This document shows positions 1-44,504 of a stretch of 44,504 nucleotides of DNA, piece by piece. The DNA is from Acidaminococcus intestini DSM 21505 (lineage in GTDB: Bacteria > Bacillota > Negativicutes > Acidaminococcales > Acidaminococcaceae), in the NCBI RefSeq assembly GCF_000425045.1, contig NZ_AULA01000019.1, positions 1 to 44,504 of the forward strand. Reading direction: 5' to 3'. The notes under the pieces were generated by a model. That model did not search any database. It was not told where the DNA came from and was given only the letters and a program-made list of their open reading frames with translations. The position numbers were made by a program, and so were the translations under genes. The first letter of the stretch is position 1, and every line of letters starts with the position of its first letter.

Positions 1-134
1 ATGAACTGGGCGCCGCCCTTTTCAGCCAGCACTTTGGTGATGGCAGCGGTCAGGGTCGTCTTGCCATGGTCAACGTGACCAATGGTACCAATGTTAACAT
101 GGGGTTTAGTTCTTTCAAATTTCTCTTTAGCCAT
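1..134 (-). CDS. tuf: Elongation factor Tu, N-terminal fragment (runs off window)
   Basis: Only the first 44 codons are in the window. Translation on the minus strand gives [20 protein letters not shown] followed by [13 protein letters not shown], the EF-Tu start plus the G1 P-loop (GHVDHGKTT). EF-Tu carries aminoacyl-tRNA to the ribosome as a GTP complex in the cytoplasm. A Shine-Dalgarno stretch (AGGAGG, plus-strand cctcct near 143-148) precedes the ATG at 134. It follows fusA by 26 bases as the last visible gene of the str operon. The truncation is the window edge, not a biological break. Confidence 0.97.
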
Positions 135-160
135 TGTACTAATCCTCCTAAAATTGGGGC

Positions 161-2245
161 TTATTCAGCCGTTCCCTTATTTTTGGCAACAATCGCTTCC
201 GCGATGTTCTTAGGAACTTCTTCGTAATGGTCGACTTCCATGGAGTAGTTGCCACGGCCCTGGGTCTTGGAACGAAGGTCCGTTGCATACCCGAACATTT
301 CAGACAGGGGAACGAAAGCGGAAATGATTTGGGCGCCGTTTCTTGCTTCCATGCCTTCGATGCGGCCACGGCGGGAGTTCAGGTCGCCGATAACGTCGCC
401 CATGTATTCTTCAGGGACCGTCACTTCAACTTTCATGTACGGTTCGAGCAGAACAGGGTCAGCTTTGGCGGCACCGGACTTAAAGCCCATGGAACCAGCA
501 ATCTTAAATGCCATTTCAGAAGAGTCGACTTCGTGGTAGGAACCGTCGTAAACGGTAACACCGATATCAACCATCGGATAGCCAGCCACAACACCGTTTT
601 CCATGGCTTCTTCAACACCAGCCTGAACAGGTGCAATGTATTCCTTAGGAATGGCACCGCCAACAATCTTGTTTTCAAATTTGAAGCCTTCGCCCGGTTT
701 GAGCGGAGTCAGTTCAAGCCAGCAATGACCATACTGACCTTTACCACCGGACTGACGAACGAATTTACCTTCGCTCTTAACAGCCTTGCGGATGGTTTCA
801 CGATAGGCAACCTGGGGATTGCCTACAGTGCAGTCAACGTGGAATTCTCTCTTCAGACGGTCGACGATGATATCAAGGTGGAGTTCACCCATACCGGAGA
901 TGATGGTCTGGGAAGATTCGGGATCCGTGCGGACACGGAAGGTCGGGTCTTCTTCAGCAAGTTTGCCAAGGGCAATGCCCATCTTTTCCTGGTCGGCCTT
1001 GGTCTTCGGTTCGATGGCTACAGAAATAACCGGTTCAGGGAAGACCATGGATTCGAGAATGACCGGAGCCTTTTCATCGCAGAGCGTATCGCCCGTGCCC
1101 GTATCTTTCAGGCCAACGGCAGCTGCGATATCACCAGCATAGACTTCTTCGATTTCCGTTCTATGGTTGGAGTGCATGCGCAGGATACGGCCGATACGTT
1201 CTCTCTTGCCTTTGGAAGAGTTGTAGACGTAGGAGCCAGCCGTCAGTTTACCGGAGTAGACACGGAAGAAAGCCAGGCGGCCAACATAGGGGTCGGTTGC
1301 GATCTTGAAGGCAAGGGCAGCAAAGGGAGCATCATCGCTGGAAGGACGAGTTGTTTCTTCGCCCGTTTCAGGATCCACGCCCTTGATGTCAGCCACATCG
1401 GTCGGAGCCGGCATGTAAGCAATGATGGCATCCAGAAGGGGCTGCACGCCTTTGTTCTTATAGGAAGAACCGCAGGTGACAGGGAACATCTTGCAGGCAC
1501 AGGTCATCTTACGGATGGTGGCATTGATTTCATCTTCCGTAAGGTCTTCGCCTTCAAGGTATTTTTCCATCAGGTCGTCGTCGCCTTCAGCAACGGCTTC
1601 CAAGAGGTTCTGGCGCCATTTCTGGGCTTCTTCAACGTATTCTTCAGGAATCGGCTCGAATTCTTCGTCTTTGCCAAGGTCATCGCCATAGACGATAGCC
1701 TGCATCTTGACGAGGTCGATGAGGCCGACGAACTGATCTTCAGCACCCATCGGAATCTGGATAGGCACAGCATTTGCGCCGAGACGATCTTTCATCATCT
1801 GGACAGCGTTGAAGAAGTCAGCGCCCGTCGTATCCATCTTGTTCATGTACGCGATACGCGGTACATTGTATTCTTCTGCCTGACGCCATACGGTTTCGGA
1901 CTGGGGTTCAACACCGCCCTTGGCACTGAATACGGCAACGGAGCCGTCGAGTACACGCAGGGAACGTTCAACTTCAACCGTGAAGTCAACGTGGCCCGGG
2001 GTATCAATGATGTTGATGGAATGTCCTTTCCAGGTACAGGTCGTTGCAGCAGAAGTAATCGTGATCCCACGTTCCTGTTCCTGAACCATCCAGTCCATGG
2101 TAGCGGCGCCGTCGTGGACTTCGCCGATCTTATGGGTCTTACCGGTATAGAACAGGATACGTTCCGTGGTGGTCGTTTTACCGGCATCAATGTGTGCCAT
2201 GATGCCGATATTTCTGATTTTATCTAAGGGAAACTCTCTGCCCAC
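161..2245 (-). CDS. fusA: Elongation factor G
   Basis: 694 residues, the normal size for bacterial EF-G, the GTPase that drives translocation on the ribosome. The G1 motif [15 protein letters not shown] lies near residue 17, the switch II motif DTPGHVDF near residue 82 and the NKMD motif near residue 136. Domain IV and V sequence (for example GGAIPKEYI and RRGRIEGME) is intact to the C-terminus. The start MGREFPLDK has a strong Shine-Dalgarno (GGAGGAGT, plus 2249-2257). It sits between rpsG and tuf, as in the canonical str operon, and is presumably cotranscribed with both. No truncation or odd residue was noticed. An uninterrupted 666-codon frame lies antisense to it but is a codon-usage artefact. 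Confidence 0.99.
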
Positions 2246-2280
2246 AGATTACTCCTCCTTGTAATGATTGGTTGTAAAGA

Positions 2281-2775
<495 letters not shown>

Positions 2776-2792
2776 TCATTCACGCATTGTGC

Positions 2793-3176
2793 TTATTTCT
2801 TAGCTGCTTTCGGGCGTTTAGCGCCGTATTTGGAACGAGCCTGTGCGCGATCAGCAACACCGGCAGTATCCAATGCGCCACGAATGATATGATAACGAAC
2901 ACCAGGAAGGTCCTTGACTCTTCCGCCTCTGATGAGGACTACGCTGTGCTCCTGCAGGTTATGGCCAATACCAGGAATGTAAGCAGTAACTTCGATACCA
3001 TTGGTCAAGCGGACACGAGCAACCTTACGAAGAGCAGAGTTAGGTTTCTTCGGAGTGGTGGTGTACACTCTCGTGCAGACACCGCGTTTTTGCGGTGAAT
3101 TTTTCAATGCTGGCGCCGTGGATTTTTGAGTAACAACTTGTCTACCTTTACGAATCAACTGATTGATTGTAGGCAT
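2793..3176 (-). CDS. rpsL: 30S ribosomal protein S12
   Basis: 127 residues beginning [13 protein letters not shown]. The reading frame is open further upstream to 3386, but the added 70 residues have no S12 similarity and the ATG at 3176 has a strong Shine-Dalgarno (AAAGGAGG, plus 3182-3190), so this start is chosen. S12 sits at the decoding centre. The KKPNSALRK and GVRYHIIRG loops, where streptomycin-resistance substitutions arise, are the ordinary drug-sensitive sequence. The gene lies between the L7Ae-like gene and rpsG in the str operon. Confidence 0.98.
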
Positions 3177-3237
3177 TCCGGCACCTCCTTTCTCAAGAAT
3201 AAGATTTAATGTATTAAAATCTCCCAAGCGGAAGATT

Positions 3238-3492
3238 TTACCGAGTTTCAAGAACAGCCGCCACGGCTGCTCCCACGTGGATCCCACAGGCCTTGCCCAA
3301 TTCCTGCATGGTCGGGACCGTTTCCACAGGAACCTGATGAATCCCGCACAAGGCCCTGACGGGGCCTGTGATGTGATCGCTGGCATCCATCGCCACGATG
3401 ACGCCGCGGGCAGTTTCCTTGACGAGGGCCTTCTGGGTCTGTTTTACTCCCACCACAGTCGGAGCGCCGTTTTTTACTTCTTCCAAAAACAT
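3238..3492 (-). CDS. L7Ae/L30e-family ribosomal-associated protein (YbxF-like)
   Basis: 84 residues of the L7Ae kink-turn RNA-binding fold. Visible family features are the central [11 protein letters not shown] stretch and the [12 protein letters not shown] and HVGAAVAAV segments near the C-terminus. Firmicutes carry this small protein (YbxF) between rpoC and rpsL, where it can bind K-turns or the ribosome. It is the first gene after the promoter at 3537-3565, with Shine-Dalgarno CGGAGGTG (plus 3497-3504). Unlike the usual order, rpoC is not immediately upstream. The family call is firm; the exact RNA partner is not known to me. Confidence 0.9.
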
Positions 3493-3536
3493 TGCGCACC
3501 TCCGTCAAGACATAGTTTCTCCTGTGACACCATGCT

Positions 3537-3565
3537 ATTCTAGCATTCCTCGCGTACCCTGTCAA
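3537..3565 (-). promoter_or_regulatory. Sigma-A promoter of the str operon
   Basis: On the minus strand, -35 TTGACA (3560-3565) and -10 TAGAAT (3537-3542) are separated by exactly 17 bases. This is near-consensus and would start transcription near 3530, about 40 bases before the L7Ae-like gene. It is the only strong promoter I see upstream of the operon. Confidence 0.8.
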
Positions 3566-3935
3566 GAAAATTTTGGGCGCTGTACGCCTTATTTTATGCC
3601 ATTCTTTGTTTACACGGTTCCTAGTGTGTCATATATCCCCACCGCGGACTGGAAAGAAGGGCAAAGAAAGGGTTTTTCTGTGCATTTTTGGGGATTTTTA
3701 GGTAAGAATGAAAGAAAAATGTTACGCTTCCTTATTAATGTTTTGAATATATTTCATCTTATTTATTTAAAACTTTCATTAACTATTTTAAAAAAAGACG
3801 GGGAAAGAAAGGATTCGCTCATTTCTTCCTCCGCTTCTCTTTTTATGCTTTGCTGCCCGCAGCCCTTTGATAAGGCGTAGCTGGCTCCGATTTTTTAGAG
3901 ATAGCAGCCTGCCAGGCCGCCTTCCCAAAAATGCC
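3566..3935. other. Gene-free interval upstream of the str operon
   Basis: About 370 bases without a convincing gene. The open frames present lack a ribosome site or recognisable product. The middle part (about 3700-3810) is very AT-rich, which may be an UP-element-like region for the str promoter, although it lies 150 bases away. A short stem, GCAGCCT (3904-3910) with AGGCCGC (3914-3920), follows the cupin stop but lacks a T-tract, so I do not call it a terminator. Confidence 0.5.
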
Positions 3936-4280
3936 TTAGGCGATGGTATTGGCAATAAGGGCGACGAAGACGAGGTCTTCCTTTCCCGTGTTCAAGAGAC
4001 CATGGGTGCCGCCATCAGCGCAGAAGGTCACGTCGCCTGCTTTGACGGTGAATTTTTTGTCTTCGTCCGTATACTCGCCGCTGCCTTGAATCAGATAATA
4101 CGTTTCATTGTTGCCGACATGCTGATGAATAGGAACGGCACAGCCCGGCTTCAGCGTAACTTGGGCAAACATCTTGACCCCCTTGCCGAGGGTCTCTGGA
4201 TCCATGATGGCATCACTGATGATGCTTCCCGTCTGGGGGTTTTCCTTTACTGTTCTTGTAAGCGTATGATAGATGGCCAT
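3936..4280 (-). CDS. Small cupin-domain protein
   Basis: 114 residues forming a single cupin barrel. Cupin motif 1 is visible as PIHQHVGNNETYYLIQGSGEY, with the metal-ligand pattern H-x-H and E, and the second motif region contains the C-terminal metal-site candidate GGTHGLLN. Such stand-alone cupins bind a divalent metal or small ligand; the substrate cannot be deduced. The ATG at 4280 has Shine-Dalgarno AAAGGAGG. It has its own promoter (4304-4332) and lies between the terminator of the seven-gene operon and the str operon, so it appears monocistronic. Confidence 0.85.
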   Translation of the reverse strand: MAIYHTLTRTVKENPQTGSIISDAIMDPETLGKGVKMFAQVTLKPGCAVPIHQHVGNNETYYLIQGSGEYTDEDKKFTVKAGDVTFCADGGTHGLLNTGKEDLVFVALIANTIA

Positions 4281-4303
4281 GGGGCATTCCTCCTTTTGGG
4301 GAT

Positions 4304-4332
4304 ATTATAATCTTTTTTCTGGCGGGGCGCAA
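4304..4332 (-). promoter_or_regulatory. Promoter of the cupin gene
   Basis: On the minus strand, a perfect -10 TATAAT (4304-4309) sits 17 bases downstream of a weak -35 TTGCGC (4327-4332). It lies 24 bases before the ATG. A consensus TTGACA further up (4343-4348) is too far away to pair with it. Confidence 0.55.
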
Positions 4333-4445
4333 AGGGGAAAGCTGTCAAGCTGTTTTCTTCGAGGCCTGTTCTAAAGGGCTGTCACGAGCCTTCAGTTCTG
4401 GCTGTCGGGCGAAAAAATGGAAGGAAACTAAGATGCTGTGATGCT

Positions 4446-4475
4446 AAAAGACTGTAAGGCAAAAGATCGTAAGGC
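4446..4475. repeat. Two tandem copies of a 15-base unit
   Basis: AAAAGACTGTAAGGC (4446-4460) is followed directly by AAAAGATCGTAAGGC (4461-4475), 13 of 15 bases identical. It lies just downstream of the operon terminator. No function is evident. Confidence 0.6.
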
Positions 4476-4480
4476 GCCCA

Positions 4481-4510
4481 ATCAAAAAGAGTCCTTCCAA
4501 GGAAGGACTC
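4481..4510 (-). terminator. Rho-independent terminator of the seven-gene operon
   Basis: Perfect inverted repeat GAGTCCTTCC (4489-4498) / GGAAGGACTC (4501-4510). On the minus strand it is followed by TTTTTGAT. It lies 25 bases past the stop of the YjjB-like gene and closes the operon that starts near 11898. Confidence 0.9.
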
Positions 4511-4535
4511 CCGCGGTTTATAAGCAATCGTTTTT

Positions 4536-5021
4536 TTACAAGCGTTCGGAATGATGATGGACCTTTTTCGACACAAGGCGTTTACTGGTCTTATAAACCT
4601 TGGCAAGACCTGAGATAAGGAGAATACCCATGGCGATGGCCGTTGCGTCAAGGGCCGCCGAGACAAAGGTATGCATACCCATGCTGTAGCCGTTTTGCAT
4701 CGTATAGTTCATGGCCCGATAAAGGGGCAGCCCCGGCACAAGAGGAATGACGCCAGGAATGGAAAAAACAGGCACAGGTTCCTTGTACCAGCGGGCAAAG
4801 AGCTCACTGCAGATAGAAAGGGCTACGGTTCCAGCAAAATTGCTGAGCATGGAACTGACGCCAAAACCGCTGAGGAGAATGATGTAGACGCCAAAACCCA
4901 CAGCGCCGACAAAGCCCGCTTTATAGAGGCAGTGTTTAGGACAGTTGAAGATCTTGCCAAAAGCCACGGTTCCGAAAAAGGAGCAGATGGTCTTGATGAC
5001 GATGGTCAGGATGACGTTCAT
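4536..5021 (-). CDS. Threonine/serine exporter family, small subunit (YjjB/DUF3815 type)
   Basis: 161 residues, nearly all hydrophobic, with about four or five membrane segments and the family signature IPGVIPLVPGLPLYRAM near the middle. This half normally works with a YjjP/ThrE_2-type partner, which is the next gene upstream (12-base gap), in exporting threonine/serine or, in some bacteria, other small carboxylates. Shine-Dalgarno AAGGAGG precedes the ATG. It is the last gene of the operon and ends just before a strong terminator. Substrate is inferred from family only. Confidence 0.88.
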   Translation of the reverse strand: MNVILTIVIKTICSFFGTVAFGKIFNCPKHCLYKAGFVGAVGFGVYIILLSGFGVSSMLSNFAGTVALSICSELFARWYKEPVPVFSIPGVIPLVPGLPLYRAMNYTMQNGYSMGMHTFVSAALDATAIAMGILLISGLAKVYKTSKRLVSKKVHHHSERL

Positions 5022-5032
5022 GGCAGTCCTCC

Positions 5033-5797
5033 TTAAAGATAGACGATGCCAAGGAAGGCCGCAATGCCGATGGCAATGCCGCCAACAAGGAAAATGGCCT
5101 CGCCGGCCCGGCTCGTTCCGCTCATGAGGTCACCGGCCATGAAGTCCCGGATTCCGTTGGTAAAAGCCATACCGGGCAAATAGGGCATGATTCCGCCGCC
5201 AATGGCAAATTCCATAGTGACACCAGGAATGAACAGATGACACATATAGGTGACAAAACAGATGATGACGCCTGCCATAGTCGTTTCCCAAAAACTGCTG
5301 GGGCGGAAGGGCCGCACGAGGCAGATGAAGGCCATAGAAAGGAAGGAGCCCAAGAAGGCTGCCACAAAATCCCAGAAATTGCCACCAATGACGCCGGCAA
5401 AAAAGCCGCCGGCAAAACCGGACCAAACCATGCTGTAGAGTGCGGTCGGTGACGGGCGGGCACTCAATTCATCAAGCATGGCCATGGTTTCGGCAAAGGA
5501 ATGGTCCCACGTGGGCATATGATAGGAAATGTTGTTCACTTCGCTGATGAGGGTGAGATCCGTCCCCCGCCGCGTAACGCGGGAGACCATACTGGTCCCG
5601 TCCACGGTTTCGTCGCCCACCATGATCCATGACGGCGTGCTGACGGCAGCAATCTGCATATCCCTGAGGGCGCAGATGCGCGTCATCGTATCTTCCACAC
5701 GATAGGTTTCGGCGCCGCTTGTCAGGAGCAGTTTCCCGCACGTGAGGGAAATCTTGAGGACCTCTTCCTTAGTCATACTGGCAATGGTGCTTTCCAT
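5033..5797 (-). CDS. Threonine/serine exporter family, large subunit (YjjP/ThrE type)
   Basis: 254 residues. The N-terminal cytoplasmic part carries the family motif LLLTSGAETYRVEDTM (about residues 24-39), followed by five or so membrane helices from about residue 118. The pair YjjP plus YjjB makes the split form of ThrE exporters. The start ATG has Shine-Dalgarno TTGGAGG. Gaps of 11 bases to the small subunit and 17 bases to the UDG-superfamily gene indicate cotranscription, though no functional link with the sugar genes upstream is obvious. Confidence 0.9.
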   Translation of the reverse strand: MESTIASMTKEEVLKISLTCGKLLLTSGAETYRVEDTMTRICALRDMQIAAVSTPSWIMVGDETVDGTSMVSRVTRRGTDLTLISEVNNISYHMPTWDHSFAETMAMLDELSARPSPTALYSMVWSGFAGGFFAGVIGGNFWDFVAAFLGSFLSMAFICLVRPFRPSSFWETTMAGVIICFVTYMCHLFIPGVTMEFAIGGGIMPYLPGMAFTNGIRDFMAGDLMSGTSRAGEAIFLVGGIAIGIAAFLGIVYL

Positions 5798-5814
5798 GTT
5801 ACCTCCAAAAATAC

Positions 5815-6516
5815 CTATTCAGATTCAAACAAGGCGTCCACAGCGCTGCGAAAGCGCGTGGCCCCACCCATGGAAGGATGAGGAACCGCGTCGCAGGCTA
5901 CGCCATACTTCTGGAGCGTGTCCGCACTTTTTCGGCCAATGGCAATGACGCGCATCCCCGGCACAAGGGCAAGGATCATACGAGCAAAGTCAATGCCTTC
6001 GTCAAGCTCTTTTGGCGTCGGCGTGCGGTTTGTCAGGATGCCCGATGGTTTATAGGGATGGAAGGGATAAATATTCCACAAAATCGTCTGGAAAGGGGCC
6101 AGTTCTTGGGCCGCAAGTTCCCCCCACATGACGGTCGCCGTCGGTTCATTGAAGCCTTTTTCCCGCTGCATGCGGTTTAACAGGGGCGACTCGGGATTGC
6201 TTGTCCTTTGGCAAGGGTAATCCTCGCCAAGAACCACATGGGGCCGCACGTTAGGGTGATGACCCAAAAGGATGCGCTCACTCGTCATGGCCATGCCTGA
6301 AAAGTGCCCGCCTTGATAACCCAGTCCTTCGGCAATAAAAAGAAAGCGTGCCTTTTGGCGGAGCGTCAAATAGCGCTTCAGATTGGCTGCCCGGATGAGG
6401 GGTGCCTGGGGCCCAATGTCACACTGGGGATCGTAATCGGCCCATGGGTTGAAGGCCGTATCGCTGTGATAGCCCTGCAGGGCTTTTATGAAACTGTCAA
6501 TGGATAATGCTGTCAT
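5815..6516 (-). CDS. Uracil-DNA glycosylase superfamily protein
   Basis: 233 residues of the UDG superfamily fold. The first active-site motif region reads FIAEGLGYQGGHFSGMAMTS near residue 79. It resembles the GEAPGYRG-F-SG-P-TSE form found in a group of annotated uracil-DNA glycosylases, not the GQDPYH of family 1. The second motif region near the C-terminus is PHPSMGGATRF. The predicted role is excision of deaminated bases from DNA, but activity of this subgroup is not established to my knowledge. Its ATG overlaps the stop of the ABC-F gene by ATGA, implying coupled translation. No Fe-S cysteine set of family 4 is evident. Confidence 0.75.
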   Translation of the reverse strand: MTALSIDSFIKALQGYHSDTAFNPWADYDPQCDIGPQAPLIRAANLKRYLTLRQKARFLFIAEGLGYQGGHFSGMAMTSERILLGHHPNVRPHVVLGEDYPCQRTSNPESPLLNRMQREKGFNEPTATVMWGELAAQELAPFQTILWNIYPFHPYKPSGILTNRTPTPKELDEGIDFARMILALVPGMRVIAIGRKSADTLQKYGVACDAVPHPSMGGATRFRSAVDALFESE

Positions 6517-8447
6517 TCAAGGGCCTCCATAAGAGCTTCCCATTTTTCCATGAAGCCATCAATGAGCTGTTGCTCCTTTTCGTATTCCGCGGCAAGGGCC
6601 GCACTTTTTTCAAGGTCCATCTGGTTTTCAGGATCGGCAATCTGCTGACTTAGGACCTTTTGCAGAGCCTCGTGTTCACGGATTTTCAGTTCTACTTCAG
6701 GCAGGAGTTTTTCCGCCTCAGCCGGCGTATAGATCCGCTGGTTTTTGGATTTTTCCTCATGGGGGCGGTGCTTTGATCCATCAGGTTTTACCGGTTCTTC
6801 CTTCGGCGCTCGATGAGAGGATTCCGGAAGCGGCGCTTCCCGCTGTTGGCGTTTGTCCCGTTCTTCCAGATAGAAGTCGTAATTGCCGTTATAATTCGTG
6901 AGGTGCCCCTTTTCAACAGCCCAGATGCGGCCTGCCACTTCATTAACGAGATAGCGGTCGTGAGTGACGAGAAGAACCGTCCCGTCAAAGGTCTCAAGGG
7001 CGGCTTCGACGGCTTCTTTGGCCATGATATCAAGATGGTTCGTCGGTTCGTCAAGAACGAGGCAATTGGCCCCGTCAAGAACCAGTTTCAAGAGGACCAG
7101 ACGAGCTTTCTGACCGCCGGAAAGGCTCCCGATGGTTTTATAGACGTCTTCCCCGCGAAAGAGCATACTGCCCAATAGACGGCGCGTCTGTTCGTCCGTC
7201 ATGCCATACTCCGTAAGGAAGTTGTCAAGAATGGTCTGCTGGGAATCAAGGCGCTCATAGCTTTGGGAAAAGTAGCCAATCTTCACGCGGTTTCCAATCT
7301 TTGCTTCGCCGTGAAGGGGCGGGATTTCCTGAAGGATGGTTTTTAGGAGGGTTGACTTGCCGCTCCCATTGGGCCCGATGATGGCCACCTTTTCCCCGCG
7401 GCGCAGGACCAGGTCAATGTCGCTTAAAAGGGCGTTTCCTTCATAGCCAACGGAAAGGTGTTCCAACATGATGACCTTTTCCGCGGATTCAGCGGCATGG
7501 GGCAGACGCAGCGTAAAAGATTCTTCCTTTACGGGTGCGTCAATGCGTTCCATCCGGTCCAGCTGGGACTGACGTCCCCGAGCCATCTTGCTTTTGATGC
7601 CGGCCTTGTAGCGCCGGATATACTCTTCCGTGCGTCGGATGGTTTCCTGCTGCGCTTCATAAGCCCGGGTCTGGGAGAGAACCTGGAGCTCTTTTTGCTC
7701 CACATAGCGGGAATAGTTTCCTTTATAGCGGTGCAGGGTCCCCCCTTCCATTTCAAGGATGCCTTCCACAACGGCATCAAGGAAGGCCCGATCATGAGAG
7801 ATGATGAGGACACCACCGCGGAACTCACGAAGATATTTTTCCAGCCATTCACTCATGACAATATCCAGGTGGTTCGTCGGTTCGTCGAGGATGAGCAGAT
7901 CCGGCGAATTGACAAGAGCCGCCGCCAGCTGAAGGCGCGTTTTCTGTCCGCCCGAAAGGGCCAGGGCGTTGTGCTCCCAGGTGGATTCTGGATAGCCCAG
8001 TCCCATCAGGACCCGCTTGATGTTATTTTCGTAGTGATAACCGTCCAAGTGGGCATAGCGGGTTTCCACCCGACCATAACGGTCCAGGACATCCTTTAGG
8101 GCATCACCTGTCTTTTCGCCGCTTTCCCGCTCAAGTTCCTTCATCGTTTCCCGGAGGGAAAGAATATCCGGGCAGGAACGGAGCATGAACTCCCAGATGG
8201 TTTCGTCTTCGATATTGTCAAACCCCTGTTCCACATAGCCAACGCGAATTTCCCCTGCATATTGGACGGTTCCCTTATCGGCAAAGGAGGGATCCATGAG
8301 GCAGCGCAGGAGCGTCGTCTTGCCGCTGCCGTTGACACCGACAAGGCCTAGCTTTTCCCCTTGGCGAATGGTAAAGCTCACCTTGTCAAAGATATCATGA
8401 GCGCCAAAGCTTTTGGCGAGATGATCGACGGTTACCAGGATATCCAT
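6513..8447 (-). CDS. ABC-F family ATPase (YdiF/Uup-like)
   Basis: 644 residues with two ABC domains and no membrane segments. Domain 1 has Walker A GVNGSGKTT (about residue 37), signature LSGGQKTRLQLA and LLILDEPTNHLD. Domain 2 has Walker A GPNGSGKST (about residue 360), LSGGQKARLVL and CLVLDEPTNHLD. A linker of about 80 charged residues joins them, and a C-terminal coiled-coil (about 570-644) follows. ABC-F proteins bind the ribosomal E site and rescue stalled or drug-bound ribosomes. It lies five bases after galE and overlaps the UDG-like gene. It may be housekeeping or a resistance type; the sequence alone does not decide. Confidence 0.93.
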   Translation of the reverse strand: MDILVTVDHLAKSFGAHDIFDKVSFTIRQGEKLGLVGVNGSGKTTLLRCLMDPSFADKGTVQYAGEIRVGYVEQGFDNIEDETIWEFMLRSCPDILSLRETMKELERESGEKTGDALKDVLDRYGRVETRYAHLDGYHYENNIKRVLMGLGYPESTWEHNALALSGGQKTRLQLAAALVNSPDLLILDEPTNHLDIVMSEWLEKYLREFRGGVLIISHDRAFLDAVVEGILEMEGGTLHRYKGNYSRYVEQKELQVLSQTRAYEAQQETIRRTEEYIRRYKAGIKSKMARGRQSQLDRMERIDAPVKEESFTLRLPHAAESAEKVIMLEHLSVGYEGNALLSDIDLVLRRGEKVAIIGPNGSGKSTLLKTILQEIPPLHGEAKIGNRVKIGYFSQSYERLDSQQTILDNFLTEYGMTDEQTRRLLGSMLFRGEDVYKTIGSLSGGQKARLVLLKLVLDGANCLVLDEPTNHLDIMAKEAVEAALETFDGTVLLVTHDRYLVNEVAGRIWAVEKGHLTNYNGNYDFYLEERDKRQQREAPLPESSHRAPKEEPVKPDGSKHRPHEEKSKNQRIYTPAEAEKLLPEVELKIREHEALQKVLSQQIADPENQMDLEKSAALAAEYEKEQQLIDGFMEKWEALMEALE

Positions 8448-8452
8448 AAGGC

Positions 8453-9439
8453 TCAGCGATATCCATTGGGGTGGCCGCTATGCCAGCGCCATGCCGTCTC
8501 CACAATTTCCTTGACGCTGCTGTGTTCGGGCTTCCAATGGAGTTCCTTTGCAATTTTTTCGCTGGAGGCAATGAGCCGCGCAGGATCGCCAGCACGGCGT
8601 TTTTCTTCCTTTACCATGAAGTCACGGCCCGTTACTTCCTTGACGGCATTGATGATTTCCCGGACAGAAAGTCCCGTCTTGGTTCCCAGATTATAGACCC
8701 GACTTGCACCGCCCTTGACAAGATGGTTCAGGGCAAGGATATGAGCGGAGGCCAGGTCCTTCACATGGATGTAGTCCCTGAGGCACGTGCCGTCAGGGGT
8801 GTCGTAGTCCGTACCAAAGATGGAAATAGCATCGCGCTTACCCAGAGCGGCTTGGATGGTCAGGGGAATGAGATGGGTTTCCGGATTATGGTCTTCCCCG
8901 ATATTTCCCAAAAGGGACGCGCCAGCAGCATTGAAGTAGCGCAGGGCTACATAATGAAGGCCGTAGGCCATGCTGTAGTCACGCAGCATGTTTTCAATCA
9001 TGAGTTTTGTCCGGCCATAGAAATTCGTTGGATGAAGGGGCATGTCTTCCGTAATAGGAACCTGGTCCGGTTCCCCGTAAACGGCCGCCGTCGACGAAAA
9101 GACGATATACTCGACGCCGCTTTCCCGCATGGCGTCAAGAAGACCCAAAGTACCAGCCACATTGTTATAGTAATATTTTCCCGGATCGACCATGGACTCG
9201 CCGACCTGGGAACTTGCAGCAAAGTGCAGGACGGCATCGATTTCATATTGGCCCATGATATGCTTCAAGAAGGTGAAATCGTGAAGGTCCCCTTGGATAA
9301 GCTGTACCGTTTCGGGAACCGCTTCGGCATGACCGGTACTGAAATTATCATAAACAATCGGTGTATAACCAGATTTGATGAGATCATCAATGACATGGGA
9401 ACCGATGTAACCGGCCCCGCCCGTAACAAGAACGTTCAT
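8453..9439 (-). CDS. galE: UDP-glucose 4-epimerase
   Basis: 328 residues of the extended short-chain dehydrogenase fold. The NAD-binding glycine motif GGAGYIGSH starts at residue 7. The catalytic pair is in YGRTK (about residue 140), with the upstream serine in SSTAAVYG. The enzyme interconverts UDP-glucose and UDP-galactose, supplying sugars for lipopolysaccharide or exopolysaccharide. It lies 12 bases after the phosphomannomutase gene and 5 before the ABC-F gene. The C-terminal half (YNLGTKTGLSVREII) matches GalE proper rather than a dehydratase. Confidence 0.95.
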   Translation of the reverse strand: MNVLVTGGAGYIGSHVIDDLIKSGYTPIVYDNFSTGHAEAVPETVQLIQGDLHDFTFLKHIMGQYEIDAVLHFAASSQVGESMVDPGKYYYNNVAGTLGLLDAMRESGVEYIVFSSTAAVYGEPDQVPITEDMPLHPTNFYGRTKLMIENMLRDYSMAYGLHYVALRYFNAAGASLLGNIGEDHNPETHLIPLTIQAALGKRDAISIFGTDYDTPDGTCLRDYIHVKDLASAHILALNHLVKGGASRVYNLGTKTGLSVREIINAVKEVTGRDFMVKEEKRRAGDPARLIASSEKIAKELHWKPEHSSVKEIVETAWRWHSGHPNGYR

Positions 9440-9451
9440 ACTGCTGCCTCC

Positions 9452-10816
9452 TTATGCTTTCTCGCCCTGGATAAGGTCCAGAAGTTCACGGGTCTTTTGT
9501 TCGAGAAGTTCCCGATCTCCTCTTGTTTCAACATTGAGACGCACCACAGGTTCCGTATTGGATTTACGAAGGTTGAAGCGCCATTCATCATAGACGACGC
9601 TAAGCCCGTCCATACGGTCCTGGATGCCGGATTTAAAGCGCGTCGACAGGGATTCCATGATGGCATCGGCATTCCCCACTTTGCGGTTGATTTCTCCGCT
9701 GCAGGGATATTCGCGGATGCGAGCGTCCACCATTTCAGCAAGACTAAGGCCTGATGTCGACATGAGAGAAATGACAAGAAGCCAAGGAATCATCCCGCTG
9801 TCGCAGTAGGAAAAATCGGCGAAATAGTGATGGGCACTCATTTCTCCGCCATAAAGAACATGTTCCCGACGCATACATTCCTTGATGAAGGCATGACCGC
9901 TCTTGCAGCGGACAGGATAGCCCCCTTCACGGGCAATGATGTCCTCTGTATTCCAGATCAAGCGCGGGTCAAAGAGGATCTTGGCACCGGGATGCTTCTT
10001 GAGGAAGTAAGAGGCAAAAAGACCGACAAGATAATACCCTTCGATGAAGCGTCCATTTTCATCAAAGAAGAAGCAGCGGTCAAAATCCCCGTCCCAGGCA
10101 ATGCCAAGATCGGCCCCTTCCCGGCGGACAGCGTCGCTGGTGGCATCACGGTTTTCAACAAGGAGCGGATTAGGAACTCCATTGGGGAAATGTCCGTCCG
10201 GCGTGTCATTAAGATACGTAAAGTGACAGGGCAGGTGTTTTGCCAGTTCCTTTACAATGGGACCGGCTCCGCCATTTCCGGGGTTAGCCACGATGTTTAG
10301 GGGAGCAATCTCTTTAGTGTCGATATAGCTAAGGAGATGATCCACATAACTTGGGACAATGTCCACCTGCTCATAGCTTCCCTGCCGTGCGGCTTTGGGA
10401 TATTTTGTTTCAAAATCAGGATCTGTGACCATGGCCGCAAGGTCCTTTAATCCCGTGTCTCCCGAAATGGGCCGGGACTCGCTGCGGACAAGCTTCATCC
10501 CGTTATATTCGGCAGGATTATGGCTTGCTGTAATCATCATGCCGCCATCAGCCTTAAGATGGGCAACCGCAAAATAAATCATTTCCGTACCGCACTGACC
10601 AAGATCGATGACATGTGTCCCCATGTCACGCATCCCACGTACAGCGGCGTCGCGCAGGCTGGGCCCGCTCAGACGGATGTCGTGACCTATGACAAGGGTC
10701 TTTGCCTTGAGGTAAAAGGCAAGACTGCGGCCCAAGGCGTAAGCAAGTTCCTCATTGACATCGCTGGGAACGACGCCGCGGATATCATAGGCTTTGAAAC
10801 CTTTTGTACTGATCAT
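9452..10816 (-). CDS. Phosphomannomutase/phosphoglucomutase
   Basis: 454 residues of the alpha-D-phosphohexomutase family. The phosphoserine loop is TASHNPAEYNG (about residue 96), the magnesium loop DGDFDR (about residue 244), the sugar-recognition loop GEMSAHHYF and the phosphate-binding loop SNTEPVVRL near the C-terminus. It interconverts hexose 6- and 1-phosphates, feeding nucleotide-sugar synthesis, which fits the adjacent galE. The GEMSAHHYF loop differs slightly from the usual GEMSGH form (Ala for Gly). It is the second gene of the operon, 15 bases after the first. Whether mannose or glucose phosphate is preferred cannot be read from the sequence. Confidence 0.93.
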   Translation of the reverse strand: MISTKGFKAYDIRGVVPSDVNEELAYALGRSLAFYLKAKTLVIGHDIRLSGPSLRDAAVRGMRDMGTHVIDLGQCGTEMIYFAVAHLKADGGMMITASHNPAEYNGMKLVRSESRPISGDTGLKDLAAMVTDPDFETKYPKAARQGSYEQVDIVPSYVDHLLSYIDTKEIAPLNIVANPGNGGAGPIVKELAKHLPCHFTYLNDTPDGHFPNGVPNPLLVENRDATSDAVRREGADLGIAWDGDFDRCFFFDENGRFIEGYYLVGLFASYFLKKHPGAKILFDPRLIWNTEDIIAREGGYPVRCKSGHAFIKECMRREHVLYGGEMSAHHYFADFSYCDSGMIPWLLVISLMSTSGLSLAEMVDARIREYPCSGEINRKVGNADAIMESLSTRFKSGIQDRMDGLSVVYDEWRFNLRKSNTEPVVRLNVETRGDRELLEQKTRELLDLIQGEKA

Positions 10817-10831
10817 AGAATTCTTCCTTTC

Positions 10832-11830
10832 TTATATCTGATAGGGCATTTCTTCCGCAGGCATCAAATCTTTGGCCCGGGCATAAACCGCCCGCAGGGC
10901 CGAAGTATTGATGATGGGAACATTCCCGTTCTTGATGATGATATCGGTCCGGGCCAGTTCACGCAGGACAAATCCTAAGGTAACGCCAAAATTGAGACGA
11001 TCCTTCTGTTCGAGCGTAAACTGATCGTAATCGTTGTTTTTCTTGATGAGGGCCGTAAAAAAATCAAGCTGTTCATCATGTTCCTTTTTGAGCGGCTTCA
11101 TATAGCCCAGGACATGGGTCACAACATGAAAAAGGCGATCAGCCCGCGCCGTCGCGTCAGCAAGACGGACCGATTCCTTATCCGTCAATTCCTTGTAGCG
11201 GCGGGCCGCCCGTTTGGAAACCTTGCGTTCCCGCTTTCTGCCATGACGGTCCTTGAAATAACCACGGGGCATGACTTTGGGAAAATCCATGACGGCGCAC
11301 AGGACCTGCTCTTCGTCAAGGACGCCGCATTCTGACGTATAAAGGGGCTGCTCCATGATTTGTTCGAGAATGAGGCGCGACTCCCCTTCGGCCAGGGCCG
11401 TCTGGCTGTAATCACTGGCCGCCCCGCCTTGAAGGGCAACAATAGTCAGCATCCCTGTCCCTTCAATATCAAGATGATCCGTATGGATTCGTTTTACGAC
11501 GTCTGCCACCTTCCGCAGCTTGCGCACATCCTGGGGCAGCATGTGGAGGTTCTTGTGGCTCTTATAGGTATAATGACCGGGGAGGTTGATGAGCTTATCC
11601 AGCGTGTCAAACATCGCGGTATACTTGGACCACGTAGATAACTTCAAACGGCCCAATTCCTCGATGAGGGGAACGAGCCTTTCCATTTGTTTATAGAATT
11701 TATAGCGTTCTTCGTTATAACGCTCCGTTGCATTGCGCACGACGGTTTCAGGACTGTTCAGGTTCATGTAGAGCTTCATGCCCGCTGCTCCGATTCCGGC
11801 AGCAGCCCAAAGAGCAAGAGGTATCGGCAT
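10832..11830 (-). CDS. Unknown protein with N-terminal membrane segment
   Basis: 332 residues from the ATG at 11830. An in-frame GTG at 11863 exists, but it lies upstream of the purine-rich ribosome site AGGAAAGGA, so the inner start is preferred. Residues 2-20 are a hydrophobic helix (IPLALWAAAGIGAAG), and the rest is charged and mostly helical, with a very basic stretch (GRKRERKVSKRAARR) near residue 210. I do not recognise a family. It heads the operon with phosphohexomutase and galE, so a role in envelope polysaccharide handling is possible, but this is only context. Predicted to face the cytoplasm or periplasm from a single anchor. Confidence 0.8.
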   Translation of the reverse strand: MPIPLALWAAAGIGAAGMKLYMNLNSPETVVRNATERYNEERYKFYKQMERLVPLIEELGRLKLSTWSKYTAMFDTLDKLINLPGHYTYKSHKNLHMLPQDVRKLRKVADVVKRIHTDHLDIEGTGMLTIVALQGGAASDYSQTALAEGESRLILEQIMEQPLYTSECGVLDEEQVLCAVMDFPKVMPRGYFKDRHGRKRERKVSKRAARRYKELTDKESVRLADATARADRLFHVVTHVLGYMKPLKKEHDEQLDFFTALIKKNNDYDQFTLEQKDRLNFGVTLGFVLRELARTDIIIKNGNVPIINTSALRAVYARAKDLMPAEEMPYQI

Positions 11831-11904
11831 AGATATCGTCCATCCTTTCCTCAAGGGGGACACAGGGCGGATAACCGGGCTGGTCTCACGATGATACTCA
11901 TAGA

Positions 11905-11933
11905 ATTATATCTTTTAAATGGGTTTGTCGCAA
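11905..11933 (-). promoter_or_regulatory. Promoter of the seven-gene operon
   Basis: On the minus strand, perfect -10 TATAAT (11905-11910) with a weak -35 TTGCGA (11928-11933), spacer 17. Transcription would begin near 11898, about 68 bases before the first gene. Confidence 0.6.
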
Positions 11934-12717
11934 GGGTAGAGGTCTGTAGTTTTACTCGGCGCGGAAATCGCGCCGATTCGATGCGGCTACGTGTCGTCAT
12001 TGGCTTTAAAAAGATTGATCTGATGCCGATGATGACATGCCCCGTCGCAAGAAGGTACGTACCACAATCTCATTTTTAAGACGCCCAAAAAAATGCCTTC
12101 GGCGGATGGGCCACTTCTTGGAATTTTTTCGGTTTTTAAAGGAAACATGATTCGCCTGAAGCCCATATCGGCCCATCTGCGTAGTCAAAAAGACGGAACA
12201 TGATACGGCTGATCCTCTATAGCCATCTTCCGCATTGACTCGAAAACGATACCCCGCCTTTGACAGCCGCACCAGTATAAATCCATTGCAGCTGCGGAGG
12301 TAAAGGAACCGTTTTCGTGTACGACGGGGCCGATAATATAATTTATTAGCACTCATGTTGTGTGGGAAATATCCATACGGTTATCCAATTCGGATTTCCC
12401 GATTTCGGTGGTGGATGAGAAACCGCAGCGACGTTTCCTTGCAAGCAGCTAGCAAGGCAAATATGCCCGAGTCCCAAGCCCGCATTGGGGCAAAGCACAA
12501 GGGCGCAGGGCCATGTTTCCGGGCGAATGGATTCGGTCCCTCCCCCTTTAAAGAAGGAACGGTTTAGGGTCGGCTGTACAGTCTTTTGATGGATTCAAAT
12601 TCCAAAGACAAAAGATTCGGCTGCACCGATTTTAGTGGCAGAACAGCAGTGCGGCCCTGCATCACAGCATCACACCACCTGAACATCATAATCCCCCACT
12701 CCCAAGCCATACAAAAA
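11934..12717. other. Gene-free interval with scattered inverted repeats
   Basis: Nearly 800 bases without a convincing gene. It contains a stem TCGGCGCG/CGCGCCGA with a five-base loop (11956-11976) and an inverted pair CGAAAACG (12241-12248) / CGTTTTCG (12311-12318). A minus-strand frame at 12006-12356 encodes 116 Arg-rich residues but has no ribosome site. Base composition resembles the neighbours. It could be a decayed gene, a repeat element or an RNA; nothing identifies it. Confidence 0.45.
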
Positions 12718-12756
12718 GAGGCTGTGAGAAATGATGTACTCATTTCTCACAGCCTC
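12718..12756 (-). terminator. Terminator of the exported-protein gene
   Basis: A 17-base-pair perfect stem, GAGGCTGTGAGAAATGA (12718-12734) / its complement (12740-12756), loop of five. On the minus strand it is followed by TTTTTGT. It lies 10 bases after the stop of the gene at 12766. Confidence 0.93.
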
Positions 12757-12765
12757 TCGGCGTTC

Positions 12766-13332
12766 TTATTTTACATCTTTTAGTTTCATACGATTATTCG
12801 TGATTTCATTTGCTACATCTTTTGTCATATCCCGGATGAGTTTTTCCAAGTTCTTTTCCTTACTCGTACGCACGTCGGTCATACGGTAGACCGGTGCCTC
12901 TCCTTTGGTGACAAGGAAGGAAAGGGAGACAAGGGATTCCACCGGTTCCCGTTTGTCCTTGATGGCTTCCTGAGCCGCTTCTCCTTCGAGGGGCACAGTC
13001 CCTGCAAAATTGACAACGACCTGCATGGTCAGGGTCTTTCTCAGGTAACGGTCGGGCAGCATGACTGGATTGTTATAAAGCGTCACCCCTTCATCCTTCA
13101 AGGATTTCTGGAGCCCAAGATAGGTGAGGCGGACCGCATCCTCATCGCGTCTGAATTGGGGGTTATTCTTAACAAATTCCCCATCAGTCTTTTCGAGACT
13201 TTTTAGATAGACAACCTTGGTCTTATTGAAAGGAACGCCGCTTGCTTTGGCGCCGCTGCGCTCAGCACTTGCCGTAAAAGGAACGGCAAGGAGCGTCATA
13301 AGAAGCGTGACAAGGGTGAGTAATTTTTTCAT
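12766..13332 (-). CDS. Exported protein of unknown function
   Basis: 188 residues from the ATG at 13332, which follows a strong AGGAGG. The longer open frame upstream has no ribosome site. Residues 1-22 (MKKLLTLVTLLMTLLAVPFT, then ASA) form a signal peptide with a likely cleavage after ASA. The mature part is soluble and mixed alpha/beta, with no lipobox cysteine. I do not recognise the family. The gene stands alone between its own promoter, which carries an inverted repeat over the -35, and a strong terminator. It is predicted to be periplasmic. Confidence 0.82.
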   Translation of the reverse strand: MKKLLTLVTLLMTLLAVPFTASAERSGAKASGVPFNKTKVVYLKSLEKTDGEFVKNNPQFRRDEDAVRLTYLGLQKSLKDEGVTLYNNPVMLPDRYLRKTLTMQVVVNFAGTVPLEGEAAQEAIKDKREPVESLVSLSFLVTKGEAPVYRMTDVRTSKEKNLEKLIRDMTKDVANEITNNRMKLKDVK

Positions 13333-13368
13333 GGAAATCCTCCTTGGCGATTCATCAAATTCCTTCTT

Positions 13369-13397
13369 ATTATACAACGGAACCCCTACTCTGTGAA
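13369..13397 (-). promoter_or_regulatory. Promoter of the exported-protein gene
   Basis: On the minus strand, -10 TATAAT (13369-13374) and -35 TTCACA (13392-13397), spacer 17. The -35 lies inside the inverted repeat described next. Confidence 0.7.
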
Positions 13398-13417
13398 CTC
13401 ATTTACGACGAGTTCAC
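13393..13417. promoter_or_regulatory. Inverted repeat over the -35: candidate operator
   Basis: GTGAACTC (13393-13400) and GAGTTCAC (13410-13417) are perfect complements separated by nine bases. The downstream arm covers the -35 of the promoter at 13369-13397, a position suited to repression. No regulator gene is adjacent. Confidence 0.5.
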
Positions 13418-13454
13418 AAAGGTTTTTCCCAAAAAATCCCAATAAACGTAAAAA

Positions 13455-13482
13455 TGCTGGGAAGAAGGGGTCCTTCCCAGCA
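13455..13482 (-). terminator. Terminator of clpB
   Basis: Stem GCTGGGAAG (13456-13464) / CTTCCCAGC (13473-13481), loop of eight. On the minus strand it is followed by ATTTTTACG. It lies 10 bases after the clpB stop. Confidence 0.88.
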
Positions 13483-13490
13483 GTCAAGGC

Positions 13491-16034
13491 TTACGCCTTT
13501 ACCACGTCAATTTTACCGTTTTTCAAGACGACTTTCAGATGATCGCCGCTTACAATGTCTCCTTGGACAATCTTCTGGCTGACGATGGTTTCCACACTAT
13601 GAACGATGAGGCGCTTTAACGGACGAGCGCCAAAGGCAGGATCGAAGCCTTCCTTGGCAAGGGCATCGACAGCTTCATCAGTGGCCTCAAGGGTGAGTTC
13701 CATCTGACTTTGCAGGCGTTTGCCCAGCTGACCCAGAATGAGGCGGACAATGCTGCGGATCTGATCCTCGCCGAGCGGTTTGAAGACAACAATGTCATCC
13801 ACACGGTTCAGGAATTCCGGACGGAAGAACTTCATCAGCATACTGCGCACTTCTTCATGGCTGATTTCACCTTTATGTTCCATGATTTCATGGGATCCAA
13901 GGTTGCTCGTCATGATGATGAGGGTATTCTTGAAGTCGATGACACGGCCCTGGCCATCAGTCAGGCGGCCATCATCAAGGACCTGGAGGAGCACGTTGAA
14001 GACGTCGGCATGAGCTTTTTCGATTTCATCAAAAAGGATAACCGAATAAGGATGACGGCGCACGGCTTCCGTGAGCTGACCCCCTTCTTCATAGCCTACA
14101 TATCCCGGAGGCGCACCAATCAAGCGGCTTACGGTATGCTTTTCCATATATTCACTCATATCGATGCGGATGATGCTCTTTTCATCGTTGAAGAGCACTT
14201 CGGCAAGGCTCTTGGCAAGTTCCGTCTTGCCGACGCCCGTTGGGCCCAGGAAGATAAAGGAACCAATGGGCTTATTGGGATCCTTGATACCAGCACGAGC
14301 GCGGATAACGGCTTCGGAGACAGCCTTCACAGCTTCATCCTGACCGATGACCCGCTGATGGAGGATTTCATCCAGGTGAGCCAGTTTCTTCTTTTCGCCT
14401 TCCATAAGGCGGCTCACAGGGATCCCCGTCCAGGTGCTGACGACTTTGGCGATATCGTCTTCGTCGACTTCTTCCTTGAGAAGACGGTCTTCTGCATGCT
14501 CTTCTTTTTCCAGTTCCTGGAGCTGTTTCTGCAGTTCCGGCAGACGGCCATACTTGAGTTCGGCAAGCTTGTTGAGATCATAGTCGTGCTCGGCCGTTTC
14601 CATGTCCTTCTTCACCTGGTCAATGGCTTTTTTGACCTGGCGAACCTTGGCAATGCCAGCCTTTTCTTCCTGCCAGCGAGCTGTCATCTTATCGTTCTTT
14701 GCTTTCATCTCTTTCAGTTCCTCACGGATCTTTTCGAGACGGTCAGCCGACTGCTTATCTTCTTCTTTGGAAAGGGCCTGTTCCTCAATCTGGAGCTGAA
14801 GCATACGGCGGCGGCTTTCATCCAGTTCCGTCGGCATGGAATCAATTTCCGTACGCAGACGGGCTGCCGCTTCATCGACGAGGTCGATAGCCTTATCCGG
14901 CAGGAAGCGTTCACTGATATAGCGGTTTGAAAGCGCAGCCGCAGCTACAAGGGCAGAATCCTTGATGCGGACCCCATGATGGACTTCGTACCGTTCCTTC
15001 AAGCCACGCAGGATGGAAACCGTATCCTCGACACTTGGTTCCTTGACAAGGACAGGCTGGAACCGGCGTTCCAAGGCACTGTCTTTTTCAATATACTTTC
15101 GATACTCATTAAGGGTCGTGGCCCCAATACAGCGGAGTTCACCGCGGGCCAGCATCGGTTTCAGGATATTTCCGGCATCCATGGACCCTTCGGAGGCACC
15201 GGCTCCAACGACGGTATGGAGTTCATCGATGAACATGATGATCTGTCCAGCCGAATCGGCAACAATCTTGAGGACTTTCTTCAAGCGTTCTTCAAATTCA
15301 CCGCGGTACTTGGCCCCAGCAACAAGGGACGCAAGATCCAGGGCATAGAGGGTCTTGTTCTTTAAGGATTCAGGCACGTCGCCTGCCACGATCCGGCGGG
15401 CAAGGCCTTCTACAATAGCCGTCTTGCCAACACCCGGTTCCCCAATGAGGACAGGGTTGTTCTTTTTCCGACGAGACAGGATCTCAACGGTACGGCGGAT
15501 CTCATCGTCACGACCAATGACCGGATCAAGGGCTCCCTTGCGGGCCTTAGCCGTCAGATCCTGCCCATATTTTTCCAAGGTCTTGCGGTTTTCGTCACTG
15601 TCCTTGCCGCCTTCATAGCGGTCGACGAGACCACGGATGGCCGAACGGGTAATGCCGTACTTGCGGCAGAGGGAAACCACATCGCTATCGCCATCTTCAC
15701 AGAGGGCAGCCAGCAGATGGGCTCCGGTAATCTTATTTTGGCCGGCTGCTTTTTCCGCGAGGGCAAAGACCCTTGCCATCCCCGTGGACATACTAAGCTG
15801 GTCCGTTCCCTTCACAGACGGGACGGCCTTCACCAAATGGTCAAGGTCACGACTGAAGTCGTTTTCCTCGATATGAAGGCTCTTTAAGACATAATGGAGG
15901 AAACTATCAGGTTCGCTCATCATGGCTGACAGGAGATGGACGGTTCCCACCTCTTGGTTATAGTTCATGACAGCTTGCTGCTGACTGGCTTCCAATAAAC
16001 TTTTGACTTCTTCACTGAAACGTTCTGACTGCAT
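13491..16034 (-). CDS. clpB: ATP-dependent disaggregase ClpB
   Basis: About 847 residues, a full-length Hsp100 class chaperone that extracts proteins from aggregates with DnaK. The order is N-terminal Clp domain (to about 140), AAA1 with Walker [10 protein letters not shown] (about 199), a long coiled-coil M domain (about 400-520) and AAA2 with Walker [10 protein letters not shown] (about 604) and the [10 protein letters not shown] Walker B. The M domain marks ClpB rather than ClpC or ClpA. Two consecutive ATGs (16037, 16034) follow Shine-Dalgarno GGAGG; the second has the better spacing. It is divergent from the gene at 16252. I found no CIRCE or CtsR direct repeat upstream. A -10-like TAGAAT is at 16068-16073. 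Confidence 0.96.
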
Positions 16035-16080
16035 CATAAACACCTCCGCATGCTGCCTAAAATTTTTATTCTATGGATAA

Positions 16081-16178
16081 GGGCCCAAGGGCCACGAAAA
16101 TGGGGAAATACCCCTGTTACCAATCCCCCAAAGGGGAAGGCGTGCAAAACGCCTTTATGTAATCTTCCTGATAGGAAG
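16081..16178. repeat. Cluster of five short inverted repeats between divergent genes
   Basis: In order: GGCCC-AA-GGGCC (16082-16093), GGGG-aaata-CCCC (16102-16114), CCCC-aaa-GGGG (16126-16136), AAGGCGT-gcaaa-ACGCCTT (16137-16155) and CTTCCT-gat-AGGAAG (16164-16178). They fill most of the spacer between clpB and the gene at 16252. None is followed by a clear T-tract on either strand. Confidence 0.7.
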
Positions 16179-16251
16179 GAAAAACAAGGCTGCTGTCGAA
16201 AAAGGATGATAGGAACTTTGCTTTTTTTGCTGCCTAGTTAAGGAGGCTTTT

Positions 16252-17370
16252 ATGAATTCATCCATTATCCTTTACCACCTTTTCGACGTCGCCGATGAAA
16301 TCGACCTCAATGTCGTGGAAGCCATCTGGACCAGCCGGAACAAGATTGCATCCCGTCTGCGATTTGAAAAGAGTGCACCAAACTCCATCAGTTTTCAGAA
16401 TCCCCCGGTCCTTGTTGAATTGGGAACCCATGATATGGAATTTGCCGGGGACCAATACACAGCGGTCATCAAGGCCCGCATCTTTGACATTGGCGTCGTC
16501 AGTCTTATCTTTCATTTGGAAGTCCCGGAAGACATTTCCTATGAAAAATACCAAAACCTGACCATTGCCGTCGACTCCTTGCCAGAAAACGTGGTCCGCG
16601 AATACATCGATGCCATCACGGATACGATCCGGCCGGCGTGCACGAAGATGCGCATTTCCGACTTTGATGAGGATTTTGTCGTCTACTATTTCAAGGACAA
16701 GCTCCCCGATTGGGACCTGGCGGCCCTTATCATGAAGGACAAGACGCCGCTTAGCGAAGAAACGAGGAAGGATGCCCTCGTAAACCGCTTCTCCTACAGC
16801 AAGGACGATGTCATCTACCTGACGTGGGATACAGCGATTATGCTGGATCGGACGGGAAGCACGGACCTGCCGGACCTCCTTGAATTTGCCAATGCCCAGT
16901 TCCTCGAACTGCGCTACTACGATGATGCCCTCCGGAAAGCCATCGACAGCACATACGACGAAATCGACAAAGCAACCGAACCCGGATCCCGCGGTAAGGC
17001 CAAGACCTTCCGCAAGGTCCGCAATGAGCTCATGGAAGTCATGGCCGACATGAGCGTCCTTACGAGCAATGTTGATAACGCCCTCCAAGTCACAGAGGAT
17101 GTCTTCAACGCCCGCGTCTACGCCCGGTACATGTATCTTTTGCGGGCTGACGTATGGCGGGAAAATATCAACACCAAACTAAAGGTGCTCCAGCGCTGCT
17201 ACGAACTGCTCAATACGGAAGTCCTGATGGACCGCTTCTCAAAGAAACTGCATCTCATCATCGGACTTCTGGCCGTTCTTGCGGCAGCCGCTGCCATGTG
17301 GGCCCTGCCAGAGGCCATCATAAAGCTCATCACGATCTTGACTTGGGTTACATCGCCCCATCCCTTCTAA
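16252..17370 (+). CDS. Membrane-anchored unknown protein, possibly RMD1/DUF155-like
   Basis: 372 residues. The ATG follows AAGGAGG at an ideal distance. The bulk is soluble and acidic; a C-terminal segment (about 338-365, LIIGLLAVLAAAAAMWALPEAIIKLITIL) contains one or two membrane helices. The region just before it (RADVWRENINTKLKVLQRCYELL) resembles the C-terminal helical part of RMD1/DUF155 proteins, which also end in membrane helices, but this is from memory and not certain. It would be a tail-anchored cytoplasmic protein. It is divergent from clpB and ends at its own terminator, so a stress link is suggested only by position. Confidence 0.75.
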   Translation: MNSSIILYHLFDVADEIDLNVVEAIWTSRNKIASRLRFEKSAPNSISFQNPPVLVELGTHDMEFAGDQYTAVIKARIFDIGVVSLIFHLEVPEDISYEKYQNLTIAVDSLPENVVREYIDAITDTIRPACTKMRISDFDEDFVVYYFKDKLPDWDLAALIMKDKTPLSEETRKDALVNRFSYSKDDVIYLTWDTAIMLDRTGSTDLPDLLEFANAQFLELRYYDDALRKAIDSTYDEIDKATEPGSRGKAKTFRKVRNELMEVMADMSVLTSNVDNALQVTEDVFNARVYARYMYLLRADVWRENINTKLKVLQRCYELLNTEVLMDRFSKKLHLIIGLLAVLAAAAAMWALPEAIIKLITILTWVTSPHPF

Positions 17371-17396
17371 GAAAACAGGATCTTTCAAAGGAAAAG

Positions 17397-17430
17397 ACCC
17401 AGGAAGTCATTTCGCACTTCCTGGGTTTAT
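17397..17430 (+). terminator. Terminator of the gene at 16252
   Basis: Perfect stem ACCCAGGAAGT (17397-17407) / ACTTCCTGGGT (17416-17426), loop of eight, followed on the plus strand by TTATT. On the other strand CTTTTCC follows, so it may also serve the convergent gene at 17508. Confidence 0.85.
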
Positions 17431-17441
17431 TGTACTCACCA

Positions 17442-17483
17442 AAAGTCAAAATGTCAAATACTTTTTTGATTTTTTGACTTTTA
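17442..17483. repeat. AT-rich inverted repeat between convergent genes
   Basis: AAAAGTCAAAA near 17443 and TTTTGACTTTT near 17473 form an A/T-dominated stem around an internal GTCAAAT. It lies 25 bases past the stop of the CYTH gene and could act as a weak minus-strand terminator. Confidence 0.4.
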
Positions 17484-17507
17484 TTTTTTTGCCCGTGGAA
17501 GTTCCCG

Positions 17508-18464
17508 CTAAAAATAGCTTTCTTCCTCATGGGATTTGGTGTAGACCTTCGCAAGGCACTGCCAAAGCAGCGCGGCAATCCGTCCCTCTTCAAGATCTTC
17601 TTCCAGATAGGCAGCGTCATCCGTTTCAAAATGGGCTGCCGCTTCCCGAAGGCGCGCCGCCTCGTCCCCGCCCAAGGCCTTTTCTTCCCAAAAATCGGCA
17701 AAAAGGATCAGGCGGTCAGCAATAGGTGCTTTCTTTCCAGTGCCGTTAAAGAAACCACCTAGGTCATGAAGGATTTCCCTAAGGAAACGCGCAGCATCTG
17801 CAAAGGTCTTGGGCACTTTAACAGCATCGTCGCAGGACTCTTGGGGTGTCTTTCCTGCAAGAAGGAAAAGGCCTCGTTCGAGCTTACTCCGGTCTTCCGG
17901 ATAGAGGGGGATTTCACCTGCAAGATGGCTGACAAGCTCAAAAAGGGCAGCAGGGTCCCCTTCTTTGAGTTCAAATTCCACCTCCCTAAGGGATTGGGAA
18001 CGGTCGCCGCTTTCTATGATGCCTTCATCAAGGGAGAGCTCGACACGGCTTTTTCCTGCCGCAAGGTCCATGGCGTGGCGCGCAAAAGTGATCGTCACGG
18101 TTGGAACAAGTGATTCCCCATGAAGCAGGTCCTTCAGGCGCCTCGTCACTTCGGGAGGAAAACCTTCCGTCACAGGCGTTTCGTCCTTTAGGGGCACGGT
18201 ATATTCACCGCGGACAGAAAAGCCTCCTGTGGATGTACCTTTTGTTTTGATGGTCGCTTCATAAGCGCTGCCATTGGTGACACGCACGCGGTAGGCCATG
18301 CGTTCCCGGTTCAGGGCACCATCTTTTGTATCATAATATATATTTTTGAGGCTAAGACGCTTTTCCGTTACCGGAAGAGCGGTTTTCGTGACGGTCCTAG
18401 CGGCAAAGAGCCTGTGGCATCCCGCCTGGGTCGTCAGGAGCTTCATTTCGATTTCCTTTCCCAT
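17508..18464 (-). CDS. CYTH-domain (triphosphate tunnel) protein with extra C-terminal domain
   Basis: 318 residues. The first 200 form a CYTH domain. The diagnostic N-terminal E-x-E-x-K is present as EIEMK (residues 4-8), followed by the tunnel strands with YYDT, YRVRVTN and REVEFELKEG. CYTH enzymes hydrolyse triphosphates such as tripolyphosphate or thiamine triphosphate with a metal. The C-terminal 115 residues are helical, where a CHAD domain is often found, but the conserved CHAD histidines are not obvious, so that part is shortened or diverged. It is the second gene of a pair with the exported protein at 18479 (14-base gap). Confidence 0.85.
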   Translation of the reverse strand: MGKEIEMKLLTTQAGCHRLFAARTVTKTALPVTEKRLSLKNIYYDTKDGALNRERMAYRVRVTNGSAYEATIKTKGTSTGGFSVRGEYTVPLKDETPVTEGFPPEVTRRLKDLLHGESLVPTVTITFARHAMDLAAGKSRVELSLDEGIIESGDRSQSLREVEFELKEGDPAALFELVSHLAGEIPLYPEDRSKLERGLFLLAGKTPQESCDDAVKVPKTFADAARFLREILHDLGGFFNGTGKKAPIADRLILFADFWEEKALGGDEAARLREAAAHFETDDAAYLEEDLEEGRIAALLWQCLAKVYTKSHEEESYF

Positions 18465-18478
18465 TTCAGTTCCTTTCC

Positions 18479-18904
18479 TTAGGCGTGATCCGAATCTTTT
18501 GAAAGGGTTTCAGAAACAGGGGCTTTCCAGACAGCATCATAAATCTTCTCCAAGACGGAACCTGGTTCAATGGTCACCCACTCCTCTTTTTCCGCGCGCC
18601 ACCGCTCCTTGATCTCATGATCCTTCGTTACAGAAAGCTTCATAATGGGCGCCATACGGCGATCCTTCGTAAAAAGGCCGAGGGTAAGCGCATACGAACC
18701 ATCGGGCTGGGTCTTGCGGAAGCCTGCCACGCGGCCCTCACCGCGCTTCATGATGGTCGCTGTATCAAGATCCCAGCGGGTGCCGCCCTGTTCCGTGACA
18801 ACAGCCTGCCACTCGGGATCAGGCAAATCTCCTTCCTGAGCAAGGGCGGGCATGCCTATAAGAAGCAAGCCAGCCATCAGGAAGGAAATAACAGTCTTTT
18901 TCAT
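18479..18904 (-). CDS. Small exported protein of unknown function
   Basis: 141 residues from the ATG at 18904, with AGGAGG eight or so bases upstream. The open frame upstream of this lacks a ribosome site and crosses the promoter. Residues 1-22 (MKKTVISFLMAGLLLIGMPA, then LA) form a signal peptide; no lipobox. The mature part (about 118 residues) contains WQAVVTEQGGTRWDLDTATI and is typical of the small secreted proteins of Negativicutes that I cannot assign. It is cotranscribed with the CYTH gene. A promoter lies at 18932-18960. Confidence 0.78.
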   Translation of the reverse strand: MKKTVISFLMAGLLLIGMPALAQEGDLPDPEWQAVVTEQGGTRWDLDTATIMKRGEGRVAGFRKTQPDGSYALTLGLFTKDRRMAPIMKLSVTKDHEIKERWRAEKEEWVTIEPGSVLEKIYDAVWKAPVSETLSKDSDHA

Positions 18905-18931
18905 AGGAATCCTCCTTTCATTTTCTCTTTC

Positions 18932-18960
18932 AGTATAGCGAAGGCCTTCCGGCCTTGCAA
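18932..18960 (-). promoter_or_regulatory. Promoter of the exported protein/CYTH pair, with hairpin in the spacer
   Basis: On the minus strand, -10 TATACT (18932-18937) and -35 TTGCAA (18955-18960), spacer 17. The spacer holds the perfect inverted repeat AAGGCC-TTCC-GGCCTT (18941-18956), which could be an operator. Confidence 0.6.
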
Positions 18961-18977
18961 GCACCATTGACAGCTTT

Positions 18978-18986
18978 TGTTATAAT
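18978..18986 (+). promoter_or_regulatory. Extended -10 promoter of the flavin-reductase-like gene
   Basis: TGTTATAAT (18978-18986) is a perfect TG-n-TATAAT extended -10 element on the plus strand, 37 bases before the ATG. The nearby TTGACA (18967-18972) is only eight bases upstream and cannot be its -35. Confidence 0.6.
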
Positions 18987-19023
18987 GAAAACGTAAGAAT
19001 GATAAGAAAGAAGGTACATTCCC

Positions 19024-19542
19024 ATGAATGAACACATTGAACCTTTTTCCTATGCTGAAGCCTTGATGAAGGCCCTCCCCAAAGGCGTTCTCCTTTCAAC
19101 CGAAAAAAAAGGCGCCATGAACACGATGGTCATCGGCTGGGGCGCCCTAGGCACCAACTGGGGAAAGCCCGTCCTCACGGTCTATGTACGGGAAAGCCGC
19201 TTGACCCGGGACTATCTCGATGCGTCAGGAGAATTTACGGTGAATGTCCCCCTGGGCGCCGTTGATCCTGAAATCATCAAGGTCTGCGGATCAAAGTCGG
19301 GGCGTGACCTTGATAAAATCAAGACCCTCAGCCTGACGGTACAGCAGGGCGAAACTGTCAAGGCACCGGCATTCAAGGAACTGCCCCTAACCTTTGAATG
19401 CAAGGTTCTCTTCCGCCAGGTCGAAGCCCTGGAAAACCTGGCTCAACAGGAAGGCAAATGGTATCCAGCAGATCAAAACGGCAACAAAGACCGTCATATC
19501 CAGTACATCGCGGAAATCACGAGTGCCTATATCGTGAAATAA
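19024..19542 (+). CDS. Flavin reductase-like FMN-binding protein
   Basis: 172 residues of the flavin-reductase-like split-barrel family. Family features are the N-terminal GVLLSTEKKGAMNTMVIGWG stretch, VYVRESRLTRDYLDASGEFT in the middle (R and FTVN contact flavin in relatives) and a DLDKIK segment near residue 97. Such proteins bind FMN and reduce free flavin or act as small NAD(P)H oxidoreductases in the cytoplasm. In anaerobic Firmicutes they are common and poorly characterised. It starts 37 bases after an extended -10 and ends at a terminator, so it is monocistronic. The substrate is unknown. Confidence 0.85.
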   Translation: MNEHIEPFSYAEALMKALPKGVLLSTEKKGAMNTMVIGWGALGTNWGKPVLTVYVRESRLTRDYLDASGEFTVNVPLGAVDPEIIKVCGSKSGRDLDKIKTLSLTVQQGETVKAPAFKELPLTFECKVLFRQVEALENLAQQEGKWYPADQNGNKDRHIQYIAEITSAYIVK

Positions 19543-19548
19543 GGTGCA

Positions 19549-19587
19549 GCGGGAACACATGATGTGTCCCCGCCTTTGTTTTTTTAG
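19549..19587 (+). terminator. Terminator of the flavin-reductase-like gene
   Basis: Stem GCGGGaACACAT / ATGTGTcCCCGC (19549-19573) with one internal mismatch, followed by TTTGTTTTTTT on the plus strand. It lies seven bases after the stop. Confidence 0.85.
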
Positions 19588-19604
19588 GGACTATCTGGTA
19601 TAAT
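19576..19604 (+). promoter_or_regulatory. Promoter of tRNA-Arg
   Basis: Extended -10 TGGTATAAT (19596-19604), 11 bases before the tRNA. A weak -35 TTGTTT (19576-19581) at spacer 17 falls in the T-tract of the preceding terminator. Confidence 0.65.
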
Positions 19605-19615
19605 AATACTGTTAT

Positions 19616-19692
19616 GCGGTTGTAGCTCAGATGGATAGAGCATCTGCCTCCTAAGCAGAGGGTCGCGCGTTCGACTCGCGCCAATCGCACCA
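19616..19692 (+). tRNA. tRNA-Arg (anticodon CCU)
   Basis: 77 bases, with the CCA end encoded. The acceptor stem GCGGTTG (19616-19622) pairs with CAATCGC (19682-19688) using one G-U pair. The anticodon stem TCTGC/GCAGA encloses loop CTCCTAA, giving anticodon CCT and reading AGG. The T arm is GCGCG-TTCGACT-CGCGC and the discriminator is A19689. It is alone, with its own promoter and terminator. Confidence 0.96.
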
Positions 19693-19707
19693 ATTGTATA
19701 ACGTAGG

Positions 19708-19735
19708 GAACGTCCAACAAGGGCGTTCTTTTTTA
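19708..19735 (+). terminator. Terminator of tRNA-Arg
   Basis: Stem GAACGTCC (19708-19715) / GGGCGTTC (19721-19728) with one G-U pair and loop AACAA, followed by TTTTTTAT. Confidence 0.8.
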
Positions 19736-19951
19736 TATGGGGCTTCCTGTGAACGTACCCCTATAGGGACGGGAAACTGCTTGTGGAATCGATTGTCCCT
19801 TGTTTTTGCATTCTCCATCAAAAAAACGGTGGGAAGACTCCACCCTAAGCCGAGCCCTATATCTGCCTTCGGCTGCGGCCTTTCCATACCGTTTCAGGGC
19901 CCGCAAAACGATGCTTTGCAGCAAGGCCCTGGAAAAATGGCAGCAAACGAA
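19736..19951. other. Gene-free interval with foldable sequence downstream of tRNA-Arg
   Basis: About 215 bases with no supported gene. CAGGGCC near 19897 pairs with GGCCCTG near 19924, and inside it GCAAA/TTTGC forms an inner stem. GCCGA/TCGGC forms another near 19848-19872. No promoter is evident. The end of the tRNA is a common integration site, but I see no second copy of the tRNA tail here. Confidence 0.4.
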
Positions 19952-19991
19952 AAAGGCGTCAACTTGAAAATAAACGCAAGTTGACGCCTTT
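19950..19991 (-). terminator. Terminator of the alcohol dehydrogenase gene
   Basis: Perfect 15-pair stem AAAGGCGTCAACTTG (19952-19966) / its complement (19977-19991), loop of ten. On the minus strand it ends in TTTTTCG. It lies 40 bases past the stop at 20031. Confidence 0.9.
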
Positions 19992-20030
19992 CTTCTATGT
20001 CAGGGACACGGCTCCCAGTTCATTTTTTCC

Positions 20031-21206
20031 TTAAAAACTTGCTTTGAGAATGGCTTTGACTTCATCCTTGGTCAGGACTTTATAACCGCCCTTCAAAATA
20101 AAGGTCGCATCAGCAATGCCGTCAATCATCGCTTCCGTGGCGCCCACTTCGCCAAGCTTCAAGGCGACACCAATTTCCTTCATCCACGCCTCCATAGCGG
20201 CAAGCCCCTCTTTGGCAATGGTTTCATCCGACTTGCCGTCGGGGCAGATCTGCCACACGTTCACAGCAAAACGTTTGAACTTACTGAGGCCATAGGGCAG
20301 GAGGAAACGGTAATAGGCAAGAGAAACGGCTGAAAGGGTCATGCCATGAGTAGCGTCCGTATAGGCACCGACAGCCTGTCCCAGCATATGGACCATCCAG
20401 TCCTGGGTCTTTCCCATACCAATGAGCGTATTAAGGGCCCACGTTGCCGTCCACATGAGGTTGCTGCGGGCTTCGTAATCCTTGGGGTTTTGAATGGCAA
20501 TGCGGGAGGCGGCAATAACAGAACGCATGAGGCCTTCGGCAAGGTAATCAGAGGTATTATCATCATAGCCAGAAAAATACTGTTCGCAGATATGGTTGAA
20601 CATATCATAGATCCCAGCTACCATCTGCCTCTTTGGGAGGGTAAACGTAAATTCAGGGTTCAGGATGGAAAAACGGGGGAAAACGCGTGCGTCAGCAAAA
20701 ACGTGCCCTACTTTACGCTTTTCTTCATGGTTTGTAATGACGGAACCAGCGTTCATCTCAGACCCGGTTCCCACCATGGTCAGTATACAGGCAACAGGGA
20801 CGATCCGGTCTTCCTTTTTCGGTTCTTCAAAACGGACATAGAACTTTTCCCAGGGATCATCATCAGCATAGGCGGAAACGGCAACTCCTTTGGCAAAATC
20901 GCAGCAAGATCCGCCGCCAACGGCAAGGATCAGGTCCGCCTTGCTGTCTTTGGCCGCTTTGGCGCCTTCCCGAAGCTTTTCAGCCGTTGGATTCGGCATG
21001 ACGCCGGGAACTTCCGTAACCACCTTATGGTTCTTTTTTAGGTAGGAGAAAACGGCATCATAGATGCCATTTTTCTTGATGGAACCGCCGCCATAGACCA
21101 AAAGGACATTCGGTCCATAAAGGGGCAGTTCACGGTCCAGGTTTTCCAAGGACTGTGAGCCAAAATAGAGCGTTGTTGGATTATGATACATGAATTCTCC
21201 AAGCAT
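20031..21206 (-). CDS. Iron-containing alcohol dehydrogenase (butanol dehydrogenase type)
   Basis: 391 residues of the group III (YqhD/BDH) dehydrogenases, which reduce aldehydes with NAD(P)H. The nucleotide-binding GGGSIKKNGIYD (about 40) and AVGGGSCCDFAKG (about 95) are present. Metal ligands fit as D and H in YDMFNHICEQY (about 200-207), H in VHMLGQ and H in DATHGM 14 residues later. The residue four after the third ligand is Q where relatives have H, an uncommon change. Shine-Dalgarno GGAGG precedes the ATG. It follows the aldehyde dehydrogenase gene by 108 bases, which holds a possible second promoter (TTGGAA, 18 bases, TACAAT at 21239-21268). Confidence 0.93.
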   Translation of the reverse strand: MLGEFMYHNPTTLYFGSQSLENLDRELPLYGPNVLLVYGGGSIKKNGIYDAVFSYLKKNHKVVTEVPGVMPNPTAEKLREGAKAAKDSKADLILAVGGGSCCDFAKGVAVSAYADDDPWEKFYVRFEEPKKEDRIVPVACILTMVGTGSEMNAGSVITNHEEKRKVGHVFADARVFPRFSILNPEFTFTLPKRQMVAGIYDMFNHICEQYFSGYDDNTSDYLAEGLMRSVIAASRIAIQNPKDYEARSNLMWTATWALNTLIGMGKTQDWMVHMLGQAVGAYTDATHGMTLSAVSLAYYRFLLPYGLSKFKRFAVNVWQICPDGKSDETIAKEGLAAMEAWMKEIGVALKLGEVGATEAMIDGIADATFILKGGYKVLTKDEVKAILKASF

Positions 21207-21314
21207 GGGGATTCCTCCTTTGTTCTAGCATTGATTTTATTGTATCGGATGGGCTGGGCCCTTTCCAATGCTTCTTTTTTATTCTCTTTCATGCCTTTGG
21301 CGCATGCATGCAGC

Positions 21315-22679
21315 CTAGAAAAAGCGTTTCAGCCATTTTACTTTTCTTTCCGTAAACGGGGCATAGCGCAAGGAAATGTCAAAGCGTGTCGTGTTCTTGA
21401 CGATGCTTTTTTTATGGGAAAAAGCATCAAAGCTTGCCTTTCCATGATAACTTCCCATGCCGCTATTTCCCACCCCGCCAAAGGGTAGGTTTGGGTTTGT
21501 CACGTGAAGAAGGGTATCGTTGATGCAGCCGCCGCCAAAAGAAAGATTGGCAATGACCGCTTCTGCAACCGCCTTGTTTTCTGTGAACACATAACAAGCC
21601 AAGGGGTTAGGCAGCGTTTTGATGTGCGCTACGGCGTTTTGCATGTCTTTTACAGCAATTATGGGAAGCAAGGGCCCAAAGATTTCATCTTCCATGATGG
21701 GATGATCAAAATCCGCCTCAGGCATCAAGGTAGGCGCAATCCTGCGTTTTTCCGCGTTCACAGCACCGCCAATAAGGCTAGATTCTGTTTTCATGAGGCC
21801 AATAAGCCGGTCGTAATGCCGCTGATTGATGATGGACGGATAAGCATCACTTTTTTCAGCATGGGGATAGCGCTTTCCAATCTCTTTTGTCATGGCAGCA
21901 AGAAGCGCGTCCTTTACACTTTCCTGTACGACAACGTAGTCCACGGCAATGCAGGTTTGACCGGCATTCATGAATTTTCCCCAGACGATGCGCCGTGCCG
22001 CAAGATCGATGTTCGCCGAGGCATCGACAAGGCAGGGACTCTTGCCACCCAATTCCAAGATGACGGGCGTCAAATGCTCGCTGGCAGCCTTCATGACGAT
22101 CCTGCCTGCTGCTGGACTGCCGGTGAAAAAAATCATGTCGTACCTTTCCTGCCAAAGGGTCTCAAAGGGCAAGTCTGCCTCCGGACAATAGATATATTCC
22201 GGTGGGAAAAGGTCCGCAAGAAGATCTTTGATGGCACGGCTCGTATGGACACTTTCCGGGGAACACTTCACAATGGCACAGTTTCCTGCCGCAATCGCTC
22301 CCACAAGGGGCATCAGCGTAAGATTCAGGGGATAGTTCCAAGGCGCGATGATGAGCACCACGCCATACGGTTCGGTATAAATATGATTCGTCGCGGGAAA
22401 GAAAGTCAGGAACGAGCCATCTGCCTTTTTAGGATGGCTCCAAGCCTCGACATTGATCAGGGCTTCCTTGATTTCGCTACGGACCATGCCAACTTCTGTC
22501 ATATACCCTTCGCCCCGTGATTTACCAAGATCCTTGTGCAGAGCTTCCAAAAGAAGATCTTCCCGTTCATCAAGGGCATCCATCAATTTTTTCAACATAA
22601 TCTTGCGAAAGGCTATACTTTTTGTTGAATTCGAGTCAAAATAAGACTTTTGCTGAATCACGATGTCATGAAATTCCAT
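21315..22679 (-). CDS. Aldehyde dehydrogenase (ALDH3-like)
   Basis: 454 residues, the length of class 3 aldehyde dehydrogenases, which oxidise aldehydes with NAD(P)+. The catalytic glutamate lies in ELGGKSPCLVD (about residue 210) and the catalytic cysteine in AGQTC (about residue 243). The cofactor region IIAPWNYPLNLTLMPLVGAI (about 110) is typical. No N-terminal targeting. It lies between an ArsR-family regulator (100 bases upstream) and the iron alcohol dehydrogenase, so the three genes look like an aldehyde-responsive unit. A dyad CCGTCA-gattg-TGACGG (22704-22720) lies just ahead of it. Confidence 0.93.
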   Translation of the reverse strand: MEFHDIVIQQKSYFDSNSTKSIAFRKIMLKKLMDALDEREDLLLEALHKDLGKSRGEGYMTEVGMVRSEIKEALINVEAWSHPKKADGSFLTFFPATNHIYTEPYGVVLIIAPWNYPLNLTLMPLVGAIAAGNCAIVKCSPESVHTSRAIKDLLADLFPPEYIYCPEADLPFETLWQERYDMIFFTGSPAAGRIVMKAASEHLTPVILELGGKSPCLVDASANIDLAARRIVWGKFMNAGQTCIAVDYVVVQESVKDALLAAMTKEIGKRYPHAEKSDAYPSIINQRHYDRLIGLMKTESSLIGGAVNAEKRRIAPTLMPEADFDHPIMEDEIFGPLLPIIAVKDMQNAVAHIKTLPNPLACYVFTENKAVAEAVIANLSFGGGCINDTLLHVTNPNLPFGGVGNSGMGSYHGKASFDAFSHKKSIVKNTTRFDISLRYAPFTERKVKWLKRFF

Positions 22680-22779
22680 GTGCTTTACTCCTCTGAAGCA
22701 ATGCCGTCAGATTGTGACGGTGCTATGATTTGCTGGGGCAACATAGCAAAAAGTAGGAGATGGTGCCTATCCGGCTTTT

Positions 22780-23103
22780 TCAGCGAAGGTCGCAGCTTGC
22801 TTCAACCTGGGCAACAAGGATTTTTAGGTTCCTAAGGGCGGCCTTGAACGTGAGGTAATAATGATTTTCAACGCCGCAGCTTCTAACACCAATGACTCCT
22901 GCTTGTTTGAGGACTTTCAGGTGATGGGAAACCGCCGGTCTTGAAAGGTCAATTCGTTCCGTAATCCCGTTTACGGTCAGCCCTTCCCCAGGAAAATCCG
23001 TAAGGATAAGGATGATTTCCTGCCGTTTGGCATCATTGAGAACAGAAAAGATGGGGATACATTTCCGAAACTGTTCCATAATGGCAAGGTCTTTCTCTTT
23101 CAT
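22780..23103 (-). CDS. ArsR-family winged-helix regulator
   Basis: 107 residues. The winged helix-turn-helix is clear: FSVLNDAKRQEIILIL, then the recognition helix DLSRPAVSHHLKVLKQAGVIG, then the wing with GVENHYYLT. No ELCVCDL arsenic-binding motif is present, and only scattered cysteines (C15, about C81, C103) remain, so an organic or redox signal is more likely than a metalloid. It precedes the aldehyde and alcohol dehydrogenase genes on the same strand and probably represses them and itself through the dyad at 23130-23153. Shine-Dalgarno AAGGAG precedes the ATG. Confidence 0.9.
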   Translation of the reverse strand: MKEKDLAIMEQFRKCIPIFSVLNDAKRQEIILILTDFPGEGLTVNGITERIDLSRPAVSHHLKVLKQAGVIGVRSCGVENHYYLTFKAALRNLKILVAQVEASCDLR

Positions 23104-23129
23104 GAGCGAGGGCTCCTTTCCGCCTATCC

Positions 23130-23182
23130 GTTTATTCGTTTAATCACATAAACATAATAGGCTGAAGCCAATTTCTTGTCAA
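23130..23182 (-). promoter_or_regulatory. Promoter and candidate ArsR operator of the regulator/ALDH/ADH unit
   Basis: On the minus strand, perfect -35 TTGACA (23177-23182) and -10 TATTAT (23154-23159), spacer 17. Immediately downstream a dyad GTTTAT-N12-ATAAAC (23130-23135 and 23148-23153) covers the expected transcription start near 23147. This spacing is typical of ArsR-family operators. Confidence 0.65.
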
Positions 23183-23183
23183 C

Positions 23184-23214
23184 GAAAAAAGAGCCATGCC
23201 AAAGGCACGGCTCT
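23184..23214 (-). terminator. Terminator of the outer-membrane barrel gene
   Basis: On the minus strand, stem AGAGCCGTGCC / GGCATGGCTCT with loop TTT and one G-U pair, ending in TTTTTTCG (plus 23184-23214). Confidence 0.88.
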
Positions 23215-23224
23215 ATACTCTTTA

Positions 23225-23830
23225 TTAGAATTTGTAGGAAACGCCGACATTGACGCCATGAGTCTTTACGTCCGTATCGCCGCTGAAATCCTTGTACTTA
23301 CTGTCATTATAGGAAACATTGGCTTCCCAGTTATCCGTAATGGCATAGCCAACACCGACTTCATATTGGGTAATCGTATTGCCAATGCCAAACTTAGCCC
23401 ACGGCGTGGTCTTGCCAAGGGGCAGACGGCCTGTTGCACCAACTTGGAAGCCATTGGTATTATCCGTATAGCCACGATGATGGGCACGATTGCGGACGTA
23501 GCCACCAAAACCGTAAAGATAGGGGTTGAACTGGTAGACCAGATTAACCTGATGACTCTGGACTGAAGCGTTATCATCGCCTTCATGAGAAGCATAGGTA
23601 TAGTCCAGGCCAAGTCCATCGCTGATGCCTACAGTCGCTCCAACACGATAGCGGGTATCGCCGTCAAAGTCGATTGTATGCCCGTCCCGTTCTCCTTTAA
23701 GGGAACTGCCGAGGGTCACATTGGCATCGATCTGTGCACGGCCCGGTGCAATTTCAGCAAGCGGGGAAGCAGCCGCGAGGCTGGCAGGGATCAGGCCTAA
23801 TACAAGGGCCAGCATGATGTTCTTCTTCAT
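23225..23830 (-). CDS. Outer-membrane beta-barrel protein
   Basis: 201 residues from the ATG at 23830, which has a clear GGAGG. The 50 extra upstream codons cross the promoter and are discarded. Residues 1-22 (MKKNIMLALVLGLIPASLAA, then AS) are a signal peptide. The mature part alternates polar and hydrophobic residues in short strands and ends in YNDSK...VGVSYKF, with the terminal aromatic phenylalanine typical of barrels inserted by BamA. About eight strands are expected. It is a member of the small OmpA/OmpX-like barrels; function unknown. The gene is monocistronic. Confidence 0.85.
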   Translation of the reverse strand: MKKNIMLALVLGLIPASLAAASPLAEIAPGRAQIDANVTLGSSLKGERDGHTIDFDGDTRYRVGATVGISDGLGLDYTYASHEGDDNASVQSHQVNLVYQFNPYLYGFGGYVRNRAHHRGYTDNTNGFQVGATGRLPLGKTTPWAKFGIGNTITQYEVGVGYAITDNWEANVSYNDSKYKDFSGDTDVKTHGVNVGVSYKF

Positions 23831-23878
23831 AGGGAAATCCCTCCTTATCCAATGAGTTGACGATTTTATTGACACTTT

Positions 23879-23907
23879 ATTATAACAAAAAAATGGTCTT
23901 TTGTGAA
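23879..23907 (-). promoter_or_regulatory. Promoter of the outer-membrane barrel gene
   Basis: On the minus strand, -10 TATAAT (23879-23884) and -35 TTCACA (23902-23907), spacer 17, the same hexamers as at 13369-13397. Confidence 0.7.
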
Positions 23908-23945
23908 GGAAGGGGGGCTGCGGTGTTACAGAAGACCCATCTAAA

Positions 23946-23976
23946 CAAAAAAAGCCTGACCCAAAAAGGATCAGGC
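23946..23976 (-). terminator. Terminator of brnQ
   Basis: On the minus strand, stem GCCTGATCC / GGGTCAGGC around TTTTT (plus 23954-23976), followed by TTTTTTTG. Confidence 0.88.
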
Positions 23977-23985
23977 GCAATGCAG

Positions 23986-25341
23986 TCAGCCTAGGGAAAG
24001 AGGCTTTTCACCCGTCAGTTTGACGTGGATCAGGGCCACGACCAACCCGAGGAAGGTCGGCACGACCCAGGCCATGCCATCTGCAGAAAAAGGCAGCATG
24101 GCGTGGAACGAAAGAATCGTTTTTACAAAACCGGTTTCCTTAATCGCCGGGGAAAGGACGCTTAGGGCATCCCCCAAGGCAGCAAGGATTGTAAAGGCAG
24201 CCGGCCATTTATAAAAACGCGTATCATGGTGAAAGAAATACGCCGCATAGGTCGACAGAATGAGGGCAATGGCAAGGGGATAGATGAACATGAGGACGGG
24301 AATGGCTAAGCTAATGATCTGGGTAAGGCCCACGTTTGCCACAACAAAGGAAAATCCCGCCATGATATAGCAGTAGGTCCGATAACCCGGTCCTTTGGGA
24401 AACAGGGTATGGAAAGCTTCAGAACAACTCGTAATGAGCCCAATCGCCGTCTTGAAACAGGCAAGGGTCACGATGATGGCCTGGAGCAGCTGTCCCAAGG
24501 GGCCAAAGTAATAGGCCGCAATTTCCGCAAGGGCAATGCCGCCATTATCAGAAAGGGTCAAAGCCCCCATACTTGAAACACCAAGCCAGGTGATTGCCGT
24601 ATAGATGACTGTCATGAGGACCGTTACGATCACGCCAACCTTAAAGATATCGCCTGTCATGGCCGTGCGGTCCGTCATGCCCAGACTCTGCAGGGTATTG
24701 ATGACAACAATGGCAAAAGCAAGGACGGCAAGAACATCCATGGTGTTATAGCCTTCCTTGAACCCCGTAAGATAAGGCTGGGATACATAGGCTCCATGCG
24801 GCATCATGGCACTGTAGGAGCCCATGGGATGGATAAGGGCCACAGCCACAAGAAGTGCAAGAAAAAGAAGGAACGCGGGATTCAGGAACTTGCCAATGTA
24901 AACAATAAGCTTAGATGGTTTCAGTCCCATAAGAAGTGCAAGGGCCATGAAGACTCCCGTAAAAAGTGCCATAATCAGGGTTTCTGAACCGGGAGGCACA
25001 AAAGGAGCCACCCCGATCTGGAAGGATACAGAAGCCGTTCGAGGAAGCGCAAAACATGGACCAATGGTGAGATAGAGCAACACGGTAAAGATCTTGGAAA
25101 AGGTGGGATGGATGCGGTTTGCCAGGTCTTCGACGCTTGTGGCGCCAGAAATTCCCAGAGCAATGAGACCAATGAAGGGCATAAAGACACCTGTCGAAAT
25201 AAAGCCCCAGTTTGCAAGCCAAAAATGGCTCCCGGCAAGCTGTCCCAGATGGACCGGGAAAATCAGGTTCCCTGCACCAAACATCATGCCAAAGAGCATG
25301 GATCCCAAAAAGAAATATTGAGCACGGGTCAGTTGTTTCAT
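23986..25341 (-). CDS. brnQ: Branched-chain amino acid transporter BrnQ
   Basis: 451 residues and about 12 membrane helices. The start is the ATG at 25341, which follows AGGAGAA; the 15 upstream codons lack a ribosome site. The family signature GLMFGAGNLIFPVHLGQLAG lies near residue 20. BrnQ carriers take up leucine, isoleucine and valine with Na+ or H+ across the inner membrane. It begins 69 bases after the short-chain dehydrogenase stop with no clear promoter between them, so they may share a transcript. No leader or T-box is visible. Confidence 0.93.
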   Translation of the reverse strand: MKQLTRAQYFFLGSMLFGMMFGAGNLIFPVHLGQLAGSHFWLANWGFISTGVFMPFIGLIALGISGATSVEDLANRIHPTFSKIFTVLLYLTIGPCFALPRTASVSFQIGVAPFVPPGSETLIMALFTGVFMALALLMGLKPSKLIVYIGKFLNPAFLLFLALLVAVALIHPMGSYSAMMPHGAYVSQPYLTGFKEGYNTMDVLAVLAFAIVVINTLQSLGMTDRTAMTGDIFKVGVIVTVLMTVIYTAITWLGVSSMGALTLSDNGGIALAEIAAYYFGPLGQLLQAIIVTLACFKTAIGLITSCSEAFHTLFPKGPGYRTYCYIMAGFSFVVANVGLTQIISLAIPVLMFIYPLAIALILSTYAAYFFHHDTRFYKWPAAFTILAALGDALSVLSPAIKETGFVKTILSFHAMLPFSADGMAWVVPTFLGLVVALIHVKLTGEKPLSLG

Positions 25342-25410
25342 GAAGTTCTCCTTATGGATCGCAATTGAAAAATCAAGGATAAGCAAAATTGTTAGAGAAA
25401 GCGGGGCTGG

Positions 25411-26166
25411 TTATTTTGCCGTCAGGCCCCCATCGACGGAAAGGATGGCGCCTGTCATAAAGCCATTTAGCGGAGAAAGGACGGCGCAGATCACGTGGGC
25501 CACTTCTTCGGGTTCGCCAATGCGTCCCACAGGATAAATGGAGGCCATGCTCTCGACCGTATAGCCCCCTTCTTCCAGCTGTTTTTTTACAAGGGGCGTA
25601 TTGACATCACCGGGGCAGAGGCAGTTAACGCGGACCCAAGGCGAGAGATCAAGCGCCGCGGAACGGGTAAAGGCGACGACAGCCCCTTTACTTGCAGCAT
25701 AAACGGCGCAGCCATAATTGCCTTCAAGGGCAGCATCGGATGCAATGTTGAGGATGGAAGGACTGTCGTCACTGAGCAGGGAAAGAACCGCCTTTGTAAG
25801 GAAGATTGTACTCTTTACATTTTCATCCATCATCTTACTGTAGGATGCCTCCGTAATATCCTGAAGGGCTTCTTCCTGGTACATGCCGGCACAGTTAACA
25901 AGGAAATCCACTTTAGCATTCCCTTCCCCTGCAGCCTCCACTACTTTTTGACAGCCCTCAAGGGTACTTACATCCGCTTCAACGTAGGTGGCCTTACCCT
26001 TGCCATCAGAAAGGGCCGTAAGGGCGGCCTTGCCCTTTTCCGCGTCCCGACCCACAATAAAGACATGGGCTCCGTCACGGACAAGCATTTTGGCTGCCGC
26101 AAGACCAATCCCGGACGTACCGCCTGTGATGATGCCCCGTTTTTCTTCCATTCCGTATGCGTACAC
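25411..26166 (-). CDS. Short-chain dehydrogenase/reductase
   Basis: 251 residues from a GTG at 26166. The longer frame starts at an ATG (26184), but AAAGGAGAA (plus 26171-26180) lies just inside it, seven or so bases before the GTG, so GTG is preferred. A third candidate is the ATG for MEEKRGII at 26151, which lacks a ribosome site. The fold is a classical SDR: TGGTSGIG (cofactor), NCAG, NIASDAAL with the catalytic serine, and YAASK with the catalytic tyrosine and lysine. The substrate is unknown; FabG-like 3-oxoacyl reduction is one option. It begins only about 20 bases after the terminator of the cold-shock gene. Confidence 0.9.
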   Translation of the reverse strand: MYAYGMEEKRGIITGGTSGIGLAAAKMLVRDGAHVFIVGRDAEKGKAALTALSDGKGKATYVEADVSTLEGCQKVVEAAGEGNAKVDFLVNCAGMYQEEALQDITEASYSKMMDENVKSTIFLTKAVLSLLSDDSPSILNIASDAALEGNYGCAVYAASKGAVVAFTRSAALDLSPWVRVNCLCPGDVNTPLVKKQLEEGGYTVESMASIYPVGRIGEPEEVAHVICAVLSPLNGFMTGAILSVDGGLTAK

Positions 26167-26185
26167 GGCGATTCTCCTTTCCATA

Positions 26186-26217
26186 TCAAAAAAGGCGTTT
26201 CACCTAAGTGAAACGCC
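26186..26217 (-). terminator. Terminator of the cold-shock gene
   Basis: Perfect stem GGCGTTTCAC (26194-26203) / GTGAAACGCC (26208-26217), loop of four. On the minus strand it ends in TTTTTTGAT. Confidence 0.9.
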
Positions 26218-26256
26218 TTCCGCTTCTTGTTGTTTCCTTCAGATACGATTTATATC

Positions 26257-26454
26257 TTACAGCTTAACAACGTTTGCAGCTTGTTCACCGCGGTTGCCTT
26301 CGACAACGTCGAATTCAACAGCCTGGCCTTCTTCCAGGGTCTTGAAGCCTTCGCCCTGAATTGCGGAGAAATGAACGAATACGTCGCCGCCGTCTTCACG
26401 TTCAATAAAGCCATAACCCTTTTCAGCATTAAACCATTTAACTTTGCCAGTCAT
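26257..26454 (-). CDS. Cold-shock-domain protein (CspA family)
   Basis: 65 residues, the single cold-shock domain. Both RNA-binding motifs are visible: KGYGFIE (RNP1, about residues 12-18) and DVFVHFS (RNP2, about 24-30). Such proteins bind single-stranded nucleic acid and melt mRNA structure. Shine-Dalgarno GGAGG precedes the ATG. The predicted promoter (26552-26580) gives a leader of about 90 bases, as is usual for csp genes whose mRNA leader controls expression at low temperature. Confidence 0.96.
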
Positions 26455-26872
26455 CTACTTGGCCTCCTAAAAAATATTGCGAAAAACCACACCAAACGTA
26501 TGTCAAAACTCATTGTCGTAACATTCATTAAGTCCGCTTTTTCTGAGGTTCATTCTATCATACTCCCCACGCTTTTACAAGAAGATTGTCCAGTGATTTT
26601 TTCAAAACAGTTCCCGTACTTCCTATGGTTTCCATGGGCATAAGAGCAATAGGGCATAAAAAAAGCTCCTGTTTTCAGAACTTTCGAAACAATTTTCGTC
26701 TTGTTTATCTGAGACGCAAACGTCCCTCCTTTCATGATGGAGGTGTCCCTCTGTCTTTAAGAATGTTTTCACTGCGCTGATAGCCTCATAGAAGATTGCC
26801 GCTGACGAAAAAGGAACCTGTCCAGTCCCTTTCTTACGGGCAAAAAGGCCGCTCAGATGAGACAAAAAGAAA
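26455..26872. other. Leader and gene-free interval upstream of the cold-shock gene
   Basis: About 420 bases without a supported gene. 26455-26545 is the predicted csp leader. Between 26586 and 26872 two minus-strand open frames exist but have no ribosome site and no recognisable product. A weak stem near 26662-26682 followed by T7 on the minus strand (AGGAGC then TTTTTTT) could terminate an unrecognised small transcript. Confidence 0.45.
26552..26580 (-). promoter_or_regulatory. Promoter of the cold-shock gene
   Basis: On the minus strand, -10 TAGAAT (26552-26557) and -35 TTGTAA (26575-26580), spacer 17. Confidence 0.55.
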
Positions 26873-26909
26873 GACCTCGAAAAAATGCGTAATCCATTTT
26901 CTCGAGATC
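26866..26909 (-). terminator. Terminator after the GIY-YIG gene
   Basis: On the minus strand, stem GATCTCGAGAAAATG / CATTTTTTCGAGGTC (plus 26873-26909) with G-U pairs and loop of seven, followed by TTTCTTTTTG. It closes the TrxR-like, lipoprotein, cyclophilin, GIY-YIG run. Confidence 0.85.
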
Positions 26910-26928
26910 TTGTCAGCCAGAGTGCCGC

Positions 26929-27219
26929 TTAGGGGTTCTTTGCCTTGCAAGCAGAAAGGGGTAGGGAGCCAGCCGCAAAAGTTTTGACAAGGGCTTCCTT
27001 TTCCTTTTTCGTCAGTTTCTTGATAGCGCATTCCCGTTTCAAGGCTTCACTTTTTCCGGGGAGCTCTTCATAGTAAACCATGGAAAGGGCATGGAAAGCA
27101 TGCGTAAACTTGGCTCCTTTTCCTGATACATGGGCCTTCAGCCGTGCTGATAGGTCCGTGGTCCACCCCGTATATAGGGAGCCATTGGCACAGCGAACCA
27201 TGTACACGTAAGCTGCCAT
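26929..27219 (-). CDS. GIY-YIG domain protein (UPF0213/YhbQ-like)
   Basis: 96 residues with the single GIY-YIG nuclease domain in its short YhbQ form. The catalytic strand motif appears as YVYMVRC...GSLYTGWTTD (about residues 4-22), with the Arg in LSARLKAH and the Glu in GKSEALKRE. Proteins of this group have been linked to DNA repair and cleavage, but the cellular role is unsettled. It overlaps the stop of the cyclophilin gene by one base (TAATG), implying coupled translation, and is last in its transcript. Confidence 0.9.
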   Translation of the reverse strand: MAAYVYMVRCANGSLYTGWTTDLSARLKAHVSGKGAKFTHAFHALSMVYYEELPGKSEALKRECAIKKLTKKEKEALVKTFAAGSLPLSACKAKNP

Positions 27220-27686
27220 TATTTCAGGATTTCCACCTTATTCATGACCACGTCTTCAAGCGGACGGTCCTGGAAATCCGTCGGTGTGGACCCGATCTTA
27301 TGGACAATGTCCATGCCTTCCACGATCTTGCCGAAAATGGCGTGATGGCCATCGAGCCACGGCGTTGGCACAAGGGTAATGAAGAACTGGCTGCCGCCTG
27401 TATTGGGCCCAGCATTGGCCATGGAAAGAATGCCTTCCCCGTCATGTTTGAGTCCTGGTCCAAATTCATCGTCGATCTGGTAGCCTGGGCCGCCCATGCC
27501 TGTACCGGTTGGATCTCCGCCCTGGATCATGAAATCATCAATGACCCGGTGGAAAATAACACCGTCATAGAACCCTTTTTCTGCAAGATCAATGAAATTC
27601 TGGGCCGTCTTGGGCGCTTTGTCCTCAAAAAGTTCAGCTGTAAAATCGCCCAAGGTTGTTGAAAATCTAACTTTCTTGTTCATCAT
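27219..27686 (-). CDS. Peptidyl-prolyl cis-trans isomerase (cyclophilin type)
   Basis: 155 residues of the cyclophilin fold. Key residues are visible: [25 protein letters not shown] (about residues 50-74, with catalytic R), [21 protein letters not shown] (F and the W that binds cyclosporin). It accelerates proline isomerisation during folding. There is no signal peptide, so it is cytoplasmic. Two ATGs overlap at the start (27686, 27683). A -10 TATAAT (27698-27703) without a clear -35 sits just upstream, so it may also have its own promoter in addition to read-through from the lipoprotein gene. Confidence 0.95.
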
Positions 27687-27737
27687 GCACCTCTTTGATT
27701 ATATTCTGGGCCGACTCAAAGAGCGGCCAAACTGCTG

Positions 27738-28727
27738 TCAATAATCCCGCACGACAAGGCGGGAAAGATTCAGGGCTTCCCGTCCCGGCTGGGGCTGGGT
27801 TCTTTCGGCGAAGAGGAAAAGCTGTCCCTTATCGTCGACATAGAAGTTATCTTCTTCAAAGGCCGCCTCGCCGCCAAAGGCTTCGACAAGGGCACGTGCC
27901 TTAGCTAGGTTCTCCTTCCCAATAAAATCACTAAGGGTCAGACGGCGGCCGCTTGCAAGATCAAAAGTCATGGCGTACTGGATGTCTGTCACAGCGCTGG
28001 TCATGATGCGTGGGTCGGCGCCTCCCCACAGGGGGGACACGAACGCATAGCGCTCCACTTCCTTCCAGCTAGGACCATCATTGATGGATTTCACACTGTA
28101 AGCCCGGTAGCGGATAGGCGGTCCGGAAAAATAAAAGCTCAGGATGTTCCGCCGGTTATAGGTTACATGGCAGGAAAGATCACTGCCCACAGGTCCCGTC
28201 ACAAAGCGGTACACATCGAGATAACGGCCGATTTCCCGATTGATGGCAAGTGCGACATCAGATGCCACCCCTCCGATAATCTGAGGATAGGTGCTGCGAT
28301 GGACCTTGCTGATTTCTTCAAGGGTTGCCTGCTGACCTGCCTTAAGCGCCGTCTCCGGAATGGTATACCAACCGGTCACGCCATCGCGCGTCGTAACTTT
28401 GGCCCATTCCTTTTTTCCTAAGACACGTTTTCCGTAAATCATGCCTTCACTGCCTTGCGGGACTTCCCGGACGATGGCTGTCGGGCTTTCTTCAGGCAAA
28501 CTGCGGAGATAGCCGCCGGAAAACAGGACCCGTTCCATCTTATGTTCCCGCGTTACAAATTCGATTCGGGCACCATGATCGTTTTCACCGGTTGTCGTGG
28601 TCTTGGTTTCCCGCTGGGTATTTTCAGCAGGCACGACATCGGGAGTCTTTTGATCTTTCTTTTCCCCACTGCAGCCAGCGGTCAGCAGGGCGGCAAGGAT
28701 CAAGGAAAGAAAAGCCGAGCCTTTCAT
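27738..28727 (-). CDS. Lipoprotein with SH3-like and DUF3298/RsiV-like regions
   Basis: 329 residues. A lipoprotein signal peptide ends in LLTAGC (cysteine at residue 19), so it is anchored in the inner or outer membrane facing the periplasm. Residues 80-130 (SPTAIVREVPQGSEGMIYGK, then WAKVTTRDGVTGWY) look like a bacterial SH3 domain. The last 160 residues match the DUF3298/RsiV pattern (TFDLASGRRLTLSDFIG near residue 250). Such lipoproteins may bind cell-wall glycans or peptides; the role is not known. It overlaps the TrxR-like gene upstream by one base (TGATG). Confidence 0.82.
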   Translation of the reverse strand: MKGSAFLSLILAALLTAGCSGEKKDQKTPDVVPAENTQRETKTTTTGENDHGARIEFVTREHKMERVLFSGGYLRSLPEESPTAIVREVPQGSEGMIYGKRVLGKKEWAKVTTRDGVTGWYTIPETALKAGQQATLEEISKVHRSTYPQIIGGVASDVALAINREIGRYLDVYRFVTGPVGSDLSCHVTYNRRNILSFYFSGPPIRYRAYSVKSINDGPSWKEVERYAFVSPLWGGADPRIMTSAVTDIQYAMTFDLASGRRLTLSDFIGKENLAKARALVEAFGGEAAFEEDNFYVDDKGQLFLFAERTQPQPGREALNLSRLVVRDY

Positions 28728-29578
28728 CAGCCCTTTTTCCTCAAGTAATCTGCCGCGCCAAAGACAGCGACAAGACCGTCGCCCGTGGCTTTACTGATCT
28801 GCAGGGGCTGTCCAATGCAGTCACCGGCAGCATAGACACCGGGAATATTCGTTTCCAGACGTTTATTCACCTTGATGGTGTTTCCTTCCATGGCAAGTTC
28901 TGGCAAAAGGCGGGTTACAGGGTCACTTTCCCGAAGGATGAAAAGGCCGTCCATCCGCTGGGCATCATCAGCCTGCAGTACAAGCTCCTGCCCGTCCTTT
29001 GCAACACTCTTGGGGCGGTCCTTCCGTACGGTCACATTGCCCGGAACAGGGCCTTCCACATCAAACGTCACATAGGCTGTCACCTGACTTGCAAGACCTG
29101 CCAAAAATTCCACTTCGTGCCACTGGGCAGGAACGGTACAGATGACGCCAATGGGACGGTTCCGATAAAAGTTCCCGTCGCAGGTCGCGCAGTAACTGAT
29201 TCCTGTCCCCACAAGGTCTGCTTCTCCCATAAGCTGGGCTGAACGGGGAATGCCCAAGGCGAGGATAACAGTCTTTGCCTCGGTTACGCCGCTTGGCGTG
29301 GCAAGATAAAAATGGCCGTCCAGGTTCATGATGCTAAGGATTTTTTCAGATACGATTTCCGTTCCGGCTTTTTTGGCATGGTCCAAGAAGGCTTGCATGA
29401 GCGCCTTGCCTGAAATGTCGGGAAAGCCAAGGTAATTTGTGATATGGGAAGCCTTTTGCAACGCAAGGCCAAAACTGCCCGGATCAAACAGAACAGTCGA
29501 TAAATTGCGGTTTTTCGCCGTGACCGCGGCACTGAGGCCAGCCGGTCCGCCGCCAACGATAGCAAGATCATAAATCAT
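28727..29578 (-). CDS. Thioredoxin-reductase-like flavoprotein lacking the NADPH motif
   Basis: 283 residues from the ATG at 29578 (AAGGAGAA upstream); the frame is open 97 codons further up but crosses the promoter. The FAD motif is GGGPAGLSAA (residue 9 on), the redox pair is C130-A-T-C133 and the second FAD motif is VYAAGDCIG near residue 250. After the CATC the canonical GGGDSA pyridine-nucleotide loop is replaced by VICTVPAQWHEVEF, and the HRR motif that binds the NADPH phosphate is absent. This pattern matches ferredoxin-dependent flavin thioredoxin reductases of clostridia. It overlaps the lipoprotein gene by one base. Confidence 0.88.
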   Translation of the reverse strand: MIYDLAIVGGGPAGLSAAVTAKNRNLSTVLFDPGSFGLALQKASHITNYLGFPDISGKALMQAFLDHAKKAGTEIVSEKILSIMNLDGHFYLATPSGVTEAKTVILALGIPRSAQLMGEADLVGTGISYCATCDGNFYRNRPIGVICTVPAQWHEVEFLAGLASQVTAYVTFDVEGPVPGNVTVRKDRPKSVAKDGQELVLQADDAQRMDGLFILRESDPVTRLLPELAMEGNTIKVNKRLETNIPGVYAAGDCIGQPLQISKATGDGLVAVFGAADYLRKKG

Positions 29579-29663
29579 AGGGATTCTCCTTGGGTTGTGC
29601 GAGTTGGATCTGCAGGAGCTGAAACTGCCTGCATCGCTTTTCATTATATCATATGGAGGGGAC

Positions 29664-29692
29664 AGAAAAATAGGCCGCCCAGAGGGCAGCCT
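29664..29692 (-). terminator. Terminator of the M23 peptidase gene
   Basis: On the minus strand, stem AGGCTGCCC / GGGCGGCCT (plus 29672-29692) with loop TCT, followed by ATTTTTC. Confidence 0.85.
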
Positions 29693-29702
29693 AAAAAAAC
29701 GC

Positions 29703-30665
29703 TTATGAACGGGTCCTGGGCGGTACGGCAAACTGCAGGGGATTTTCCGTCTGCCCGTTTTCCCGGACTTCAAAATGCAGATGCGGGCCTGTACTGTAGC
29801 CGCTGCTGCCCACGTAGCCAATGACCTGTCCGCGGGACACCTGCTGCCCCACTGTAACGGCAAGGGCACTCATGTGGCCATAGGCTGTCGACATCCCGGA
29901 CCCATGGTCAATACTGATAAAACGCCCGTAGCCGCCATTGAGTCCGGCCGCTGTCACGGTGCCTGCCGCGGCAGCCTTTACAGGTGCGCCAAAGTCCGCT
30001 GCAATATCAAGACCGGAATGGTACTCGGAGCCACCGCCAAAGGGATCGGCCCGCAGCCCATAAAAGGAACTGATTTCTCCGCCGTCAAGGGGCCAGCCAT
30101 AGGTCCCGTCACCCGTACTTGAAAGGGCAAGAAGCATATTGGTGAGGTTTTCTTTTTTGTAGGCAAGGCGTTTCCAGTTGATTTCGTCCTGTACTTCAAG
30201 GACCTGGAGCTGATCGTCCGTTGAGGGGCCGCCTTTGCCTCCCTGGTCCAGTTCCTGGGACTTTTGGTCCACCGATTCTTCGCCAATCTTCACGCCGTCT
30301 GCTTTCAGTTTTTCTCGGACAGCCGCTTCCAATTTAGCCACTTGGGAAAGTTCCCGCTGAAGTTTTTCATTGTTATCCATAAGCTTGGCCAGGCGTTCCG
30401 TATAGACCCCGTAATCGGCCCGGTAATGCTGGAGTTCTTCCTGTTCGGCCCAGGCCCGGGAAAGCAGGCCTGCACAGACGGCAAGGGCGACTGCACAAAA
30501 GGCGGTGCTTAAGGCGGCAAGCGTCACCAGCTTGGGTCCCACTGAAAGCTGGTGACGCTTTCCCTGCCGGTCCTGCCAAGTAAACGCCCCATGGATGTCG
30601 CCCCATCCCGGGAGGTGATCAATCAGCTGCTTTCCTTTTTCTTTTATTGCATGTTTATCCATCAT
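29703..30665 (-). CDS. Membrane-anchored M23-family metallopeptidase
   Basis: 320 residues; a second ATG follows directly at 30662. A membrane helix (about 45-70) comes after a basic cytoplasmic start, then a coiled-coil (about 78-125 and 155-175), then the LytM/M23 domain (about 195-310). Zinc ligands are visible as HSGLD (H and D) and HLHFE (H-x-H), so the active site looks intact. Proteins of this design are division or elongation-associated peptidoglycan endopeptidases, or activators of amidases when the site is degenerate, which it is not. Promoter at 30708-30736. Confidence 0.93.
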   Translation of the reverse strand: MMDKHAIKEKGKQLIDHLPGWGDIHGAFTWQDRQGKRHQLSVGPKLVTLAALSTAFCAVALAVCAGLLSRAWAEQEELQHYRADYGVYTERLAKLMDNNEKLQRELSQVAKLEAAVREKLKADGVKIGEESVDQKSQELDQGGKGGPSTDDQLQVLEVQDEINWKRLAYKKENLTNMLLALSSTGDGTYGWPLDGGEISSFYGLRADPFGGGSEYHSGLDIAADFGAPVKAAAAGTVTAAGLNGGYGRFISIDHGSGMSTAYGHMSALAVTVGQQVSRGQVIGYVGSSGYSTGPHLHFEVRENGQTENPLQFAVPPRTRS

Positions 30666-30707
30666 GGCTCTTTGCCCTACGCTTCTTTCATTGAAATTTC
30701 GTAATGT

Positions 30708-30736
30708 TTTATATCATAAACCTTTCCAAAAGACAA
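30708..30736 (-). promoter_or_regulatory. Promoter of the M23 peptidase gene
   Basis: On the minus strand, -10 TATAAA (30708-30713) and -35 TTGTCT (30731-30736), spacer 17. Confidence 0.5.
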
Positions 30737-30756
30737 GGGTTGCCCCAAAATTATCA

Positions 30757-30846
30757 CAAAAAAAGCTCCCGGTCGGCGATTTTCGCACTGCGTACAGATG
30801 AAAAACGCTGACCAAGGGTCCTTAGGGAAAGGATCTGGGAGGCATT
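30757..30846 (-). terminator. Multi-stem RNA structure ending in T7 after the LysR gene
   Basis: Starting at the base after the LysR stop, the minus strand can fold into three helices: outer CTCCC/GGGAG, a hairpin TCCTT-tccct-AAGGA, and a long stem GGTCAGCGTTTTTC / GAAAATCGCCGACC with a 15-base loop. The outer helix ends in TTTTTTTG (plus 30757-30763), as a rho-independent terminator should. It is larger and more branched than the other terminators here. Confidence 0.6.
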
Positions 30847-31752
30847 TTATGTACTTTCTCCGAGCGATGGATTTTTCGATTTGAAATGTGCTTCCGTAAA
30901 GTTGATGAAACGTCGGATCTTCAAATCACGATAAGCTTCCTGCGTCCAGATCAAATAGACTTCCCCCCACACTGGACTGCCTTTTTCATCATGGATTTCA
31001 ACTTCTTTGACCTGTTGGCGATTGACTTTCCAATCTTCGCCAAAAATCAACGTGCAAGCACTGCCACTTTCCACCATGCTGACGGCAAGTTCCACATGAG
31101 AGGTTTCCTCGATGTCCTTATGTTGTTCAGGAAATACGTAGGATAAGCCCTCATGGATCAAATTCTTGGCATAAGTACTGTGGTAACCGATGACGCAGGG
31201 CAACGCAGCCGCCCCATCTACAGAAAGATGCCGGGGCATAAGGAGATACAGCTTTTCCGCAAAGATCCGCCGGCCCCCACTGTGGGCTTCATGGCAATCA
31301 AAGCAAACAGCGACATCAACGCTACCTTCATTGAGCTTTTTGATATTGGAATCCCATGAGCCCAAGATTGGATGGACGCTTAGTTCATCACAGGCCTTAC
31401 TGTAGGCACTGACCAGATCGGAAAGATTGAGCCGGGCAAAGGAATTGGTAATCCCAAAGCGGAGCAGCTGCTGGCCTCTCCCCTTCTTATGGCAGCGTTG
31501 CAGGCGAAAACGTTTCCTCAGGGCATCCATCCCTTCAAGGACCGTAAGGGACAGATGGGCCAGCGCGTCCCCACTGGGCGTAAAAATAACACCTTTGCTG
31601 GTCCGTTTGACCACCTTGATGTCCCATTCCGCTTCAATGCGTTGGAGGCGTTTACTCACGGCCGACTGCGTCATATATAGACTTTCGGCAGTCTTGTTGA
31701 GACTCTTTTTTTCATGGAGCAGCTTCATGAGCAGCCAATCAATATTATCCAC
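30847..31752 (-). CDS. LysR-family transcriptional regulator
   Basis: 301 residues from a GTG start (31752) with AAAGGTGG upstream. The N-terminal helix-turn-helix is clear: LMKLLHEKKSLNKTAESLYMTQSAVSKRLQRIE (cut here by residue numbering: about 8-40). A linker helix follows, then a periplasmic-binding-like effector domain with FGITNSFARL near residue 98. It lies downstream of the permease and OmpM genes on the same strand, with the hydrolase at the head of the run. The dyad upstream of the hydrolase (35412-35428) suits a LysR regulator. The inducer is unknown. Confidence 0.93.
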   Translation of the reverse strand: MDNIDWLLMKLLHEKKSLNKTAESLYMTQSAVSKRLQRIEAEWDIKVVKRTSKGVIFTPSGDALAHLSLTVLEGMDALRKRFRLQRCHKKGRGQQLLRFGITNSFARLNLSDLVSAYSKACDELSVHPILGSWDSNIKKLNEGSVDVAVCFDCHEAHSGGRRIFAEKLYLLMPRHLSVDGAAALPCVIGYHSTYAKNLIHEGLSYVFPEQHKDIEETSHVELAVSMVESGSACTLIFGEDWKVNRQQVKEVEIHDEKGSPVWGEVYLIWTQEAYRDLKIRRFINFTEAHFKSKNPSLGEST

Positions 31753-31793
31753 AAAAAGCCACCTTTCATTGAGTTCCTTTTCTGCGTATGCGT

Positions 31794-31829
31794 CAAAAAG
31801 CCAAGGCCCTTCAGGGTCTTTTCATGGCT
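31794..31829 (-). terminator. Terminator of the OmpM gene
   Basis: On the minus strand, outer stem AGCCA / TGGCT with inner ACCCT-gaa-GGG pairing (plus 31799-31829), followed by TTTTTGACG. The TTGACG just after the hairpin (plus 31789-31794) could be the -35 of the LysR gene. Confidence 0.65.
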
Positions 31830-31847
31830 GCACTTATCCAGGCACTG

Positions 31848-33092
31848 TCAGAAAGAAATATTCAGCATGGACCAAAGGGTCCGTGAATGCTTACCAGTTT
31901 TCTTGCCTTTAAGATCATACCACTCAACATCGGCAACCATATTGGGAGCAAGGGTCACGTTCCCGCCTACGACATATCCCTTATAGCCTTCCAGCGGGAA
32001 GGACTTGGTATCACCATACATCGGATGACTGATGACGGTTGCGGCACCTTGATTGAAGTATTGCGTAAAAAGCCCCCAAGATCCCGTTTTTTTCTTATCT
32101 GAGGCCCCGTAGCGCAGGCTGTAAACCGTACCCCAGTCACTTCCGCCGTAGGCGTCCACAACATCATTGTCTCCCTGCAGGTACATGGCGCCCACCTTGA
32201 GTTTTCCCAGTTTATAGTTGGTCCCGACGGACCAGATTTTATCATCGCTCCCCTGTTTTCCCATGTTCATGACATCTTTTGCCTTGACATAGTTGATTTC
32301 CCCGTCAAAGCGGCCCCATTCGCCGCCCAGGGCAGCCCGGGCGTAGCGACCAGCAGCCGAAATTCCCGTCGAACCCGGAGCCGAACTGACATCTGCACTT
32401 GCCATTTTACCATAGGCGCCGACAAGATAAGAAGCATGGCCCAAATTAACCCCCAGTTTAATGCCGTCAACACGGTTATCATAGATATTGCTTTCTGCAA
32501 ACGCGTCATTATAGCGTCCTGCCGTGACCTTGACCGTGCCAATCCGTCCCTGTAGATAGGCGCGCTGGAAAACCGTATCACTGTCCCCCGATTCATTCTT
32601 GCCTTGAAGAAAATACTGCTGATTCTGGATCATGGAAACAAATTGCAGGGTATCATTCACTTCGCCGGTAAGATATAGCCGCGTACGAAGTTTGGCATCA
32701 CTGTCTTCATGGAATTTCCCACTGCGCTCACGATAATTGAGACGGATCCGCCCCGTAATCTTGACCCGATTGGCCTGCTTTTCAAGGGCGGCAACCCGTA
32801 CACCAAGTTGGTCCAGTTCCTCCGCAAATTCAGCGACAAGTCGATCATCCGCCCCAATGGCCCCTTTGGCAAGGGCCTTTGCCACGATCTGTGCCATTTC
32901 ATAACGGGTCATGGTGCGCTCCCCCGCAAACGTACTATCAGGGTATGCCTCAAGGATGCCGGAACCTGAAAGTTGCGCAAAGGACGCATAGGCCCAATGG
33001 CCTTGCGGTACGTCCGAAAAAGGATTCGCCGCAAAGGCAAGGGAAGAAATCCCCATGGCAGCAGCCACCATCATCACTGTTTTTTTCATCAT
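31848..33092 (-). CDS. SLH-domain outer-membrane porin (OmpM type)
   Basis: About 414 residues. The start is the paired ATG at 33092/33089 with AAGGAG upstream; the 23 codons before it have no ribosome site. A signal peptide (MKKTVMMVAAAMGISSLAFA) is followed by one SLH domain (NPFSDVPQGHWAYASFAQL to about residue 75), a short coiled-coil (about 85-115) and a barrel of about 16 strands ending in WSMLNISF with terminal phenylalanine. In Negativicutes these proteins tether the outer membrane by the SLH domain binding polyamine-modified peptidoglycan and also act as porins. It follows the split permease with a gap of 38 bases. Confidence 0.93.
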   Translation of the reverse strand: MMKKTVMMVAAAMGISSLAFAANPFSDVPQGHWAYASFAQLSGSGILEAYPDSTFAGERTMTRYEMAQIVAKALAKGAIGADDRLVAEFAEELDQLGVRVAALEKQANRVKITGRIRLNYRERSGKFHEDSDAKLRTRLYLTGEVNDTLQFVSMIQNQQYFLQGKNESGDSDTVFQRAYLQGRIGTVKVTAGRYNDAFAESNIYDNRVDGIKLGVNLGHASYLVGAYGKMASADVSSAPGSTGISAAGRYARAALGGEWGRFDGEINYVKAKDVMNMGKQGSDDKIWSVGTNYKLGKLKVGAMYLQGDNDVVDAYGGSDWGTVYSLRYGASDKKKTGSWGLFTQYFNQGAATVISHPMYGDTKSFPLEGYKGYVVGGNVTLAPNMVADVEWYDLKGKKTGKHSRTLWSMLNISF

Positions 33093-33130
33093 AATCACTC
33101 CTTCCAAATTTGGGTTAGTGTCCTCTATCC

Positions 33131-33727
33131 TCATAAAATGGGATACAACGTCATGATCCACCCCACCGACACAACGCAGGCAATTACGGAATAAAGCAGG
33201 CCCTGCTTGATCATGGAAGTCTGGTCATAGCCGCCGCATTCCATGATATAAGGAACCGCGGAAGTGGCCATCGGCGTCATAAAGGCAGAAAGGCAGGCGG
33301 CTTGAATAAGGATCATCAGCCCGACGGGATTCCCGCCGATATACGCACAAGTGGCAATGGCAATGGGATGAAAAATCAGCATTGTCCCACGATTGGACAT
33401 AAACTGCGTCATGATGAAGGGAATCAGGAAGAAAATGAATCCCACCGCATAGGAGTTCCCGTCAACGAGCTTCACAAGGGCCGCAATATGGCCGCCTATG
33501 AATTCACCGGCACCCGTTACACTAAGCGCCCCGGCCATAGCCTGGGAACCCACAATCAAAAGGAGCATGCTAATAGGAATAGAGCCCGACGCCTCTTTAG
33601 GTTTGAGGACTTTGCAGATGACCATCAAAAGAGCCCCCGCCACGCAAACTTCCCAATTTTGAAGGCCCAGCTTTTTAGCAAACATCAAGGCGATGGCATC
33701 TCCAAAGAAAATGACGATGGCAGCCAT
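33131..33727 (-). CDS. SLC13/CitT-like permease, C-terminal half (frame shifted)
   Basis: 198 residues from the first ATG, but the frame is open upstream to the A7 tract at 33763-33769 and this ATG has no Shine-Dalgarno, so it is probably not an independent start. About six membrane helices are visible. SNRGTMLIFHPIAIA and the following SAFMTPMATSAVPYIM resemble the second substrate-binding hairpin of divalent-anion/Na+ symporters. Joined to the gene at 33742 by a minus-one step it gives one permease of about 438 residues. Function of the separate half is doubtful. It ends 38 bases before ompM. Confidence 0.8.
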   Translation of the reverse strand: MAAIVIFFGDAIALMFAKKLGLQNWEVCVAGALLMVICKVLKPKEASGSIPISMLLLIVGSQAMAGALSVTGAGEFIGGHIAALVKLVDGNSYAVGFIFFLIPFIMTQFMSNRGTMLIFHPIAIATCAYIGGNPVGLMILIQAACLSAFMTPMATSAVPYIMECGGYDQTSMIKQGLLYSVIACVVSVGWIMTLYPIL

Positions 33728-33741
33728 TTCCGAAAAAGTAC

Positions 33742-34419
33742 TCAGCGGTGCATGATCTTTTGTTTTTTTGTTTCAAGGCTGGTTGGAAGGATGGGCTCGT
33801 CCGGAGAAAACCGCAAGGCAAAGAAACTGAAATAAACAATGGCAATGATCAGCATCGGCAGTCGGCCCATCATAGGATCGAGGAAGCCGACCATATGCTG
33901 CGTATAGCCATAACTTTCAATGTAGCCGTTCAGTTCGCCTGCTACGGTCGCACCTGCACCAAGGGGCAGGGTACAGCAAGTGCAGATAGTGGCCACGCCC
34001 ACGGGAAAAATGACCTTACTGGGACTGATTCCCATGCTTTCCGCAGAAGCAATGAGCATGGGGGCCACAATCCCAAAGACAACGACAGGACTTTGGATGA
34101 ACTGGCTGAGAAGAACCCCGATGAGCACGTATCCCAGCATCATCTTCTTGACACTGCCCTGTGCCAAACGGGAAATCCCATCAGCCAGCCGCGCGCAAAA
34201 CGCGGTCCGGTTGAATCCGGCGGCTACGACGCACATTCCCGCAATCATGATGACATTGGAATTGGAATAGTATCCCAGTGCCTGCTTTGCACTCAGACAT
34301 CCTGTAAGCGTCAGGGCAATCAAAGAAATCTGGGAAATCGTTGCAATACTATACAACCCGCTGCAGTAGCCAATTACGGTCACCGCAAAAATAAGAAGAC
34401 AGACGGCTAATTGATCCAT
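33742..34419 (-). CDS. SLC13/CitT-like permease, N-terminal half (frame shifted)
   Basis: 225 residues starting at a good ATG with AAAGGAGG. About six membrane helices are visible, and the hairpin PVVVFGIVAPMLIASAESMG followed by ATICTCCTLPLGAGATVAGE resembles the first half of SLC13/DASS-type anion transporters. The frame ends soon after a run of seven A (33763-33769) in what should be the cytoplasmic linker between halves. A one-base step back at A AAA AAA continues in the frame of the 33131-33727 gene. It follows the hydrolase gene by 21 bases. The substrate (a carboxylate or similar anion) is inferred only from the family. Confidence 0.82.
   Translation of the reverse strand: MDQLAVCLLIFAVTVIGYCSGLYSIATISQISLIALTLTGCLSAKQALGYYSNSNVIMIAGMCVVAAGFNRTAFCARLADGISRLAQGSVKKMMLGYVLIGVLLSQFIQSPVVVFGIVAPMLIASAESMGISPSKVIFPVGVATICTCCTLPLGAGATVAGELNGYIESYGYTQHMVGFLDPMMGRLPMLIIAIVYFSFFALRFSPDEPILPTSLETKKQKIMHR
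33763..33769 (-). other. A7 slip site joining the two permease halves
   Basis: On the minus strand the codons ACA AAA AAA CAA contain A AAA AAA C. A minus-one shift here reads AAA AAA ACA AAA GAT CAT and continues without a stop into the C-terminal half. Confidence 0.75.
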
Positions 34420-34440
34420 ATTACTTTCCTCCTTTGATCC

Positions 34441-35304
34441 TTATCCAAGAAAGCTCTGAAAAGTCTGGAACACAACCTGTTCCGCTCTTTCATAACCGGT
34501 TGTCCGGCTCACTAGGAAAGCATGTTTGGCCCCAAGCACCTTTTTTACCGTAACCGTGACCCCGGCTTCGATAAGATGTTCGGCAAATTCCAATGCTTCC
34601 CGGCACAATATATCTTCTTCCGCCGTGATCACCGTAAAAGGTGGCAGCTTCACCAAGTCGTCCGGGGACGCCAGCAGGGGGGATGCGTAGATTTCGTGGT
34701 TTCTTCCATCGGGCAGGTACCAGCTGTTATAAAGACGGCCCCGTTCACTCATGGGGTCATCCTTTTTCCCGCCCGCTTTGACAGCGGGATCTGTTACGAG
34801 ATCACAAGGTGGATAACAGCAGATGACGCAGCTCGGCTGAGGCGCCATTATTTTTTTCAGTTTCAAGGAAATTCCGATGGCAAGGTTTCCTCCGGAGCTT
34901 TCCCCCATGAGTGCCGTACGGTTCCTGTCCCCGTCATAGTCTGCCATATGTGCCAAAAGATAAGTGACCACATCTTCCCCTTCTTCAAGGGCGCATGGGT
35001 AGGGATATTCCGGGGCAACCTTGTAGTCCACATCAAAAACAAGATAGGTTCCTCGCGAGGCTATCATCTGCGAAAATTCAATATCTCGGCCCCGATATCC
35101 CTTTACAAATCCGCCACCGTGAAAATTAATCACCGCTGGCAGCGGTGAAGTCAGGGCCTGCGGACGATAGAGGTGAACCAGGGCATTGCCGCCGCGCGTT
35201 GGAATCATCAGTTCCTCGCATCCTTTAATGGGGAATTTTTCCAAATAGGCAGGGTCCGCCTTCTTTCCAAGAGCCTGTCCCCTTACCTTTTCCAGCTCAT
35301 CCAT
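34441..35304 (-). CDS. Alpha/beta hydrolase (hormone-sensitive-lipase type)
   Basis: 287 residues. The oxyanion motif HGGGF lies near residue 62, the nucleophile in GESSGG near residue 134, the acid in AEEDILC and the histidine in AKHAFL near residue 268, so the catalytic triad is complete. These enzymes cleave short-chain esters. There is no signal peptide. Shine-Dalgarno AGGAGG precedes the ATG. It heads the run hydrolase, permease, OmpM, LysR, which suggests uptake and hydrolysis of an esterified carboxylate, but that is inference from neighbours. Confidence 0.92.
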   Translation of the reverse strand: MDELEKVRGQALGKKADPAYLEKFPIKGCEELMIPTRGGNALVHLYRPQALTSPLPAVINFHGGGFVKGYRGRDIEFSQMIASRGTYLVFDVDYKVAPEYPYPCALEEGEDVVTYLLAHMADYDGDRNRTALMGESSGGNLAIGISLKLKKIMAPQPSCVICCYPPCDLVTDPAVKAGGKKDDPMSERGRLYNSWYLPDGRNHEIYASPLLASPDDLVKLPPFTVITAEEDILCREALEFAEHLIEAGVTVTVKKVLGAKHAFLVSRTTGYERAEQVVFQTFQSFLG

Positions 35305-35360
35305 TCCAAGAACCTCCTTCTGTTTTAGCTATTTAAATATTCCGTTTATTCTATGAATTC

Positions 35361-35389
35361 ATTATAGGAGGCTTCGATTTTGATATGAA
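35361..35389 (-). promoter_or_regulatory. Promoter of the hydrolase/permease run
   Basis: On the minus strand, -10 TATAAT (35361-35366) and -35 TTCATA (35384-35389), spacer 17. Transcription would start near 35354. Confidence 0.65.
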
Positions 35390-35411
35390 CTTCGAAATGA
35401 GCAAGTCATGG

Positions 35412-35428
35412 TATTCCTTAGCGGAATA
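35412..35428. promoter_or_regulatory. Candidate LysR-type box
   Basis: TATTCC-TTAGC-GGAATA is a perfect dyad containing a T-N11-A core. Its centre (35420) is about 66 bases upstream of the predicted start near 35354, the usual place of a LysR recognition site. A related half-site ATATTCCG lies at 35337-35344. Confidence 0.55.
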
Positions 35429-35442
35429 TCATGAAAATACAA

Positions 35443-35485
35443 AAAAGGCCGGAGATCCATAGAGACAATGGATCCCCGGCCTTTT
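35443..35485 (-). terminator. Terminator of the flippase gene
   Basis: On the minus strand a stem of 16 or so pairs, AAGGCCGGGGATCCAT / ATGGATCTCCGGCCTT, with loop of seven, ending in TTTTTTG. It lies about 57 bases past the stop at 35542. Confidence 0.92.
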
Positions 35486-35541
35486 GCCGTAAACGAATAA
35501 GGAATAGCCATGTTTTGTTTTCTGTGGAACTTTCCTGCGGC

Positions 35542-37152
35542 CTATTTCAAAAGCCCCAATTTATGACCCAGCCACGCCATGCGTCGGCCGAGAAAAGGGA
35601 TTTCCAGCAGTTCTTCTTCTGTCAAAGTCTTTAGCAAGAGGAGCATCAGGATATAGACGGGCACTGCAACCAAGATGCTGAGGAAAAGCGCCAGCCCGCC
35701 GCGGCTGACAAGGGAAAGGACGAGCATTACAGCGCCTCCCATGACCGCTGCACAAAGGGCAGTCTTAAGAAGCTGCCGCCCTTCAAAGGTAAAGGCTGTA
35801 TACTTCTTAATGAAAAAGAGGTTAAGAAGGGCTGCAATCCCAATATCGGCAACGGTTGCCCAACTCGATCCCTTGATTCCGAGGGTTGGCATCGCCGTCA
35901 GGTTCCAGTTGAGGAAGACCTTGACGATGGCTGCGATGATCATATTGATGACAGGGATGCGGGTCTTGCCAAGGCCCTGAAGGATGCCCGTCGACACCTG
36001 ATGGAGGCCCAAAAGGAAGATGGCCCAGCTCATGATTTCAATGGCCGGTCCTGCTGCCGGTGCGTTATAGATGAGGGCAGCCACCCGTCCGCCCAAAACG
36101 TGAAGGCCGACGCTGCAGGGAATGGTGATGACCGAGGCCACCGTAAAAGCCGTTGCCACCTTGCTGCGAATGCCCGCTTCATCAGAAAGGGTCCGGGACT
36201 CACTGATAGCCGGCACAAGGCTGATGGAAAGAGCAGCCGTAAGGATTGTTGACATGTTGATAAGCGGCACGGCCATGCCAGAAAGGTAGCCAAAAAGGGT
36301 CGTTGCCTCGCCCGGGGCGTCCCAACCGCCGATCTTCAGCCGGGTTGGCACAATCATCATGTCAAGGTTAGACACTATGGGAAGCATGAGGCTTGACATG
36401 GAAACCGGCAGGGCTAGGGCAATAAGACGCTTCATAATATAGCCCGCTGACTCCTGCGTCTTGGGCGTCCTGTCCACCCCTTTGGGGAAAAACTTCTTCT
36501 TGAGCTTTAGATAAAAGCCCATCAAAACAAGGAGCCCGCAGAAAGCGCCTGCTCCCGCCCCCATGCTGGCGCCGGCAGCGGCGTAAGTAAGACCGTAAGG
36601 CAAGAGCAGGGCAGAAAAGACAATCATGGTTCCAACCCGTACAACCTGTTCCGTGATTTCCGAGCAGGCGGTCGGCGTCATGATCTGCCAGCCCTGGAAA
36701 TAACCGCGGAAACTGGCGAGAAACGTAACGAAAAAAACGGCCGGAGCCAGGGCGATGATGGAATAATAGGCACGTGCATCAGGAAGGACCGTTTCCACAA
36801 GCCAGTGGGCCAGCACCACAAGGAGCAGGGAAAAAAGGAGCCCCGTGCAAAACAGCATCTTCAGGGAAACATGAAAGACGCGCTGCGCGCCTCCATAGTC
36901 TTCCATAGCCACCTTTTCTGCCGTAATGATGGAAATGGCCACTGGGATTCCTGCCGAAGAGACCGTAATGGCCATCAAATAGATAGGAAATCCCATCTGA
37001 TAGAGTCCAATGCCTTCCCCACCCATGATTCGGGAAAGGATAACCCAATTGAGGGCTCCTATGACCTTGACAACAATACTGGAAATGGTAAGGATCAACG
37101 TCCCTTTGAGGAACTTGTTATTGCCCTGGGACTTTGTCACTTCTTCACTCAT
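35542..37152 (-). CDS. MurJ/SpoVB-type lipid-linked oligosaccharide flippase
   Basis: 536 residues from the ATG at 37152 (GAAGGATGG upstream at a somewhat long spacing); the 16 codons before it include another ATG at 37176 without a ribosome site. About 14 membrane helices. The SpoVB/YtgP-like pattern is clear: FLKGTLILTISSIVVKVIGA, IMGGEGIGLYQMGFPIY and the GISIIT..EKVA segment. Members flip lipid II or other polyprenyl-linked sugars, and some only occur in sporulating bacteria. No MurJ is elsewhere in view, so which role it has is open. Divergent from the activase gene; -10 TAGAAT at 37221-37226. Confidence 0.9.
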   Translation of the reverse strand: MSEEVTKSQGNNKFLKGTLILTISSIVVKVIGALNWVILSRIMGGEGIGLYQMGFPIYLMAITVSSAGIPVAISIITAEKVAMEDYGGAQRVFHVSLKMLFCTGLLFSLLLVVLAHWLVETVLPDARAYYSIIALAPAVFFVTFLASFRGYFQGWQIMTPTACSEITEQVVRVGTMIVFSALLLPYGLTYAAAGASMGAGAGAFCGLLVLMGFYLKLKKKFFPKGVDRTPKTQESAGYIMKRLIALALPVSMSSLMLPIVSNLDMMIVPTRLKIGGWDAPGEATTLFGYLSGMAVPLINMSTILTAALSISLVPAISESRTLSDEAGIRSKVATAFTVASVITIPCSVGLHVLGGRVAALIYNAPAAGPAIEIMSWAIFLLGLHQVSTGILQGLGKTRIPVINMIIAAIVKVFLNWNLTAMPTLGIKGSSWATVADIGIAALLNLFFIKKYTAFTFEGRQLLKTALCAAVMGGAVMLVLSLVSRGGLALFLSILVAVPVYILMLLLLKTLTEEELLEIPFLGRRMAWLGHKLGLLK

Positions 37153-37479
37153 GCCGCGACCATCCTTCTTTGTCATGATAAGCCAAAGGCTTGTATCCAT
37201 TGCATAGCGTATAGCACATCATTCTATCATATTTAAGAGAAAAAGTGCAATCGCACAGGGACTTTCCCGCGTTTTTGAACACGGACCAAGCTCTTTTTCC
37301 CTTTGATTCCTATAGACAAAGACCCTTTTTTGATGTACCATTGATATACCTTCAACTGTATATTTTTTATTTCCATTTATTTTAGGAAGAAAATATAGAA
37401 AAATAGGGGAAATCCATCATTCCACGCTAGGAAATATGGTATAATTAGCTGTTAAGACCTATTGTTTTAGAGGTGTATC
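37153..37479. other. Divergent intergenic region, flippase and activase
   Basis: 327 bases, AT-rich, holding the leader and probable promoter of the flippase gene (minus, -10 TAGAAT 37221-37226 with weak -35 TTGCAC 37245-37250) and that of the activase (plus, 37437-37445). A small dyad GTGC-aatc-GCAC overlaps the former -35. No gene. Confidence 0.5.
37437..37445 (+). promoter_or_regulatory. Extended -10 promoter of the activase gene
   Basis: TGGTATAAT (37437-37445) is a perfect extended -10 on the plus strand, 34 bases before the ATG. No good -35 at 17 bases. Confidence 0.6.
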
Positions 37480-40400
37480 ATGAGTACTTATCAAGTAGGG
37501 TTGGACATTGGTTCCACTACTGCTAAAATGGTCGTTCTGGATGGCAGCAAACAAGTTGTTTTCTCCCGTTACAAGAGGCACCAAGCCAATATCATGGGAG
37601 TCCTCAAGGAAGAGCTGTCCGAACTTACCGCAGCCATCGGAGAGGCGGCCGTCAAAATCAAAGTGACGGGCTCCGTTGGCATGGGGATTGCGGAAAAATT
37701 CAAGCTTGCTTTCGAGCAGGAAGTCATCGCCGCGACCAAATTTGTCAAGGAAAAATACCCTGAAGTAGCCACCCTCATCGATATTGGTGGGGAAGACGCC
37801 AAGATTGTCTACATCAAACCCGATGGCACGTGTGACCTGCGCATGAACGGGAACTGTGCCGGCGGGACAGGGGCTTTTCTTGACCAAATGGCCGTACTCC
37901 TTGACGTGCCCATTGACAAACTGAACGAGCTTGCCGAAAAAGCGGAACACGTCCACTATATTGCTTCCCGCTGCGGCGTTTTTGCCAAGACGGATATCCA
38001 AAACCTCCTCAGTAAAGGTGTAAGCCGTGAGGACATTGCGGCGTCAATCTATCATGCCGTCGCTGTACAGGTCATTACGACCCTTTCCCATGGCTGCACA
38101 ATCAAGCCGAAGATCCTTCTGTGCGGCGGACCGCTCACCTTCATGCCGAGCCTCCGCAAAGCTTTGATGGATGCGCTTCACGTCCCCTATGTAGAGTTCA
38201 TTGTTCCCGATAAGGCAAACCTTATCCCGGCTTACGGGACTGCCCTCAGTGCAGAGGACGCCCCGTCAACGAGCTTGCAGAAACTCTGCGACCGGATTGC
38301 TTCTGCTCCTAAGGACGCTGTCCGGGTCACCGATACGGTGCCACCCATCTTCCATGATGAAAAAGAATATGCCGACTGGAAAAAGGAAAAGGAAGCGGAC
38401 CAAATTATTCTGTCGCCCCTGACCAAAGATACGGACAAAGTCTTTGTCGGCATCGATTCCGGTTCGACCACGACGAAACTTGTCGTGACCGACGAAAACG
38501 ACCGCATCCTTTATACCCACTACGGCCCCAATAACGGCAACCCCGTAGGAGCGGTGCGTGAGGCTTTTGCCGATTTTTATACGAAATGCCTGGCCGTTGG
38601 GGCCAATCCCCGCATCATGGGAAGCTGCTCTACAGGCTATGGCGAAGACCTTATCAAGGCAGCCTTCAGCCTCAACACGGGCATCATCGAAACCATTGCC
38701 CACTATTTGGCAGCCAAGAAAATCAACGACAAGGTTTCCTTCATCCTCGATATTGGCGGTCAGGACATGAAAGCCATCTTTGTCGATCACGGCGTACTGA
38801 ACCGCATGGAGCTGAATGAATCCTGTTCCTCCGGCTGCGGGACCTTTCTCCAGACTTTTGCCAAGGGCCTCAACTACAGCGTCAGTGAATTTGCGGACCT
38901 CGCCTGCAAGGCCCAGCATCCCTGCGATTTGGGAACGCGCTGCACGGTCTTTATGAACTCCAAAGTCAAGCAAAGCCTCCGCGAAGGGGTCACCAGCGCA
39001 GACATTGCGGCCGGTCTTGCCTATTCAGTTGTGAAGAACTGCCTGTATAAGGTCCTTAAACTCAAGAGCCCACAGGAACTGGGCAATGAGATTGTGCTCC
39101 AAGGGGGCACCATGAAAAACGATGCCGTAGTCCGGGCCTTTGAAATCCTCACAGGGACCAAGGTCCATCGCAGCAACATCCCTGAAATCATGGGAGCCTA
39201 TGGCTGTGCCCTTTATGCTAAAACCAAGGGCCATGGTCAGGCAACCGTAGATGATATGATCCATGTTGCTTCCTTCAAGGATGCCCAGCTGACCTGTCAC
39301 GGCTGCGAAAACAACTGCCTCATCAAGAAGTATCAATTCGATAATGGATCCATCTATTATTCGGGCAACAAATGCGAAAAATACTTTACCAATAATGGCG
39401 ATGATGTGACCCCTGGTGAGAATATCTACACCTATAAGTACGATCTGCTCTTTAACCGGCCCATCAACGAGGAGGCGGAACGCACCATTGGGCTGCCGCG
39501 GACCCTTAATATGTATGAGGACTATCCTTTCTGGCATGCCCTATTTACGTCCTGCGGCCTAAAGGTCCAGCTTTCTGACCCGTCCACCCTGCACCTTTAT
39601 GAGACAGGGCTTCATGACGTGATGAGCGACAACATCTGTTTTCCCGCCAAACTTGTCCATGGCCATATCCTGAACCTCATCCAAAAGCGGGTCAATCGGA
39701 TCTTCATGCCCTACGTCATCTATGAACAGCAGGATGATAAGCGGCAAATCAACAGCTATAACTGCCCAGTTGTCTCGGGGTACTCCGACGTCATCAAAAG
39801 TGTCACGGAAACACAGATTCCCATCGACGCTCCGCCCATCAACTTCCAAGACGAAAAACTGCTCAAAAAGCAACTCCGAAAATACCTCTCCTATATTGGC
39901 TTTGACCGTTTCACGGCCGATAAGGCCATTGCTAGCGCCCTCAAGGCCCAAGATGAGTACCGCCGAAAGATCCAGGAAAAGAACGAGGAGATTCTCGAAA
40001 AAAGCCGCCGACAAGGAAAACTCACCATTCTCCTTGCAGGCCGGCCTTACCATGCCGATCCCCTGGTCCAACATAAACTCAGCGACACCATTGCCGCCAT
40101 GGGCATCAACGTCATCAATGAAGACCTGGTACGAGGCAACGAATCCATCGATATCAACGACACGTACCTCATCAAGCAGTGGGCCTATATCAACCGCATC
40201 CTAAAATCCGCTGACTGGGTAGCCCGTCAGGACAACACCATCCACTTCATGGAAATGACGAGCTTTGGCTGTGGACCTGACGCCTTCCTCCAAGATGAGA
40301 TTCGCGGTCTTTTGCAGCGCCATGGAAAAGCCCTGACGCTCCTCAAGATTGATGATGTATCGAACATCGGCTCCCTGAAACTCCGCGTCCGGTCCGTTGT

Positions 40401-41748
40401 GGAAAGCATTCGTTACAATGAAGACAGCAAACGCCGGGCCGAGCCTTTTATCGACACGCCGCGCTTTGAAAAGAGCATGAAGGACTACACCATCCTGACG
40501 CCATACTTTACCCCCACCTTGTCACCGCTCATTCCGTCTGTCATGAAGGTTTTGGGCTATCACGTAGAGACCCTGCCCCAGAGCACGGGGCTATCCGCCG
40601 ACATGGGCCTGCGCTTTGCCAACAACGAGGTCTGCTATCCGGCAACCCTTGTTGTGGGGGATTTCGTGGAAGCTTTGAAATCAGGGAAATATGATCTTCA
40701 AAAGACGGCCGTTGCCATTACCCAGACGGGCGGTCAGTGCCGAGCTTCAAACTATTTCGGTCTGATCAAGCATGCCCTCGTTTCTGCAGGGTTCAAGGAT
40801 GTTCCTGTCATTTCCCTTGCAACGAGCAGCAGTATCCAAAACGATCAGCCTGGATTCCATATCAACTGGCTGAAGATTGCTAAGATCACGGTTACAACCA
40901 TCCTCTTCTCGGACTGCCTGTCAAAATTCTATAATGCTGCAGTCGTCCGTGAAAAAAAGAAGGGATTGGCAGAAAAACTGCGCAGCAAGTACCTCGACCT
41001 CGCCAAGGTGCAAATCGAAAAGAACCATTCCAAGGGGCTTTTGAAACTGCTCAAGGAAGCGGCCCAGGAATTTACGGATGCCGTCAAACCCAATGTAAAA
41101 CTGCCTCAAGTCGGGATTGTTGGAGAAATCTACCTCAAGTTCAACGCCTTTGCCCACAAGAATATCACAGGCTGGCTCATGGACCATCATATTGAGGTGA
41201 TGCCGCCCCTTATGACGCCCTTTTTCATGCAGGCCTTCGTCAATCGGCTGACCAATGATAAGTTTGACCTCAAGCATGACCGGATTCCCCATCTCCTGGT
41301 GGATTTTATCTATCTCCAAATTGTCAAGATCATCGATAAAGTCAACAAGATTGGCCGTGCTTTCCCCTATTTCACTCCTTTTGAAGACATCTACGAGATG
41401 GCCAATGACGGCAAGGGCATTATCAACATGGCTGCCCAGTTTGGAGAAGGCTGGCTGCTGCCGGCTGAAGTTATTGGATTTGCCAAAAGAGGCATTCCCA
41501 ATGTCATCAGTCTCCAACCCTTTGGCTGCATTGCCAACCACATCATCGCCAAGGGCATTGAAAAAAAGGTCAAGACCCTTTATCCGGAAATGAACCTCCT
41601 GAGTCTGGATTTTGATAGCGGCGTCAGCGATGTCAATGTCACGAACCGTCTCCTGCTTTTTGTTGAAAATATCAAGACCAGCAAGGCACCCACCCCAAGA
41701 AAAGAGGCACAAAAAGAAGAAGCCTTCCAAGGTGAGATTATGCTGTAA
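37480..41748 (+). CDS. Giant 2-hydroxyacyl-CoA dehydratase activase-like protein
   Basis: 1422 residues. Two ASKHA ATPase domains of the BcrAD/BadFG/HgdC type occur in tandem, at 1-255 (DIGSTTAK; cysteines in NCAGGTG about 124 and SRCGVF about 163) and 320-590 (GIDSGSTTTK; ESCSSGCG about 446, GTRCTVF about 486). Each cysteine pair matches the [4Fe-4S]-binding pair of HgdC. A C-x2-C-x3-C cluster (CHGCENNC, about 605) and a DUF2229 region (about 668-830) follow, then a dehydratase-like part (AGRPYH about 853; NEVCYPA about 1048). The small activator HgdC is about 260 residues, so this is the large type. It would inject electrons with ATP hydrolysis; the partner is unknown. Confidence 0.9.
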   Translation: MSTYQVGLDIGSTTAKMVVLDGSKQVVFSRYKRHQANIMGVLKEELSELTAAIGEAAVKIKVTGSVGMGIAEKFKLAFEQEVIAATKFVKEKYPEVATLIDIGGEDAKIVYIKPDGTCDLRMNGNCAGGTGAFLDQMAVLLDVPIDKLNELAEKAEHVHYIASRCGVFAKTDIQNLLSKGVSREDIAASIYHAVAVQVITTLSHGCTIKPKILLCGGPLTFMPSLRKALMDALHVPYVEFIVPDKANLIPAYGTALSAEDAPSTSLQKLCDRIASAPKDAVRVTDTVPPIFHDEKEYADWKKEKEADQIILSPLTKDTDKVFVGIDSGSTTTKLVVTDENDRILYTHYGPNNGNPVGAVREAFADFYTKCLAVGANPRIMGSCSTGYGEDLIKAAFSLNTGIIETIAHYLAAKKINDKVSFILDIGGQDMKAIFVDHGVLNRMELNESCSSGCGTFLQTFAKGLNYSVSEFADLACKAQHPCDLGTRCTVFMNSKVKQSLREGVTSADIAAGLAYSVVKNCLYKVLKLKSPQELGNEIVLQGGTMKNDAVVRAFEILTGTKVHRSNIPEIMGAYGCALYAKTKGHGQATVDDMIHVASFKDAQLTCHGCENNCLIKKYQFDNGSIYYSGNKCEKYFTNNGDDVTPGENIYTYKYDLLFNRPINEEAERTIGLPRTLNMYEDYPFWHALFTSCGLKVQLSDPSTLHLYETGLHDVMSDNICFPAKLVHGHILNLIQKRVNRIFMPYVIYEQQDDKRQINSYNCPVVSGYSDVIKSVTETQIPIDAPPINFQDEKLLKKQLRKYLSYIGFDRFTADKAIASALKAQDEYRRKIQEKNEEILEKSRRQGKLTILLAGRPYHADPLVQHKLSDTIAAMGINVINEDLVRGNESIDINDTYLIKQWAYINRILKSADWVARQDNTIHFMEMTSFGCGPDAFLQDEIRGLLQRHGKALTLLKIDDVSNIGSLKLRVRSVVESIRYNEDSKRRAEPFIDTPRFEKSMKDYTILTPYFTPTLSPLIPSVMKVLGYHVETLPQSTGLSADMGLRFANNEVCYPATLVVGDFVEALKSGKYDLQKTAVAITQTGGQCRASNYFGLIKHALVSAGFKDVPVISLATSSSIQNDQPGFHINWLKIAKITVTTILFSDCLSKFYNAAVVREKKKGLAEKLRSKYLDLAKVQIEKNHSKGLLKLLKEAAQEFTDAVKPNVKLPQVGIVGEIYLKFNAFAHKNITGWLMDHHIEVMPPLMTPFFMQAFVNRLTNDKFDLKHDRIPHLLVDFIYLQIVKIIDKVNKIGRAFPYFTPFEDIYEMANDGKGIINMAAQFGEGWLLPAEVIGFAKRGIPNVISLQPFGCIANHIIAKGIEKKVKTLYPEMNLLSLDFDSGVSDVNVTNRLLLFVENIKTSKAPTPRKEAQKEEAFQGEIML

Positions 41749-41751
41749 ATA

Positions 41752-41791
41752 AAAAATCGTGGAACCGGAACTCCGGTCCCGCGATTTTTTT
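41752..41791 (+). terminator. Terminator of the activase gene
   Basis: Long stem AAAAAATCG...CGATTTTTT with GG-ACCGGA / TCCGGT-CC inside (41752-41791), followed by TTTTTT. Confidence 0.88.
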
Positions 41792-41797
41792 GCATAA

Positions 41798-41829
41798 AAG
41801 AACGCTGGGAAAAAATTCCCAGCGTTCTT
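41798..41829 (-). terminator. Terminator of hsp20
   Basis: Perfect 14-pair stem AAGAACGCTGGGAA (41798-41811) / TTCCCAGCGTTCTT (41816-41829), loop of four. On the minus strand it ends in TTTTATG. It is three bases after the hsp20 stop. Confidence 0.9.
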
Positions 41830-41831
41830 GA

Positions 41832-42272
41832 TCAGCCTTCAATGGCAATCATTTTTTTGTTTTCAGACTGCGGCAACTCCTTCTTGGGAATCGACAGCTT
41901 CAGGATCCCGTCAGCATATTTTGCCTTGATGTCGCTTTCCTTCACACCGTCACCGACGAAGAAAGTACGGCTCGAACGGCCGAAGCTCCGTTCGCGGCGG
42001 ATATAATGGCCTGCCTTGTCCTTTTCGTCCTTATCAAGGCTCTTTTCGGCAGAAATGGTCAGATAGCCATTTTCGAGTTCTGCATGGATTTCATCCTTCT
42101 TGAAGCCCGGCAGATCCATATCGAGTTCATAATGGTCACCCACATCACGGACATCGGTCTTCATGAGGTTCTTACCATGTTTTCCATAAAGGGCGCTGCG
42201 GTCCATAAAAGAATCAAAGCCATCCATAAAATCATCAAACACATTGTCATTAAAAATGCTCGGCAGTAACAT
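41832..42272 (-). CDS. Small heat-shock protein, Hsp20/alpha-crystallin family
   Basis: 146 residues. The alpha-crystallin domain (about 38-130) contains MDLPGFKKDEI, ELENGYLTISAEK and the A-x-x-x-n-GxLxLxxPK end motif as AKYADGILKLSIPKK. Small heat-shock proteins hold unfolding proteins soluble until Hsp70 or ClpB can act. Shine-Dalgarno GGAGGA precedes the ATG. The promoter overlaps a CIRCE operator (42404-42430), so it should be an HrcA-controlled gene, and the mRNA starts with a hairpin (42328-42380). Confidence 0.95.
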   Translation of the reverse strand: MLLPSIFNDNVFDDFMDGFDSFMDRSALYGKHGKNLMKTDVRDVGDHYELDMDLPGFKKDEIHAELENGYLTISAEKSLDKDEKDKAGHYIRRERSFGRSSRTFFVGDGVKESDIKAKYADGILKLSIPKKELPQSENKKMIAIEG

Positions 42273-42327
42273 AAGTCATTCCTCCAATCAAATATTACGG
42301 CCTTCACACAGGTCTTTTCATTTCTTG

Positions 42328-42380
42328 GAACGGTGGAAAGGAACCCTGCTCCTTCTGGGGGGGCTTCCTTTCCTTCGTTC
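42328..42380 (-). promoter_or_regulatory. 5'-terminal hairpin in the hsp20 leader
   Basis: On the minus strand, GAACG...CGTTC outside and GGAAAGGAA/TTCCTTTCC inside (plus 42335-42343 with 42365-42373, and 42328-42332 with 42376-42380). The expected start of transcription near 42381 places the stem at the very 5' end of the mRNA. Confidence 0.6.
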
Positions 42381-42387
42381 TGGGATT

Positions 42388-42416
42388 ATCATAGCACGCT
42401 TTTTTAGCACTGTCAA
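42388..42416 (-). promoter_or_regulatory. Promoter of hsp20
   Basis: On the minus strand, perfect -35 TTGACA (42411-42416) and -10 TATGAT (42388-42393), spacer 17. The -35 lies in the CIRCE element. Confidence 0.85.
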
Positions 42417-42430
42417 TAGTTGAGTGCTAA
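42404..42430. promoter_or_regulatory. CIRCE operator (HrcA)
   Basis: TTAGCACTG-N9-GAGTGCTAA matches the CIRCE consensus TTAGCACTC-N9-GAGTGCTAA with one mismatch. It covers the -35 of the hsp20 promoter, so HrcA would block the polymerase until heat shock. Confidence 0.9.
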
Positions 42431-42462
42431 TTATTTTAATCTTTTTGACTTTTTTCGATAAA

Positions 42463-42491
42463 AAAAGAACCCGGAACCAATCCGTTCCGGG
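42463..42491 (-). terminator. Terminator of the candidate small RNA (and perhaps the WG-repeat gene)
   Basis: Perfect stem CCCGGAAC (42470-42477) / GTTCCGGG (42484-42491), loop of six. On the minus strand it ends in TTCTTTTTTA. Confidence 0.88.
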
Positions 42492-42580
42492 AAAAATATC
42501 GTACGATGCAGGGCGCCAGCGAATCCGAGGTCCCTTGTTTCCCCGGTATCCGCATGCTGCCGAGCTCATTTGAATGGCTG
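42463..42580 (-). ncRNA. Candidate small RNA between the WG-repeat gene and hsp20
   Basis: A near-consensus promoter (42587-42615) and a clean terminator (42463-42491) frame about 118 bases with no credible gene. Within it GCGGAT-a-CCGGGG pairs with CCTCGG-ATTCGC (plus 42519-42553) to give a 12-pair stem with one bulged base. An 83-codon frame starts at 42569 but has no ribosome site and runs through the terminator. I do not recognise it as 6S, SRP, tmRNA or a riboswitch. Confidence 0.5.
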
Positions 42581-42586
42581 TGCACT

Positions 42587-42615
42587 ATTATGGCACAATA
42601 TCACATTTATGTCAA
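42587..42615 (-). promoter_or_regulatory. Promoter of the candidate small RNA
   Basis: On the minus strand, perfect -35 TTGACA (42610-42615) and -10 CATAAT (42587-42592), spacer 17. It lies just downstream of the WG-repeat stop (42641) and has no protein gene after it before the terminator. Confidence 0.7.
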
Positions 42616-42640
42616 TATAATTTCTATTTTTTTGTAATGC

Positions 42641-44050
42641 TTAGTCAAAAATTCCAGCTTCATCATACATTGAAGGAATGACAAGATTTCCTTTTCCGTC
42701 CATATATCCCCATTTCCCGCTCTTCTTATCCATAACTGGAAAACGATCCTGGGCATAGGTCCCTACGTCACTGTACGCCTCCTGGGGCGCGACAAGATTT
42801 GCACCGCTGCGGTCAATAAGGGCAGCCTTCCCGCCTTCAAGAACGGCTGCAGCATCAGAGACAAAAGGGGTCACCTTCGTAAAGCGGTTTTCAATGACGA
42901 TCTTGTTGGTTTCGTCGATAAATCCCCAGTGCTTATCATAGGCAAAGGGAGCACGGTCTTTTTCAAAGGGTCCCAATTCATCATAGGAAGCTGGGATGAC
43001 CACTTTTCCGCTGCGGTCAATCATCCCAAAGCGGCCTTCACGGTCAACAATCAAAGCGCGGCCTTCACGGAAAGGTGATAGGGCCCGGTAATTTGCGGGA
43101 ATGACTTCCTGCCCCTGCTTATTGATGGCACCCATATAAAGGTTCGACGGATGGATGACTTCCCCTGGAATGATAGAAATGCCGCCGCCCCATCCATGAT
43201 GATGGTATCCTGCATCGCTCCAGCCCCAGCCAAAATCAAAGGGACCCCAGCCCCAGCCCGGGAAGCCGACACCCCAGTGTCCGCCCCAGCCCCAGCCAAT
43301 GGAAACATAGTCAAAGACAGAGCGGTGACGGCGCCTCACCCCAACACGGGCCAATCCCCCTTCATCAAAAGAGCCAACATAGTCATAGGCCTTCAATTTG
43401 GCGTAGCGGGCACCCGTTGTGTCCATAAGCCAGCTGCCATCGATAATGCCCACGCCCTGGCTCATGTCACTGACAGTCTTTGCCTTTCCAACAAGAAGGG
43501 CGGTTCCGTCTTTTTTAACATACATCCAGCGGTCCTGAAGCTTGACGGCTGCATACCCTTCTTTAAAAGGCTGGGCCTTCCTATACTGGGGCTTAAGGAT
43601 ATAAGCTCCCTGTTTATCGATATAGCCCCATTTTCCATCCGTTTTCACAGCCGCAAGGCCTTCGGAAAAAGGACCCACCTCATCATAATGGGAAGCAAGG
43701 GCCTTGCCCTGACGGTCATAAAATGTCCATCCTTCCCGGTCCCGGGCCGCAAGCATTCCATCGCTGAAGGGTCCCACCTTCTTAAAGGTTGGAGCGATGA
43801 TGACCTTGCCCTGTCGGTCATACATTCCGTATTTTCCATCCTTTTCAACAAGGATGACAGCATCTGTTTCTCCTTGTTCCACTTCGATTTTTTTATATTC
43901 CAAGGGCAGAACCACTCGTCCCTGCAGGTCAATGACGCCTGCCCTGCCCTTTTGGGTCACAATGGCCAAATGGTCCGCTGCAAGCACAGCATGAGCGCAT
44001 GCCATGAGTCCCACAAGGAGCAGGAACCCTCGTTTGATTTTATTTTTCAT
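42641..44050 (-). CDS. WG-repeat exported protein with a Gly/Trp/His-rich insert
   Basis: 469 residues from the ATG at 44050 (GGAGGTG upstream; an in-frame GTG overlaps that site and is rejected). A signal peptide (about 1-25, ending AHAVLAA) leads to about ten WG-type repeats (for example GKWGYIDKQGAYILKP and GRFGMIDRSGKVVIPASY). Between the fifth and sixth repeats, at about residues 247-290, is a low-complexity insert rich in G, W and H. WG-repeat proteins are generally secreted or surface proteins with a beta-propeller-like fold; the partner is unknown. Extended -10 TGATACAAT at 44096-44104. Confidence 0.85.
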   Translation of the reverse strand: MKNKIKRGFLLLVGLMACAHAVLAADHLAIVTQKGRAGVIDLQGRVVLPLEYKKIEVEQGETDAVILVEKDGKYGMYDRQGKVIIAPTFKKVGPFSDGMLAARDREGWTFYDRQGKALASHYDEVGPFSEGLAAVKTDGKWGYIDKQGAYILKPQYRKAQPFKEGYAAVKLQDRWMYVKKDGTALLVGKAKTVSDMSQGVGIIDGSWLMDTTGARYAKLKAYDYVGSFDEGGLARVGVRRRHRSVFDYVSIGWGWGGHWGVGFPGWGWGPFDFGWGWSDAGYHHHGWGGGISIIPGEVIHPSNLYMGAINKQGQEVIPANYRALSPFREGRALIVDREGRFGMIDRSGKVVIPASYDELGPFEKDRAPFAYDKHWGFIDETNKIVIENRFTKVTPFVSDAAAVLEGGKAALIDRSGANLVAPQEAYSDVGTYAQDRFPVMDKKSGKWGYMDGKGNLVIPSMYDEAGIFD

Positions 44051-44095
44051 AATATATAACACCTCCGATGCAAAAAACGGCTTCCTTCTGCGCCT

Positions 44096-44104
44096 ATTGT
44101 ATCA
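44096..44104 (-). promoter_or_regulatory. Extended -10 promoter of the WG-repeat gene
   Basis: On the minus strand, TGATACAAT (44096-44104), about 46 bases before the ATG. No convincing -35. Confidence 0.45.
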
Positions 44105-44172
44105 CGAAGGATAGGCCCCGTGCCAGACAAGAAAAAAAGAGACGGTAAAAAAATGAGCGGTTCATTTTGAAA

Positions 44173-44210
44173 TGTACCCTCTTTACTGGACACCCAGTAA
44201 GGAGGGTACA
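44173..44210. promoter_or_regulatory. Hairpin covering the transposase ribosome site
   Basis: TGTACCCTCTTTACTGG (44173-44189) and CCAGTAAGGAGGGTACA (44194-44210) pair over 17 bases with one G-U, loop ACAC. The downstream arm contains the Shine-Dalgarno AAGGAGGG of the TTG-started transposase frame. Confidence 0.75.
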
Positions 44211-44212
44211 TT

Positions 44213-44504
44213 TTGCGTTATACGACTGAATTTAAGCTGATGTGTGTAGAACTTTATCGTCAAGGTAAGTGGGTAAAAACACCTAAAGGAATTAAAACAG
44301 CAAATTTTCGTAACAAGATTCGTACTTGGAATCGTATCGAACAGGCTGGCGGACCGGAAGCATTGTGTCACAAAGCACATTACAAGGCATGGTCCCCAGA
44401 GGAGAAACTTGAATTGGTTTCACAAGTAAATGCCGGACAGTCAATGATGGCTGTCGCCTGTCAATATGGTATGAGCTATAGTCTTTTGTACCAATGGGTT
44501 CGTA
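44213..44504 (+). CDS. IS3-family transposase OrfA, N-terminal part
   Basis: 97 codons in the window from a TTG at 44213 (AAGGAGGG upstream), reading LRYTTEFKLMCVELYRQGKW and, further on, a second helix-turn-helix, WSPEEKLELVSQVNAGQSMM then AVACQYGMSYSLLYQWVR. Two successive helix-turn-helix units and the final WVR are typical of OrfA (InsJ-like) of the IS150 group, which joins OrfB by a frameshift to make active transposase. Only the start is visible, so whether it is intact cannot be judged. It is in the opposite orientation to the WG-repeat gene. Confidence 0.85.
   Translation, partial: MRYTTEFKLMCVELYRQGKWVKTPKGIKTANFRNKIRTWNRIEQAGGPEALCHKAHYKAWSPEEKLELVSQVNAGQSMMAVACQYGMSYSLLYQWVR

Follow-up and report, generated by a model that had tools for sequence, protein, structure and literature searches.

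Which electron donor serves a thioredoxin reductase-like flavoprotein of Acidaminococcus intestini that carries no recognizable NADPH motifs is the question raised by this locus. The window, that is, the whole stretch of DNA analysed (44,504 nucleotides from strain DSM 21505), holds an open reading frame at 28727-29578 that encodes, from an ATG start, a flavoprotein of 283 amino acids. The original prediction had these coordinates right and proposed a ferredoxin-linked type of enzyme; the frame lies on the minus strand. On the sequence evidence, the gene very probably encodes a ferredoxin-dependent flavin thioredoxin reductase (FFTR).

Motifs and domain length

28727-29578, minus strand: putative FFTR coding sequence, 283 amino acids (open reading frame read from the DNA; family by PDB search, domain length, two trees and profiles)
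29586-29591, minus strand: AAGGAG, Shine-Dalgarno-like, 5' of the FFTR ATG (read from the sequence)
29537-29554, minus strand: GGGPAG, first FAD motif, residues 9-14 (sequence)
29180-29191, minus strand: CATC redox pair, residues 130-133 (sequence and alignment)
29105-29146, minus strand: VICTVPAQWHEVEF, residues 145-158, at the place of the lost dinucleotide-binding loop (alignment)
29063-29071, minus strand: VTF, residues 170-172, at the HRR position (alignment)
28817-28840, minus strand: GVYAAGDC, second FAD motif, residues 247-254, with YAAGDC at 249-254 (sequence)

Both FAD motifs and the CATC pair, as originally claimed, can be read in the protein (GGGPAG, CATC and AAGDC). The proposed loss of the GGGDSA-type loop and of HRR is likewise borne out by alignment with E. 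coli TrxB, where GGGNTA of TrxB lies opposite VICTVPAQWHEVEF, with CTVPAQ at the loop site, and HRR lies opposite VTF. The window protein has neither GxGxxA nor HRR(xxxR), the motifs of NADPH-dependent thioredoxin reductases (NTRs). The three glycines of the loop, absent here, are retained in all 59 aligned rows that were selected for possession of HRR (the HRR rows). In addition, R24, P189, G256 and P258 of the window protein are found in all 32 FFTR-like rows and in at most four of the 59 HRR rows.

The distance from the CxxC to the second FAD motif is 120 residues in the window protein, 121 in the clostridial FFTRs 6gna and 6gnc and 120-124 in the 32 FFTR-like rows, compared with 132-148 in the HRR rows, and the second domain is approximately 17 residues shorter than in most of the aligned NADPH enzymes. 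In these alignments the shortening by itself is no proof of an FFTR, because a second group that keeps GxGxxA spans 123-130 residues and L151, which falls within the FFTR clade, spans 155. This second group, without HRR and with an intact GxGxxA loop (for example GAGDYA), comprises 13 loci of the same class (L141-L150, L152, L153 and L160), which join the FFTR clade in a tree of the FAD domain with a modest support of 93.

From what is described for the family (biochemistry in parts of PMC12796991 and PMC8469568), we infer a ferredoxin donor, a domain swing and a thioredoxin acceptor. Electrons would enter the FAD singly from reduced ferredoxin, the CATC domain would swing inward for its disulfide to be reduced by the flavin, and would then swing back out, where thioredoxin would be reduced. 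NADPH and NADH should be unusable as donors, since the second domain has lost both its dinucleotide loop and the residues that bind the phosphate, and is about 17 residues shorter than in most of the NADPH enzymes aligned.

Family placement and predicted structure

The top matches of the window protein in a phmmer search of the PDB are the Clostridium acetobutylicum FFTRs 6gna (1.4e-55), 6gnd (3.6e-54) and 6gnc (7.2e-53), each aligned in a single stretch over residues 3-280 or 3-281 of the window protein. The next sequence is the NADPH enzyme 4zn0 (5.7e-39), which aligns in two pieces, as does 7aaw (3.3e-34). With profiles free of Acidaminococcus sequences, the window protein scores 343.3 bits against 23 FFTR-like rows, 251.0 bits against three clostridial rows and 170.0 bits against 59 HRR rows, and E. 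coli TrxB scores 153.3, 118.5 and 375.7 bits, respectively. The NTR model TIGR01292 gives the window protein 179 bits, which is below its curated cut-off of 343.45 bits; with the loop glycines and HRR also lost, an identity as NTR was rejected.

In the first tree, which has 109 rows, a branch with a support of 100/100 sets apart all 32 FFTR-like rows, together with 6gna and 6gnc. This tree omits L005 (identical in sequence to L077), L102 (its frame is broken), L063 (truncated where its contig ends), L074-L076 (matches that are short or weak), repeats of the window gene and loci with other flavoproteins. Because the FFTR-like label rests on motifs, a second tree was built from the FAD domain, without the disulfide domain; among its 92 rows, L151 and 31 FFTR-like rows group as a 32-member clade with an SH-aLRT of 100. 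The second tree is a quick build with no bootstrap, from which 36 rows (mostly hand-picked near-copies) and the fragment L159 were omitted. In both trees the known FFTRs are clostridial, the Gloeobacter FFTR being compared by structure search. Clustering within the NADPH-dependent enzymes, which the original prediction had named as the outcome that would speak against it, occurs in neither tree. The proposed ferredoxin-linked family is thus supported by the PDB search, the profiles, the two trees and the shortened second domain.

An AlphaFold model of the window protein has a mean pLDDT of 91.1 and a pTM of 0.73. Foldseek puts chains of 6gnc, 6gnd and 6gna in its top five places (E 4.5e-31 to 1.0e-29, rmsd 13.7-15.3; 35-37% identity to the solved clostridial FFTRs), and most of the NADPH enzymes listed fit the model at an rmsd of about 3. 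By VIA-align, NADPH enzymes come top (5uth, Z 32.1, rmsd 2.5), 6gnc ranks 33 (Z 29.5, rmsd 13.7), and the cyanobacterial 'oxidoreductase' entries 5n0j, 5jri and 5k0a, together with 5ode, reach Z 28.6-29.5 at 18-22% identity (5ode_A, Z 28.6, 22%). The protein in 5ode is named GvDDOR in a passage of PMC8469568, DDOR being a diflavin-linked disulfide oxidoreductase, a type marked by a second flavin site. The domain pose of the model is that of NADPH enzymes, unlike the open FFTR crystals, which may be due to the input alignment, where 35 of the 37 sequences are non-FFTR. The model was therefore dropped as proof of a filled NADPH pocket.

The good overlay of the model on NADPH enzymes would suit a thioredoxin reductase that uses NADH or NADPH through an alternative binding motif, and an NADH-preferring reductase, DvTR3, is described in part of PMC5627308. 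We nevertheless consider such an enzyme highly improbable here: the loop glycines shared by every HRR row and HRR itself are both lost, the second domain is shortened, and the AhpF homologue of the same genome, which likewise is without HRR, retains the loop GGGFAA.

The FFTR reading is best compared with the C. acetobutylicum enzymes (PDB 6GNA, 6GNB, 6GNC and 6GND), with which the window protein shares a full-length match, CATC, the lack of NAD(P)H motifs, a single clade and nearly the same domain length (120 and 121 residues). The clostridial proteins keep one loop glycine (GYNKEA, GYTKEA) where the window protein has CTVPAQ, and the identity is 35-37%. The Gloeobacter violaceus FFTR (PDB 5J60, 6XTF) is also pyridine-nucleotide independent and of the same fold (5j60_A, Foldseek E 2.0e-29, 29% identity), but its solved chain has 316 residues, as opposed to 283, and carries, in the passage describing it, a C-terminal tail with a conserved tryptophan, W315. 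Desulfovibrio TRi (PDB 5NII) resembles the FFTR reading in that it is not reduced by NAD(P)H, but keeps a GEGxxAxN loop, as described in part of PMC5627308. It was rejected as the closest relative, since 12 distinct PDB sequences, including 6gna, 6gnd and 6gnc, outrank 5nii (E 2.6e-28, compared with 1.4e-55 for 6gna). Plasmid (799 records) and phage (52 records) searches returned best matches of 39.9% ([Eubacterium] eligens) and 34.4%, respectively, neither of which is close.

Acidaminococcus presumably belongs to the Negativicutes, and hence to the same group as the reductases that a survey of that class calls 'probably FFTR'. These non-NTR reductases show the same motif loss and, in the relevant passages of the survey (PMC10880999), most Negativicutes have both types, whereas the NADPH type was not found in the A. 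intestini genome. The kind of enzyme is already known from Clostridia, and its occurrence in Negativicutes has been deduced before (passages of PMC10880999); FFTRs are described for Clostridia and cyanobacteria in parts of PMC12796991 and PMC8469568. In the openly licensed literature, Negativicutes combined with thioredoxin reductase and ferredoxin returned PMC10880999 alone, and Acidaminococcus combined with thioredoxin reductase returned nothing on FFTR by title.

Gene context and the NADPH reductase

29671-29693, minus strand: terminator-like stem of 10 pairs with a T tail, between the M23 peptidase and FFTR genes (consensus match only)
27738-28727, minus strand: putative lipoprotein gene, which shares one base with the FFTR stop codon (TGATG); 'lipoprotein' read from the sequence, weak SH3 match
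27219-27686, minus strand: cyclophilin-type peptidyl-prolyl isomerase (PF00160, E 1.1e-54)
26929-27219, minus strand: GIY-YIG domain protein, end of the gene run (PF01541, E 2.3e-17)
26871-26911, minus strand: terminator-like stem past the GIY-YIG gene (consensus match only)

The order along the run is M23 peptidase, stem, FFTR, lipoprotein, cyclophilin, GIY-YIG and second stem. Terminator-like sites number 10, as against a mean of 6.3 in shuffles, and the promoter scan lists no site directly upstream of the FFTR gene. The overlap with a lipoprotein gene and the run shared with a cyclophilin, both part of the original prediction, are seen in the DNA; the SH3 assignment of the lipoprotein is weak (PF08239, 17.7 bits compared with a cut-off of 27, E 0.004). 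The context had been called unusual, but within the genus it is the rule: all eight congeners have the FFTR, lipoprotein, cyclophilin and GIY-YIG genes in this order, with the M23 gene upstream of FFTR in three of the eight congener stretches. Outside the genus, 12 stretches around FFTR genes, each of about 10 kb, gave no match at E 1e-5 to the lipoprotein, cyclophilin or GIY-YIG gene. The context is genus-specific, and the FFTR gene adjoins neither a thioredoxin nor a ferredoxin gene. Elsewhere in the window (33131-34419, minus strand), adjacent frames of 198 and 225 amino acids resemble two halves of one membrane transporter and are possibly a split gene.

All eight sampled congeners have a stand-alone NADPH-type reductase, seven of them 68-76% identical to the enzyme of the eighth (G114). 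In the genome that holds the window (G000; 2.28 Mb, 55 contigs, 99.99% complete), a stand-alone NADPH reductase was not found, the best match being 42% identical, in a 559-amino-acid frame on contig C2. This frame is a 558-amino-acid AhpF homologue (TIGR03143 622.5 bits, under the cut-off of 687.65; loop GGGFAA), and we read the gene beside it as AhpC. In the congeners, a gene that we read as Rrf2-type adjoins the NADPH reductase in eight of eight, and a thioredoxin lies on the other side in seven of eight; in the exception, G213, the contig ends where the thioredoxin would flank the reductase. On contig C6 of G000 (locus L136, 8678-9596), only 91 bases and no reductase separate the Rrf2-type gene from a WCKYC thioredoxin, which shares 58% identity with its G114 counterpart, and the congener order is kept for the thioredoxin, the Rrf2-type gene and the next two genes. 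Beyond the thioredoxin, away from the Rrf2-type gene, the neighbouring genes are unlike those of the congeners, which means that a rearrangement has taken place here as well. Thus, in this one genome of the species, the NADPH reductase appears to have been lost from the thioredoxin locus.

Two thioredoxins are present in G000 (WCGPC on C24, WCKYC on C6). The only dedicated thioredoxin reductase found there is the FFTR, beside which the AhpF homologue remains, and thioredoxin reduction in A. intestini probably runs mainly through the FFTR. The genome also encodes four full-length pyruvate:ferredoxin oxidoreductases and has 22 Fer4_10 matches, of which 19 exceed the cut-off and some lie in small frames (69, 74 and 92 amino acids). 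The apparent lack of an NADPH reductase, together with the four pyruvate:ferredoxin oxidoreductase genes, makes a ferredoxin-based control of thiols more credible. A pyridine-nucleotide-independent enzyme that draws instead on flavodoxin, or on flavodoxin and ferredoxin, is unlikely. G000 has six Flavodoxin_1 domain matches, one of them in a short 150-amino-acid frame, and a passage of PMC5627308 names flavodoxin among the candidates for the donor of Desulfovibrio TRi, an atypical enzyme; yet the clade of the window protein includes the clostridial enzymes named for ferredoxin, which the four oxidoreductases would supply.

Relatives without CxxC and distribution in the class

Among 59 genomes of family f1, the family of A. 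intestini, that were searched, FFTR genes were read in the 27 with E 2.2e-65 or better, and 12 of these, from seven genera, have lost the CxxC. The second cysteine is replaced (CAKV, CAFV, CAKI, CATR, CTHG) or both are gone (SAKV), and in G102 a cysteine occurs one place further on (CTHGC). The 12 rows form a single clade with an SH-aLRT of 100. The loci are L173-L184, from G015, G031, G058, G122, G086, G048, G204, G180, G102, G063, G225 and G153. By a simple counting method with several pairs near saturation, dN/dS is 0.02-0.107 for six CxxC-less pairs and 0.135-0.187 for four Acidaminococcus pairs, one further pair being saturated. The CxxC-less clade looks to be under purifying selection, as expected of conserved proteins and not of decaying genes. 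These proteins should be incapable of the usual dithiol relay, and their acceptor is for that reason probably a different one. The wording 'lacking the CXXC' occurs in PMC10294844 for a separate known kind, and among the matches listed in the openly licensed literature nothing by title concerns a CxxC-less FFTR form.

Since sister genera have lost the CxxC, the FFTR scaffold need not always reduce thioredoxin, which raises the alternative that the window protein, too, has given up thioredoxin reduction for another acceptor. The low dN/dS despite loss of CxxC in 12 of 27 family members would agree with this, as would a gene that travels through the genus with a lipoprotein and a cyclophilin and with no thioredoxin. 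CATC is, however, intact in the window protein, and 15 of the 27 rows, all nine of the genus among them, retain CxxC; we regard a different acceptor here as quite unlikely. Returning to the FFTR reading, we give about even chances to a broader scenario in which the input to thiol redox moved from NADPH to ferredoxin in the family, A. intestini depends on the FFTR after losing the NADPH reductase of its thioredoxin locus, and the flavoprotein of the sister clade, devoid of the disulfide, passes electrons to a non-thioredoxin acceptor. The missing NADPH enzyme and the CxxC-less clade are both worth following, the latter being the stranger point.

An FFTR-scoring match is present in 102 of 300 sampled genomes of the class, counted by score as E 8.7e-52 or better (103 rows, G225 occurring twice; the next row is at 3.9e-42). 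The 28 of these 102 whose best TIGR01292 match has E 3.9e-62 or weaker were searched further; excluding G008 (177.5 bits) and G051 (71.7 bits, 198-amino-acid frame), each for a second fragment, leaves 26 with no further TIGR01292 match above 92 bits. Of these 26 genomes, 21 reach a completeness of 90% or more, and their contamination does not exceed 5%. For the remaining 74, the stronger TIGR01292 match could represent an NADPH reductase or, as it does in G000, an AhpF homologue. In four of the 26 (G015, G063, G102 and G153), the CxxC-less form is the sole TIGR01292 match above 92 bits. The curated TIGR01292 cut-off, exceeded in 43 of the 300 genomes, was dropped as a criterion, as many plausible NADPH types were excluded as well.

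Because 26 of the 102 FFTR genomes show no other match above 92 bits, A. intestini may not be alone in having an FFTR without the NADPH type. Part of PMC12796991 reports FFTR as the sole route of thioredoxin reduction for some cyanobacteria, and a species without the NADPH enzyme would offer a direct test, beyond these, of whether an FFTR alone can carry thioredoxin reduction. In four complete-looking genomes of family f28 (G050, G060, G065 and G070), nothing matches the window protein at E 0.001, the best TIGR01292 matches have E values of only about 1e-16 to 1e-18, and a thioredoxin reductase is not evident. None of the best 25 of 32 NCBIfam matches of the window protein reaches its own cut-off, and the relative in Lachnospira eligens bears the annotation 'NAD(P)/FAD-dependent oxidoreductase'; FFTR-type proteins are thus easily misnamed.
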